From contig JAFDWZ010000030.1 in assembly GCA_018268195.1 (NCBI GenBank), positions 1-43,598 on the forward strand: DNA of 43,598 bases, in the 5' to 3' direction. This document shows positions 1 to 43,598 of this stretch, in pieces (the first letter of the stretch is position 1; each line of letters begins with the position of its first letter). Both the position numbers and the translations under genes were made by a program. The stretch is from Bacteroidota bacterium (GTDB lineage Bacteria > Bacteroidota > Bacteroidia > AKYH767-A > OLB10). The notes beneath the pieces are model-generated. The model worked only from the letters and a program-made list of their open reading frames with translations. It made no database searches and had not been told where the DNA came from.

Positions 1-352
1 GAGTCGGCCCCAAGGGTATGGCTGTTCGCCATGTAAAGTGGTACGCGAGCTGGGTTGAGAACGTCGTGAGACAGTTCGGTCCCTATCTGTTGTGGGCGTT
101 TGAAGTTTGAGAGGGCCTGACTCTAGTACGAGAGGACCGAGTCGGACGAACCTCTAGTGTACCTGTTGTGGCGCCAGCTGCATCGCAGGGTAGCTACGTT
201 CGGTTAAGATAAGCGCTGAAAGCATCTAAGCGCGAAACTTGCCTCAAGATAAGACTTCTTTATAAGGGTCGTTAAAGACTATAACGTTGATAGGTTGCAA
301 GTGTAAAGGCAGTAATGTCAAAGCTGAGCAATACTAATTACCCGAAACTTTT
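1..352 (+). rRNA. rrl: 23S ribosomal RNA, 3' end (partial)
   Basis: The window opens inside the last part of domain VI of 23S rRNA. The universally conserved sarcin-ricin loop, AGTACGAGAGGACC, is at 125-138. The closing segment GCAATACTAATTACCCG at about 328-344 is the usual Bacteroidota 3' end, just before the terminal helix. The exact mature end is estimated. The 5' part of the gene lies outside the window. No tRNA lies between this gene and the 5S gene. Confidence 0.97.
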
Positions 353-410
353 AACATAAAAGATTTATTATAATATTTTTTTGCCACGTAATGTCTTTTT
401 AAAAGAGATT

Positions 411-519
411 ATGGTGACTATTGCAAGGGTGTCCACCTCTTCCCATACCGAACAGAGAAGTTAAGCCCCTTAGCGCAGATGGTACTACAGTAACATGTGG
501 GATAGTATGTCGTTGCCGT
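411..519 (+). rRNA. rrf: 5S ribosomal RNA
   Basis: The 5S core is recognised by CCATACCGAACAGAGAAGTTAAGCCC near 442-468. The terminal helix pairs GGTGAC (413-418) with GTTGCC (512-517), extended by one pair on each side, which sets the ends at about 411 and 519. It follows the 23S gene by about 60 bases in the usual bacterial order and is followed directly by a terminator, so this is the end of the rRNA operon. Confidence 0.95.
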
Positions 520-527
520 AAATATTA

Positions 528-562
528 AGCTCCGGAGTTTTATACTTCGGAGCTTTTTTATT
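528..562 (+). terminator. Intrinsic terminator of the rRNA operon
   Basis: The stem AGCTCCG (528-534) pairs with CGGAGCT (548-554), followed by a run of T. It lies nine bases after the end of 5S and should end the rRNA transcript. Its T-tract overlaps the -7 promoter element of the next gene. Confidence 0.85.
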
Positions 563-566
563 TTTG
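559..566 (+). promoter_or_regulatory. Bacteroidota -7 promoter element of the porin-like gene
   Basis: TATTTTTG is an exact match to the Bacteroidota -7 consensus TAnnTTTG. It predicts a transcript start near 572 and a leader of about 17 bases before the ATG at 589. No TTG element is seen at the usual spacing. Confidence 0.5.
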
Positions 567-588
567 TACGATTAAATATTGACCTTTC

Positions 589-2370
589 ATGATTCTTAAC
601 AAGGTGTATATAATTATTAATCATAAGACATTTTTCTTGTTCTTTCTCATATCTATCTCTTTTAATTTGAGAGGTCAAGGTCAAGTGCCAGGGAACATAT
701 TTACTTTATCAGATAGTATTAAAATAGATGACTTTTTAAATTTTTCAGGAAGTGAATATAAAAGAGGAAACATTCATTCGCTGATTTATCGTGAACCACT
801 GGGAGTTCAACTTTTTTTAAATCAGAATAGTCATTCTAATAAATTTCATGACAGAGATACCTCAACTAAAAGTTTGCTTAAATATGTGACCTTAACTCCT
901 AAGTCCGTGACTCTGGAGGTTAATCATCATCAAAGATTGCATAAATTACTTTTAACAGAAGTTAACTTAAAAAGCACAAGAAGCGATGGATATTATCAGA
1001 ATCAAAATTACAAAGACAATAAAATTGATTTAGCCTTTTATAACACCTCGTTAAAGTCATTAAGTTATTATATAAAAGGAAGTAGTCTAAAATATATTCA
1101 AAAGGAAAGTGGAGGAATAAAAAATGACACAGACTTTGTGCGTGAAATAAAGAATCCAAAACTCTATGAATTTTATCTCATAAACTCTTCTTCCACGTTG
1201 AAAGAGAGGAGTATTGAAGGCTATATAGATTATAATTTAATCAGAAATGACAGTAGCAGTTCTTTAAGTGGATTTAATCTAAGACCTTATGCTTCGATAA
1301 TTTTAAAGAAATCGTCTTATCAATTTGAATCAGATGTCAAGGAGGATTATTATTTATATAATTATCTTGATACAAATAGTACCAGTGACCTTTTCAGCAT
1401 TAAATCAAATAGTGGCGCAATTGGAATTAAGGCCATTGATTATACAATTTTTAATTCAAAATTTAAGTTGGGGGCGGATCTTGGTTACTCCATCATGGAA
1501 AACAAAATTCAACAAACAATTATTGACAGCAGTTATCAGGAGCATCAATTAAAATGTGAGGTTACATTCAGAGATAGCTCCTCCCTCCTATCTTTAAAAA
1601 TTCGATATGAAAAAAATGTACTGCCAGAACATAGGAACTTTAATCATTCAAACATTTTCATATCTGCATCAGCACACATTTTTAAAAATATTCAGATGAA
1701 CACAGGTGTTGATTATCAAAATCAGCCCCCTTCAATGTTAGATAATTTCTGCATATCCAATCATTATGAGTGGAATAATGATTTTGGGATAATTAAAATT
1801 ATCAAACCATTTTTCAATATCAGATTAATGAAATATAATGCGAACGTACAGTTCCAGAATTACATTATCAATGATTTAATATATTACAATTCGCTTCTTT
1901 TGCCTGAGCAAACACACAAACAAATAAATTTCAGTCAGATAAATCTATTTTATGGTTTGACGTTGAAACATATTACTTTTAACAATCAATTGTTATGGAC
2001 TAATGCAGAAAAAACTAATATATTAAGAAGTCCATCTTTCGGTATTCAATCAGACTTCAGGTATAATTTCAAGTTAAGGCAAAATAAACTTCAGTTATTG
2101 CCAGGTCTGAGTGTGATGTATTATTCAAAATATATTGGATATTCTTATGAACCTTCGATTGGTAAATATTACTTGAGTGAAGAAAAAAATTGCGGTGGCT
2201 ATCCATTCATAAATGTTCATTTATCCGCTTTGATAAAAAATGCAATCATCAGCCTTGGGCTTGAACATGCAAATTCCAACCTCATGGAAAGAAACTATTT
2301 CCTTGTATCGAATTATCCAATGAGTGGACGTCAATTCAAATTTGAAGTGATCTGGTTGCTTCGCAATTAA
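589..2370 (+). CDS. Outer-membrane beta-barrel protein, putative Porin_10-like
   Basis: A 593-residue protein with an N-terminal signal segment (hydrophobic stretch about residues 14-27, FFLFFLISISFNL). The rest is rich in alternating polar and aromatic residues, as in barrel strands. The C-terminus, NYPMSGRQFKFEVIWLLRN, has the pattern of a last barrel strand and resembles the ends of the Bacteroidota putative porin family (Porin_10): a YP-M-GR-F motif and an amphipathic final strand. The N-terminal GNIHSLIY segment may be a degenerate form of that family's LGN-G-sliF motif. Substrate unknown. It stands alone behind the rRNA operon with its own -7 element, and its end converges on the SCO gene with only six bases between the stops. 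Codon use looks more AT-rich than the neighbours. Outer-membrane barrel is likely; the family name is tentative. Confidence 0.6.
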   Translation: MILNKVYIIINHKTFFLFFLISISFNLRGQGQVPGNIFTLSDSIKIDDFLNFSGSEYKRGNIHSLIYREPLGVQLFLNQNSHSNKFHDRDTSTKSLLKYVTLTPKSVTLEVNHHQRLHKLLLTEVNLKSTRSDGYYQNQNYKDNKIDLAFYNTSLKSLSYYIKGSSLKYIQKESGGIKNDTDFVREIKNPKLYEFYLINSSSTLKERSIEGYIDYNLIRNDSSSSLSGFNLRPYASIILKKSSYQFESDVKEDYYLYNYLDTNSTSDLFSIKSNSGAIGIKAIDYTIFNSKFKLGADLGYSIMENKIQQTIIDSSYQEHQLKCEVTFRDSSSLLSLKIRYEKNVLPEHRNFNHSNIFISASAHIFKNIQMNTGVDYQNQPPSMLDNFCISNHYEWNNDFGIIKIIKPFFNIRLMKYNANVQFQNYIINDLIYYNSLLLPEQTHKQINFSQINLFYGLTLKHITFNNQLLWTNAEKTNILRSPSFGIQSDFRYNFKLRQNKLQLLPGLSVMYYSKYIGYSYEPSIGKYYLSEEKNCGGYPFINVHLSALIKNAIISLGLEHANSNLMERNYFLVSNYPMSGRQFKFEVIWLLRN

Positions 2371-2376
2371 AGTATG

Positions 2377-3132
2377 CTAACTGGATTTTGACCTTACCAC
2401 GAATCGTATTCCAAATAAAAGAAGCATTGCAATTAAGGCAGGTAAGGCAATAAACAGTAGTCCTAATCCGGGGGTGTTTTTCCCTGTTTTTGGGTCATAA
2501 TTAAAACATGAAAACAAACTACTTTTACCAGGTAAGCGATATGTTGGAATAAATTCATTGTTGATGCTTTCAATTAATAACGCAACATCACTTTCACCAC
2601 GCATGCCCAATAATTTCTTTATTATAAATCCCTGGGTATTGATTCCAACAAGCAATGCATCATGATCAAATTGCTTTATATTATCATTCCATACGGGATG
2701 AAAACCTACAGATTTAATTAACCCCGTGATACTATCCGTAATAGCAAAATGCCAGTTGTTGTCATCTAACAATTCAAATCGTTTTGCCAAATTAACCATA
2801 TCGGCTACAGAATCTTCTGAATCAAAACTTAAGACAAGAACATTGAACGGTTTGGTAGCATCTGCAGATTGAGATTTAATATTTTCTTTCAGTTGCAATA
2901 AATAAGGAGAACAAATTCCCGAACATCTTGTAAAAATAAGAGCAAGGATAAGTGGCTTTTTTTCGGCAAGTTGGAGTACAGTGGTTGATTTACCGTCAAT
3001 CAATTTTAAGGGAGCATTATAAATTTGCTCATAAATATTTTCCTCTTCACGTAAATCTGACTGAGGTTGACTCCATGCCTGACTACAAAGACAGGTGATA
3101 ATTACTAATGTGTAAACAACATTTTTAAGCAC
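2377..3132 (-). CDS. SCO1/SenC family copper chaperone, membrane-anchored
   Basis: A 251-residue thioredoxin-fold protein with an N-terminal signal peptide (about residues 1-21). It has the SCO copper motif CSGIC (Cys70, Cys74) and the third ligand His157 in FDHDA. A hydrophobic segment at about 223-246 would anchor the C-terminus in the membrane. SCO proteins deliver copper to, or reduce, the CuA centre of heme-copper enzymes. The start overlaps the end of the catalytic subunit gene by 28 bases, so the two are translationally linked. No other Met sits in front of the signal peptide, which supports this start. CuA subunit, catalytic subunit, SCO/SenC is the order reported for norSY-senC clusters. 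Confidence 0.9.
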   Translation of the reverse strand: MLKNVVYTLVIITCLCSQAWSQPQSDLREEENIYEQIYNAPLKLIDGKSTTVLQLAEKKPLILALIFTRCSGICSPYLLQLKENIKSQSADATKPFNVLVLSFDSEDSVADMVNLAKRFELLDDNNWHFAITDSITGLIKSVGFHPVWNDNIKQFDHDALLVGINTQGFIIKKLLGMRGESDVALLIESINNEFIPTYRLPGKSSLFSCFNYDPKTGKNTPGLGLLFIALPALIAMLLLFGIRFVVRSKSS

Positions 3133-4544
3133 CGCTTGGTAATATTTACAAAGAACATAATGATAGCAATTAAATAAATCATTGCAGACACAGCTCCTAA
3201 TAATGCATAAGACTTACCGGCAGCAAGTTCAGAAGGATAGTTGCTATATCTTCTTGGAATTGAATCAGCACCTGCAATATAAAATGCAGCTAAGAATCCA
3301 ATTCCTCCAATAATCAAAAGAGCTATTTTTAATGACCTCATTCTATCAACGACTTCTTTTGCAGAAAACTGAGTAGAAAACCAACAGAAGAAGCCGAGAC
3401 TAAAGAGTACATTGCCCATTGCATTGTAAGTGTGAAAATGCGCAGGTACCCAAAGTGTATTATGTAACACGAAATTATTAGAAATGGTAGCATCAATGAG
3501 TGCTCCTACTCCACCGATAATCCAACCGCATGTACCAATCAAAAATAGTAAGTTAGGCATAGACCATTTTATTTTAGTACGATATACAGCTACAATAATA
3601 CTAAATACAGTTACTGCGGCAGAAGGTAAACTTGCCAGATATGATGCAAACTGCCCTATCAGTTGTAATGATTCCGGTTGCACAAAATCCATGTACATGT
3701 GATGTAAAAATGCTCCAAGTACAAAGAATAATGTGAGATTCCATGCAATGGTAACATACCAAGTAGTTTTCCATTTAGGGCGACCACTGATTTCTGCAAA
3801 CAACTCGTAGATAACAGCGAGGCCTAGATAAAGCATTTCATTAGCAATAGTATGACCGAAGTAATAGGTAAGATTTTTCATCAACAAAGGATCATTTGTA
3901 AAAGAGCCATGTGTATAAAACTCTGCAAAAAGCAATATCAATAAAACAACTGCTGCGAGGAGACTGGTTAAGACACCAATCAAGCTAATCATTGAAATGA
4001 GAACGAAAGGAGGCGTTTCAACTTCAGGATTTTTATTTGATAAATGTTGCCAGGCAAAAACCTGAGAGATGGAATATTTTCTTAGCAATGCAGCCATAAG
4101 ACTTATTGTCCAAATAAGCCATCCAACTCCAAGAACAGCAATAGAGAAAAGAAACAAAGCGATTGCCCAACTATCCCACAAAGGTCTTAATGGCAAAGGA
4201 TAAAGAAAAGTCCATCCTGCATGGAATTGCCCTACAAAAGCGGATATCCATAACATAACAACTCCTATAACTGTAAAAATTAAAGCAATGAGATTTGCTG
4301 AATAACTAGTTTTGACATAACGTTCCATGATAAAGTTGAGTGCCGCCATGCCTGCAACAAACCAAATTCCAATCATTGTTAATCCATGGACAGTCATATC
4401 CTCATAAAATTTCGCAGGGTTGAGATGCATTACATCGGCCTGATTGAGACGCATGATTATACCGAGGGTAATAGCTGCTACAAAGAGTAAAAGCACTGCA
4501 ATAATCCAGATTGCCGTTATTTTTTTTAGTCTAATATTCTCCAT
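3105..4544 (-). CDS. Heme-copper oxidoreductase catalytic subunit (B-type-like; candidate sNOR NorY)
   Basis: A 479-residue polytopic protein of about 12 membrane segments. All six metal-ligand histidines of the heme-copper superfamily are visible: His53 (HGLTM, helix II), His231 (FGHTIAN, helix VI), His281/His282 (FLHHMYMDF), and His369/His371 (PAHFH). Oxidases normally carry HPEVY in helix VI, with Tyr four residues after His cross-linked to it. Here the sequence is His-Thr-Ile-Ala-Asn, so Asn235 replaces Tyr. Loss of this Tyr is known in heme-copper enzymes proposed to be NO reductases, and the neighbours (CuA subunit upstream, SCO/SenC downstream) match norSY-senC clusters. It could still be a B-family cytochrome c oxidase; NO versus O2 as substrate is inference. 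It starts 8 bases after the CuA subunit stop. Confidence 0.85.
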   Translation of the reverse strand: MENIRLKKITAIWIIAVLLLFVAAITLGIIMRLNQADVMHLNPAKFYEDMTVHGLTMIGIWFVAGMAALNFIMERYVKTSYSANLIALIFTVIGVVMLWISAFVGQFHAGWTFLYPLPLRPLWDSWAIALFLFSIAVLGVGWLIWTISLMAALLRKYSISQVFAWQHLSNKNPEVETPPFVLISMISLIGVLTSLLAAVVLLILLFAEFYTHGSFTNDPLLMKNLTYYFGHTIANEMLYLGLAVIYELFAEISGRPKWKTTWYVTIAWNLTLFFVLGAFLHHMYMDFVQPESLQLIGQFASYLASLPSAAVTVFSIIVAVYRTKIKWSMPNLLFLIGTCGWIIGGVGALIDATISNNFVLHNTLWVPAHFHTYNAMGNVLFSLGFFCWFSTQFSAKEVVDRMRSLKIALLIIGGIGFLAAFYIAGADSIPRRYSNYPSELAAGKSYALLGAVSAMIYLIAIIMFFVNITKRCLKMLFTH

Positions 4545-4552
4545 ATTTTCTA

Positions 4553-5104
4553 TTATTTAACAGTGAAAGATGATCTCATTATCTGATGACCTGAACCACA
4601 AAATTCTAAGCAGAATACGTTATAGTCACCGGGTTTTGTAAATTTACATCTCAATCGGTTGACATAACCAGGCATTGCTTGTGTTTGCGCAATCAGCACA
4701 TTGTTAGAGTCGTAAATTCCAAAGTTGTGATTTACGTCAAGACTTGTTACTCTGAATTCGACCACTTGATTAACCGGGACTTCAATGGATGGGTCGCTGC
4801 TGGGGTTCTTCGGATCAATTGCGTTGTACGACATCATAAAATAAAACTGCCCTGCTGCAACGTGAATCACCTTGGAAGGAATATCTTTTGCATAAACAAA
4901 GTATGGCGATTTTGGAATGGTGATGGAAGCAAACATCGCCAACACTACTACCAAAATAAGTAGAAACCAGCCACGCTTTTGTAATGTATTCTTCATCCCC
5001 TGATTCTCTTCGCTGGCTGAAAGAGATGATTGATAAACAAAGATGAATACCGCTGTTATAACTACAGACAGGATAGCGAAAAATACTAATAAGGAATGTT
5101 GCAT
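4553..5104 (-). CDS. CuA-binding subunit II of a heme-copper oxidoreductase (candidate NorS)
   Basis: A 183-residue protein with two membrane segments (about 4-25 and 45-63) and a periplasmic cupredoxin domain. The complete CuA set is present: His126, then CLEFCGSGHQIM giving Cys165, Glu167, Cys169, His173 and Met176. It would take electrons from cytochrome c or another periplasmic donor and pass them to the catalytic subunit encoded 8 bases downstream. At 183 residues it is short for a subunit II and has no fused cytochrome c domain, as in small B-family and sNOR-type subunits. It is the first gene of its unit, after a 361-base gap with a CRP/FNR-like dyad at 5137-5150. Confidence 0.9.
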   Translation of the reverse strand: MQHSLLVFFAILSVVITAVFIFVYQSSLSASEENQGMKNTLQKRGWFLLILVVVLAMFASITIPKSPYFVYAKDIPSKVIHVAAGQFYFMMSYNAIDPKNPSSDPSIEVPVNQVVEFRVTSLDVNHNFGIYDSNNVLIAQTQAMPGYVNRLRCKFTKPGDYNVFCLEFCGSGHQIMRSSFTVK

Positions 5105-5465
5105 ATGAGTATTATTAATTCGATTAAGAATATTTTTTGATCTGAATCAGAAACATTTTAAACTCTTTCAATATTACAAGAATCTATCGCAAAAATATAT
5201 TATTTTTTTATTTCGGACATTTTTGTCTTAATTTAATATTAACACAAGCAGTCTCTATTAATCCTGAATAAATTTGCACTTCATTTAGGCGATGTCAATA
5301 TGCTAATTGATAGTGCGTTATTAGTAAATAAACACTTAGTAACGATACTTAATTAGTCAGGCAAATTCTACAAAACATCTAGTTTCTTCATGTAGTGTAA
5401 TCACGAAAAATGAAATTTGAGTAAACTGGTTAAGCTTCAATTTCTAAAAAGCTTCGCAATTTGAC
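5105..5465. other. Intergenic region between the NorB-like gene and the CuA subunit gene
   Basis: No gene was found in these 361 bases. On the minus strand they hold the end of the upstream transcript and the promoter of the CuA subunit unit. Visible items are a CRP/FNR-like dyad at 5137-5150, a possible minus-strand -7 match TATTTTTG at 5197-5190, and two AAGCTT hexamers about 17 bases apart near 5430-5455. The two hexamers might form a weak hairpin after the NorB-like gene; no strong terminator is seen. Confidence 0.5.
5137..5150. promoter_or_regulatory. CRP/FNR-type inverted repeat upstream of the CuA subunit gene
   Basis: On the plus strand TTGAT-CTGA-ATCAG, one base away from the FNR consensus TTGAT-N4-ATCAA. 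Its centre is about 40 bases upstream of the start codon at 5104. Control by a CRP/FNR-family oxygen or NO regulator would fit the gene content, but no transcript start can be placed with certainty relative to it. Confidence 0.45.
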
Positions 5466-6815
5466 TTAATTGATATGAGAAAGTAAAATACTTTTTCTTG
5501 CTTGCTTAAGTAATTTACCAGCAAAGATTGAGAAGGAAATCATTAATCCGATACCTGCTATGAGAAAGGATATGAAATAAGGTTGTAGTGATTGCATCAT
5601 TACGGAATAGCTGCTTTGCTCTTCTGTTAGCTGCCAAATTCCTTTTTTAAATCCGGCAATATTCAAGGAAAGAAACAGAATAACAAGTGATATTTGCAAC
5701 ATCCAAAAAGCAAAATTAATACTACGGGATGGTTTCGCAGTACGATACAATTCTGGTTTAAGAAATTCGAAACATGCTGCAAGTAAGATCATGCTATTGA
5801 TACCAATGGTAGTTCCCATAGCATGCGCTACAGTAATATGTGTGCCATGGGTGTAAATATTAATTGCAGGTATTGATAAGAGTGAGGCCTGGCCAATATT
5901 AATAAATACCCAAATGTCGGAAGCCATCAGAAATCTATATGGGAAATAATGATAATGTTTTTGTATATCACTAACACTTTTCTTCCAGTTGTAAATAATT
6001 TTCGCGAAGAAAATCCATTCAGTCATACTCACTGCATAGCCAATGTATCGAATATAATTTTCGGTAGGAAGTGTATAAATATGATGCCCCCAATTAAACA
6101 TGAGATTGAACAAGCCAAGGAAATACATTGCAAAAGCAAGATTGTTTTTTCCGACATCTTTAGTTCCGGAAATACGATCCATAAGGAAGAAAGCTGTTCC
6201 ATAAATTAACTGATTCCATGCTCCGACCAGAGAGCCATTTACTTTCCATTGAATGGTCATATCAGTAACAAAATGTTCTCTTATTACAGGGAATAGCCAG
6301 AGATAATTTTCGGAAAACGAAAAGAAGAAAAAAACTAGGCCGGTGAACCACATCCACATATATACAGGCCAGTTTCGTACTTTGTAAATATGTTTATAGA
6401 AGTTAATAAAGAATAAAATCCATGCGATGGCAATAGGCAATGCCCATACAGGATTAAACTCCCAGTACTCTCTTCCTCCAAATTGATGAGTGAAATAAGA
6501 AGTAAAAATTCCAATGATAGCAATCATCCAAAGCAACCACTGAGTGAAAGCAACAGGATTACTAACTTCTTTCTTAGTCACAATCCGGATACCATTATAT
6601 ACACTACCTGTAGCACCAAGGAAAATCCATAGTAATGCTGATGAAACATGCAGCGGTCTTAAAGAAATAAAACCTAAACTGTTTTTTAAAAAATCGGGAG
6701 CTATGTAAATGATTGCTGCTAGAACACCGAAAACGAGGCCTGACAAAAGCATAACAATAGCTGTAACAAGGAATAGGTTCCCGAAATTAATTTTTCTCAT
6801 GTTCGTTATGTTCAA
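5466..6815 (-). CDS. NorB-like heme-copper protein with non-canonical active site
   Basis: A 449-residue protein of about 12 membrane segments resembling the catalytic subunit of cytochrome c-dependent NO reductase. Retained landmarks are His56 (RPLH, low-spin heme), the FeB pair His244/His245 (NWGHHIY), Glu266, the THGT motif at 322-325, and His331 (VAH, high-spin heme). Compared from memory with Pseudomonas NorB, ungapped between helix VI and the HH pair, the FeB ligand His207 falls on Asn193, Glu211 on Val197 and Glu215 on Asn201. The low-spin ligand His349 falls on Met333 (AHAM instead of AHGH). His326 is an extra histidine near the site. Classical NO reduction is therefore doubtful. The start overlaps the NorC-like gene; Met6 (base 6800) is an alternative start. 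It ends a run with norC-like, tpl and tnaA genes. Confidence 0.8.
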   Translation of the reverse strand: MNITNMRKINFGNLFLVTAIVMLLSGLVFGVLAAIIYIAPDFLKNSLGFISLRPLHVSSALLWIFLGATGSVYNGIRIVTKKEVSNPVAFTQWLLWMIAIIGIFTSYFTHQFGGREYWEFNPVWALPIAIAWILFFINFYKHIYKVRNWPVYMWMWFTGLVFFFFSFSENYLWLFPVIREHFVTDMTIQWKVNGSLVGAWNQLIYGTAFFLMDRISGTKDVGKNNLAFAMYFLGLFNLMFNWGHHIYTLPTENYIRYIGYAVSMTEWIFFAKIIYNWKKSVSDIQKHYHYFPYRFLMASDIWVFINIGQASLLSIPAINIYTHGTHITVAHAMGTTIGINSMILLAACFEFLKPELYRTAKPSRSINFAFWMLQISLVILFLSLNIAGFKKGIWQLTEEQSSYSVMMQSLQPYFISFLIAGIGLMISFSIFAGKLLKQARKSILLSHIN

Positions 6816-7215
6816 TCATCCCAAAATTATTTGCCTTAAAAGATCTGGGGTCTGCACTACCGCTGGCATCAGTAGCTTTAAGGAATTCGGCTAATTCATG
6901 AATTTCAACATCTGTCAGACTAAATGCAGGCATTTGTTTTATTCCGGAATTTACCATCGCTTTGAGGAATGGCTCTCCCCTACCTGGCTTTGACATAAAA
7001 TTTGTAAGGTCAGGTCCGAGATAACCTCCAAGTCCATAAAACTGATGACAGCTTTGGCAATTATATTTTTGCCATACCAAACGCCCTTCAGAGGCAAGTT
7101 CTTTATCATATCTATTATCGTCAGCTACTCGTAATGGATGGAGATAAATACTAAAAGAATAAAGGAGAAAGAGCGAACTCAATAACAAAAAAGTATGTCG
7201 TGGTTTGAACTTCAT
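6787..7215 (-). CDS. NorC-like membrane-anchored cytochrome c
   Basis: A 142-residue protein with one N-terminal membrane anchor (about 8-25) and a monoheme cytochrome c domain. The heme motif is CQSCH (Cys53, Cys56, His57) and the likely distal ligand is Met95 in IKQMPAF. The segments GLGGYLGPDL and VEIHELAEFLK match the NorC pattern (NorC has GEGAYFAPEL and a DLAEFLKW helix). The protein would feed electrons to the NorB-like subunit, whose start codon overlaps its 3' end by 29 bases. Its own start lies 18 bases after the stop of the tyrosine phenol-lyase gene, indicating co-transcription with the lyase genes. A cytochrome subunit with a different partner enzyme is possible, given the NorB anomalies. 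Confidence 0.85.
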   Translation of the reverse strand: MKFKPRHTFLLLSSLFLLYSFSIYLHPLRVADDNRYDKELASEGRLVWQKYNCQSCHQFYGLGGYLGPDLTNFMSKPGRGEPFLKAMVNSGIKQMPAFSLTDVEIHELAEFLKATDASGSADPRSFKANNFGMIEHNEHEKN

Positions 7216-7233
7216 TCTCCTTATTAAATATAG

Positions 7234-8619
7234 TTATTTCAATCTCTCAAAGCGAGCCTGAAAGAATCGCAGATATTTGGGTTCGTAAACCATTTTCAAG
7301 CCTTTGATAAATTTTCTCTTGTCGTAAACTGTAGCTGCAGATTCGGCAATTACATCCATGTGCGCCTGAGTATAAACTCTTCGGGGCAAGGTGAAGCGAA
7401 CAAGCTCAAGTTTAGGGTAATGATTTTCACCATTGGCTTTGCGACCTGCAGAAACTATACCTCGCTCCATTGTACGCACTCCGGAATCAATATATATTTC
7501 GGCTGCGAGAGTCTGAGCCGGAAACTGATCTTGTGTAAGATGAGGAAGAAAAGATTTTGCATCAACAAAAATTCCGTGACCTCCAATGGGTTTAACGATA
7601 GGAATTCCATACTCCATCATTTTATGTCCAAGGTATTCTACCTGACCAACACGTGCATGTTGATGATTATCATCAAGACTTTCAACAATTCCTACAGCAA
7701 TTGCTTCCATATCGCGCCCTGCTAAACCTCCATAAGTATGCAACCCTTCATAAACTACTACCATGTTTCTTGCTTCTTCAAAAACATCCCAATCGTTTAT
7801 TGCAAGAAAACCTCCAATATTTACAAGAGCATCTTTTTTGGCACTCATGGTAGCACCATCGGTGTAAGAACAAATCTCTCTTACAATTTCGCGAATACTT
7901 TTTTTATTATATCCCTTTTCTCTTTGCTGAATAAAATATGCGTTCTCAGCCACACGTGTCATGTCATGAATAATCCGAATTCCATGTTTTTTTGTGTAGG
8001 CTCTCAACTCTTTCAAGTTTGACATACTGATGGGCTGACCTCCTGCCATGTTCACATTGGTAGCGATACATACATAAGGAATTTTTTTCGCACCATGTTT
8101 CTTAACTAACTTATCGAGCTTTGCTAAATCCACATTTCCTTTGAAAGGATGTTCATTAAACGGGTCGTGTGCTTCGTCAATGATAATGTCCACGAATGTT
8201 CCACCTGCTAATTCCTGATGCAGACGTGTAGTAGTGAAATACATATTTCCGGGAACAAAGTCTCCCTTTTTAATTAGTATCTGCGACAAAATATTTTCTG
8301 CAGCTCTTCCCTGATGTGTTGGTACCACATACTTATAACCATAGTACTTCTGAATCGCTTCTTCGAGCAGATAATAACTTTTGCTACCGGCATAAGCTTC
8401 GTCACCAGTCATGAACGCGCTCCACTGGCGGTCGCTCATTGAGTTGGTACCGCTATCGGTAAGCAAGTCAATATATACATCTGCAGAATGCAATAAGAAT
8501 GTATTAAATCCTGCTTCCTTGATAGCTTTGGTACGATACGGTTTGGTAGTCATTTTCAGAAGTTCTACCATTTTCATTTTATAAGGCTCAGCCCATGAAC
8601 GTTTTTTAATTATTGCCAT
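7234..8619 (-). CDS. tpl: Tyrosine phenol-lyase (beta-tyrosinase)
   Basis: A 461-residue PLP enzyme of the tryptophanase/tyrosine phenol-lyase family, predicted to split L-tyrosine into phenol, pyruvate and ammonia. Family landmarks are THQGRAAEN (Arg105), HDMTR (Asp219, Arg222), the PLP lysine in SAKKD (Lys262), the carboxylate-binding Arg408, and FF at 452-453. The residue separating the two activities is in the MERG motif: Arg386 corresponds to Arg381 of Citrobacter TPL, where tryptophanases have VEIG. It lies in a run with a true tryptophanase 33 bases upstream and a NorC-like cytochrome 18 bases downstream. No tyrosine permease is adjacent. Substrate specificity is inferred from these residues. 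Confidence 0.88.
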   Translation of the reverse strand: MAIIKKRSWAEPYKMKMVELLKMTTKPYRTKAIKEAGFNTFLLHSADVYIDLLTDSGTNSMSDRQWSAFMTGDEAYAGSKSYYLLEEAIQKYYGYKYVVPTHQGRAAENILSQILIKKGDFVPGNMYFTTTRLHQELAGGTFVDIIIDEAHDPFNEHPFKGNVDLAKLDKLVKKHGAKKIPYVCIATNVNMAGGQPISMSNLKELRAYTKKHGIRIIHDMTRVAENAYFIQQREKGYNKKSIREIVREICSYTDGATMSAKKDALVNIGGFLAINDWDVFEEARNMVVVYEGLHTYGGLAGRDMEAIAVGIVESLDDNHQHARVGQVEYLGHKMMEYGIPIVKPIGGHGIFVDAKSFLPHLTQDQFPAQTLAAEIYIDSGVRTMERGIVSAGRKANGENHYPKLELVRFTLPRRVYTQAHMDVIAESAATVYDKRKFIKGLKMVYEPKYLRFFQARFERLK

Positions 8620-8652
8620 TGAATGAATATTAATTTTATAGTAAATATCAGT

Positions 8653-10035
8653 TTAAATTTTTTCGAGAAGTGCAGAGAAATGTCTCAGGAATGGTGGTTC
8701 GTAGGTAATTCGGTAACCTGTCTTCTGATTTCTTAATTCGAGTATATCGTCAAAAATATCGAGTACATAATCAATATGACTTTGGGTATAAACTCTTCTA
8801 GGAATGGCCAAACGTACCAGTTCGTTCATAGCAGGAATCATATTGCCTTTGTCATCATTTTTACCAAACATTAAACTTCCAATTTCAACGGCACGAATGC
8901 CGCCTTTAATGTATAAATCACACACCAATGCTTGTCCGGGAAATTGCTCTACAGGAATTTGATTGTATAATTTTTTTGCGTCAACATACACTGCATGACC
9001 ACCGATAGGCCAAACTACGGGAATGCCTTTACTTCTTAATCTCTCACCGAGATAAGCTGTACTTCTTATACGATAATGTAAATAGTCTTCGTCAAACACC
9101 TCTGTAAGACCGATTGCAAGTGCTTCCATATCGCGACCTGCAAGACCTCCATAGGTAGTGAAGCCTTCAGAGATTATCAAGAGGTTTTTGCATTTAACAG
9201 CAAGCTCTTCGTTTTTGAGAGTGAGCAAACCGCCAATATTTACAATAGCGTCCTTTTTAGCACTCATCACAAAAGCATCACCCATACGAAGCATTTGTTT
9301 GGCAATATCTTCACATGATTTGTCGGCATAACCTTCTTCGCGATGTTTAATAAAATATGCATTTTCTGCAATTCGACATCCATCAATTACCAACAACAAA
9401 TTATGTTCATCACAAATTTTTCTTAGTGCCTGAACATTTGCCATGCTTACAGGCTGACCTCCGGAAGAGTTATTTGTAACCGTAATAATTACCGCTGCAA
9501 TATTTTCTCTTCCATGTTTGTTGATTAACTGCTGCAGTTTTTCGAGATTGATATTTCCTTTAAACGGAAGATCTGTTTCGGGATTTTCTGCTTCTTCGTA
9601 AACAATATCAATTGCTGTTGCGCCAGTAAATTCTATATTGGCTCTTGTAGTATCAAAATGTGTATTGCTGATAAAAATTTTTCCTTTACCTCCCAGGATA
9701 CCATATAGAATTCTTTCGGCAGCACGACCCTGATGAGTAGGAAGTATATATGGCATTCCGGTCAGATTTCTAACAACCGTTTCTAAATGTTCCCAACTAC
9801 GAGCACCGGCATAACTTTCATCACCCATCATAATTCCGGCCCATTGCTTATCGCTCATTGCACCTGTACCGCTGTCGGTAAGCAAATCAATAAATACATC
9901 ACTTGATTTTAAAAGGAAAGGATTATATCCGGCTTTCTGTAAAGCGTCTTTTCTGTAAGCTTCTGTTGTTACCTTAAGCGGCTCAACCATTTTAATTTTA
10001 AAAGGCTCCGTAAGAGTCCTCATTTTTTCACTCAT
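8653..10035 (-). CDS. tnaA: Tryptophanase
   Basis: A 460-residue PLP enzyme, paralogue of the next gene, predicted to convert L-tryptophan to indole, pyruvate and ammonia. It has THQGRAAE (Arg104), D218 in the cofactor site and the PLP lysine in SAKKD (Lys261). It also has the tryptophanase signature VEIG at 383-386, where tyrosine phenol-lyase has MERG, and ends LRHFSALL instead of LRFF. It is the first gene of the tnaA-tpl-norC-like-norB-like run. A CRP/FNR-like dyad and a -7-like element lie upstream. No TnaC-like leader peptide or TnaB permease is visible. Confidence 0.9.
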   Translation of the reverse strand: MSEKMRTLTEPFKIKMVEPLKVTTEAYRKDALQKAGYNPFLLKSSDVFIDLLTDSGTGAMSDKQWAGIMMGDESYAGARSWEHLETVVRNLTGMPYILPTHQGRAAERILYGILGGKGKIFISNTHFDTTRANIEFTGATAIDIVYEEAENPETDLPFKGNINLEKLQQLINKHGRENIAAVIITVTNNSSGGQPVSMANVQALRKICDEHNLLLVIDGCRIAENAYFIKHREEGYADKSCEDIAKQMLRMGDAFVMSAKKDAIVNIGGLLTLKNEELAVKCKNLLIISEGFTTYGGLAGRDMEALAIGLTEVFDEDYLHYRIRSTAYLGERLRSKGIPVVWPIGGHAVYVDAKKLYNQIPVEQFPGQALVCDLYIKGGIRAVEIGSLMFGKNDDKGNMIPAMNELVRLAIPRRVYTQSHIDYVLDIFDDILELRNQKTGYRITYEPPFLRHFSALLEKI

Positions 10036-10057
10036 TATTCTACTAATTAATTTCGGA

Positions 10058-10065
10058 CTAAATTA
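10058..10065 (-). promoter_or_regulatory. Probable -7 promoter element of the tnaA run
   Basis: TAATTTAG on the minus strand differs from TAnnTTTG at one position. It predicts a transcript start near 10053, about 18 bases before the tnaA ATG. The dyad at 10089-10102 would then be centred about 42 bases upstream of the transcript start, the classical class II activator position. Confidence 0.4.
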
Positions 10066-10088
10066 TCGTGAAAAGCCCATTGGTGTTT

Positions 10089-10102
10089 ATGATTAAAGTC
10101 AT
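10089..10102. promoter_or_regulatory. CRP/FNR-type inverted repeat upstream of tnaA
   Basis: ATGAT-TAAA-GTCAT, a near-perfect dyad with the geometry of a CRP/FNR-family site (TGA-N6-TCA core). It is centred about 60 bases before the tnaA start codon and about 42 before the inferred transcript start. The cognate regulator is not in this window. Confidence 0.4.
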
Positions 10103-10292
10103 ACTGAATTAACTGCGACTCATTTACGCTTAAAAATCAATAGCTTGAAAACCTGAAATAATTATCAGGATAATCTACTTCAATAACTTTATTTGCGCAT
10201 CAAAATACCTTATTCTATAGAGTGAAGAAGGCGGAAAAGGAAATCAGAAAAAGATTTTCAAGTTCAAAAAATCGGTTGGCACGTAAAAAATA

Positions 10293-10321
10293 AAAACGGC
10301 TATCATAGAGATAGCCGTTTT
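10293..10321. terminator. Intrinsic terminator, probably bidirectional
   Basis: A 12-base-pair stem, AAAACGGCTATC (10293-10304) with GATAGCCGTTTT (10310-10321), and a five-base loop. The A/T flanks allow termination in either direction. It lies 31 bases beyond the stop of the coiled-coil protein gene on the minus strand. Confidence 0.85.
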
Positions 10322-10351
10322 AAAAATTATGACAATTATTTTACAAGAATT

Positions 10352-11245
10352 TTACCTTAAGATATAGGATGTAGCGCCACTAAGGTTACCATCCACATAT
10401 ACTTCAATGAGGTAGGTTCCGGGAGTAAAAATGCGTTCAGGTTCCTCATAGCTCATGCAATTTTCTACATTCACATTGTCGTAGCGCAGAGATGAGACAG
10501 CAGTACACATTACTTCTTCGCCATTGGCAAGAGTTATATTAGTTGATCCAGAGGAGCGGTTGCCCATAACTTTACCCCCCGGTTCAATGATGCGCAAATA
10601 CACATTTTTCTCACCTGCTTTTGCTATTTTATTTTCGAGCACAGTAAAACAAACATCTAACTTATTGGTGCGTTTGGACAGCGCAGTTGAAGTAAATTTT
10701 CCATTGCTTTTCTTTTTAAAAGATGAGATTTTAAAATATTCAGATTTAAGAACGGAGGCAGTGCTTACTGTTGATTCTAGATTTTTTGACAGGGTTTCAA
10801 CGGTACCTGTCAGTTGGCTGTTATCTTCTTTAAGCTTCTGGTTCTCCACCATGAGGGCATCAATCTTATCGAGATATTCATCACGAAGTTTCTTCAACGA
10901 TTCCAACTCCGTTTGCAGCTTTTTATTAAGCACTGCCGAATTTGTTTCGCTATTTAATAATTTCTGAATGCGGCCTTTTTGCTCATCTATTTTACTGTTG
11001 GCTTCAGCGAGTAGGCTGTCGAGATTTTCATTAATGCCTTTGTATTTATTTAATTCTTCAATGGTTGCGCCAAGTTCCTTTTCAACATCCACTCTTGCCG
11101 TAACCAGGCTATCACGTGTTATCTCAAACACTTCAGTTGTAGTTTGATGATTACGCCACTGGTAAACATTAAAGAGTCCCGATAGCACAAATAAAACAAT
11201 CCAAATTTTACCCTTACCCTTGTTTTCGGTATTTTGATTTTCCAT
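10352..11245 (-). CDS. Hypothetical single-pass membrane protein with long coiled coil
   Basis: A 297-residue protein not assigned to a named family. A polar N-terminus precedes one membrane segment at about 14-28 (IWIVLFVLSGLFNVY). A heptad-rich coiled coil follows at about 40-160 (repeated E, K, L, with ELESLKKL and KLKEDNSQLTG). A beta-rich C-terminal domain spans about 170-297, with hydrophobic strands such as NKLDVCFTVLEN, NVYLRIIEPGG and GTYLIEVYVDG. There is no signal cleavage site, so it is probably held in the inner membrane with the coiled coil and C-terminal domain in the periplasm. It is a single-gene unit with its own -7 element and terminator. Function unknown. Confidence 0.75.
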   Translation of the reverse strand: MENQNTENKGKGKIWIVLFVLSGLFNVYQWRNHQTTTEVFEITRDSLVTARVDVEKELGATIEELNKYKGINENLDSLLAEANSKIDEQKGRIQKLLNSETNSAVLNKKLQTELESLKKLRDEYLDKIDALMVENQKLKEDNSQLTGTVETLSKNLESTVSTASVLKSEYFKISSFKKKSNGKFTSTALSKRTNKLDVCFTVLENKIAKAGEKNVYLRIIEPGGKVMGNRSSGSTNITLANGEEVMCTAVSSLRYDNVNVENCMSYEEPERIFTPGTYLIEVYVDGNLSGATSYILR

Positions 11246-11270
11246 TTGTAAAGTATTTTACAATTTGTAA

Positions 11271-11278
11271 CAAAATTA
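11271..11278 (-). promoter_or_regulatory. -7 promoter element of the coiled-coil protein gene
   Basis: TAATTTTG on the minus strand, an exact TAnnTTTG match, 26 bases before the ATG at 11245. A TTG lies 24 bases further upstream (11305-11303), slightly beyond the 17-23 base spacing reported for Flavobacterium promoters. Confidence 0.5.
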
Positions 11279-11361
11279 CGGCATCCGATATGATATCACG
11301 ACCAATTATTACAAGTTTATTAACATTATGAAAGGTTTATATTCGGAAATCTGAATCGCCA

Positions 11362-12390
11362 TTATAGAGATAAGCGAGCCTGCGGAGCTAAATCGAGGGT
11401 TGAAAAGTCATTTTCAAGATACTTGTAGTAAGCCGCTATGCAAATCATACCTGCATTGTCAGTACAAAGGGACATGGGTGGTATAAATACAGTCCAGCCA
11501 TTTAGCAGTGCAACCTTTTGCAGTTCACTCCTTAAACCGCTGTTTGCTGAAACTCCACCTGCTATGGCAATTTGTTTTATACCTGTTTGCTCGGACGCCT
11601 TTTTCAGTTTATTAATTAATGATCGAACAATTGTATGTTGAACAGATGCGCATAAATCGGCAATATTTTTCTCAATAAAATTTGCGTCTTCAGCCAAATG
11701 TTTTTTGAGAAAATAAAGTACCGATGTTTTCAAACCGCTGAACGAAAAATCAAGTTCCGACAGATTGGCCGTTGGAAACTGAAAGCGACTGGCATCACCT
11801 GTTTTGGCATACCTGTCAATTAAAGGTCCGCCCGGATAAGGGAGGTTTAATGTTTTTGCAATTTTATCGAAAGCTTCGCCTGCAGCGTCATCGAGCGTCT
11901 GTCCGATAACGTACATCATGTTATAAGCTTTCACCAACACAATTTGAGTATGTCCACCAGAAACGGTCAGGCATAAAAACGGAAATTGGGGAACCGGAGC
12001 TTGGGTTTCCTTGTTCAGGGCAAAATTTGCTAACACATGAGCCTGCATGTGGTTTACTTCAATAAGCGGTATTGATAGTGCTGCCGATAAAGCTTTGGCG
12101 AATGACACTCCAACCATCAGTGAACCAATTAAACCGGGACCTGCTGTTACAGCAATTGCATTTAATTCCTTTTTTCTGATTCCGGCCTCTTTTAATGCTT
12201 GGTCAACCACGGGAATTATGTTTGCCTGATGGGCACGGCTGGCCAATTCGGGAACTACCCCGCCATAAGCCTCATGAACCTTTTGTCCAGCAATAATATT
12301 CGATAAAAGCCGATTGTTGCAGGAAACAGCGGCAGAAGTCTCATCGCATGAAGATTCAATTCCCAGAATAAGAACTTCGCTATTTTTCAT
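11362..12390 (-). CDS. tsaD: tRNA N6-adenosine threonylcarbamoyltransferase TsaD
   Basis: A 342-residue ASKHA-fold protein that transfers the threonylcarbamoyl group to A37 of ANN-decoding tRNAs (t6A), working with TsaB, TsaE and TsaC. Landmarks are the N-terminal GIESSCDETSAA, the metal-binding HMQAH (His114, His118), SGGHTQ, DDAAGEAFDKIAK and GGVSANSGLR. Full length for the family. It is divergent from tamB, a pairing I recall as common in Bacteroidota, and has a good -7 element with a TTG 17 bases upstream. Confidence 0.97.
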   Translation of the reverse strand: MKNSEVLILGIESSCDETSAAVSCNNRLLSNIIAGQKVHEAYGGVVPELASRAHQANIIPVVDQALKEAGIRKKELNAIAVTAGPGLIGSLMVGVSFAKALSAALSIPLIEVNHMQAHVLANFALNKETQAPVPQFPFLCLTVSGGHTQIVLVKAYNMMYVIGQTLDDAAGEAFDKIAKTLNLPYPGGPLIDRYAKTGDASRFQFPTANLSELDFSFSGLKTSVLYFLKKHLAEDANFIEKNIADLCASVQHTIVRSLINKLKKASEQTGIKQIAIAGGVSANSGLRSELQKVALLNGWTVFIPPMSLCTDNAGMICIAAYYKYLENDFSTLDLAPQARLSL

Positions 12391-12429
12391 TTTCTCTTAA
12401 GCCTGATTTAATAACTTAGCATTAAATCA

Positions 12430-12437
12430 CAAAAATA
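12430..12437 (-). promoter_or_regulatory. -7 promoter element of tsaD
   Basis: TATTTTTG on the minus strand, an exact TAnnTTTG match. A TTG at 12457-12455 lies 17 bases upstream, within the TTG-N17-23-TAnnTTTG spacing described for Flavobacterium. The predicted start leaves a leader of about 35 bases before the ATG. Confidence 0.55.
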
Positions 12438-12573
12438 GGTTAATTCTCCGGCTCCAACAGCCTCCATCAACTTAAATAATTCGTGTAATTTTAGCCGCTT
12501 AATTGTTCAGTCTATCAGAAAGTTTTTTAAAATATTCTTTATAGTTGTCGGGGCGGTATTACTGCTGCTCGGA

Positions 12574-15500
12574 TTGTTTTCAATTAGTCTGAAATTTCAA
12601 AAAGTGCAATCTTTTGTAGTTGACAAAGTGGCTTCCTATTTGTCATCAGAATTAAACACAAAAGTGACTGTTCAAAGAGTGCGGTTTGAGTTGATAAAGA
12701 ATTTTATTCTTGATGGGGTTTATGTAGAAGATTTGGATCATGATACGCTGTTATATGCCAACACCATTTCGGCAAGTGTTGCATTTCAATCACTCCTTAC
12801 ACAAAACAAAAAGTTGATTCTTGACCGCGTGAATTTGAGTGATGCCAGAATTGGATTGAAAAAATACAAAGAGAGCCGGGATATGAATTTTCAATTTATT
12901 ATTGACTACTTTAAATCGCCTAAGGCTGACACAACATCCGCTCCGTTTTCATTTTCGATAAACAAAATAAATATTCAAAATCTTCACTTTACTTATCGCG
13001 ATTATAAATGGAATGACACCACCAGTTGCATTGATTTTGACGATATAGATGTAAATAAGTTCAATGCTGAAATTTTTAATTTTCAACCTTTAGATAGTGT
13101 CATCAAGTTTTATGGCACCAATATTTCATTTCAGGAGAAATCAGGATTTAAGGTAAATCATTTTTCCGCAAATACTGCAATCACAAAGGACAGCATGAGC
13201 TTTTCGAAAATTATTATACATACTCCTTACTCCGATATTGATGCACCACACTATAGTATGAGCTATAAAAGCATGGAAGATTTTGAAGATTTTATTGACA
13301 AAGTTTACATGAAAGGAGAGTTTACCAAAAGCAGTATTTCATCAAACGATCTTCAATATTTTGCCAGTGAACTAAGAGGACTTAATAAAGCTATTACCTT
13401 TCAAGGTGCTGCACATGGAACTGTGAGTAATCTTAAAACCAAACAATTGGTAATTAATTATGGAGTTGACACTCATTTTGAAGGCGATGTGAGCATGAAC
13501 GGACTACCTGATGTGAACACCACTTTTCTCAATCTCAACATCCGCAGCCTGACTACAAGTAAAAGTGATGCTGAAACAATAAAACTATTTCCATTTACCA
13601 ACAATGAATACATTAAACTTCCTGACAACCTTTCTGAACTTGGAAAAATAAAATACAAAGGTGTGTTCACGGGGTTTTATAATGACTTTGTTTCTTATGG
13701 AAATATAAGCACCGCGTTAGGAGAAATATCTACAGACATAAACCTTAAGTTCAATGAAGACATGAATAAATCATCGTATTCAGGAAAACTTACTGCTACA
13801 GATTTTGACATTGGACGATTCTGGAGGTTGGGATCCCAGGTTGGTACCATATCCTTAAACGCTGAACTAACCGGAAATGGGTTTACTTCAGAGAAGGTAG
13901 CAGCCAAATTAATTGGAACCATCAACCAAGTATCATTGAATAACTACACTTACAGAAACATCGTATTAGATGCCAATGTAGCAAGAAAATTATTTAATGG
14001 AACACTTGATATGCACGATGAAAATGCAATGCTGAATTTTAAGGGAAGCATTGATTTCAGAGAAAAGCTACCCTACTTTGACTTTACGGCTTCTGTAAAA
14101 AATGCAGCACTCAGCAAGTTAAACCTATTGAATCGCGACACTTCAGCACTTTTTTCGGCTGTGGCCGATTTAAAAATGCATGGTTTTAGTTTCGACAACT
14201 TCGATGGCGTATTGCAATTTAAAAATATTAATTATTCTGAAGAGAATAAAAGTGCTTCAATAAACAATCTTAAAATTGAATCAATAAAAGAAGATGGTGA
14301 AAAATCTATTCAACTAAACTCGGATGTAGTTGATTTTTCACTTTCGGGAAATTATACGCTTACAAAAATCATCAATTCTGTAGGCGGACTGCTCAATATA
14401 TATCTCCCTCCGTTTTTAGTAAATATTACCCCTTCAGAAAAAACACTTTCTGACAATTTCAGGTTTGACGGGAAGATTAAAAATATCAATCCTATACTCA
14501 ATATTTTTACACCGGGCCTAACCATCAGTGATGAGACAACATTTAACGGTAAGGTTAACCGTAATGCGAATTATATATCCTTACAATTGCAATCGCCATG
14601 GACTAACTATAATAATCTGGAAAACAAAAATCTGAATATAAATATTTTCACCTTCGACAACAGGTTGAATGCTGAAATAAATTCTGCTCGCCTGAAAATG
14701 AATGACAGCCTTTTACTAAAAAACATAAAGATAGGTTCCGATTTTAGAAAAAACCGCTCCACTATTGTTTTAAATATCGAGAATGATTCAACATCTAAAT
14801 CAAAACTTAAATTAAGCACAGAACAATTATTCGAAAACGGGCGAACCATTTTTCACTTTTTGCCATCAACACTGCTGATAGAAGGCGATAACTGGAATAT
14901 AAATCCCGCTAACGAGATAGTTTTTGACAGCACACAAATCAGTTTTCAGAATTTCGTACTATCAAATCAAAATCAGTCGGTTCAGTTAAGTGGAAATATT
15001 AGTAAACAAACTTCAGATAAATTAAGACTTGGATTATTTCAGTTTAACACCGTGGCATTAAATCAACTATTGGCATTATATGACATTAAAATAGCGGGAA
15101 TAGCCAGTGGAGAATTATTCTTTTCGTCTCTTTACACAAAACCGGTAATTACAGGTAACCTAAAGGTTAGCGACTTTGAATTTAATGATGATAAATTAGG
15201 TGATGCCATTGCCAACATTGATTGGATTACTGAGAAAAAAACCATGCACATTGAAGGAGCCATTGAACAAAACGGAAGAAATTCGGCAGTGATAACGGGC
15301 AATTATATATTCAAACCTAAACATGACGAAATAGATTTTAATATTAAGGCAGACAAATTAAGCATTGCTCCGCTCGAGCATTATTTCAAAGGCTTTGCAA
15401 GTAAACTAAAAGGACTCACAACTGCTGAATTACATTTATACGGCACTGCAAATGCACCATTACTTACCGGAAAAGCAAAATTGCAGCGAGCTTCATTGGT

Positions 15501-16929
15501 AATTGACTATCTGAACACCCGTTATTCCATTATGCCTGAGCAGGAGATTGTGTTTGGTGAAAAGTATTTTGAATTTAATGATGTTCAAATCTCAGACGAC
15601 TTCAATAATAAAGGAACTGTTTCGGGAAAAATTTTTCATAAAAATTTAAATGATTTTATTTTCAATCTCAGAATAGATGCCCGAAAACTTCAGTGCCTGA
15701 ACACCAATGCTTCGCAGAACGAATTGTTTTACGGAAAAGCATTTGCAACAGGCTATGCAAAATTGATGGGTACGCCCAATTTGATGAAAATGGAAATAGT
15801 TGTAAAATCAGAGGATGGCACACAAATATTTATACCCCTTTCAAACCCGGACGAGATTACGCAAAGCAATTATATAACCTTTATAAATGTAGCAGATACA
15901 ACCAAGCTGAATACCGGAATTAAGAAAACTGAAATATCAGGAATAGATATGGATTTGCAAGTGGAGGCAACACCTGAAGCTGAAATACAACTGATATTCG
16001 ATTCGAAAATCGGAGATGTAATGAAAGGAAATGGTAATGGAATTATAAGAATGTTATTAAATCCGGCAGGTGAATTCAAAATGTATGGCGATTATCATAT
16101 TCAAGCCGGAGATTATCTGTTCACGTTACAAAATATAGTTAACAAAAGATTTAAAGTCAAAACCGGTGAAATACACTGGGCCGGCTCGCCTTACGATGCA
16201 AATATTGACATTACGGCCAAATATAATCTTCGTGCCTCAACATTTGAACTAATACCTGATTCATCAAACCGCAGCAGGGTTCCGGTAGAGGTTGTTTTAC
16301 AGCTGAAAAATAATCTTATGAGTCCTGATGTTTTATTCGACATCAACGTGCCTAATGCTACCCCTGCAATACAAACAAGTTTGCGCAGTGTTTTAGGTAA
16401 CGAAAGAGAGATGAACAGACAGGTATTTAGTCTGCTTGTGTTAAATAGATTTTCGGTACCTGAAGGCAAGACCGGCACCGAGGAAACAAGTTCAGGAAAC
16501 GCTGTTGGACAAAATCTAAGTGAATTTGTTTCGCAACAAATTTCGAACTGGGCTTCGCAGTTGAGTGATAAATTCAATATAGGAGTAAATTACAGACCAG
16601 GAGATGCGCTTAATAAAGATGAATTTGACGTATCGGTAGCAACCGAATTATTTAAAAACCGGGTAGCAGTGGAAAGTAATGTTGGTGTTGCCAACAACAG
16701 CAACCAAACATCCAATATTATTGGTGACTTTACGGTAGAATTTAAGATTAGTAAAGATGGAAATTTAAGAGCAAAAGCATTTAACAAAACCAACACCAAT
16801 AACCTAATTAACAACCTTAACTCACAATACACCCAGGGGATAGGTGTGTTTTACCGGAAAGAATTTAATACCGTAAGTGATCTTGTTGAATCTTTCAGAA
16901 GAAAAAGAAAAGATAAAACCACAAATTAA
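12574..16929 (+). CDS. tamB: TamB/YtfN-type translocation and assembly module protein (DUF490)
   Basis: A 1451-residue AsmA/TamB-type protein, forming a long beta-groove between inner and outer membrane for lipid or outer-membrane-protein transport. The C-terminal DUF490 region is clear at about 1080-1420: GDYLFTLQNIVNKRF, GEIHWAGSPYDANIDITAKY, then repeats ending in VGVNYRPG-type strands. The listed TTG start at 12574 is probably too late. The same frame is open back to 12439 and encodes the expected N-terminal anchor (RKFFKIFFIVVGAVLLLLG), but holds no ATG, GTG or TTG. The real start may be ATT at 12502 or ATC at 12514. It is divergent from tsaD; its stop shares four bases with that of the ATP-grasp gene. 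No TamA-like gene is adjacent. Confidence 0.9.
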   Translation: MFSISLKFQKVQSFVVDKVASYLSSELNTKVTVQRVRFELIKNFILDGVYVEDLDHDTLLYANTISASVAFQSLLTQNKKLILDRVNLSDARIGLKKYKESRDMNFQFIIDYFKSPKADTTSAPFSFSINKINIQNLHFTYRDYKWNDTTSCIDFDDIDVNKFNAEIFNFQPLDSVIKFYGTNISFQEKSGFKVNHFSANTAITKDSMSFSKIIIHTPYSDIDAPHYSMSYKSMEDFEDFIDKVYMKGEFTKSSISSNDLQYFASELRGLNKAITFQGAAHGTVSNLKTKQLVINYGVDTHFEGDVSMNGLPDVNTTFLNLNIRSLTTSKSDAETIKLFPFTNNEYIKLPDNLSELGKIKYKGVFTGFYNDFVSYGNISTALGEISTDINLKFNEDMNKSSYSGKLTATDFDIGRFWRLGSQVGTISLNAELTGNGFTSEKVAAKLIGTINQVSLNNYTYRNIVLDANVARKLFNGTLDMHDENAMLNFKGSIDFREKLPYFDFTASVKNAALSKLNLLNRDTSALFSAVADLKMHGFSFDNFDGVLQFKNINYSEENKSASINNLKIESIKEDGEKSIQLNSDVVDFSLSGNYTLTKIINSVGGLLNIYLPPFLVNITPSEKTLSDNFRFDGKIKNINPILNIFTPGLTISDETTFNGKVNRNANYISLQLQSPWTNYNNLENKNLNINIFTFDNRLNAEINSARLKMNDSLLLKNIKIGSDFRKNRSTIVLNIENDSTSKSKLKLSTEQLFENGRTIFHFLPSTLLIEGDNWNINPANEIVFDSTQISFQNFVLSNQNQSVQLSGNISKQTSDKLRLGLFQFNTVALNQLLALYDIKIAGIASGELFFSSLYTKPVITGNLKVSDFEFNDDKLGDAIANIDWITEKKTMHIEGAIEQNGRNSAVITGNYIFKPKHDEIDFNIKADKLSIAPLEHYFKGFASKLKGLTTAELHLYGTANAPLLTGKAKLQRASLVIDYLNTRYSIMPEQEIVFGEKYFEFNDVQISDDFNNKGTVSGKIFHKNLNDFIFNLRIDARKLQCLNTNASQNELFYGKAFATGYAKLMGTPNLMKMEIVVKSEDGTQIFIPLSNPDEITQSNYITFINVADTTKLNTGIKKTEISGIDMDLQVEATPEAEIQLIFDSKIGDVMKGNGNGIIRMLLNPAGEFKMYGDYHIQAGDYLFTLQNIVNKRFKVKTGEIHWAGSPYDANIDITAKYNLRASTFELIPDSSNRSRVPVEVVLQLKNNLMSPDVLFDINVPNATPAIQTSLRSVLGNEREMNRQVFSLLVLNRFSVPEGKTGTEETSSGNAVGQNLSEFVSQQISNWASQLSDKFNIGVNYRPGDALNKDEFDVSVATELFKNRVAVESNVGVANNSNQTSNIIGDFTVEFKISKDGNLRAKAFNKTNTNNLINNLNSQYTQGIGVFYRKEFNTVSDLVESFRRKRKDKTTN

Positions 16930-18122
16930 ACTTCCATAAGCGAAGCACTACCTCCTACCCAATCCATATTCTTATTCTGACTTACACCAATCATAGCACC
17001 TTTGCTCAAACGTGTAAGATTTAATACCAATTTCGGATTGTTGTCTTTTTCCGGCCATACATACAGCAATCGTACTTCAACTTTGGCATTGCCTGTGGGT
17101 GTTACCAAACAAGGTTCGTACTTTACTTTTCTCTGTAACAAATAATATTGGCGATCATCCCGTGCAATTGAATCCAATGTGCTCGCTGTAACATCAATCA
17201 CCACACCACTTCCTGCAAATGAATACAACGGTTTAAGCACATAGTTCTCTAAATCTTGTGGCCAATTTTTCAGATTACTTAAAAAACTACATTCCGAAGC
17301 GTATTTACTTTTTATAAACGGCATTGTGTACTTACTGATTCTGAAAAACCAATTGGGATGACCTGCCCATTCCACATCCACATCGTCAGTGAGGTTGAAA
17401 TTTCTTTTCAGATCATTGCGTTGAAGCAATTCATCAAAAATTATTCTGTTATAAATTCTTTTAATCTGAATCTTCCGGTTATTCTTTTCATAAAACAATA
17501 AACGTCCTTCTTTGATAACCTTCGATATGCAAACAGGTTCAACACCAAGGTGTGTTTTAGTTTCCCAGAAATCAATCCATGTTTTTTGTTTCTCAGGTTC
17601 AATTTCAAGCAAAATAACGTTTTCAGGCGAGTGATTGCCAACGATTACCTGACGCATAAGCTCTCTGTGCTTTTCAGTGGTATATCCATTAAAGAAATGA
17701 GATAACCCTTCCGGTATGTCAAAATATTCTCTGTATTTGCGAGGCAGCAAATCCTGCCAGAAAAATAACGAAGCAAACCCTTGGAGTTCTATTAACTGAG
17801 GAAGGTATTCACCATTTGCATCCTTGCAGATTGCAAAATCAACAGCAATAAAATGAGGGTGATTGCACTCATTGGGAACCTCTAAATCTTTAGGTATTGC
17901 ATGAATACTCTGTGATAAATATTCAGGCTTCAACACATTGCGCAATATATCATCACCGGCTTTCACCAGTTCATCCTTCAACTTTTTTGGAATAAAAACC
18001 GGAGTTTCTGCTATTCGGAATTCAACTTTTCGTTGATACAGATTGTCAAAATTATTTAAGAAATCATGATACACTTCATTCTTAAAGTTCTGATTATACT
18101 TCTTGCGGATTTCTTCTATCAT
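16926..18122 (-). CDS. ATP-grasp-like protein of unknown function
   Basis: A 398-residue soluble protein. The C-terminal half looks like an ATP-grasp fold: YVLKPLYSFAGSGVVIDV (about 292-309; lysine plus glycine-rich loop), YYLLQRKVKYEP (linker strand), KVEVRLLYVW (acidic strand) and SKGAMIGVSQNKN near the end. The N-terminal half carries LPQLIELQGFASL, reminiscent of ATP-grasp peptide ligases such as the glutathionylspermidine synthase group. Such enzymes join a carboxylate to an amine through an acylphosphate. Substrate unknown, and no neighbour suggests one. No signal peptide. It is convergent with tamB, sharing the bases TTAA at 16926-16929 as both stops. Confidence 0.65.
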   Translation of the reverse strand: MIEEIRKKYNQNFKNEVYHDFLNNFDNLYQRKVEFRIAETPVFIPKKLKDELVKAGDDILRNVLKPEYLSQSIHAIPKDLEVPNECNHPHFIAVDFAICKDANGEYLPQLIELQGFASLFFWQDLLPRKYREYFDIPEGLSHFFNGYTTEKHRELMRQVIVGNHSPENVILLEIEPEKQKTWIDFWETKTHLGVEPVCISKVIKEGRLLFYEKNNRKIQIKRIYNRIIFDELLQRNDLKRNFNLTDDVDVEWAGHPNWFFRISKYTMPFIKSKYASECSFLSNLKNWPQDLENYVLKPLYSFAGSGVVIDVTASTLDSIARDDRQYYLLQRKVKYEPCLVTPTGNAKVEVRLLYVWPEKDNNPKLVLNLTRLSKGAMIGVSQNKNMDWVGGSASLMEV

Positions 18123-18388
18123 AAAACCACTTTAAAACTGTTTTTTGAGATGTACAAAGATAAACCCTCCGCTACATATAAGCCATTTTCAGCAAAGTAT
18201 TATTAGGCTTGGCCATCAGTATAAATATTTCTCACAAAATGTTTTAGGAATACATGCAAGGTATTCTGAGACGCTCTGATTCTCAAACGCTTCTATCAAT
18301 ATCATCAATTCTTTACTTAGAGTATAAATTCTAAGATATACCTTCTGATAATTCAGCCTAAATTGTATTTTCGCAAAAAAATATATTT

Positions 18389-19528
18389 ATGCTTTTTCAA
18401 CTATCAGAAGAACATTTAATGATTCAAAAAGCGGCAAGGGATTTTGCACAGAACGAATTATTGCCGGGAGTAATTGAGCGGGATGAACATCAGAAATTCC
18501 CTGCTGAGCAGATAAAAAAATTAGGAGAACTTGGCTTTTTGGGAATGATGGTAAGTCCTCAATATGGCGGTGCGGGTTTGGATGCAATATCATACGTTTT
18601 GGCGATGGAAGAAATTTCAAAAGTTGATGCATCGGCTTCGGTAGTCATGAGTGTGAATAACTCCCTTGTATGTTGGGGTCTTGAAACTTTTGGTACAGAA
18701 GAGCAGAAGAAAAAATATTTAGTTCCTTTGGCTAAAGGCGAAATCATTGGTGCATTTTGCCTGAGCGAACCTGAAGCCGGAAGTGATGCAACTTCACAAC
18801 GCACTACAGCAATTGATAAAGGCGACCACTACTTGCTTAATGGAACAAAAAACTGGATTACCAACGGAAGCACAGCAAGTGTTTATCTGGTGATGGCACA
18901 AACCGATGTAGCCAAAGGGCATAAAGGTATAAACTGCCTGATAGTAGAAAAAGGAATGCCGGGATTTGTAGTAGGACCCAAAGAAAACAAAATGGGCATA
19001 CGCGGCAGTGATACACACTCTCTGATGTTTACCGATGTGAAAGTTCCAAAAGAAAACCGAATTGGCGAAGATGGATTTGGATTTAAATTCGCTATGAAAA
19101 CACTTTCAGGCGGACGAATAGGTATTGCATCACAGGCACTGGGCATTGCATCAGGCGCCTACGAACTTGCAGTGAAATATGCTAAAGAGAGAAAAGCATT
19201 TGGCAAAGAAATTAGCAAGCATCAGGCAATTCAGTTTAAACTTGCTGACATGGCCACTGAGATAGAAGCCGCTCGTTTATTATGTCTGAAAGCTGCCTGG
19301 CTCAAAGACCAGCATCTGAATTATGACCTTGCCGGAAGTATGGCTAAACTTTATGCATCAAAAGTTGCTATGGATACCACTGTTGAAGCCGTACAGATAC
19401 ATGGAGGTTATGGTTATGTAAAAGAGTTCCATGTTGAACGATTGATGCGTGATGCAAAGATTACACAGATTTACGAAGGCACTTCTGAAGTACAGAAAAT
19501 CGTTATTTCAAGAGCGGTAACTTCTTAA
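18389..19528 (+). CDS. Acyl-CoA dehydrogenase, short-chain (butyryl-CoA) type
   Basis: A 379-residue FAD-dependent acyl-CoA dehydrogenase. Signatures are GAFCLSEPEAGSDA (about 131-144), the FAD/acyl segment NWITNG, GIASQALGIA, and RDAKITQIYEGTSEVQ near the end. Glu363 in IYEG is the catalytic base of the short-chain and related groups. It removes hydrogens from acyl-CoA in fatty-acid or amino-acid-derived acyl-CoA oxidation and passes electrons to ETF. Acyl chain length cannot be fixed from sequence alone. A -7-like TATTTTCG (18366-18373) is 15 bases before the ATG. pepT follows 25 bases downstream on the same strand, so the two may share a transcript. Confidence 0.93.
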   Translation: MLFQLSEEHLMIQKAARDFAQNELLPGVIERDEHQKFPAEQIKKLGELGFLGMMVSPQYGGAGLDAISYVLAMEEISKVDASASVVMSVNNSLVCWGLETFGTEEQKKKYLVPLAKGEIIGAFCLSEPEAGSDATSQRTTAIDKGDHYLLNGTKNWITNGSTASVYLVMAQTDVAKGHKGINCLIVEKGMPGFVVGPKENKMGIRGSDTHSLMFTDVKVPKENRIGEDGFGFKFAMKTLSGGRIGIASQALGIASGAYELAVKYAKERKAFGKEISKHQAIQFKLADMATEIEAARLLCLKAAWLKDQHLNYDLAGSMAKLYASKVAMDTTVEAVQIHGGYGYVKEFHVERLMRDAKITQIYEGTSEVQKIVISRAVTS

Positions 19529-19553
19529 GGTGCAATTCAAATAACTTAATAAA

Positions 19554-20798
19554 ATGAAAGATTATACTCATTCAACCGCTGAGCGGATGATGCGTTATGC
19601 AAAGGTTGACACTACCTCTGACCCTAATTCCTCCTCACAACCAAGTACACTTAAGCAACTTGACCTGAGTAAACTGTTGGTAACAGAATTGAAGGCATTG
19701 GGGATAAATGATGCTTCGCTGGATGAGTATGGATATGTTTACGCAACTTTAAAAAGTAACACGTCAAAAAAAGTTCCTGTAATTTGTTATTGTTCACATG
19801 TGGACACTGCACCTGATTGCAGCGGAACCAATGTAAAGCCTCTGCTACACAGCAATTGGGATGGCAATGACATCATACTCCCTGACGATTCTTCAGTGAT
19901 AATAAGCAAGGAAAAACATCCTTATCTGAAAAGCAAAATCGGTGATGATATCATTACTGCTTCGGGATTGACTTTATTAGGTGCTGATGATAAAGCCGGT
20001 GTTGCAGTTATTATGGACTTTGTTCAATATATGATGCAGCATCCGGAAATAAAACATGGCGACATTAGGATATTATTCACCCCTGATGAGGAAGTAGGAC
20101 GCGGAGTAGATAAAGCGGATATGAAAAAGCTGGGTGCCGAATATGGTTACACATTAGATGGTGGCGAATGCGGTACGCTTGAAGGTGAAAACTTCTCTGC
20201 CGATGCTTGCTCCGTAAAATTTTATGGTGTAAGTGCACATCCCGGTTATGCAAAAGGTAAAATGGTAAATGCCCAAAAAGTACTTGCGCATTTTATCAGT
20301 CTTTTACCTGCAGACAAATTATGTCCGGAAGCTACTGATGGGTATGACGGCTTCGTACATCCTGTGAGTATTTCAGGAGGACTTGAAGAAGCTGAAGTGA
20401 AATTTATTATTCGTGATTTTAATACAGCAAAACTTGCTGATCATGTGTCGTTATTGAAAAATCTGGCCGAAACTACAGTTAATAAATTTAAAGGCTCGAA
20501 ATTTGAAATCAAACGTTCGGAGCAATATCGAAACATGAAAGAAGTGCTTGACAAGCACCCACAGGTGATGAATTATGCAGAAGAAGCTTACAAACGAAGT
20601 GGAATACCTTGTGAACGACAAAACATAAGAGGTGGAACAGATGGTTCGCGATTATCATTCATGGGTATGCCATGTCCGAACCTGTTTACCGGAGAAATGG
20701 GCATTCACAGCAAAGAAGAATATGTAAGTGTTCAGGATATGAATAAAGCAGTAGAAGTGTTGGTGAATCTCTCCCTCATTTGGGAAGAAAAAGCCTGA
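19554..20798 (+). CDS. pepT: Peptidase T (tripeptide aminopeptidase)
   Basis: A 414-residue M20B metallopeptidase that releases the N-terminal residue of tripeptides in the cytoplasm. The two-zinc site is visible: HVDTAPD (His82, Asp84), LLGADDKAGVA (bridging Asp), FTPDEEVGRG (catalytic Glu and metal Glu), and later the TLDGG and RGGTDGSRLS motifs. Length is normal for PepT. It lies 25 bases behind the acyl-CoA dehydrogenase gene. Its stop is eight bases from the end of the convergent dehydrogenase E1 gene. Confidence 0.96.
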   Translation: MKDYTHSTAERMMRYAKVDTTSDPNSSSQPSTLKQLDLSKLLVTELKALGINDASLDEYGYVYATLKSNTSKKVPVICYCSHVDTAPDCSGTNVKPLLHSNWDGNDIILPDDSSVIISKEKHPYLKSKIGDDIITASGLTLLGADDKAGVAVIMDFVQYMMQHPEIKHGDIRILFTPDEEVGRGVDKADMKKLGAEYGYTLDGGECGTLEGENFSADACSVKFYGVSAHPGYAKGKMVNAQKVLAHFISLLPADKLCPEATDGYDGFVHPVSISGGLEEAEVKFIIRDFNTAKLADHVSLLKNLAETTVNKFKGSKFEIKRSEQYRNMKEVLDKHPQVMNYAEEAYKRSGIPCERQNIRGGTDGSRLSFMGMPCPNLFTGEMGIHSKEEYVSVQDMNKAVEVLVNLSLIWEEKA

Positions 20799-20806
20799 CA
20801 CACTTT

Positions 20807-22783
20807 TTAGTACTGATACAATTCCAACAAATGCTTTTTAAATCTGTCGCGAGGAAGGAAATTCCATTCCAAACCATGTGACATTGGCACAGGTGTATCG
20901 AGGCTGCCACATCTTACTACAGGAGCATCCAGAAACTTGAAACACTCATGTCCAATTACAGCTGCTATCTCAGCTCCTATTCCACCTGTCAAAGTATCTT
21001 CATGAAACACGATTACTTTACCTGTTCGCTTTACTGATTCCATAACAAGTTCTTTATCCCAAGGCAACAGCGTTCTTAAATCAATCAGGTCGGCATTTAT
21101 TTGTGGAAACTCTTTTAATGCTTCAAGCGCCCAGTGTACACCTAAACCATAAGTTACAATGGTAAGGTCATTACCCTGTTGAACAAGGTTTCCTTTACCT
21201 ATAGGCAACGTAAAATAATTATCAGACACCAATCCGCTGATACTTCTGTATAATGCTTTATGTTCAAAATACATAACAGGATTAGGGTCTTCAATAGCCG
21301 CGGCCAAGAGTCCTTTGGCATCCTGAGGAAATGCAGGGTAAACAATTTTTAATCCGGGTATATGAAAAAACCAAGCTTCTGTTGACTGCGAATGAAAAGG
21401 TCCTGCTCCTACTGCAGCACCAGTAGGCATTCGCACTACTACATCAGCGTTCTGCCCCCAGCGATAATGTGTTTTTGCCAGGTTATTTGCTATCTGATTG
21501 AATCCGCACGTTACGAAGTCGGCAAACTGCATTTCTACTATTGATTTATATCCGTTGATGGACAATCCAAGTCCTGCACCTATAATGGCCGATTCAGTAA
21601 TAGGTGTATTTCTCACACGCGACTTTCCAAACTCTTCTACAAAACCCTGTGTGGCTTTAAATGCTCCTCCGTACTCTGCAATATCCTGACCCATGATAAC
21701 CATATTCGGGTGACGTTGCATAGCCTGCCTCATGCTTTCGGAAATGGCATCCAGAAAACGTTTTTCTGTTTTGGATTCAGAAGGATTTATTACAGCAACT
21801 TCATGCTGCTCAAACAGGTCATTCAATTCAGACTGCGTGTCAACTTCAATTTCGTTTTCGGAATAAGTTATTTGAAGATTGTCTTCAATTTCCTTTTTAA
21901 TCTTACTGCGTATATCCTCAACACGTTGCTTTGATAGAATATTATTCTCGAGCAGGAAGTTTTCAAAGTTGGCGATCGGATCTTTCTTTCCCCACTCATC
22001 AAACAAATGCTGAGGCACATATTTGGTTCCTGAGGCTTCTTCGTGTCCACGCATCCTGAAAGTTCGGGCTTCAAAAATTACGGGTCTTGGATTCTGCCGA
22101 ATATCTTTCAGCAAAGTATTGAGTGTGTGATATACTTCCAAAATATTATTTCCATCCACACTTACACCTTCAATACCATAACCTATTCCCTTATCGGCAA
22201 AACTTTTACAACGGAATTGTTCGCTGGAAGGTGTAGATAATCCATATCCATTATTTTCAACTATAAAAATAACCGGAAGATCCCAAACGGCAGCAACATT
22301 TACTGCTTCATGAAAATCACCTTCACTGGTACCTCCGTCTCCCGAAAAAACAATTGTTGCGCTATTATTTTCTTTGAGTAAATTTCCTAATGCAATACCA
22401 TCTGCAATACCGTTTTGTGGTCCAAGATGAGAAATCATTCCAATGATATGGTACTCTTGAGTTCCGAAATGAAAAGAACGATCGCGCCCTTTGGTAAATC
22501 CTCCGGGCTTACCCATCCATTGAGAGAATAAACGGTGCAGTGGTATTTGTCGCACACTAAACACACCGAGATTGCGGTGCATGGGGAGTATATACTCATC
22601 AGGTAATGCTGCCATTGCTGCTCCTACAGCTATCGCCTCCTGTCCGATTCCGGAAAACCATTTTGCCAGTTTTCCCTGACGAAGCAGTACCAGCATTTTT
22701 TCTTCTATCAGTCTAGGCCTTATCAGTTCATGATAGAGTCTGATTAATAATTCATCGGAATAATCTTTTCTGTCGAATTGCAT
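20807..22783 (-). CDS. 2-oxoacid dehydrogenase E1, fused alpha and beta subunits (branched-chain type)
   Basis: A 658-residue thiamine-diphosphate enzyme in which the E1 alpha part (about 1-320) and E1 beta part (about 335-658) are one chain. The TPP-binding motif is GDGGTSEG...ENNGYG (about 153-185) in the alpha half. The beta half has the transketolase pyrimidine-binding region (MGQDIAEYGG...FG, TPITESAIIGAGLG) and a C-terminal transketolase domain (VIVFHEDTLTGGIGAEIAA). It would decarboxylate 2-oxo acids from Val, Leu and Ile and hand the acyl group to a lipoyl E2. Fused chains of this kind are common in Bacteroidota. E2 and E3 are not nearby. Branched-chain rather than pyruvate specificity is inferred from overall resemblance. 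Confidence 0.9.
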   Translation of the reverse strand: MQFDRKDYSDELLIRLYHELIRPRLIEEKMLVLLRQGKLAKWFSGIGQEAIAVGAAMAALPDEYILPMHRNLGVFSVRQIPLHRLFSQWMGKPGGFTKGRDRSFHFGTQEYHIIGMISHLGPQNGIADGIALGNLLKENNSATIVFSGDGGTSEGDFHEAVNVAAVWDLPVIFIVENNGYGLSTPSSEQFRCKSFADKGIGYGIEGVSVDGNNILEVYHTLNTLLKDIRQNPRPVIFEARTFRMRGHEEASGTKYVPQHLFDEWGKKDPIANFENFLLENNILSKQRVEDIRSKIKKEIEDNLQITYSENEIEVDTQSELNDLFEQHEVAVINPSESKTEKRFLDAISESMRQAMQRHPNMVIMGQDIAEYGGAFKATQGFVEEFGKSRVRNTPITESAIIGAGLGLSINGYKSIVEMQFADFVTCGFNQIANNLAKTHYRWGQNADVVVRMPTGAAVGAGPFHSQSTEAWFFHIPGLKIVYPAFPQDAKGLLAAAIEDPNPVMYFEHKALYRSISGLVSDNYFTLPIGKGNLVQQGNDLTIVTYGLGVHWALEALKEFPQINADLIDLRTLLPWDKELVMESVKRTGKVIVFHEDTLTGGIGAEIAAVIGHECFKFLDAPVVRCGSLDTPVPMSHGLEWNFLPRDRFKKHLLELYQY

Positions 22784-22824
22784 GATTAATTATGAAAGGG
22801 GCTGCAAAATTAACTTTATTAATG

Positions 22825-22832
22825 TAGTTTTG
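22825..22832 (+). promoter_or_regulatory. -7 promoter element of the 41-residue membrane protein gene
   Basis: TAGTTTTG, an exact TAnnTTTG match, ten bases before the ATG at 22843. It predicts a very short leader. No TTG at the usual spacing. Confidence 0.5.
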
Positions 22833-22842
22833 TTTAATCGAA

Positions 22843-22968
22843 ATGCAAAGTATAATTATAGGAATAATAGTAGGATTAGCAGGCGCATTCCTTGTTAATA
22901 AACTGCGTAAACCGCATGGTGGCTGCTCTAAATGCCAATCAAATAAACAGGGGGGCAATAATATTTAG
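22843..22968 (+). CDS. 41-residue single-pass membrane protein with CxxC (FeoB-associated-like)
   Basis: Reading frame ATG (22843) to TAG (22968). A hydrophobic segment (SIIIGIIVGLAGAFLVNKL, residues 3-21) is followed by a short basic tail with HGGCSKC (Cys28, Cys31) and a polar end. This resembles the small FeoB-associated Cys-rich membrane proteins, which have one N-terminal helix and a GGC-x-C tail, but no FeoB gene is in the window. Evidence that it is real: an exact -7 element ten bases before the ATG, a strong terminator right after the stop, and a coherent protein layout. Its role, perhaps metal handling, is inference. Confidence 0.65.
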   Translation: MQSIIIGIIVGLAGAFLVNKLRKPHGGCSKCQSNKQGGNNI

Positions 22969-22984
22969 ATGTGTTTTCTGTCAT

Positions 22985-23019
22985 AAAAAAAGAGGTCGAA
23001 TATCTCGACCTCTTTTTTT
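22985..23019. terminator. Bidirectional intrinsic terminator
   Basis: AGAGGTCGA (22991-22999) pairs with TCGACCTCT (23005-23013). It is flanked by six A on the left and six or more T on the right, which extend the stem and serve as a U-tract in both directions. It closes the 41-residue gene on the plus strand and the lipoprotein gene on the minus strand. Confidence 0.9.
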
Positions 23020-23038
23020 ACATTTTAAAATAACTTAA

Positions 23039-23308
23039 TTAATGCTGAGCGTTTTCGCCTGAAGTTTGAGTATTTTCAGGAGTTGTAGCAGCAGCGTCAG
23101 TTGCAGGTGCACCTTCCGCAGGAGCAGCTTCAGTAGCAGCAGCAGCTTGTTTATTTGCTTCTTCCTGAGCAGCTTGCATTTGTGCTTCAGCGTTAGCAAT
23201 TGAATCCTGAGTAGCTTTTTCAGCAGCAGCTTTTTCTTCTGCAGATGGGCCGCATGATACTAAAGTAAACATACCGGCAACAGCCATTAATGTGAATAAT
23301 TTTTTCAT
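23039..23308 (-). CDS. Small Ala/Glu-rich lipoprotein
   Basis: An 89-residue protein with a lipoprotein signal peptide. The lipobox LVSC gives lipidation at Cys19 and is followed by GPS. The mature part is low complexity: a charged Ala/Glu/Gln helix (about 24-58, EEKAAAEKA..., probably coiled coil) and then an Ala/Pro/Thr-rich disordered tail. Similar small lipoproteins are frequent in Bacteroidota and have no known function. It has its own -7 element and terminator and is expressed alone. Confidence 0.85.
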   Translation of the reverse strand: MKKLFTLMAVAGMFTLVSCGPSAEEKAAAEKATQDSIANAEAQMQAAQEEANKQAAAATEAAPAEGAPATDAAATTPENTQTSGENAQH

Positions 23309-23339
23309 CTTACAAATTTTATAAATTGATTTAACACTC

Positions 23340-23347
23340 CAAAAGTA
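23340..23347 (-). promoter_or_regulatory. -7 promoter element of the small lipoprotein gene
   Basis: TACTTTTG on the minus strand, an exact TAnnTTTG match, 32 bases before the ATG at 23308. Confidence 0.5.
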
Positions 23348-23414
23348 TTTTAGTTTTTTGGGATAGCGATAATTTTTTTAGTCTTAAAACAAAAAGTTTT
23401 AAACAACTTTATCA

Positions 23415-25196
23415 TCAATGAATGCCGTGCATCATCTTAATCAGTTTACGATAGATAGCCAGAAGAACCAATGCTCCAGCGCCACTTAAAACGATAAACA
23501 CACAGAAGAAAACGAACAAGTTATCTATCTGAATGCCAAGGAATGACGGGATTTTGGCGGCCTCCAACGGTGCTTCACCAGCTCCGGGAGGTATTAAAGC
23601 ACTCAGTGTACCTGCAAATTTATTGGCAGCAGCATTAGCGAGAAACCATGTACCCATCAGCAAGGATGACAACCGAATGGGTGCCAGTTTACTAACCATA
23701 CTCAGACCGATAGGCGACAAACATAATTCACCCATGGTGTGTACTATATACAAAGCAAACAGCCAGAACATGCTAATTTTGACAGAAGGATCAACACCAT
23801 GCACAGCATAGGCAATAATTACAAACCCTAACGACACGAGTGCAAGCCCCATAGCCATTTTCAGAGGTGATGGCGGCTCCATATTCATTTTGGAAAGTTT
23901 ACCCCACATCATGGTAAATAAAGGTGCAAGGGTGATAATTGCCAACGGGTTTACCGACTGAAACCAAGAGGCGGGAAAGTCATTTTTTGTAAAATCGGTG
24001 ATATATCCTGTGAGTGTAAGTACCAGCATTGCAGCAATACCAATTACCTGAATAGATAAAATTGCTTTGGAAGCCCATTCAAAAAACCATCCTAACGCTT
24101 TTGTCAGATAAAAAATTAATACCGAAGCTCCTACAAGAATAATGTATCTGCTGATATGTATTTTCACATCTCTGTCAACCTGTTGATCGGCAAAAATGGT
24201 AAGTGATGCTCCCGCCTGCTCAAAGCAAGCCCAGAAAAATATTACGAAAAATGCCAGAATGAAAATTACTGTTATACGCTGCCTTTCAACGTTATTGAGT
24301 GATTTATCTGTAAGAATAATCAGCGGCATAATAATCATTGAAGAGTAAATGAGATAGCCAATAACATCCAGATTTGCAATGGTATAAGCGGTAGAACCTT
24401 CAGTTGAAACTGAAGCAGCACCAACGATTAATTCAATGATGTTATGATAGTTTAACAAACCATAAATGAGTAAGGTAGATCCTATAATAACCCCAAGCGT
24501 TTTCATGTCCATTCGCTGTTTAGGCATACCCAAAGGTTTACCTTCAGGGTCCACCAGATGCTTATTCTTAAGCAGCTCAAAAGAGATGGTACTAACTACC
24601 ATACCAATACCTGCTGCCAGAAAACCCCATTTAAACTCTGTAGGAATGTGGTTTCCTGATGCATCGAACACCTCACCTAAACCTCCGCAAATGAGTGGTG
24701 AAAAGAAAGCACCGAGGTTAATACCCATATAAAAAATAGTGAACGCACCATCAATCCGATGATCATTTTGAGGATACAGTTGCCCAACCATAGTGGAAAT
24801 ATTAGGCTTAAAGAAACCATTACCTATAATGAGAAGTGTAAGACCAACCCACATCATGGCAACGGCAGACTGACTGGCCTGTCCGGGGATTACAAGACCT
24901 CCACTGAAAAACAAACAGAACTGACCTATAGCCATTAAAATACCCCCAACAAAAATACTTCTGCGATTACCCCAGAATTTATCTGAAATATAACCTCCGA
25001 GTAAAGGAGTGAGATAAACCAATCCGGTAAAACTTCCATAAATGTTGGATGCTGATGCGGCTGATAAAAGAAGAGCCTTGGTCATGTATAAAACAAATAT
25101 GGCTCTCATGCCATAATAGCTGAAACGTTCCCACATTTCAGTAAAAAACAAGAGGTAAAGTCCCCGTGGGTGACCTTGTTGTGCTGTTTGACTCAT
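23415..25196 (-). CDS. Proton-dependent oligopeptide transporter (POT/PTR2 family)
   Basis: A 593-residue MFS transporter of the POT family that imports di- and tripeptides with protons. Diagnostic motifs are the ExxER proton-coupling motif in FTEMWERFSYYG (Glu20, Glu23, Arg24) on helix 1, GGYISDKFWGNRRSI between helices 2 and 3, and FYMGINLGAFFSPL (PTR2 signature) on helix 5. About 14 membrane segments are visible, normal for bacterial POTs. It fits with the PepT gene further left: imported tripeptides would be PepT substrates. It forms a single-gene unit. Confidence 0.93.
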   Translation of the reverse strand: MSQTAQQGHPRGLYLLFFTEMWERFSYYGMRAIFVLYMTKALLLSAASASNIYGSFTGLVYLTPLLGGYISDKFWGNRRSIFVGGILMAIGQFCLFFSGGLVIPGQASQSAVAMMWVGLTLLIIGNGFFKPNISTMVGQLYPQNDHRIDGAFTIFYMGINLGAFFSPLICGGLGEVFDASGNHIPTEFKWGFLAAGIGMVVSTISFELLKNKHLVDPEGKPLGMPKQRMDMKTLGVIIGSTLLIYGLLNYHNIIELIVGAASVSTEGSTAYTIANLDVIGYLIYSSMIIMPLIILTDKSLNNVERQRITVIFILAFFVIFFWACFEQAGASLTIFADQQVDRDVKIHISRYIILVGASVLIFYLTKALGWFFEWASKAILSIQVIGIAAMLVLTLTGYITDFTKNDFPASWFQSVNPLAIITLAPLFTMMWGKLSKMNMEPPSPLKMAMGLALVSLGFVIIAYAVHGVDPSVKISMFWLFALYIVHTMGELCLSPIGLSMVSKLAPIRLSSLLMGTWFLANAAANKFAGTLSALIPPGAGEAPLEAAKIPSFLGIQIDNLFVFFCVFIVLSGAGALVLLAIYRKLIKMMHGIH

Positions 25197-25291
25197 AGTT
25201 GGATATAAAATTTCGGAGGGCTAATGTAAATATTTTTTAATTGCATGGCTCATCCGATAAATTTGAGAGTTAAATGTTCCGTTATAATTTT

Positions 25292-26329
25292 CTATGGGGT
25301 TACATTTTGCAATTCATCCTTATAGAATTTCAATGCCCCGATAAAGTGTTCTACACACTCATCCAGGTTTCCGTCAAAACGTCCTCCGGCTGCATTGTGA
25401 TGACCTCCGCCATTAAAGAATTTTTTTGCCAGTTCTCTTACTGAAAAGTCGCCTTTGGAACGAAAAGAAATTTTAACACCACCATCTTCTTTCTCGGTAA
25501 ACAGGGCTGACATCTTCACACCTTTAATATTCAAAGGGTAATTCACTATGCCTTCGGTGTCGCCTGTCTGATGATTAAATTGCTCCAATTCGGTGCGCGT
25601 GAGTGCTATATAAGATGCATGAAATGCGTGGATTAACTGCATTTTTTCTCTCAGACAATATCCAAGGAAACGAATTCGATCTTCAGTAAAAGTATCTGAA
25701 ACCGATTCATGAATTTTTACATGATTCATGCCTGTGTCCATCAGTGCAGCAATGATGCGATGCGTGTCGGCACTCATGGATGAAAACCGGAACGAGCCTG
25801 TATCTGTCATAATCCCTGTGTAAAGACATTCAGCCACATCGGCATTCATTTTATATTCGGGGTTAAGTATGCGGATAAAATAATAAACCAACTCGCAGGT
25901 AGCACATGACTGAGGGAAAGAGAACACATATTGGGCATTGATTTGTGGTTCGATATGATGGTCAATAACTACTTTAACAGCTTTATTATCCATCATTGCA
26001 TGCTGCATGGCCTCAACCCTGCTCTGTTCATTAAAATCGAGGCAAAAAATAATTTCAGCTTCGTGAAAATATTTTTCTGCCTGCTTGGGTTTTAACTGAT
26101 AATTAAGAACTTTATCGTTGCCTTTCATAAAACTGATAAATTCAGGATAATCACTAGGAACGATAGCTTTTACTTTGTGTTTTTGTGAATGAAGAAAATT
26201 GTATAACCCAAGCAACGATCCAATGGCATCGCCATCGGGTTTATAGTGAGTGGTTATGGCAACCTTTCGGGGCACCGATAAAAATTGTTTTAACTCTTGG
26301 ATGTGTGCGTGATTAAATACAGGAATCAT
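25292..26329 (-). CDS. nrnA: DHH family phosphoesterase, NrnA-like oligoribonuclease/PAP phosphatase
   Basis: A DHH-DHHA1 protein of about 345 residues. Motifs are THYKPDGDAIGS (motif I), CLDFNEQSR (motif II), VIDHHIEPQ (DHH motif III) and, in the DHHA1 domain, FNGGGHHNAAGG. NrnA degrades short oligoribonucleotides and dephosphorylates pAp. The start at 26329 (MIPVFNH) is preferred over an in-frame ATG at 26365. An exact -7 element (TACATTTG, 26360-26353) overlaps the first codons of the longer form, which would put its ATG upstream of the transcript start; known relatives also begin close to the ELKQFL helix. It is divergent from ndk. Confidence 0.9.
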   Translation of the reverse strand: MIPVFNHAHIQELKQFLSVPRKVAITTHYKPDGDAIGSLLGLYNFLHSQKHKVKAIVPSDYPEFISFMKGNDKVLNYQLKPKQAEKYFHEAEIIFCLDFNEQSRVEAMQHAMMDNKAVKVVIDHHIEPQINAQYVFSFPQSCATCELVYYFIRILNPEYKMNADVAECLYTGIMTDTGSFRFSSMSADTHRIIAALMDTGMNHVKIHESVSDTFTEDRIRFLGYCLREKMQLIHAFHASYIALTRTELEQFNHQTGDTEGIVNYPLNIKGVKMSALFTEKEDGGVKISFRSKGDFSVRELAKKFFNGGGHHNAAGGRFDGNLDECVEHFIGALKFYKDELQNVTP

Positions 26330-26352
26330 TCTTAAACCTATTGGTGTTTTTA

Positions 26353-26360
26353 CAAATGTA
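26353..26360 (-). promoter_or_regulatory. -7 promoter element of nrnA
   Basis: TACATTTG on the minus strand, an exact TAnnTTTG match. It predicts a transcript start near 26348, 19 bases before the ATG at 26329, and argues against the ATG at 26365. Confidence 0.5.
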
Positions 26361-26396
26361 GACATTTAATCGGGCTGATTGCATGGTTTAAACTCG

Positions 26397-26404
26397 TACT
26401 TTTG
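26397..26404 (+). promoter_or_regulatory. -7 promoter element of ndk
   Basis: TACTTTTG, an exact TAnnTTTG match, 38 bases before the ndk ATG at 26442. A TTG is present 15 bases upstream (26379-26381), slightly closer than usual. Confidence 0.5.
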
Positions 26405-26441
26405 TGGCCGCAAAAAAATTAAAGTAATAATACTGCTAAAA

Positions 26442-26855
26442 ATGAGCACAACATTCACTATGCTGAAGCCCGATGCAATAGCCAATGGCTACATGGGCGC
26501 AATTCTGGATCATATTATTAAAGCCGGATTTAAGATTAAAGCCATGAAGTACACAAGATTAACCGCTGAGAGAGCAGGAGAATTTTATGCGGTACACAAA
26601 GAGCGACCTTTTTATAATGACCTGGTAAAATACATGTCATCAGGGCCAATAGTAGCGGCTATTCTGGAAAAAGATAATGCGGTAGAAGATTTCAGAAAAA
26701 CCATTGGTGCTACTGACCCTGCCAAAGCCGAGGCCGGAACCATACGTAAACTTTATGCCAAAAGCATTGAAGCTAATGCCGTTCATGGTTCGGACAGTGA
26801 TGAAAATGCAGCGATTGAGTCATCATTCTTTTTTTCAATGACTGAACGTTTTTAA
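26442..26855 (+). CDS. ndk: Nucleoside diphosphate kinase
   Basis: A 137-residue enzyme that transfers the gamma phosphate of NTPs to NDPs through a phosphohistidine. The N-terminus [16 protein letters not shown] and the active-site segment [12 protein letters not shown] (His115) are diagnostic, and length is normal. The start at 26442 is chosen over an in-frame ATG at 26379 because the family begins about seven residues before LKPDA and because the upstream ATG precedes the -7 element at 26397-26404. It is followed by a terminator. Confidence 0.97.
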
Positions 26856-26890
26856 TCTCAATTCGGACTTTGGGATGAAAAAAAACTGAA

Positions 26891-26936
26891 AATCCTGCCG
26901 ACAGACAAAAAAAATCAACTTCGGCAGGATTTTTTC
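26891..26936 (+). terminator. Intrinsic terminator after ndk
   Basis: AATCCTGCCGA (26891-26901) pairs with TCGGCAGGATT (26921-26931), an 11-base-pair perfect stem with a 19-base A-rich loop, followed by TTTTT. It lies 35 bases after the ndk stop. Confidence 0.85.
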
Positions 26937-26937
26937 G

Positions 26938-26945
26938 TATCTTTA
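26938..26945 (+). promoter_or_regulatory. Possible -7 element for the ECF sigma gene
   Basis: TATCTTTA differs from TAnnTTTG only in the last base and sits directly after the ndk terminator. If used, the sigma mRNA would have a leader of about 145 bases. Confidence 0.3.
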
Positions 26946-27086
26946 CTTGAATAAATAATAAATAAAACAAGGCTACACAATAATATCAATAAAGCCCCGT
27001 TAATAATCTCAAAATAAAGTTTCACTTTTTTAAAAAACAGGAGGAAAAATATAGCATAAAACTCTACTTAACATTCAAACTGAAAA

Positions 27087-27092
27087 AAGGAG
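27087..27092 (+). promoter_or_regulatory. Shine-Dalgarno site of the ECF sigma gene
   Basis: AAGGAG six bases before the ATG at 27099. Such a site is uncommon among the genes of this window and fixes the sigma gene start. Confidence 0.65.
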
Positions 27093-27098
27093 TCTATT

Positions 27099-27683
27099 AT
27101 GCATAAACCTGTTCTTACCGACCAGCAACTGGTCGAAATGTACCAACAAGGAAACGAAAACTGTCTTACTATTTTAATTGAACGACATCAGAAGAGAATT
27201 TTTTCGGCTATTCTCTTTTTAGTCAACGACCGCGAAACTGCTGAAGATATCTTTCAGGATACGTTTGTAAAGGTTATCAATACCTTGAAACGCGGCACTT
27301 ATAACGAAGAAGGGAAATTTCTCCCCTGGGTGTTACGCATAGGTCATAACCTGGTAATTGACCATTTCCGCAGAAATCAACGTATGCCGCTAGTCCGCGA
27401 CAAGGAAGATTATTCCATCATAGAGTCACTTAAACTGACAGATGAAAATGTACAAGATAAAATGATGCGTGAGCAGATTTATAAAGAAGTGCGTTTGCTG
27501 GTTGAAGAACTTCCTTTTGAGCAAAAAGAAGTTGTTATCCTCCGTCATTTTGCCGATATGAGTTTTAAAGAAATTGCTGATGCTACGGGTGTGAGCATTA
27601 ATACCGCACTTGGACGGATGCGTTATGCACTGATTAACCTTCGTAAAATAGTAGAAACTAAAAAACTGGTGCTGGTATCATAA
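27099..27683 (+). CDS. RNA polymerase ECF-type sigma-70 factor
   Basis: A 194-residue group 4 sigma factor. Region 2 is at about 22-92, with LFLVNDRETAEDIFQDTFVKV (2.2) and FLPWVLRIGHNLVIDHFRRN (2.3-2.4). Region 4 is at about 128-187, with LPFEQKEVVILRHFADMSFKEIADATG and the helix-turn-helix VSINTALGRMRYALINLRK. It recalls the widely conserved Bacteroidota sigma genes that are followed by a small anti-sigma-like gene, as here (51 bases downstream). Preceded by a good Shine-Dalgarno site and an unusually long leader. Its regulon is unknown. Confidence 0.93.
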   Translation: MHKPVLTDQQLVEMYQQGNENCLTILIERHQKRIFSAILFLVNDRETAEDIFQDTFVKVINTLKRGTYNEEGKFLPWVLRIGHNLVIDHFRRNQRMPLVRDKEDYSIIESLKLTDENVQDKMMREQIYKEVRLLVEELPFEQKEVVILRHFADMSFKEIADATGVSINTALGRMRYALINLRKIVETKKLVLVS

Positions 27684-27734
27684 AAAAGTGTGCAGTTATA
27701 TACTATTCTGCAACAGGTTGCGTTATAAAGGCAA

Positions 27735-27977
27735 ATGAACAAATATTTGCCTATGTACAACAACTTTACTCACGACCACTTAATTCTTTATTATTTTAAC
27801 GAGACCGACCTTCCGGATACGGTACTCACACAACAGCATATTGATACATATCCTGAGGTGGAAGAAGAATTTGATGCCATTGTAAATACAATGGAAAAAA
27901 TAGAAAATGCACTGGTTAATCCATCAGCAGAAAGTATTCAAAAGATTCTTGCTTACAGCAAGACCGTTGTAAGTTGA
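27735..27977 (+). CDS. Small acidic protein following the ECF sigma gene, possible anti-sigma partner
   Basis: An 80-residue soluble protein with no membrane segment and no zinc motif. The pattern HDHLILYYFNET...YPEVEEEFDAI...ALVNPSAESIQKILAYSK resembles the short helical proteins encoded after this kind of sigma gene in Bacteroidota: an LI-YFYGE-type first helix, an acidic second helix and a PS-SIQ-IL-YS ending. The start may be Met7 (base 27753), which gives a better N-terminus. Co-transcription with the sigma gene is likely; sigma binding is inference. No terminator is clear downstream, but three inverted repeats follow at 28007-28073. Confidence 0.75.
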   Translation: MNKYLPMYNNFTHDHLILYYFNETDLPDTVLTQQHIDTYPEVEEEFDAIVNTMEKIENALVNPSAESIQKILAYSKTVVS

Positions 27978-28006
27978 AATATTAAAAAGGATTAATGCCT
28001 TAGACG

Positions 28007-28073
28007 TTATGATGCAGATTTTCACAATCATAACTAAATGCTATAAGCATACTTATATCTGCTGACAGCAGAT
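28007..28073. repeat. Cluster of three consecutive inverted repeats
   Basis: Three perfect dyads in 67 bases. TTATGAT (28007-28013) pairs with ATCATAA (28027-28033). ATGCT (28038-28042) pairs with AGCAT (28046-28050). ATCTGCTG (28057-28064) pairs with CAGCAGAT (28066-28073) around one central base. None is followed by a T-tract. They lie between convergent genes (the sigma partner and the Omp85 gene), so they may be an unusual 3'-end structure, a protein-binding region or a small structured RNA. Confidence 0.6.
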
Positions 28074-28103
28074 TGGATAAGATGTATTACTGATTAATGA
28101 TTG

Positions 28104-29825
28104 TTAAAAATAATTTACAATTCCGAAGTGAATTTTTGCACTTCGGAATTGTATGGGATTACTGAACTGTTTACCTACTGCATAGTTTAGCGAGAAGATT
28201 CCGAGTTTGGTTTCAAAAGTGATACCTGCTCCAAAACCCAGAGGTTTATCATAATGATTTTCTTTCAAAGTTTCTGAAGCATAATAAGCCTGATTGTAAA
28301 AAAGCTGAAGGAATGAATTACGATCAAGTAAATATCTGAATTCTGTTTTGCCGATATAATATTGAGTTGCATAAATAGATTCCTCATCAAAACCGCGCAG
28401 TGTTTTTAATCCCCCAATCCTGTACTGCTCGTTACTGAAAACATTTTTTGAATTCATCCAGGCTGCCATCATACCTGTATTAAGTACAAAACGACTTCCT
28501 ATAGGAAAAAACACATCTGCAGAAAGTTCTGACTGATATGTTTCGGTATTTAGCTTTATGTTATTGTAAAGCTCTATGTTCAAATTCGGATTCTTCAATA
28601 TTTTTTTTCGACCGGCACCGGCAGTTATGTCAACAATATATCCTGAAGTGGGATTGAGTCTGTAATCCGTTTTTTCTCTCCTTAAATTAAGACCGTAAGT
28701 AGTATTAACCATATCAGCGTAAGACGGCAAAACGGTAGCATTAACCAGTGATGAGGTTGACAACAAAGAAGTTTTTTTATTGGTTACAAACAATTTCAGA
28801 TAACTGTTGCCTCGGAGCATATACTGTATTGCAGCATTCAGATTTACATCAATATAGGTTGTATCGCGTTTATAAATAGCCAGACCACCTTCCACACCGA
28901 AGGGTGTAGAAAAAAGAAACGGATAATTAATTCGGGTGCGCAAATCTTGTGTATTTGCAACAGGCTGTTTCCAGTTGATTTCAAATTGTTCGCCACGGCC
29001 AAATGCACTGATAAGTTTCAGCCTCAAATCACCGCTGAGTTTAATCTTTCCCTTTTTATTATCATCAGGCAATACCCCGATGATACCGTCAACTTGCGAA
29101 GCCTTTCTGTTGGCCAGTGATAGAATAATTATTGCCTTTCCTCCTTCAAAAGATACAATAAATGGAGCTGTTTCATTGACCATAGGAAGTTCCTTCAAAC
29201 GTATTGATATGCCTCTTATGACAGACTCGTTATACACATCACCATTTTTAATGTTGATATAATTCTGCAGATATATCCGGCTCAGTTTTGCATTGCCACG
29301 AACAATGACACTGTCAATAGTTATCAGGTCGTTTTTCTCTATATGAATCTGACCTGACAAGGTATTGCCTTCCCAATTTTGATTGACAAGTTTTATCTCT
29401 GCAAAAGGGTATCCATGGTTTTCGTACCAGGTAAGTAGCGATTTAAAAATTCCTGCAAAACTTTCAGGAGTGATTTTGGTGTTAACCCATCGTTTTTCGC
29501 TTCTGCCTGTTTCGTTCCATATTCTTTCATCCACATTACCTCGGCTCAATGCAGCCCATTTATATCTCTCACCAATAACAATTGTTGCATTTACTTTATG
29601 TTGATTAAAACTTACACTGTCAACAGATGCTGCCAAATAACCATCAGACTGATACTGATTGAGAAGTTTATTTATTTCTTTAATTACTAAAACAGAATCA
29701 GTAAGATTGGATTTATATTTAACAGCGGGAAGATGGTCGCCTGAAATTTTCAATTCATACTGCGACAATGCCGACACCGGAATCAGCATTAAAACATATA
29801 AAATAAATCCTACTCCGTATTTCAA
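28104..29825 (-). CDS. Omp85/BamA-like outer-membrane protein with POTRA domains
   Basis: A 573-residue protein with a cleavable signal peptide (about 1-21, ending SALSQ). Two or three POTRA-like domains follow (about 25-250, including LITIDSVIVRGNAKLSRIYLQNYI), then a C-terminal 16-strand-type barrel. The Omp85 loop-6 signature is present as TLRGFDEES near residue 465. The C-terminus NPIQFRSAKIHFGIVNYF ends in Phe, as outer-membrane barrels do. There is no lipobox, so it is not the lipoprotein-type TamA relative. It may act in outer-membrane protein assembly or secretion; partner unknown, tamB being 11 kb away. It starts three bases after the ung stop. A terminator hairpin is embedded in its last codons. 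Confidence 0.85.
   Translation of the reverse strand: MKYGVGFILYVLMLIPVSALSQYELKISGDHLPAVKYKSNLTDSVLVIKEINKLLNQYQSDGYLAASVDSVSFNQHKVNATIVIGERYKWAALSRGNVDERIWNETGRSEKRWVNTKITPESFAGIFKSLLTWYENHGYPFAEIKLVNQNWEGNTLSGQIHIEKNDLITIDSVIVRGNAKLSRIYLQNYINIKNGDVYNESVIRGISIRLKELPMVNETAPFIVSFEGGKAIIILSLANRKASQVDGIIGVLPDDNKKGKIKLSGDLRLKLISAFGRGEQFEINWKQPVANTQDLRTRINYPFLFSTPFGVEGGLAIYKRDTTYIDVNLNAAIQYMLRGNSYLKLFVTNKKTSLLSTSSLVNATVLPSYADMVNTTYGLNLRREKTDYRLNPTSGYIVDITAGAGRKKILKNPNLNIELYNNIKLNTETYQSELSADVFFPIGSRFVLNTGMMAAWMNSKNVFSNEQYRIGGLKTLRGFDEESIYATQYYIGKTEFRYLLDRNSFLQLFYNQAYYASETLKENHYDKPLGFGAGITFETKLGIFSLNYAVGKQFSNPIQFRSAKIHFGIVNYF
28116..28153 (-). terminator. Intrinsic terminator embedded in the 3' coding end of the Omp85 gene
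   Basis: A perfect 15-base-pair stem (28116-28130 with 28139-28153; core CAATTCCGAAGTG with CACTTCGGAATTG) and an eight-base loop. Read on the minus strand it is followed by AAATTATTTTT. It covers codons for about the last 16 residues and ends about ten bases before the stop, so coding and termination signals overlap. Confidence 0.7.
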
Positions 29826-29828
29826 ATT

Positions 29829-30512
29829 TTAAATATTATTGATGTTCCAATCAATAGGTGCATGCCCTTCTTCAACTAATAACGCATTTGTTTTTGAAAA
29901 ATGACGACAACCGTAAAATCCGGTAACTGAGAATGGAGAAGGATGTGCTGCTTTAAGAATGTGGTGTTTGCTGCTGTCAATTAGATTTTCTTTGGCTTGT
30001 GCAAATCTACCCCACAGAAGAAATACCAAACCATTGCACTGCTTTGACAGCGTCCGTATTACAGCATCGGTAAATTGCTCCCAACCATGCCCGTGATGTG
30101 ATGCCGGTTGCCCTTGCCTTACCGTGAGAGTTGCATTGAGCAGAAACACGCCTTGCCTTGCCCATTTTTCGAGATTACCGTGAATGGGAATCGGAATTCC
30201 CAAATCAGTATTCAGCTCTTTAAAAATATTAACCAAAGACGGAGGGGGTTTTATCCCATCGGAAACAGAAAAACAAAGACCATTGGCCTGACCTGCACCA
30301 TGATAGGGATCCTGACCTATAATTACTACTCTGACCGCAGATATTGGAGTGAAATTAAATGCACTAAAAATCTGAGGCCCGGGGGGATATATCCTATACG
30401 TTTGTCTTTCTTCTAATAAAAATGATTTTAGTTGCCGGAAATAAGGCTGACTAAACTCTTCTGAGAGTGCCTCACTCCAACCGGCTTCCATTTTCACTTT
30501 TACTTCAGACAT
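29829..30512 (-). CDS. ung: Uracil-DNA glycosylase, family 1
   Basis: A 227-residue base-excision repair enzyme removing uracil from DNA. It has the catalytic GQDPYHG (66-72, Asp68 as the water-activating residue), GLCFSV (uracil stacking Phe), LLWGRFA, and the DNA-intercalation motif HPSPFSVTGFYGCRHF near residue 190. Full length. The Omp85 gene follows after three bases and is probably co-transcribed. Confidence 0.97.
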   Translation of the reverse strand: MSEVKVKMEAGWSEALSEEFSQPYFRQLKSFLLEERQTYRIYPPGPQIFSAFNFTPISAVRVVIIGQDPYHGAGQANGLCFSVSDGIKPPPSLVNIFKELNTDLGIPIPIHGNLEKWARQGVFLLNATLTVRQGQPASHHGHGWEQFTDAVIRTLSKQCNGLVFLLWGRFAQAKENLIDSSKHHILKAAHPSPFSVTGFYGCRHFSKTNALLVEEGHAPIDWNINNI

Positions 30513-30683
30513 CGTTAACGCTTATGGCAGCTAAATTACTCATTACTTCTTTCTTAGAATGAATGAAAATGTCGTCCTACTATGAGGAAACCGCATTTGT
30601 TAATAATTAATGTCTAATTTTCGTGAAATAACTCAGTAATTGTTTCGTTTTTTATTTCTTTGCAACTCAAATACGCTTAAATA

Positions 30684-30809
30684 ATGAAAAAGACACTTAC
30701 TGCTTTCTTGCTTGTCGCCATGGTAATAGCTTTAAATTCCTGTAAAAGTCGCGAAAAATGCCCTGCTTATGGTAGTCATACCACTCCGGGGACACATCAA
30801 CCTTCTTAA
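30684..30809 (+). CDS. 41-residue lipoprotein
   Basis: Reading frame ATG (30684) to TAA (30809). The N-terminus has a positively charged start (MKK), a hydrophobic core (LTAFLLVAMVIAL) and a lipobox LNSC with lipidation at Cys20. The mature peptide is only 21 residues and contains Lys-Cys-Pro (Cys26), His, Gly and Pro. A terminator 22 bases after the stop supports a separate transcript. Very short lipoproteins of this shape are common in Bacteroidota and have no assigned role. Confidence 0.7.
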   Translation: MKKTLTAFLLVAMVIALNSCKSREKCPAYGSHTTPGTHQPS

Positions 30810-30831
30810 TTAACTTAAATCAAAAAAAATT

Positions 30832-30859
30832 AAGCTGCCTTTATTTGGCGGCTTTTTTG
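30832..30859 (+). terminator. Intrinsic terminator after the 41-residue lipoprotein gene
   Basis: AAGCTGCC (30832-30839) pairs with GGCGGCTT (30847-30854) with one G-T pair, followed by TTTT. A-rich sequence on the left would also allow function toward the minus strand. Confidence 0.8.
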
Positions 30860-30923
30860 TTTTGTATTGTTTTCAGGAAATACCCACTCTTTAAAGAAAA
30901 AAGCAAAGGGGGCGTTACCGCTC

Positions 30924-31865
30924 CTATCGCTCCAAAAATACTTCCATATTTTTAACCTCTTCGCAAACCATAGCAACTCCCTGAGGAAGACTTATGCGAT
31001 GTTTCCATCCTAAAGCATGCAGTTTATCTACAGAAAGCAATTTGCGCGGTGTACCATCAGGTTTTGTGGTGTCAAACTTCAATTCACCTGTATATCCGAG
31101 TGTATTTTTCACAAGCAATGCCAGTTCCTTAATACTGATATCTTCACCGGTACCGATATTTACGGTAGAGCCATCGCTGTAATTCTGCATTAGAAAATAG
31201 CAGGCATCAGCCAAATCATCAACATGCAGAAACTCTCTGCGTGGTGAGCCAGTTCCCCAGATCTCAACTGAAGGAAGGTTTTGAGTCACTGCATCATGAA
31301 ACTTACGGATAAGAGCGGGTAGTACATGCGAGTTTTTAAGATCGTAATTGTCGTTAGGGCCGTACAAATTGGTAGGCATTGCAGAAATATAATCTACCCC
31401 GTACTGATCGCGGAAAGCTTCACACATTTTCAGCCCTGCAATTTTTGCCAAAGCATAAGGTTCGTTGGTAGGTTCAAGCGGACCTGTAAGAAGGTATTCT
31501 TCCTTTAAAGGCTGTGGGGCCATCTTAGGATAGATACAAGAAGAACCGAGAAACAACAATTTCTTAACCTTATGGTCGAACGAGCTTTTAATGACATTAC
31601 ATTCAATGGCAAGATTTTCATAAATAAAATCTGCACGATAGGTATTGTTAGCAACAATACCACCAACTTTTGCAGCTGCAAGAAAAACATACTCCGGTTT
31701 TTCTGCTCTGAAAAAGTCTTCAACAGCAGCTTGATTTCGGAGGTCGAGTTCTTTTGACGTGCGGACAATAATATTTGAGTAGCCGTCTTTCTCCAGTCTG
31801 CGAACTATTGCAGAACCCACCATGCCACGATGGCCGGCAACATAAATTTTAGCACTTTTTTGCAT
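30924..31865 (-). CDS. fcl: GDP-L-fucose synthase
   Basis: A 313-residue extended SDR enzyme that epimerises and reduces GDP-4-keto-6-deoxy-mannose to GDP-L-fucose with NADPH. The Rossmann motif is [10 protein letters not shown] near the N-terminus. The catalytic set is SSCIYP (Ser and nearby residues) and [10 protein letters not shown] (Tyr-x3-Lys). [16 protein letters not shown] is the family signature. The gene follows gmd after six bases, so the two GDP-fucose enzymes are co-expressed on the minus strand, divergent from the polysaccharide export genes. Confidence 0.96.
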
Positions 31866-31871
31866 GATTAA

Positions 31872-32987
31872 TTACGCTTCGTGATAGTTAATGATTTTAT
31901 GCCCACCTGCCTTGAGATACTGATCGCGTTTGAAAAGTTCAAGGTCGCAGTGCATCATTTCTTTTACAATTGATTGAAGATTATGTTTGGGTTCCCATCC
32001 TAATATTTTCTTTGCTTTAGAAGGATCGCCAATTAAAAGTTCCACTTCAGCCGGACGGTAATATTTAGGGTCAATGCGCATAACTACGCTACCCACAGGT
32101 AACTGATAGGCGGGATTGTTACATTTTTTAATTACAGCAATTTCATTTTCTGCAGCTCCCTGGAATTCAATTTCCATACCTACTTCTTTAAATGCAAGAA
32201 TTATAAAGTCACGAACGGTAGTAGTGATTCCGGTAGCAAGCACAAAATCATCAGGCTTATCCTGCTGTAACATGAGCCACATACCTTCCACATAATCCTG
32301 TGCATGTCCCCAATCGCGTTTTGCATCAATGTTTCCCATGTAAACAGTATCCTGCAGCCCCAAAGCAATTCGGGCTACAGCACGTGTAACTTTACGTGTT
32401 ACGAAAGTTTCGCCTCGTAATGGCGATTCATGATTAAACAATATTCCGTTAGAAGCAAACATGTTGTAAGCTTCGCGGTAGTTTACAAAAATCCAGTAAG
32501 CATATAGTTTGGCTACAGCATAAGGCGAACGTGGGTAAAAGGGTGTTGACTCACGTTGTGGCACTTCCTGCACAAGACCATATAATTCACTTGTTGAAGC
32601 CTGATAAATACGGCATTTATTGGTCATTCCTAGCATACGTACAGCTTCAAGAATGCGCAATGCCCCTATGCCGTCAGCATTGGCAGTATATTCGGGCATG
32701 TCAAAACTCACACGCACGTGGCTCATAGCACCGAGGTTATAAATTTCATCCGGTTGCACTTCCTGAATAATGCTGATAATGTTAGCAGAGTCAGTCAGAT
32801 CGCCATAATGCAGTTTGAATTTCACATTCTTCTCATGCATATCTTCATACAGGTGATCAACCCTTTCAGTGTTAAAAAGAGAGCTCCTGCGCTTAATGCC
32901 GTGAACTTCATAACCTTTTTGCAATAGTAGTTCACTCAGGTAGGCACCGTCCTGTCCGGTAACACCGGTAATTAAAGCTTTTTTCAT
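31872..32987 (-). CDS. gmd: GDP-mannose 4,6-dehydratase
   Basis: A 371-residue SDR enzyme converting GDP-mannose to GDP-4-keto-6-deoxy-mannose with bound NADP. It has [19 protein letters not shown] at the N-terminus, [12 protein letters not shown], the catalytic [24 protein letters not shown] (Tyr-x3-Lys) and [15 protein letters not shown]. Its product is the substrate of Fcl, encoded six bases downstream. It is divergent from the Wzc-like gene across a 194-base region. Confidence 0.97.
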
Positions 32988-33092
32988 TGTTGATTTGAAA
33001 TTAAAATACTGTAAACGAAGAGTGGTTCATCTTAGTTACTTAATTTAGTTAATAATTTTCATCATTGCTAAATAATAGCTAAGGTAATTTTT

Positions 33093-33100
33093 TAATTTTG
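33093..33100 (+). promoter_or_regulatory. -7 promoter element of the polysaccharide export run
   Basis: TAATTTTG, an exact TAnnTTTG match, predicting a transcript start near 33106 and a leader of about 75 bases before the ATG at 33182. A TTG at 33065-33067 is 25 bases upstream, slightly too far for the usual spacing. Confidence 0.5.
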
Positions 33101-33151
33101 TGCAAATTAAACAATTTTAAACCACCAATATAGAACCATTTACTGAAATTT

Positions 33152-33175
33152 ATAGTATAAACGGGTTCATACTAT
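33152..33175 (+). promoter_or_regulatory. Inverted repeat in the leader of the polysaccharide export run
   Basis: ATAGTAT (33152-33158) and ATACTAT (33169-33175) form a perfect seven-base dyad with a ten-base spacer, ending six bases before the Wzc-like start codon. In RNA it would form a weak AU-rich hairpin over the ribosome-binding area; in DNA it could be an operator. Confidence 0.4.
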
Positions 33176-33181
33176 GACTAT

Positions 33182-35491
33182 ATGAATAATCAAAAAAATA
33201 TTAAGAACCAATCTATTGTAGATGCCAAAGATGTTAAAACCGCTTTAAATCTTGTATTTAAAAACTGGTACTGGTTTCTGATATTTATTACTTTAGGTGT
33301 GGCCGGTGGAGTTTTTCTCTATTATAAAACCGTTCGAATTTACGGAGCAGAAGCAAAAGTGTTAATAACTCCAACCAAAAACGCTTTTAAAGATGCGCTA
33401 TCTACAAGTCTTCCGATGGGGCCTAATAAGGAAGAAGTTTCAAATGAAATAGAAATATTATCCTCCACCAGATTGGTAAGTGAGGCCATAAACAAACTCA
33501 ATCTGGATATATCGTATTACATCAAAGGGCGATTGAAAACCGGAGAAGTTTATAAAGGAACCCCTTTTAGTGTGGATGGAAAAGTTCTGGATGAAACATT
33601 TTACGGGATACCATTTAATTTAAGGATTATTGATAAAGACTCCTATAGCCTTGACGTTAGTACTCCAACGTATTCATTTAAAAAGACCTTAAAATTCGGA
33701 GAGCCTGTAGTAACAGAAAAATTCAGCATAGTAGTTACAGGTCGGGAAGATGCAATTAAACACAATCCGAAATTCAGTGAGTTTCAATATCTTTTCGTTA
33801 TTAATAATCATCGTTATTTAGTTAAGAAATATAAAGATGCCTTAAGCCTTGAAAAGGATCAGGATGCATCCATCATTAACGTTCGAATAGAGGATGAGGT
33901 AGAAGAAAAAGGTGTTGATTTTCTGGATACACTTACCAAACTCTATATAAATTATTCTATTTCGGTAGCACGCGAAATCAATGAGAACTCACTTCGTTTT
34001 ATTGAAGATCAGCTTAAATACACGGAAGATCAGTTAAACGGAGTAGAAACCAACCTCGTGGATTATCAACAGCAGAGTGGAGCCATTGATGTAACCAATC
34101 AGCAGAGTTCTCTGGTAAAAGAAAAGATGGATATACAGGGTGAGAAAGCAAAACTACAAGCACGACTAAGCTCAATTGAATATGTTTACAATCAATTAGC
34201 CAGTGGCGGAAGTGATATAGCTACTTTATCTCCGGCATTATATTCCGATCAAAGCAATCCGGGACTTGCTTCTGCATTTCAGGATTTGTCCACCCTTTTA
34301 CAACGAAGAACAAATTTGTCATTCAGCCAGACGCCTAATAGCCCGCAGATGAAAGAAATTGACGGGTTGATTAACAAAGCAAAAGAGAACCTGATTGGCA
34401 TTGTGATGAATATGCGTAAGGACTTAGTAATGCAAATTAATTTCTTGTCGCAACGTGAGGGCAATTTTGCTGCATCACTAAACCGAATGCCTTCAACCAT
34501 TAAAGGATTAAGCGATATCACCAGAAAAAAAGAGATAAACGAAAAGATGTATCTCTTCCTTTTGGAAACAAGAGCCCAAACAGTTATTGCCAAAGCTGCC
34601 ATTGTTCCTGACAAATCAATTCTTGAACCGGCAAACAGTCTAGGATTACTTAAGCCAATCCGAAACAAATTGATATTTACCGGTGTAGGTATAGGATTAG
34701 CGCTTGCATTTCTTGTCATATTCCTCAAGAGTATTTTCCTCAATTATATTTTCACCAAAGACGAACTTGCGGATATTACGCATCAGCCAATTATTGGAGT
34801 TATAGGCAAAAGCCCCGAAGCCAAAAAAGAATACCTGGTGGTACATTCTGCACCACAGTCACTCACGGCTGAAGCTTTCCGTGTTGTAAGGACCAACCTC
34901 TCCTACTTTGCACCAAAATCTGCATCAAAAGTCATTTTGTTCACTTCAACCATATCAGGAGAAGGAAAAACTTTTTGCGCAGTGAACACTGCAACCACAC
35001 TTGCACGAGCTAAGAAAAAGGCTGTAATCATTGACCTTGACCTTCACAAACCCAAACAAGCAACTGCATGGAATATGACCAATGATATAGGAGTAACATC
35101 GTACTTGGTTGGAAAAGCATCTTTAAAAGACATCATCAAAGATACTCCGGTAGAAAATCTGAAAGTAATTCTGAGCGGACCTAAGTCGCCAAATGCTTCT
35201 GAATTGATTTTAGACCCTATGATGGAACAACTGATTCAGGAACTTAAAGAACATTTTGACTACATCATTCTTGATATGCCTCCGGTAGGACTGTTATCAG
35301 ATGCGTTGGTAATGATGAAACAGTCAGACTTGAATCTTTATGTTATGAAGGCCGGCTACAGCAAAAAAGATTTTGTGGATGTGGCTCATCAGCTGATGGA
35401 GAAAAATAATATTAAGAGTCTAAGCTTTATTCTGAATGGTGTAAATCCCAAAAATATGCCTGTAGGCTACGGAGGCGCATATTACAAATAA
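33182..35491 (+). CDS. Wzc-like polysaccharide co-polymerase with BY-kinase domain
   Basis: A 769-residue inner-membrane protein controlling exopolysaccharide polymerisation and export. The N-terminal Wzz-type domain is flanked by membrane segments at about 33-53 and 496-520, with a long periplasmic coiled-coil region between. The cytoplasmic kinase part has Walker A SGEGKT (Gly593-Thr597), Walker A' VIIDLDLHKPK (Asp618, Asp620) and Walker B IILDMPP (Asp698). The C-terminal tyrosine cluster is small, GYGGAYYK (three Tyr), compared with the longer tails of well-studied Wzc proteins. It is the first gene of a seven-gene run, with the ABC exporter 15 bases downstream. Confidence 0.93.
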   Translation: MNNQKNIKNQSIVDAKDVKTALNLVFKNWYWFLIFITLGVAGGVFLYYKTVRIYGAEAKVLITPTKNAFKDALSTSLPMGPNKEEVSNEIEILSSTRLVSEAINKLNLDISYYIKGRLKTGEVYKGTPFSVDGKVLDETFYGIPFNLRIIDKDSYSLDVSTPTYSFKKTLKFGEPVVTEKFSIVVTGREDAIKHNPKFSEFQYLFVINNHRYLVKKYKDALSLEKDQDASIINVRIEDEVEEKGVDFLDTLTKLYINYSISVAREINENSLRFIEDQLKYTEDQLNGVETNLVDYQQQSGAIDVTNQQSSLVKEKMDIQGEKAKLQARLSSIEYVYNQLASGGSDIATLSPALYSDQSNPGLASAFQDLSTLLQRRTNLSFSQTPNSPQMKEIDGLINKAKENLIGIVMNMRKDLVMQINFLSQREGNFAASLNRMPSTIKGLSDITRKKEINEKMYLFLLETRAQTVIAKAAIVPDKSILEPANSLGLLKPIRNKLIFTGVGIGLALAFLVIFLKSIFLNYIFTKDELADITHQPIIGVIGKSPEAKKEYLVVHSAPQSLTAEAFRVVRTNLSYFAPKSASKVILFTSTISGEGKTFCAVNTATTLARAKKKAVIIDLDLHKPKQATAWNMTNDIGVTSYLVGKASLKDIIKDTPVENLKVILSGPKSPNASELILDPMMEQLIQELKEHFDYIILDMPPVGLLSDALVMMKQSDLNLYVMKAGYSKKDFVDVAHQLMEKNNIKSLSFILNGVNPKNMPVGYGGAYYK

Positions 35492-35506
35492 CCCGAAAAC
35501 AAAACT

Positions 35507-37300
35507 ATGGCATTAAGTAAAAAGGACTATACCTCATCACAGGCTTTTAAACAAACTTATCAGAGCCTTAAAGATCATCTATCATCATTACAGAAGAAAA
35601 AACTTAAATGGTTAGCTCTGTTAATTTTTATATCAGCGGTACTGGACGTTTTTGGGCTTGCTTCTGTATTGCCATTAGTAAAAATGGCAACGGAACCTGA
35701 AATAATACACTCTAATAAATATTTCAGTTCTATTTATGACTATCTGCATTTCAGCAGCGATAAAGGGTTTATGGTATTTTTTATCGTTGTGATATTATTA
35801 TTCCAATTTTTCAAAACAGGCTTCGGCATTTTTGTAAATTATATTGAAGGGAAATTTATGGCCGATGTTGCCAATAACATATCCCGAAATCAATTCTCAA
35901 AATATTTCTCTTTATCCTATTTTAATTTCAACAGCGTAAAATCATCACGCATAATAAATCACGTTCAGCAAAACCCTGCATCATATACTGCGTGGGTCAT
36001 GTTGCCTATACTGATGCTTTTTTCAGAGTCTATCATTCTTATTTTTATTGTTACATTGATTGCGGTATATAATTTAAAACTGTTTCTATTTATACTGATG
36101 ATTATCGGACCAGCATCCTATTTGCTGTATAAGTCTGTTAACACCAAGAATGAACAGATAGGCCGAGGTCTTGACAAAATGTTTCCTCAGGCGTTGGCCG
36201 CCATCAATAATTCCATCATGGGTTTTGTGGATATTAAACTTGCCAATAAGATTGACTTTTACAGAGAGAAATTTCTGAAATACCAAAAAGAATATCACAA
36301 CCTTTCCATGAGCTCCATCGTCATCAACATGATTCCGTTTCGTGGTTATGAGTTGGTGGCTATCTTAGGTATTGTAGTAATCTTTGTATATGCAATTTTT
36401 ATCGAAGGCGGAAGTCAGGATGTGATAATGATGGTGGGTGCTTTTGCTGCTGCAGCTTATCGTTTGATGCCGTCATTAAACCGTATCATGAATGCCATCA
36501 TGCAGATAACAAAAAATCAGGTGGCTATAGAAAATCTGAACGAATACAACGAGCTTTATGTGAAACAAGCTGAAATGAACCGTAATGTACCTATTGTTTT
36601 TGAAAAAGATATTGCTTTTGAAAATATCAGTTTCACCTTTCCTAAATCGAACGAACCTGTTCTTAAGAGCATTTCATTTACAGTAAAAAAAGGCGAGAAA
36701 GTTGGGTTTGTAGGTAGTTCGGGATCAGGGAAGACTACTTTAATGAATATATTATTGCGCTTTTTTGATGAAAACAATGGTCGAATATTAATTGACGGGC
36801 AACCATTAAAAGAAGAAAATCTGGAGTACTGGAGAGGAATGATAGGCTATGTTAAGCAAGATATTTTTATGCTTGACTCAACGGTAGAGGAAAATGTAGC
36901 ATTCGGAGAAGACAAAATTGATGAACATCAACTTGACTTGGCTATCAAGCAGGCATCTCTGGATGATTTTGTAAATGGTTTACCCAAAGGCGTAAATACA
37001 GAAGTTGGCGAACGTGGATCACGATTGTCCGGTGGCCAGCGACAACGGATAGGAATTGCCCGCTCGCTCTATCGCAATGCTCAGGTACTGGTTTTTGACG
37101 AAGCCACGAGTGCTCTGGACACTCAAACAGAAAGGGAAGTAAGCGAAGCTATAGATTCTTTATCCGATACGAATAAAACGATATTTATAATTGCTCATCG
37201 TATAACCACCCTAAAGAACTGTGACCGCATTTACGAACTCAAAAACGGAGAAATATCAGGAGTTTATACTTACAATGAGTTGGTTGAAAAGGTAATTTAA
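35507..37300 (+). CDS. ABC transporter, fused membrane and ATPase domains (lipid-linked glycan flippase-like)
   Basis: A 597-residue exporter half-transporter. The membrane domain is at about 30-330 (six helices). The ATPase domain is at about 365-597: Walker A GSSGSGKTT (403-411), Q-loop Gln451, signature LSGGQ (507-511), Walker B VLVFDEATSALD (Asp531, Glu532) and H-loop in IIAHR. It resembles MsbA/PglK-type exporters. In a polysaccharide run without a visible Wzx flippase, it is the best candidate for moving the lipid-linked glycan across the inner membrane. It begins 15 bases after the Wzc-like gene and ends nine bases before the next gene. Confidence 0.9.
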   Translation: MALSKKDYTSSQAFKQTYQSLKDHLSSLQKKKLKWLALLIFISAVLDVFGLASVLPLVKMATEPEIIHSNKYFSSIYDYLHFSSDKGFMVFFIVVILLFQFFKTGFGIFVNYIEGKFMADVANNISRNQFSKYFSLSYFNFNSVKSSRIINHVQQNPASYTAWVMLPILMLFSESIILIFIVTLIAVYNLKLFLFILMIIGPASYLLYKSVNTKNEQIGRGLDKMFPQALAAINNSIMGFVDIKLANKIDFYREKFLKYQKEYHNLSMSSIVINMIPFRGYELVAILGIVVIFVYAIFIEGGSQDVIMMVGAFAAAAYRLMPSLNRIMNAIMQITKNQVAIENLNEYNELYVKQAEMNRNVPIVFEKDIAFENISFTFPKSNEPVLKSISFTVKKGEKVGFVGSSGSGKTTLMNILLRFFDENNGRILIDGQPLKEENLEYWRGMIGYVKQDIFMLDSTVEENVAFGEDKIDEHQLDLAIKQASLDDFVNGLPKGVNTEVGERGSRLSGGQRQRIGIARSLYRNAQVLVFDEATSALDTQTEREVSEAIDSLSDTNKTIFIIAHRITTLKNCDRIYELKNGEISGVYTYNELVEKVI

Positions 37301-37309
37301 CTAATCAAT

Positions 37310-38470
37310 ATGATTCGCAAAATAGTTTCTCAGCTACGTATGCGTTATCTGAATCTGCGATCGCAGGGCACTGTGCAGGAGTTGACAGATGAAGAGCGAT
37401 TGATATTGGCATTAAAATGGTTTCAGCAAACTTTATTACCCGGAGGTGGCAGTGCTGCCAAATATTCCATGATGTTTAACAAATGGTTTCCCTCCTACCC
37501 TGAAACAACAGCATTCTGGATAAACACACTCATATATCTTCAGAGAGAAAAAAAAGAAATTTTTTCAAGTGTTTTCGGGAATCAGCCCATCATTGAAGAT
37601 TTAATAAAATGGCTGCTTACTACACAGCGAAAGGACGGAACATTTCCCGGTTCTTATGGCGATTTTAAGAATCAGCCTCCAAGAGTATTCAATAACGGAC
37701 AGATTATTTTTGCATTAACCGATTACTATCAGCATTTTGGAAACGAAAAATGCCTGGAAGCCGCTAAACAAAGTGCAGACTGGATATTAAGAGTACAGGA
37801 TAATGATGGTGCCTGGAGACAATTTACATTAAATCAATTAAGCTCCAATACGCGTACAGCATGGGCGCTCATCAAATTGGGAATGTTAACAGGTGAAAAA
37901 AAATACATACAATCGGGAAAGGCCAATATCAATTTTGCCATAACGCTTCAGGATAAAAATGATTACTTTGTAAGTAATGGTTTTGATGAAAATGAAATTC
38001 CGAGTACACACACCATAGGCTATGCACTTCGCGGAATTGTGGGTGCAGGAATTGATTTAAATGATGACCATTGGATTAATACCGTGGAACGTGCCTTCAA
38101 ACGCATAATGCCGCTGGTAAAAGAAGATGGTTATTTAACCGGTGAATTGGATGAGGAATGGAAATCGGATGCAGCATTTTGTTGTTTACCGGGAAATTGC
38201 CAGTTAAGTGTTGTTGGATTTGTATTAGCATCACATACCCAACAAAAAGAATATGCAGTAACAGCATCCAAACTATTGAGTTATGTAAAAGAGAAGCAAT
38301 TATTATCACATTCGCCCATGGTAAACGGAGGAATTTCAGGGTCATGGCCGGTATCAGGTGGATATTGCGCTTATGATATTCCTAACTGGGCATCCCGTTT
38401 CTTTGTGGATGCGCTCATCTTGGAGGAGCAATTTAAAAATCGTCAGGAAAAACAACCTGAACAAAATTAA
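37310..38470 (+). CDS. Alpha/alpha-barrel (six-hairpin-like) protein of unknown function
   Basis: A 386-residue protein without signal peptide, built of repeated helical pairs. The repeated signatures ILALKWFQQ, IEDLIKWLLTTQRKDGTFPGSYGDF, SADWILRVQDNDGAWRQF and AWALIKLGMLTGEKKYIQSG resemble alpha/alpha-toroid enzymes, such as six-hairpin glycosidases, uronate-processing enzymes or terpenoid-cyclase-like repeats. Several acidic and aromatic residues (DGTFPGSYGD, DGAW, STHTIGYALRG) could line an active site. Its position between the ABC exporter and wecB suggests a role in polysaccharide synthesis or trimming. No specific family or reaction is recognised; a cytoplasmic glycan-modifying enzyme is the best guess. 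Confidence 0.7.
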   Translation: MIRKIVSQLRMRYLNLRSQGTVQELTDEERLILALKWFQQTLLPGGGSAAKYSMMFNKWFPSYPETTAFWINTLIYLQREKKEIFSSVFGNQPIIEDLIKWLLTTQRKDGTFPGSYGDFKNQPPRVFNNGQIIFALTDYYQHFGNEKCLEAAKQSADWILRVQDNDGAWRQFTLNQLSSNTRTAWALIKLGMLTGEKKYIQSGKANINFAITLQDKNDYFVSNGFDENEIPSTHTIGYALRGIVGAGIDLNDDHWINTVERAFKRIMPLVKEDGYLTGELDEEWKSDAAFCCLPGNCQLSVVGFVLASHTQQKEYAVTASKLLSYVKEKQLLSHSPMVNGGISGSWPVSGGYCAYDIPNWASRFFVDALILEEQFKNRQEKQPEQN

Positions 38471-38491
38471 AATTTAAACGTAAAAATAGGC

Positions 38492-38498
38492 AAAGGAG
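38492..38498 (+). promoter_or_regulatory. Shine-Dalgarno site of wecB
   Basis: AAAGGAG five bases before the ATG at 38504, one of the few clear sites in the window. It may allow independent translation of wecB after the 33-base gap in the run. Confidence 0.6.
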
Positions 38499-38503
38499 TA
38501 ATA

Positions 38504-39631
38504 ATGAAAAAGATTTTAATTGTAGTAGGTACACGCCCTAATTTTATAAAGATAACCCAGTTCAAGAAAGTGAATGCTCAAATGGGAATGCCCTTTGATA
38601 TTAAAATAGTACATACCGGTCAGCATTACGACAGTAAGATGGCGGATGTGTTTTTTGAACAATTTGAACTGACTCCTGATTTCTGGCTCAACATTCCTCA
38701 TGGAACACCAAACTCTCAAATGGCGGAGATTATGTTGCGTCTGGAAAAAGTAATGCTAGAGTACAAACCTGATTTATTGATGGTTGTTGGCGATGTAAAC
38801 TCTACCTTTGCAGCAGCACTTACAGCCAACAAGATGAACACAAAGATTGCTCATATAGAAAGTGGGTTGCGCAGTAATGACCGTACCATGCCTGAAGAGA
38901 TAAACCGAATACTCACCGATGCAATTACGGATTATTTTTTTATCACCGAAGATAGTGGCCAGGAAAATTTAATTCTCGAAGGAAAAAAAGCTCAACAATT
39001 GTTCTTTGTAGGCAACACCATGATAGATACACTGGTGGCGTTTGATCATAAAATTCAAGAATCGGATATATTAAGCAAACTTAATATTCGAGAAAAGGAA
39101 TTTGTACTGATGACGATGCACCGCCCTGCAACTGTTGACTTTAAGGATGGTTTAGAAAATCTTTTCTCGATTATCAGACTCATCACCAAAAATCACAAGT
39201 TGGTATTTCCTATTCATCCTCGCACTATGCATAGAATAGAAGAGTTTGGATTGAAAAATGAAATAGTGAATAACGACAAACTTATTCTAACGGAGCCACT
39301 TGATTATTTTGCATTTCAGAAACTCATTCACGACTGCGCATATATCGTTACCGACAGTGGAGGAATTCAGGAAGAAAGTACATTTCGCAGAATACCCTGT
39401 TTAACGTTAAGGGCCAATACGGAAAGACCAAGCACCGTAGAAGTAGGAACAAATGAGCTGGTTCCTTTTGATATAAAAACCATTGGGAAAAAGATAAATG
39501 CAATAACAAACGGAAAATATAAAAAGGGAACTGTACCCCCAATGTGGGATGGTAAATCCACTCAACGAATTTTAGAAAACTGCCTAAAAATATTTGACCA
39601 AAAACTTAAAACATCACCTTTAACCTCATGA
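38504..39631 (+). CDS. wecB: UDP-N-acetylglucosamine 2-epimerase (non-hydrolysing)
   Basis: A 375-residue GT-B-fold enzyme interconverting UDP-GlcNAc and UDP-ManNAc. It has GTRPNFIK at the N-terminus, HTGQHYDSKM, VVGDVNSTFAAAL, ESGLRSNDRTMPEEINRILTD, MTMHRP and the C-terminal DSGGIQEES with ERPSTVEVGTN. It supplies an N-acetylmannosamine precursor for the polysaccharide. The last four bases overlap the start of the next gene (ATGA), indicating coupled translation. Confidence 0.95.
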   Translation: MKKILIVVGTRPNFIKITQFKKVNAQMGMPFDIKIVHTGQHYDSKMADVFFEQFELTPDFWLNIPHGTPNSQMAEIMLRLEKVMLEYKPDLLMVVGDVNSTFAAALTANKMNTKIAHIESGLRSNDRTMPEEINRILTDAITDYFFITEDSGQENLILEGKKAQQLFFVGNTMIDTLVAFDHKIQESDILSKLNIREKEFVLMTMHRPATVDFKDGLENLFSIIRLITKNHKLVFPIHPRTMHRIEEFGLKNEIVNNDKLILTEPLDYFAFQKLIHDCAYIVTDSGGIQEESTFRRIPCLTLRANTERPSTVEVGTNELVPFDIKTIGKKINAITNGKYKKGTVPPMWDGKSTQRILENCLKIFDQKLKTSPLTS

Positions 39632-40632
39632 AACTATTATCCTGTCAAAACGCTGAAGATACCGATTTACTTTCCGGATTAAATAAAGACTCGCCTTTTC
39701 AGTTTTTACCCGGTTTCTGTACACTTTACCGAGAATACGCAGATGAGAGAGTAAACATAGCCTATTCAGAAAAACTGAAGGCCTATATGCCTGTGAGGTT
39801 CTTTACTTCACATTTCGTGAAATTTGCACAAATTTTACATGCCCCCATTCGTAGTAATGAAGAATTGAACGCTGAAGGTCAACTGCAATTTTTCAATGAG
39901 TTTATTCAGTATTGTCAAACCACAAATATTTGTCAGCGTCTTGTTCAGCCCCATCCTTATGGAATTCTGGCATCCATACCAAAAGGTTCTCGTTACTGCG
40001 AATTCGGCACCTATATTATTGACCTTGCTTCACAATCCACAGAAGAAATATTTAAAAAGTTTCACCCTAAATATCAAAAAGCCATAAATCATACTGAAAA
40101 GTCAGGCGGTATTGTAAAGTTCGGTTTAGAAGTACTGGAAGATTTTTACAAGTGCTATGAGCACACTATGCAAAAAGTACAAATGTGTTCAGAAAACATC
40201 CATTATTTCCAATCCTATTATAAATATCTTGGTGCCGATTATGTAACACCTGCAGTAGTTTATGATAACGGCAATCCGGTTGGTGGAGTATTTATTGTTC
40301 ACACTAAGTATGCTGCATTATGTACGCATGCGGGCAGTATGGGCGAAACTAAACTATACGGATCAATGAAATTTTTACACTTCGAAATGATGAAACGGAT
40401 GAAGTCAATTGGAGTAACAAGATATGATTTTGTTGGTGTGCGAATTGGGAATAACGACCCTTCACTTGAGGGCGTTTTCAGGTTTAAGAAAGGATTTGGC
40501 GGTGAACTTAAAAAAGGATATTTGTGGAAGCTAGATATTGACCCGCTGAAAACACGCGTATATGATTTTCTATTAAAATTGCGACATCCGGGAAATCAAT
40601 ATAAAGATATTATAGATCAAATAACCATTTAA
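39628..40632 (+). CDS. FemAB-like GNAT-fold acyltransferase
   Basis: A 334-residue cytoplasmic protein with the double-GNAT layout of FemAB/BioF2-like transferases. The central segment FHPKYQKAINHTEKSGGIVKFG is the usual entry to the second GNAT domain. NPVGGVFIVHTKYAALCTHAGS and LHFEMMKRMKSIGVTRYDFVGV complete the acyl-binding core. DPSLEGVFRFKKGFGGEL matches the family's G-FKFG-GG motif. FemAB proteins use aminoacyl-tRNA; polysaccharide-locus relatives may acylate or aminoacylate sugars. Substrate unknown. It overlaps wecB by four bases, and the glycosyltransferase follows after five, so it belongs to the same unit. Confidence 0.8.
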   Translation: MKLLSCQNAEDTDLLSGLNKDSPFQFLPGFCTLYREYADERVNIAYSEKLKAYMPVRFFTSHFVKFAQILHAPIRSNEELNAEGQLQFFNEFIQYCQTTNICQRLVQPHPYGILASIPKGSRYCEFGTYIIDLASQSTEEIFKKFHPKYQKAINHTEKSGGIVKFGLEVLEDFYKCYEHTMQKVQMCSENIHYFQSYYKYLGADYVTPAVVYDNGNPVGGVFIVHTKYAALCTHAGSMGETKLYGSMKFLHFEMMKRMKSIGVTRYDFVGVRIGNNDPSLEGVFRFKKGFGGELKKGYLWKLDIDPLKTRVYDFLLKLRHPGNQYKDIIDQITI

Positions 40633-40637
40633 AAGCT

Positions 40638-41837
40638 ATGCATATTCTCATTATACCATCGTGGTATAAATCTATTAAAGAGCCGGTATTGGGCACTTTT
40701 TTCGAGGAGCAGGCAAGAACACTGATGAAAGCCGGCCACAAGGTTGGTATTATTTATCCTCAGTTTGCTTCTGTTGGTTCATTGTTTCAAAAGAAAGACG
40801 AAGTTTTGAATTTTGTTGATGATAATGGTTTGCCTACATATTCCATCGTTCATCAGGCATATATTCCTAAAATGCGAAAGCTGAGCTACAAGCTATTTAA
40901 TGAGGCCGTTCAGCGAGTTTACAATAAATACACGCAGCATTACGGAGTGCCTGATATTATTCATGCGCACAGTGTGTTTCATGGTGGGATGGCAGGATAT
41001 TACATAGCTAAAAACAAACACTTACCTTTCGTAATCACAGAGCATCTTACCTCTTTTATGACAGGTGACATAACGCATCCCGAAGACATTGAACTTTCAT
41101 GTGAAATATTTTGCAATGCAGATGCAGCCATAATTGTAAGTAATAATTTTAAAAAGGACATTGAAAAATCATTGCATCTCCAAAACGATACATTTAAAGT
41201 AATACACAACTTGGTAGCGGACATCTTCTTTGATGATTTCAAAGTAAAAACCTATCAGCAAGGTGAAAAGTTTTGCTTTTTCACTAACTCATTCTTATTG
41301 CCAAGAAAAAATCATCAGTTGATTTTTGATGCACTTCACATACTTATCAATAAAGGGATTAAAAACATTGAACTGAAAGTTGGTGGTGATGGTCCTCTAA
41401 AATGTTCATTAAGTAATTATGTGAATGAGAACAACCTTGGTGAATACGTGACGTTTCTGGGGGCACTGTCAAGGCAGCAGGTAAAAATAGAAACTTCCGA
41501 CTGCCATTCTTTTGTATTGACGAGTAAGTATGAAACATTCGGAGTAGTGCTTATTGAAAGTTTAGCATGCGGAAGGCCGGTGATAACAACCAACTCGGGA
41601 GGTCCGAGTGATTTTATAAATAATTCAAATGGAATCATTGTTAACGATAACACGCCTGAGCAACTTGCTGATGCTATGATACAGATGTTGAATAACTACA
41701 ACACGTATAATCAAACTGAAATTTCCAATTATTGCAGACAAAAGTTCTCTGAGAAAAAAATTGAAGCCGATATAGAAAGCATGTACCATAAAGTGCTATC
41801 AGAATTTCACAAATCCAAACAAACTATTTCTAAATAA
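40638..41837 (+). CDS. Glycosyltransferase family 4
   Basis: A 399-residue GT-B glycosyltransferase. The N-terminal acceptor domain begins HILIIPSWYKS and has GTFFEEQARTLMKAGHKVG and DIIHAHSVFHGG. The C-terminal donor domain holds KVGGDGPLK and the EX7E-type motif YETFGVVLIESLACGRPVITTNSGG. It would add one sugar to the lipid-linked intermediate in the cytoplasm; donor and acceptor cannot be deduced. It sits five bases after the FemAB-like gene, and its stop overlaps the next start by one base. Confidence 0.92.
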   Translation: MHILIIPSWYKSIKEPVLGTFFEEQARTLMKAGHKVGIIYPQFASVGSLFQKKDEVLNFVDDNGLPTYSIVHQAYIPKMRKLSYKLFNEAVQRVYNKYTQHYGVPDIIHAHSVFHGGMAGYYIAKNKHLPFVITEHLTSFMTGDITHPEDIELSCEIFCNADAAIIVSNNFKKDIEKSLHLQNDTFKVIHNLVADIFFDDFKVKTYQQGEKFCFFTNSFLLPRKNHQLIFDALHILINKGIKNIELKVGGDGPLKCSLSNYVNENNLGEYVTFLGALSRQQVKIETSDCHSFVLTSKYETFGVVLIESLACGRPVITTNSGGPSDFINNSNGIIVNDNTPEQLADAMIQMLNNYNTYNQTEISNYCRQKFSEKKIEADIESMYHKVLSEFHKSKQTISK

Positions 41838-42892
41838 TGGACCAAAAGCGGAAGCAGATTCTGATAACATTTGATTACGAATTATTTCTTGGTAACCGCA
41901 GCGGATCAATAGAAAACTGTTTATTCTCTCCTACCGACCAAATTCTTGAGGTAATTGAAAAGCGTGGAGCAAAAGCTATTTTCTTTGTAGATACTACCCA
42001 CCTACTTACCTTAAAAAAACATGCCGAAAAATACGATGCCTGCAGTAAAGATCTGGAACGTGTTTCGGCACATATAGCATCAATAAGTAAGAGGGGCCAT
42101 GAGGTATTTCCACATTTACATCCTCACTGGCTCGATTCTGAATACCTTCCTCAAACCAATGAATGGAAGCTTACTAAGACGGATAAATACCGTTTTTATC
42201 ATTTAACAGAGGCTGAAAGAAATGAAGTTTTTGACGGCTCAGTGGAGCTGCTTAAAAAAATAATCAACCCGGTAAACCCATCTTATCAATTGGATGGTTA
42301 TAGAGCCGGAGGCTGGTGTATTCAACCGTTTTCGGTTTTTGAACCTTATTTCAGAAAGCATAGTATAAAATATGACTTCAGCGTGCTTGGTAAATTTTAT
42401 TTGTTCAGCAATGCACAGTATTTTGATTTTTCGGAAGCACCTCAATCATCTGTATATAAATTCAACAGTGATATTGTAAAAGAAGAAAGTGGAGGAGCTT
42501 TTACTGAATTAAATATTTCATCCATCTACATTTCAAAACAAACTCAATTTCTTGATAAGGTATTTCACAAGTTCTATTATAAATTAACCGGAGATCACAG
42601 TTTCAACCGTGGTGAAGGTCAAATTGCAGTAAAAATTGACCCCTCATTGGTGAAGCCACAAACTACGGGACATGACATACTGAATTCGAGTTGGGAACGG
42701 GTGGCTATAGAATTAATGTCGCAGGTAAAACTTCCTGCATATAAAGATTTTCTTCGTCAGAATGATTATATGCATTTTATATCTCACCCAAAAATGTTGA
42801 ACAAACACAATATCAGAATTTTTGATAAGTTTTTGTCGTTTGCAACTGAAAACTATCAGGTAGAAACTGATTTTCGTAAAATAGCAGGATAA
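41837..42892 (+). CDS. Polysaccharide deacetylase-like (NodB/CE4 fold) protein, divergent
   Basis: A 351-residue protein with the landmarks of the NodB deacetylase fold in altered form. Motif 1 is LITFDYELFLG instead of TFDDG, keeping the first Asp (catalytic base) but with Tyr in place of the metal-binding Asp. Motif 2 is FPHLHPHW, which could provide the metal histidines. Motif 3 is DGYRAGGW, with Arg in the usual place. No signal peptide, so it would act in the cytoplasm on a nucleotide sugar or lipid-linked intermediate. Last gene of the run; its start overlaps the glycosyltransferase stop by one base. Deacetylase activity is uncertain. Confidence 0.75.
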   Translation: MDQKRKQILITFDYELFLGNRSGSIENCLFSPTDQILEVIEKRGAKAIFFVDTTHLLTLKKHAEKYDACSKDLERVSAHIASISKRGHEVFPHLHPHWLDSEYLPQTNEWKLTKTDKYRFYHLTEAERNEVFDGSVELLKKIINPVNPSYQLDGYRAGGWCIQPFSVFEPYFRKHSIKYDFSVLGKFYLFSNAQYFDFSEAPQSSVYKFNSDIVKEESGGAFTELNISSIYISKQTQFLDKVFHKFYYKLTGDHSFNRGEGQIAVKIDPSLVKPQTTGHDILNSSWERVAIELMSQVKLPAYKDFLRQNDYMHFISHPKMLNKHNIRIFDKFLSFATENYQVETDFRKIAG

Positions 42893-42921
42893 AATTAAAT
42901 CCGGAGTATAAATTAGTTTTC

Positions 42922-42929
42922 TATATTTG
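42922..42929 (+). promoter_or_regulatory. -7 promoter element of the HU-CCDC81-type gene
   Basis: TATATTTG, an exact TAnnTTTG match, 18 bases before the ATG at 42948. Between them CCGGT (42930-42934) and ACCGG (42943-42947) form a small hairpin ending right at the start codon. Confidence 0.55.
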
Positions 42930-42947
42930 CCGGTAAATAATCACCGG

Positions 42948-43598
42948 ATGAAAATTGGCAATTACATTCATGACCTGCTTCATTACCATGACTGCGTGAT
43001 AGTACCTGATTTTGGTGGCTTTGTCACCCGATATCAGAGTGCCTCTATTCATCCTGTACAACATCTTTTTTCGCCTCCATCCAAGTCAGTAGCTTTTAAC
43101 AGTGAGTTGACTACCAATGACGGATTGCTGGCAAATTATATTTGTTCGCGTTTGCTGCTTACTTATCCTGATGCCTGTAAAATCATCAATGATTTTGTAT
43201 TAACATGCAAAACACAACTTGAAAATAACCAGCGTTTGGTCATTGACCATGTTGGCGAATTATTTTATGATGTAGAAAAGAATCTGCAGTTTACTCCAAC
43301 CAATCATCAAAATTTTCTCCTTGATTCCTTCGGATTTTCTGCTGTACAATCACCTGCCATTCAGCGCGACAAGCCGTTCGATATTTTTGACGATCAGGAT
43401 GCAACCGTTTTGCCTGCTGAAAAACGCAGGAATTACCTTAAACCACTATTAAGGATTGCTGCTATTTCCGGAATTGCCGCAATGGTGGCATTTGCATATT
43501 TCAATCCTTTTATATCTTCTAAAATATCTAAAGGCATCGCAGGAATTATACCTGTAATGGAACGTTCGGCAGAATCGCAGTCAGAGGATGCTAAAACA
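42948..43598 (+). CDS. HU-CCDC81-type, SPOR-type envelope protein (partial, 3' end outside window)
   Basis: An open frame of 217 codons running off the window. The N-terminus MKIGNYIHDLLHYHDCVIVPDFGGFV, with IHPVQHLFSPPSKSVAFNSEL and NDGLLANYI, matches the bacterial HU-CCDC81 domain pair described in Bacteroidota. A second domain follows (about 70-110), then a linker and one membrane segment at about 173-190 (IAAISGIAAMVAFAYF). In the family the missing C-terminal part usually carries a SPOR peptidoglycan-binding domain, so the N-terminus would be cytoplasmic and the C-terminus periplasmic. Not part of the polysaccharide run: it has its own -7 element and lies 55 bases after it. Confidence 0.85.
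   Translation, partial: MKIGNYIHDLLHYHDCVIVPDFGGFVTRYQSASIHPVQHLFSPPSKSVAFNSELTTNDGLLANYICSRLLLTYPDACKIINDFVLTCKTQLENNQRLVIDHVGELFYDVEKNLQFTPTNHQNFLLDSFGFSAVQSPAIQRDKPFDIFDDQDATVLPAEKRRNYLKPLLRIAAISGIAAMVAFAYFNPFISSKISKGIAGIIPVMERSAESQSEDAKT

Follow-up and report, generated by a model that had tools for sequence, protein, structure and literature searches.

A conserved NorB-like family of Bacteroidota without the canonical FeB ligands of NO reductases

NorC'B' and the described NO reductases

In cNOR, FeB is inserted by NorQ and NorD, and enzyme produced without these two proteins is hemylated, FeB-free and inactive; qNOR is loaded with FeB without NorQD (PMC9976466). NO dismutases (NOD) are NorB-family members with an altered FeB site, the hallmark being a replacement of His560 by Asn (PMC10286720), together with a change of Glu to Gln (PMC3413370). 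The non-canonical eNOR, bNOR, sNOR, gNOR and nNOR belong to the same superfamily and are related to B-family oxidases (PMC11388526).

The window analysed here, a whole stretch of 43,598 nucleotides, carries genes in the order tryptophanase-TPL-norC'-norB', followed by norS-norY-SCO:

8653..10035, minus strand: tryptophanase-family beta-eliminating lyase in the operon of norC'B' (PRK13238, 688 bits over 285; Pfam PF01212)
7234..8619, minus strand: tyrosine phenol-lyase (TPL) in the operon of norC'B' (TIGR02618, 749 bits, cut-off 720.7)
6787..7215, minus strand: NorC', membrane-anchored cytochrome c (Pfam Cytochrome_CBB3), overlapping norB' by 29 bp
5466..6815, minus strand: NorB', NorB-like subunit, predicted scaffold for heme b and heme b3, canonical FeB ligands missing (Pfam, alignment, AlphaFold2)
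4553..5104, minus strand: NorS-like subunit II (Pfam COX2, CoxB; complete CuA motif CxxxCxxxHxxM)
3105..4544, minus strand: NorY-like heme-copper subunit I (Pfam COX1; alignment)
2377..3132, minus strand: SCO1/SenC-like copper chaperone (weak Pfam SCO1-SenC, E 0.0047; CxxxC; position after norY)

Tandem TPL and tryptophanase-like genes (7234-10035) thus share an operon with a NOR-like complex.

The norB' gene is an intact open reading frame of 449 aa on the minus strand (5466-6815) with an annotated TTG start; the ATG five codons downstream is the likelier start, homologues beginning near that position. The product scored 118.7 bits against Pfam COX1 (cut-off 34.8), and none of the NCBIfam NOR and oxidase models matched it above its own cut-off. 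When compared with PDB sequences by phmmer, NorB' aligned with cNOR from end to end (4xyd, E 9.5e-16; 3o0r, E 2.2e-11). An AlphaFold2 model from a 29-row alignment (pLDDT 87.8, pTM 0.90) contains no hemes, and ligand geometry is here read from the alignment. Its top Foldseek/VIA matches were the C-type cbb3 subunit CcoN, with a Z of 41, and, in a tie, cNOR NorB at about 40 (38.7-40.4), and both Foldseek/VIA and Pfam COX1 assign NorB' the 12-helix subunit I fold of the heme-copper superfamily. In contrast to CcoN, however, NorB' has no CuB histidine in helix VI, falls outside the CcoN clade and has a NorC-type partner.

The NorB frame was found to be retained, cNOR His60, His258/259, Glu280 and His347 corresponding to His56, His244/His245, Glu266 and His331 of NorB', and the calcium-site Glu is also kept. 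In helix VI, the ungapped phmmer alignment with cNOR places Asn193 at His207, Val197 at Glu211 and Asn201 at Glu215, and in helix X, where His347 is kept, the low-spin heme ligand His349 is replaced by Met333. In one MAFFT alignment a section of helix VI was shifted by a single residue; neither register offered a histidine. Four of the six histidines of the heme-copper signature (as given in PMC3413370) are present, and in a wider alignment the histidines missing from NorB' were retained by all the cbb3, qNOR, NorY and aa3 proteins from this phylum. The NorC' partner retains CxxCH, the axial Met and the Tyr of the GAY motif. The preliminary description of the gene had claimed the same frame, the same four substituted positions and a NorC-like partner, and the alignments agree with it on each of these. 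It had also pointed to a nearby His326, which lies seven residues, or two helical turns, before Met333; helix geometry would place it on the side of the low-spin heme, so it is unlikely to substitute for the FeB histidine. Helix VI holds no further conserved histidine, and an FeB histidine supplied by another residue was rejected.

Two subunits, a NorC heme c gene overlapping or adjacent to norB and the heme b and b3 scaffold are thus shared with cNOR. In contrast, NorB' is only about 20% identical to it, is without His207, Glu211, Glu215, His349 and the NorD-docking DRE motif, and NorC'B' has no norQD of its own. Since the defining features of cNOR (three FeB histidines with Glu211, bis-histidine heme b, and NorQD) were looked for and found lacking, NorB' was not classed as one. 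Compared with qNOR, of the same superfamily branch, it has no fused N-terminal domain, a separate heme c subunit and lost FeB ligands. NOD are long, fused and qNOR-like, unlike the 449-aa NorB' with its separate NorC', which keeps the His and Glu altered in NOD and has instead lost the helix VI histidine. The hallmark residue is unchanged, His245 (equivalent to His560) being invariant in 95 of 95 sequences where NOD has Asn; membership of NOD was thus rejected, in keeping with the earlier view that this would not be a typical one. The eNOR/bNOR/sNOR/gNOR/nNOR group differs in that NorB' falls with cNOR and qNOR; it is the NorSY of the window that resembles sNOR.

Whether FeB is present was approached through NorD. 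Among 61 related genomes norD was found only in the four that carry canonical cNOR; the 28 genomes with NorB' but without canonical cNOR yielded none. The helix VII motif TGVDREVIEKW was almost the same in every cNOR compared, but is not conserved in NorB'; its acidic pair appears, by spacing, to correspond to the NorD-docking D220/E222 of Paracoccus. The ligand losses, the distribution of norD and the loss of the docking motif together suggest that FeB is probably absent from NorB'. As qNOR needs no NorQD, however, the missing NorD is no proof of a missing metal. A metal held differently, for example by His244/His245/Glu266, is possible, as is the different metal site or chemistry put forward in the preliminary description.

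Conservation and genetic neighbourhood of NorB'

A protein search detected NorB' in 30 of the 61 related genomes, with identities of 38-85%. When GTDB genome contigs were scanned, more than 500 stretches matched; the best 80 were nearly all labelled Bacteroidota, the isolates Planktosalinus lacus and Flavobacterium proteolyticum among them. Of 395 genomes sampled evenly across the phylum, 8 carried it at E < 1e-60. One contig with a NorB' match of 57% identity (L118) was binned as Thermoanaerobaculia, maybe through misbinning or transfer. A viral origin was rejected, no relative being found among viral contigs, as was a plasmid origin, the best plasmid matches being NOR-like proteins at about 25% identity. 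NorB' is a conserved Bacteroidota family and not an isolated oddity.

In 95 distinct NorB' sequences, H56, E116, K191, N201, Y205, W242, H244, H245, E266, H323, H331 and M333 were invariant, and V197 and H326 were each kept in 91. Contig-scan matches had been required to carry a pattern with HH or HxMG, so that invariance there is partly forced, and the same residues were also invariant in the NorB' set retrieved without patterns. The position of the FeB histidine varied (N69/Y13/L5/M3/S2/A2/G1), and that of Glu211 held V, I, S or T. Of the residues whose conservation had been proposed as a check, Val197, Asn201, Met333 and His326 thus stood; Asn193, found in only 69 sequences, did not, and its suggested importance as a new ligand had to be given up. 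The expected clade was recovered, the family forming a single group with support of 100/99 beside cNOR and qNOR, to which it is sister, in a tree with long branches, a single qNOR and a small reference set. The reading frame was open in every relative listed, and comparison of two sister genomes indicated purifying selection (dN 0.039, dS 0.327, dN/dS about 0.1). A decaying gene, already doubted in the preliminary description, was thus rejected.

The norC' gene lies in a same-strand run with norB' in 91 of the 95 loci. Recurrent around the pair were genes for TPL/tryptophanase, a protein of about 600 residues, NadA, NadB, proline dehydrogenase, QueD, Rrf2, RIC/ScdA, MbnH-MbnP and anaerobic ribonucleotide reductase, with nosZ, truncated haemoglobin and NnrS-like genes as occasional neighbours. 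In 48 of 95 loci the same-strand run includes TPL, its gene standing upstream or downstream of norC'B' or between the two genes; it was not nearby in about 40% of loci, and some NorB' genomes had no close TPL at all. The 600-residue protein (L074:5668-7479 and relatives) matched nothing in Pfam or NCBIfam, and its gene often stands first in a nadA-nadB-TPL-norC'B' operon, often with the operator described below ahead of it.

TPL of at least 74% identity occurred in 25 of 30 NorB' genomes against 2 of 31 others (p 5e-10; genus level p 2e-6), and nosZ in 26 of 30 against 7 of 31 (p 5e-7; genus level p 0.001), p values that are optimistic because the species among the 61 genomes are related. No co-occurrence was seen with nirK or nirS; 25 of the 30 NorB' genomes had neither, nor did 23 of the 26 that carried both NorB' and nosZ.

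Enzymes of NO consumption adjoined norC'B' in a minority of loci, several of them close relatives, so that independent events are fewer than the counts. The pair followed a canonical norC-norB-RIC-norQ-norD cluster, directly or with TPL between, in L072, L073 and L085. Putative NOD genes, marked by HN (SHN) in place of HH and STLQ in place of SALE, were found near it in L039, L081, L096, L116 and L128 (and also in G049, at L187); in L128 NorB' itself is truncated. NorSY stood beside it in the window, L058 and L096. The gene order norS-norY-SCO and the CuA motif agree with a candidate sNOR (NorSY), and the NorY-like protein has Asn in place of the active-site Tyr (HTIANE). An obligate partnership with NorSY was rejected: NorSY adjoins norC'B' only in the source genus and L096, and in the sister genome G001 norY is broken and norC'B' intact. 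At L026:6580-7573 (same genome as L092) norY of a sister genome has several stops, and norC'B' and the SCO-like gene are open.

A conserved operator and its presumed regulator

A palindrome, GGAYA-N4-TRTCC (extended form AAATCGGATAAAATTATCCGATTT), was found in 39 copies in the 95 loci, 33 of them intergenic near gene starts, against a mean of 0.4 and a maximum of 2 upstream sites for scrambled half-sites. No GGAYA/TRTCC pairs with spacers other than 4 were found between genes in these loci, and the TGTCCGAAAT half-site by itself showed no excess in the window. The operator lay upstream of genes for Rrf2 (11) and the 600-residue protein (9), and of TPL, nadA, norC', RIC, nrdD and, in L058, norS. 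Genome-wide, sites of the stricter form CGGAYA-N4-TRTCCG, opened in 20 regions, were nearly all intragenic and chance-like; one clear new site preceded an Rrf2-truncated haemoglobin pair (L233). The elements of the window itself were as follows:

10089..10102: candidate inverted repeat of Crp/Fnr type, ATGAC-N4-RTCAT, conserved between two sister genomes
10055..10068: degenerate operator copy, 2 mismatches, 20 bp ahead of the gene that opens the tryptophanase-TPL-norC'B' operon; exact copy in the same place in sister locus L058
5215..5228: operator copy, 1 mismatch, about 110 bp upstream of norS; L058 has an exact copy ahead of its norS

FNR boxes were no more frequent in the window than expected by chance. 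A C-x6-C-x5-C motif is present in 50 of 54 Rrf2 proteins, with x2-H after it in the examples shown, and on the strength of this motif they are likely Fe-S sensors of a presumed signal. The operator seems to mark a small NO/anoxia regulon in Bacteroidota.

Possible functions of NorC'B'

The reading we favour, held tentatively and on sequence evidence, is that NorC'B' may be an NO-responsive c-b-b3 complex for accessory NO handling, without canonical FeB, and not an N2O-forming reductase. It would be a membrane heme c-heme b-heme b3 complex derived from the NOR branch of the heme-copper superfamily, in which the canonical FeB site has been lost, as has the second histidine of the low-spin heme b, now presumably held by His56 and probably Met333. 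It would be made under NO or low oxygen by the presumed Rrf2-controlled regulon; heme b3 would most likely bind NO or a related small ligand, and electrons could be exchanged with that ligand through heme b and heme c. The result would be an accessory NO-handling step, placed in several genomes beside a true NO consumer (cNOR, putative NOD or NorSY). We favour this on account of the electron path, the invariant distal residues, the NO/anoxia regulon, the co-occurrence with nosZ and the NO-removing enzymes alongside. His207 and Glu211 are replaced in 95 of 95 sequences, but His56/His331, H244, H245, E266, N201 and Y205 are invariant, which points to a working pocket and not to a wire or to decay.

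Against it, canonical cNOR without FeB is inactive (PMC9976466), and NO turnover without FeB is thus not established. TPL, the genetic partner with the strongest and most widespread link, is no NO enzyme, and many loci also carry genes for NAD synthesis and proline dehydrogenase. The minority of loci with NO-enzyme neighbours and the missing nirK and nirS, as mentioned above, also count against it.

A true NO reductase with a rebuilt metal site, for example a 2-His-1-carboxylate of His244/His245/Glu266 loaded without NorQD and delivering N2O to NosZ, is unlikely. The invariance of these three residues and of Asn201 in all 95 sequences is what it would predict, as is the strong co-occurrence with clade II nosZ; qNOR offers a precedent for loading without NorQD (PMC9976466), and one third of Bacteroidetes with nirK and nosZ were reported to be without norB (PMC4250227). 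However, NorB' no longer has the third histidine or either of the helix VI glutamates, another NO-consuming enzyme is already present in some loci, and most NorB' genomes are without nirK/nirS.

Rather more doubtful is an electron-transfer or scaffold module in which hemes c and b would link the quinone/cytochrome pool to NosZ or to an MbnH/CCP-like diheme protein, heme b3 being vestigial. NorC' keeps its heme c and interface residues, nosZ co-occurs and is adjacent in a few loci, and MbnH/MbnP genes are present in about one quarter of loci, all of which would suit such a module. That His331, the b3 ligand, and the distal residues stay invariant across very divergent sequences would be unexpected of a vestigial heme, however, and only 6 of the 95 loci contain nosZ.

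It is improbable that the complex acts not on NO but on a product or partner of the TPL/tryptophanase pathway (phenol, indole, or sulfide from cysteine): the linkage to TPL in occurrence and in same-strand runs speaks for it, but the loci and genomes without a close TPL do not, and the other regulon members indicate NO or anoxia. A role without turnover, as a membrane sensor of NO/O2 or an NnrS-type trap for NO, is very improbable, for although NnrS-like genes adjoin norC'B' in L101, L107, L111, L117 and L119 and the regulon is of stress type, NorC' retains its complete electron-input chain, which would be superfluous in a passive trap.

Beyond the favoured accessory role, it is conceivable, if doubtful, that NorB' represents a new heme-copper class, widespread in Bacteroidota: a heme-only or 2-His-1-Glu enzyme for diatomic ligands with a His/Met low-spin heme and an NO chemistry besides N2O formation or dismutation. 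To our knowledge, such a His/Met low-spin heme would be the first in the heme-copper superfamily. In the open-access literature we found no account of a NorB without FeB ligands, of TPL with NO reductase, or of a NorB-like protein with nosZ in Bacteroidetes; subscription journals and preprints lay outside this search, and a description may exist there. A recent survey dropped NOR candidates without conserved ligand-binding domains (PMC12569097), a filter by which this clade would be hidden. Bacteroidota make up most N2O 'terminators' (nosZ without nir), and some of their genomes have no recognised nor (PMC12569097, PMC4250227); NorC'B' is found in genomes of this sort, as the 23 with nosZ but neither nirK nor nirS show. 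A loose norB annotation of NorC'B' would inflate forecasts of N2O production, as a ligand filter would overlook the clade, and Bacteroidota genomes called N2O producers from this gene may be misread. The role of the second metal in NO chemistry could, moreover, be tested on a NorCB that naturally has no FeB.

Two further observations concern other members of the superfamily. Putative NOD genes were seen in Bacteroidota MAGs at L039:1060-3390, L081:478-2892, L096:1-1761, L116:1090-3432 and L128:2905-5253, and in L184, L185 and L187, several of them less than 10 kb from norC'B' and followed in L081, L116 and L128 by a gene for a probable lipoprotein of about 480 aa. A 482-aa cbb3-like subunit I (L193; G309:C8:70500-75000) branched outside the cbb3 group with all its histidines kept.
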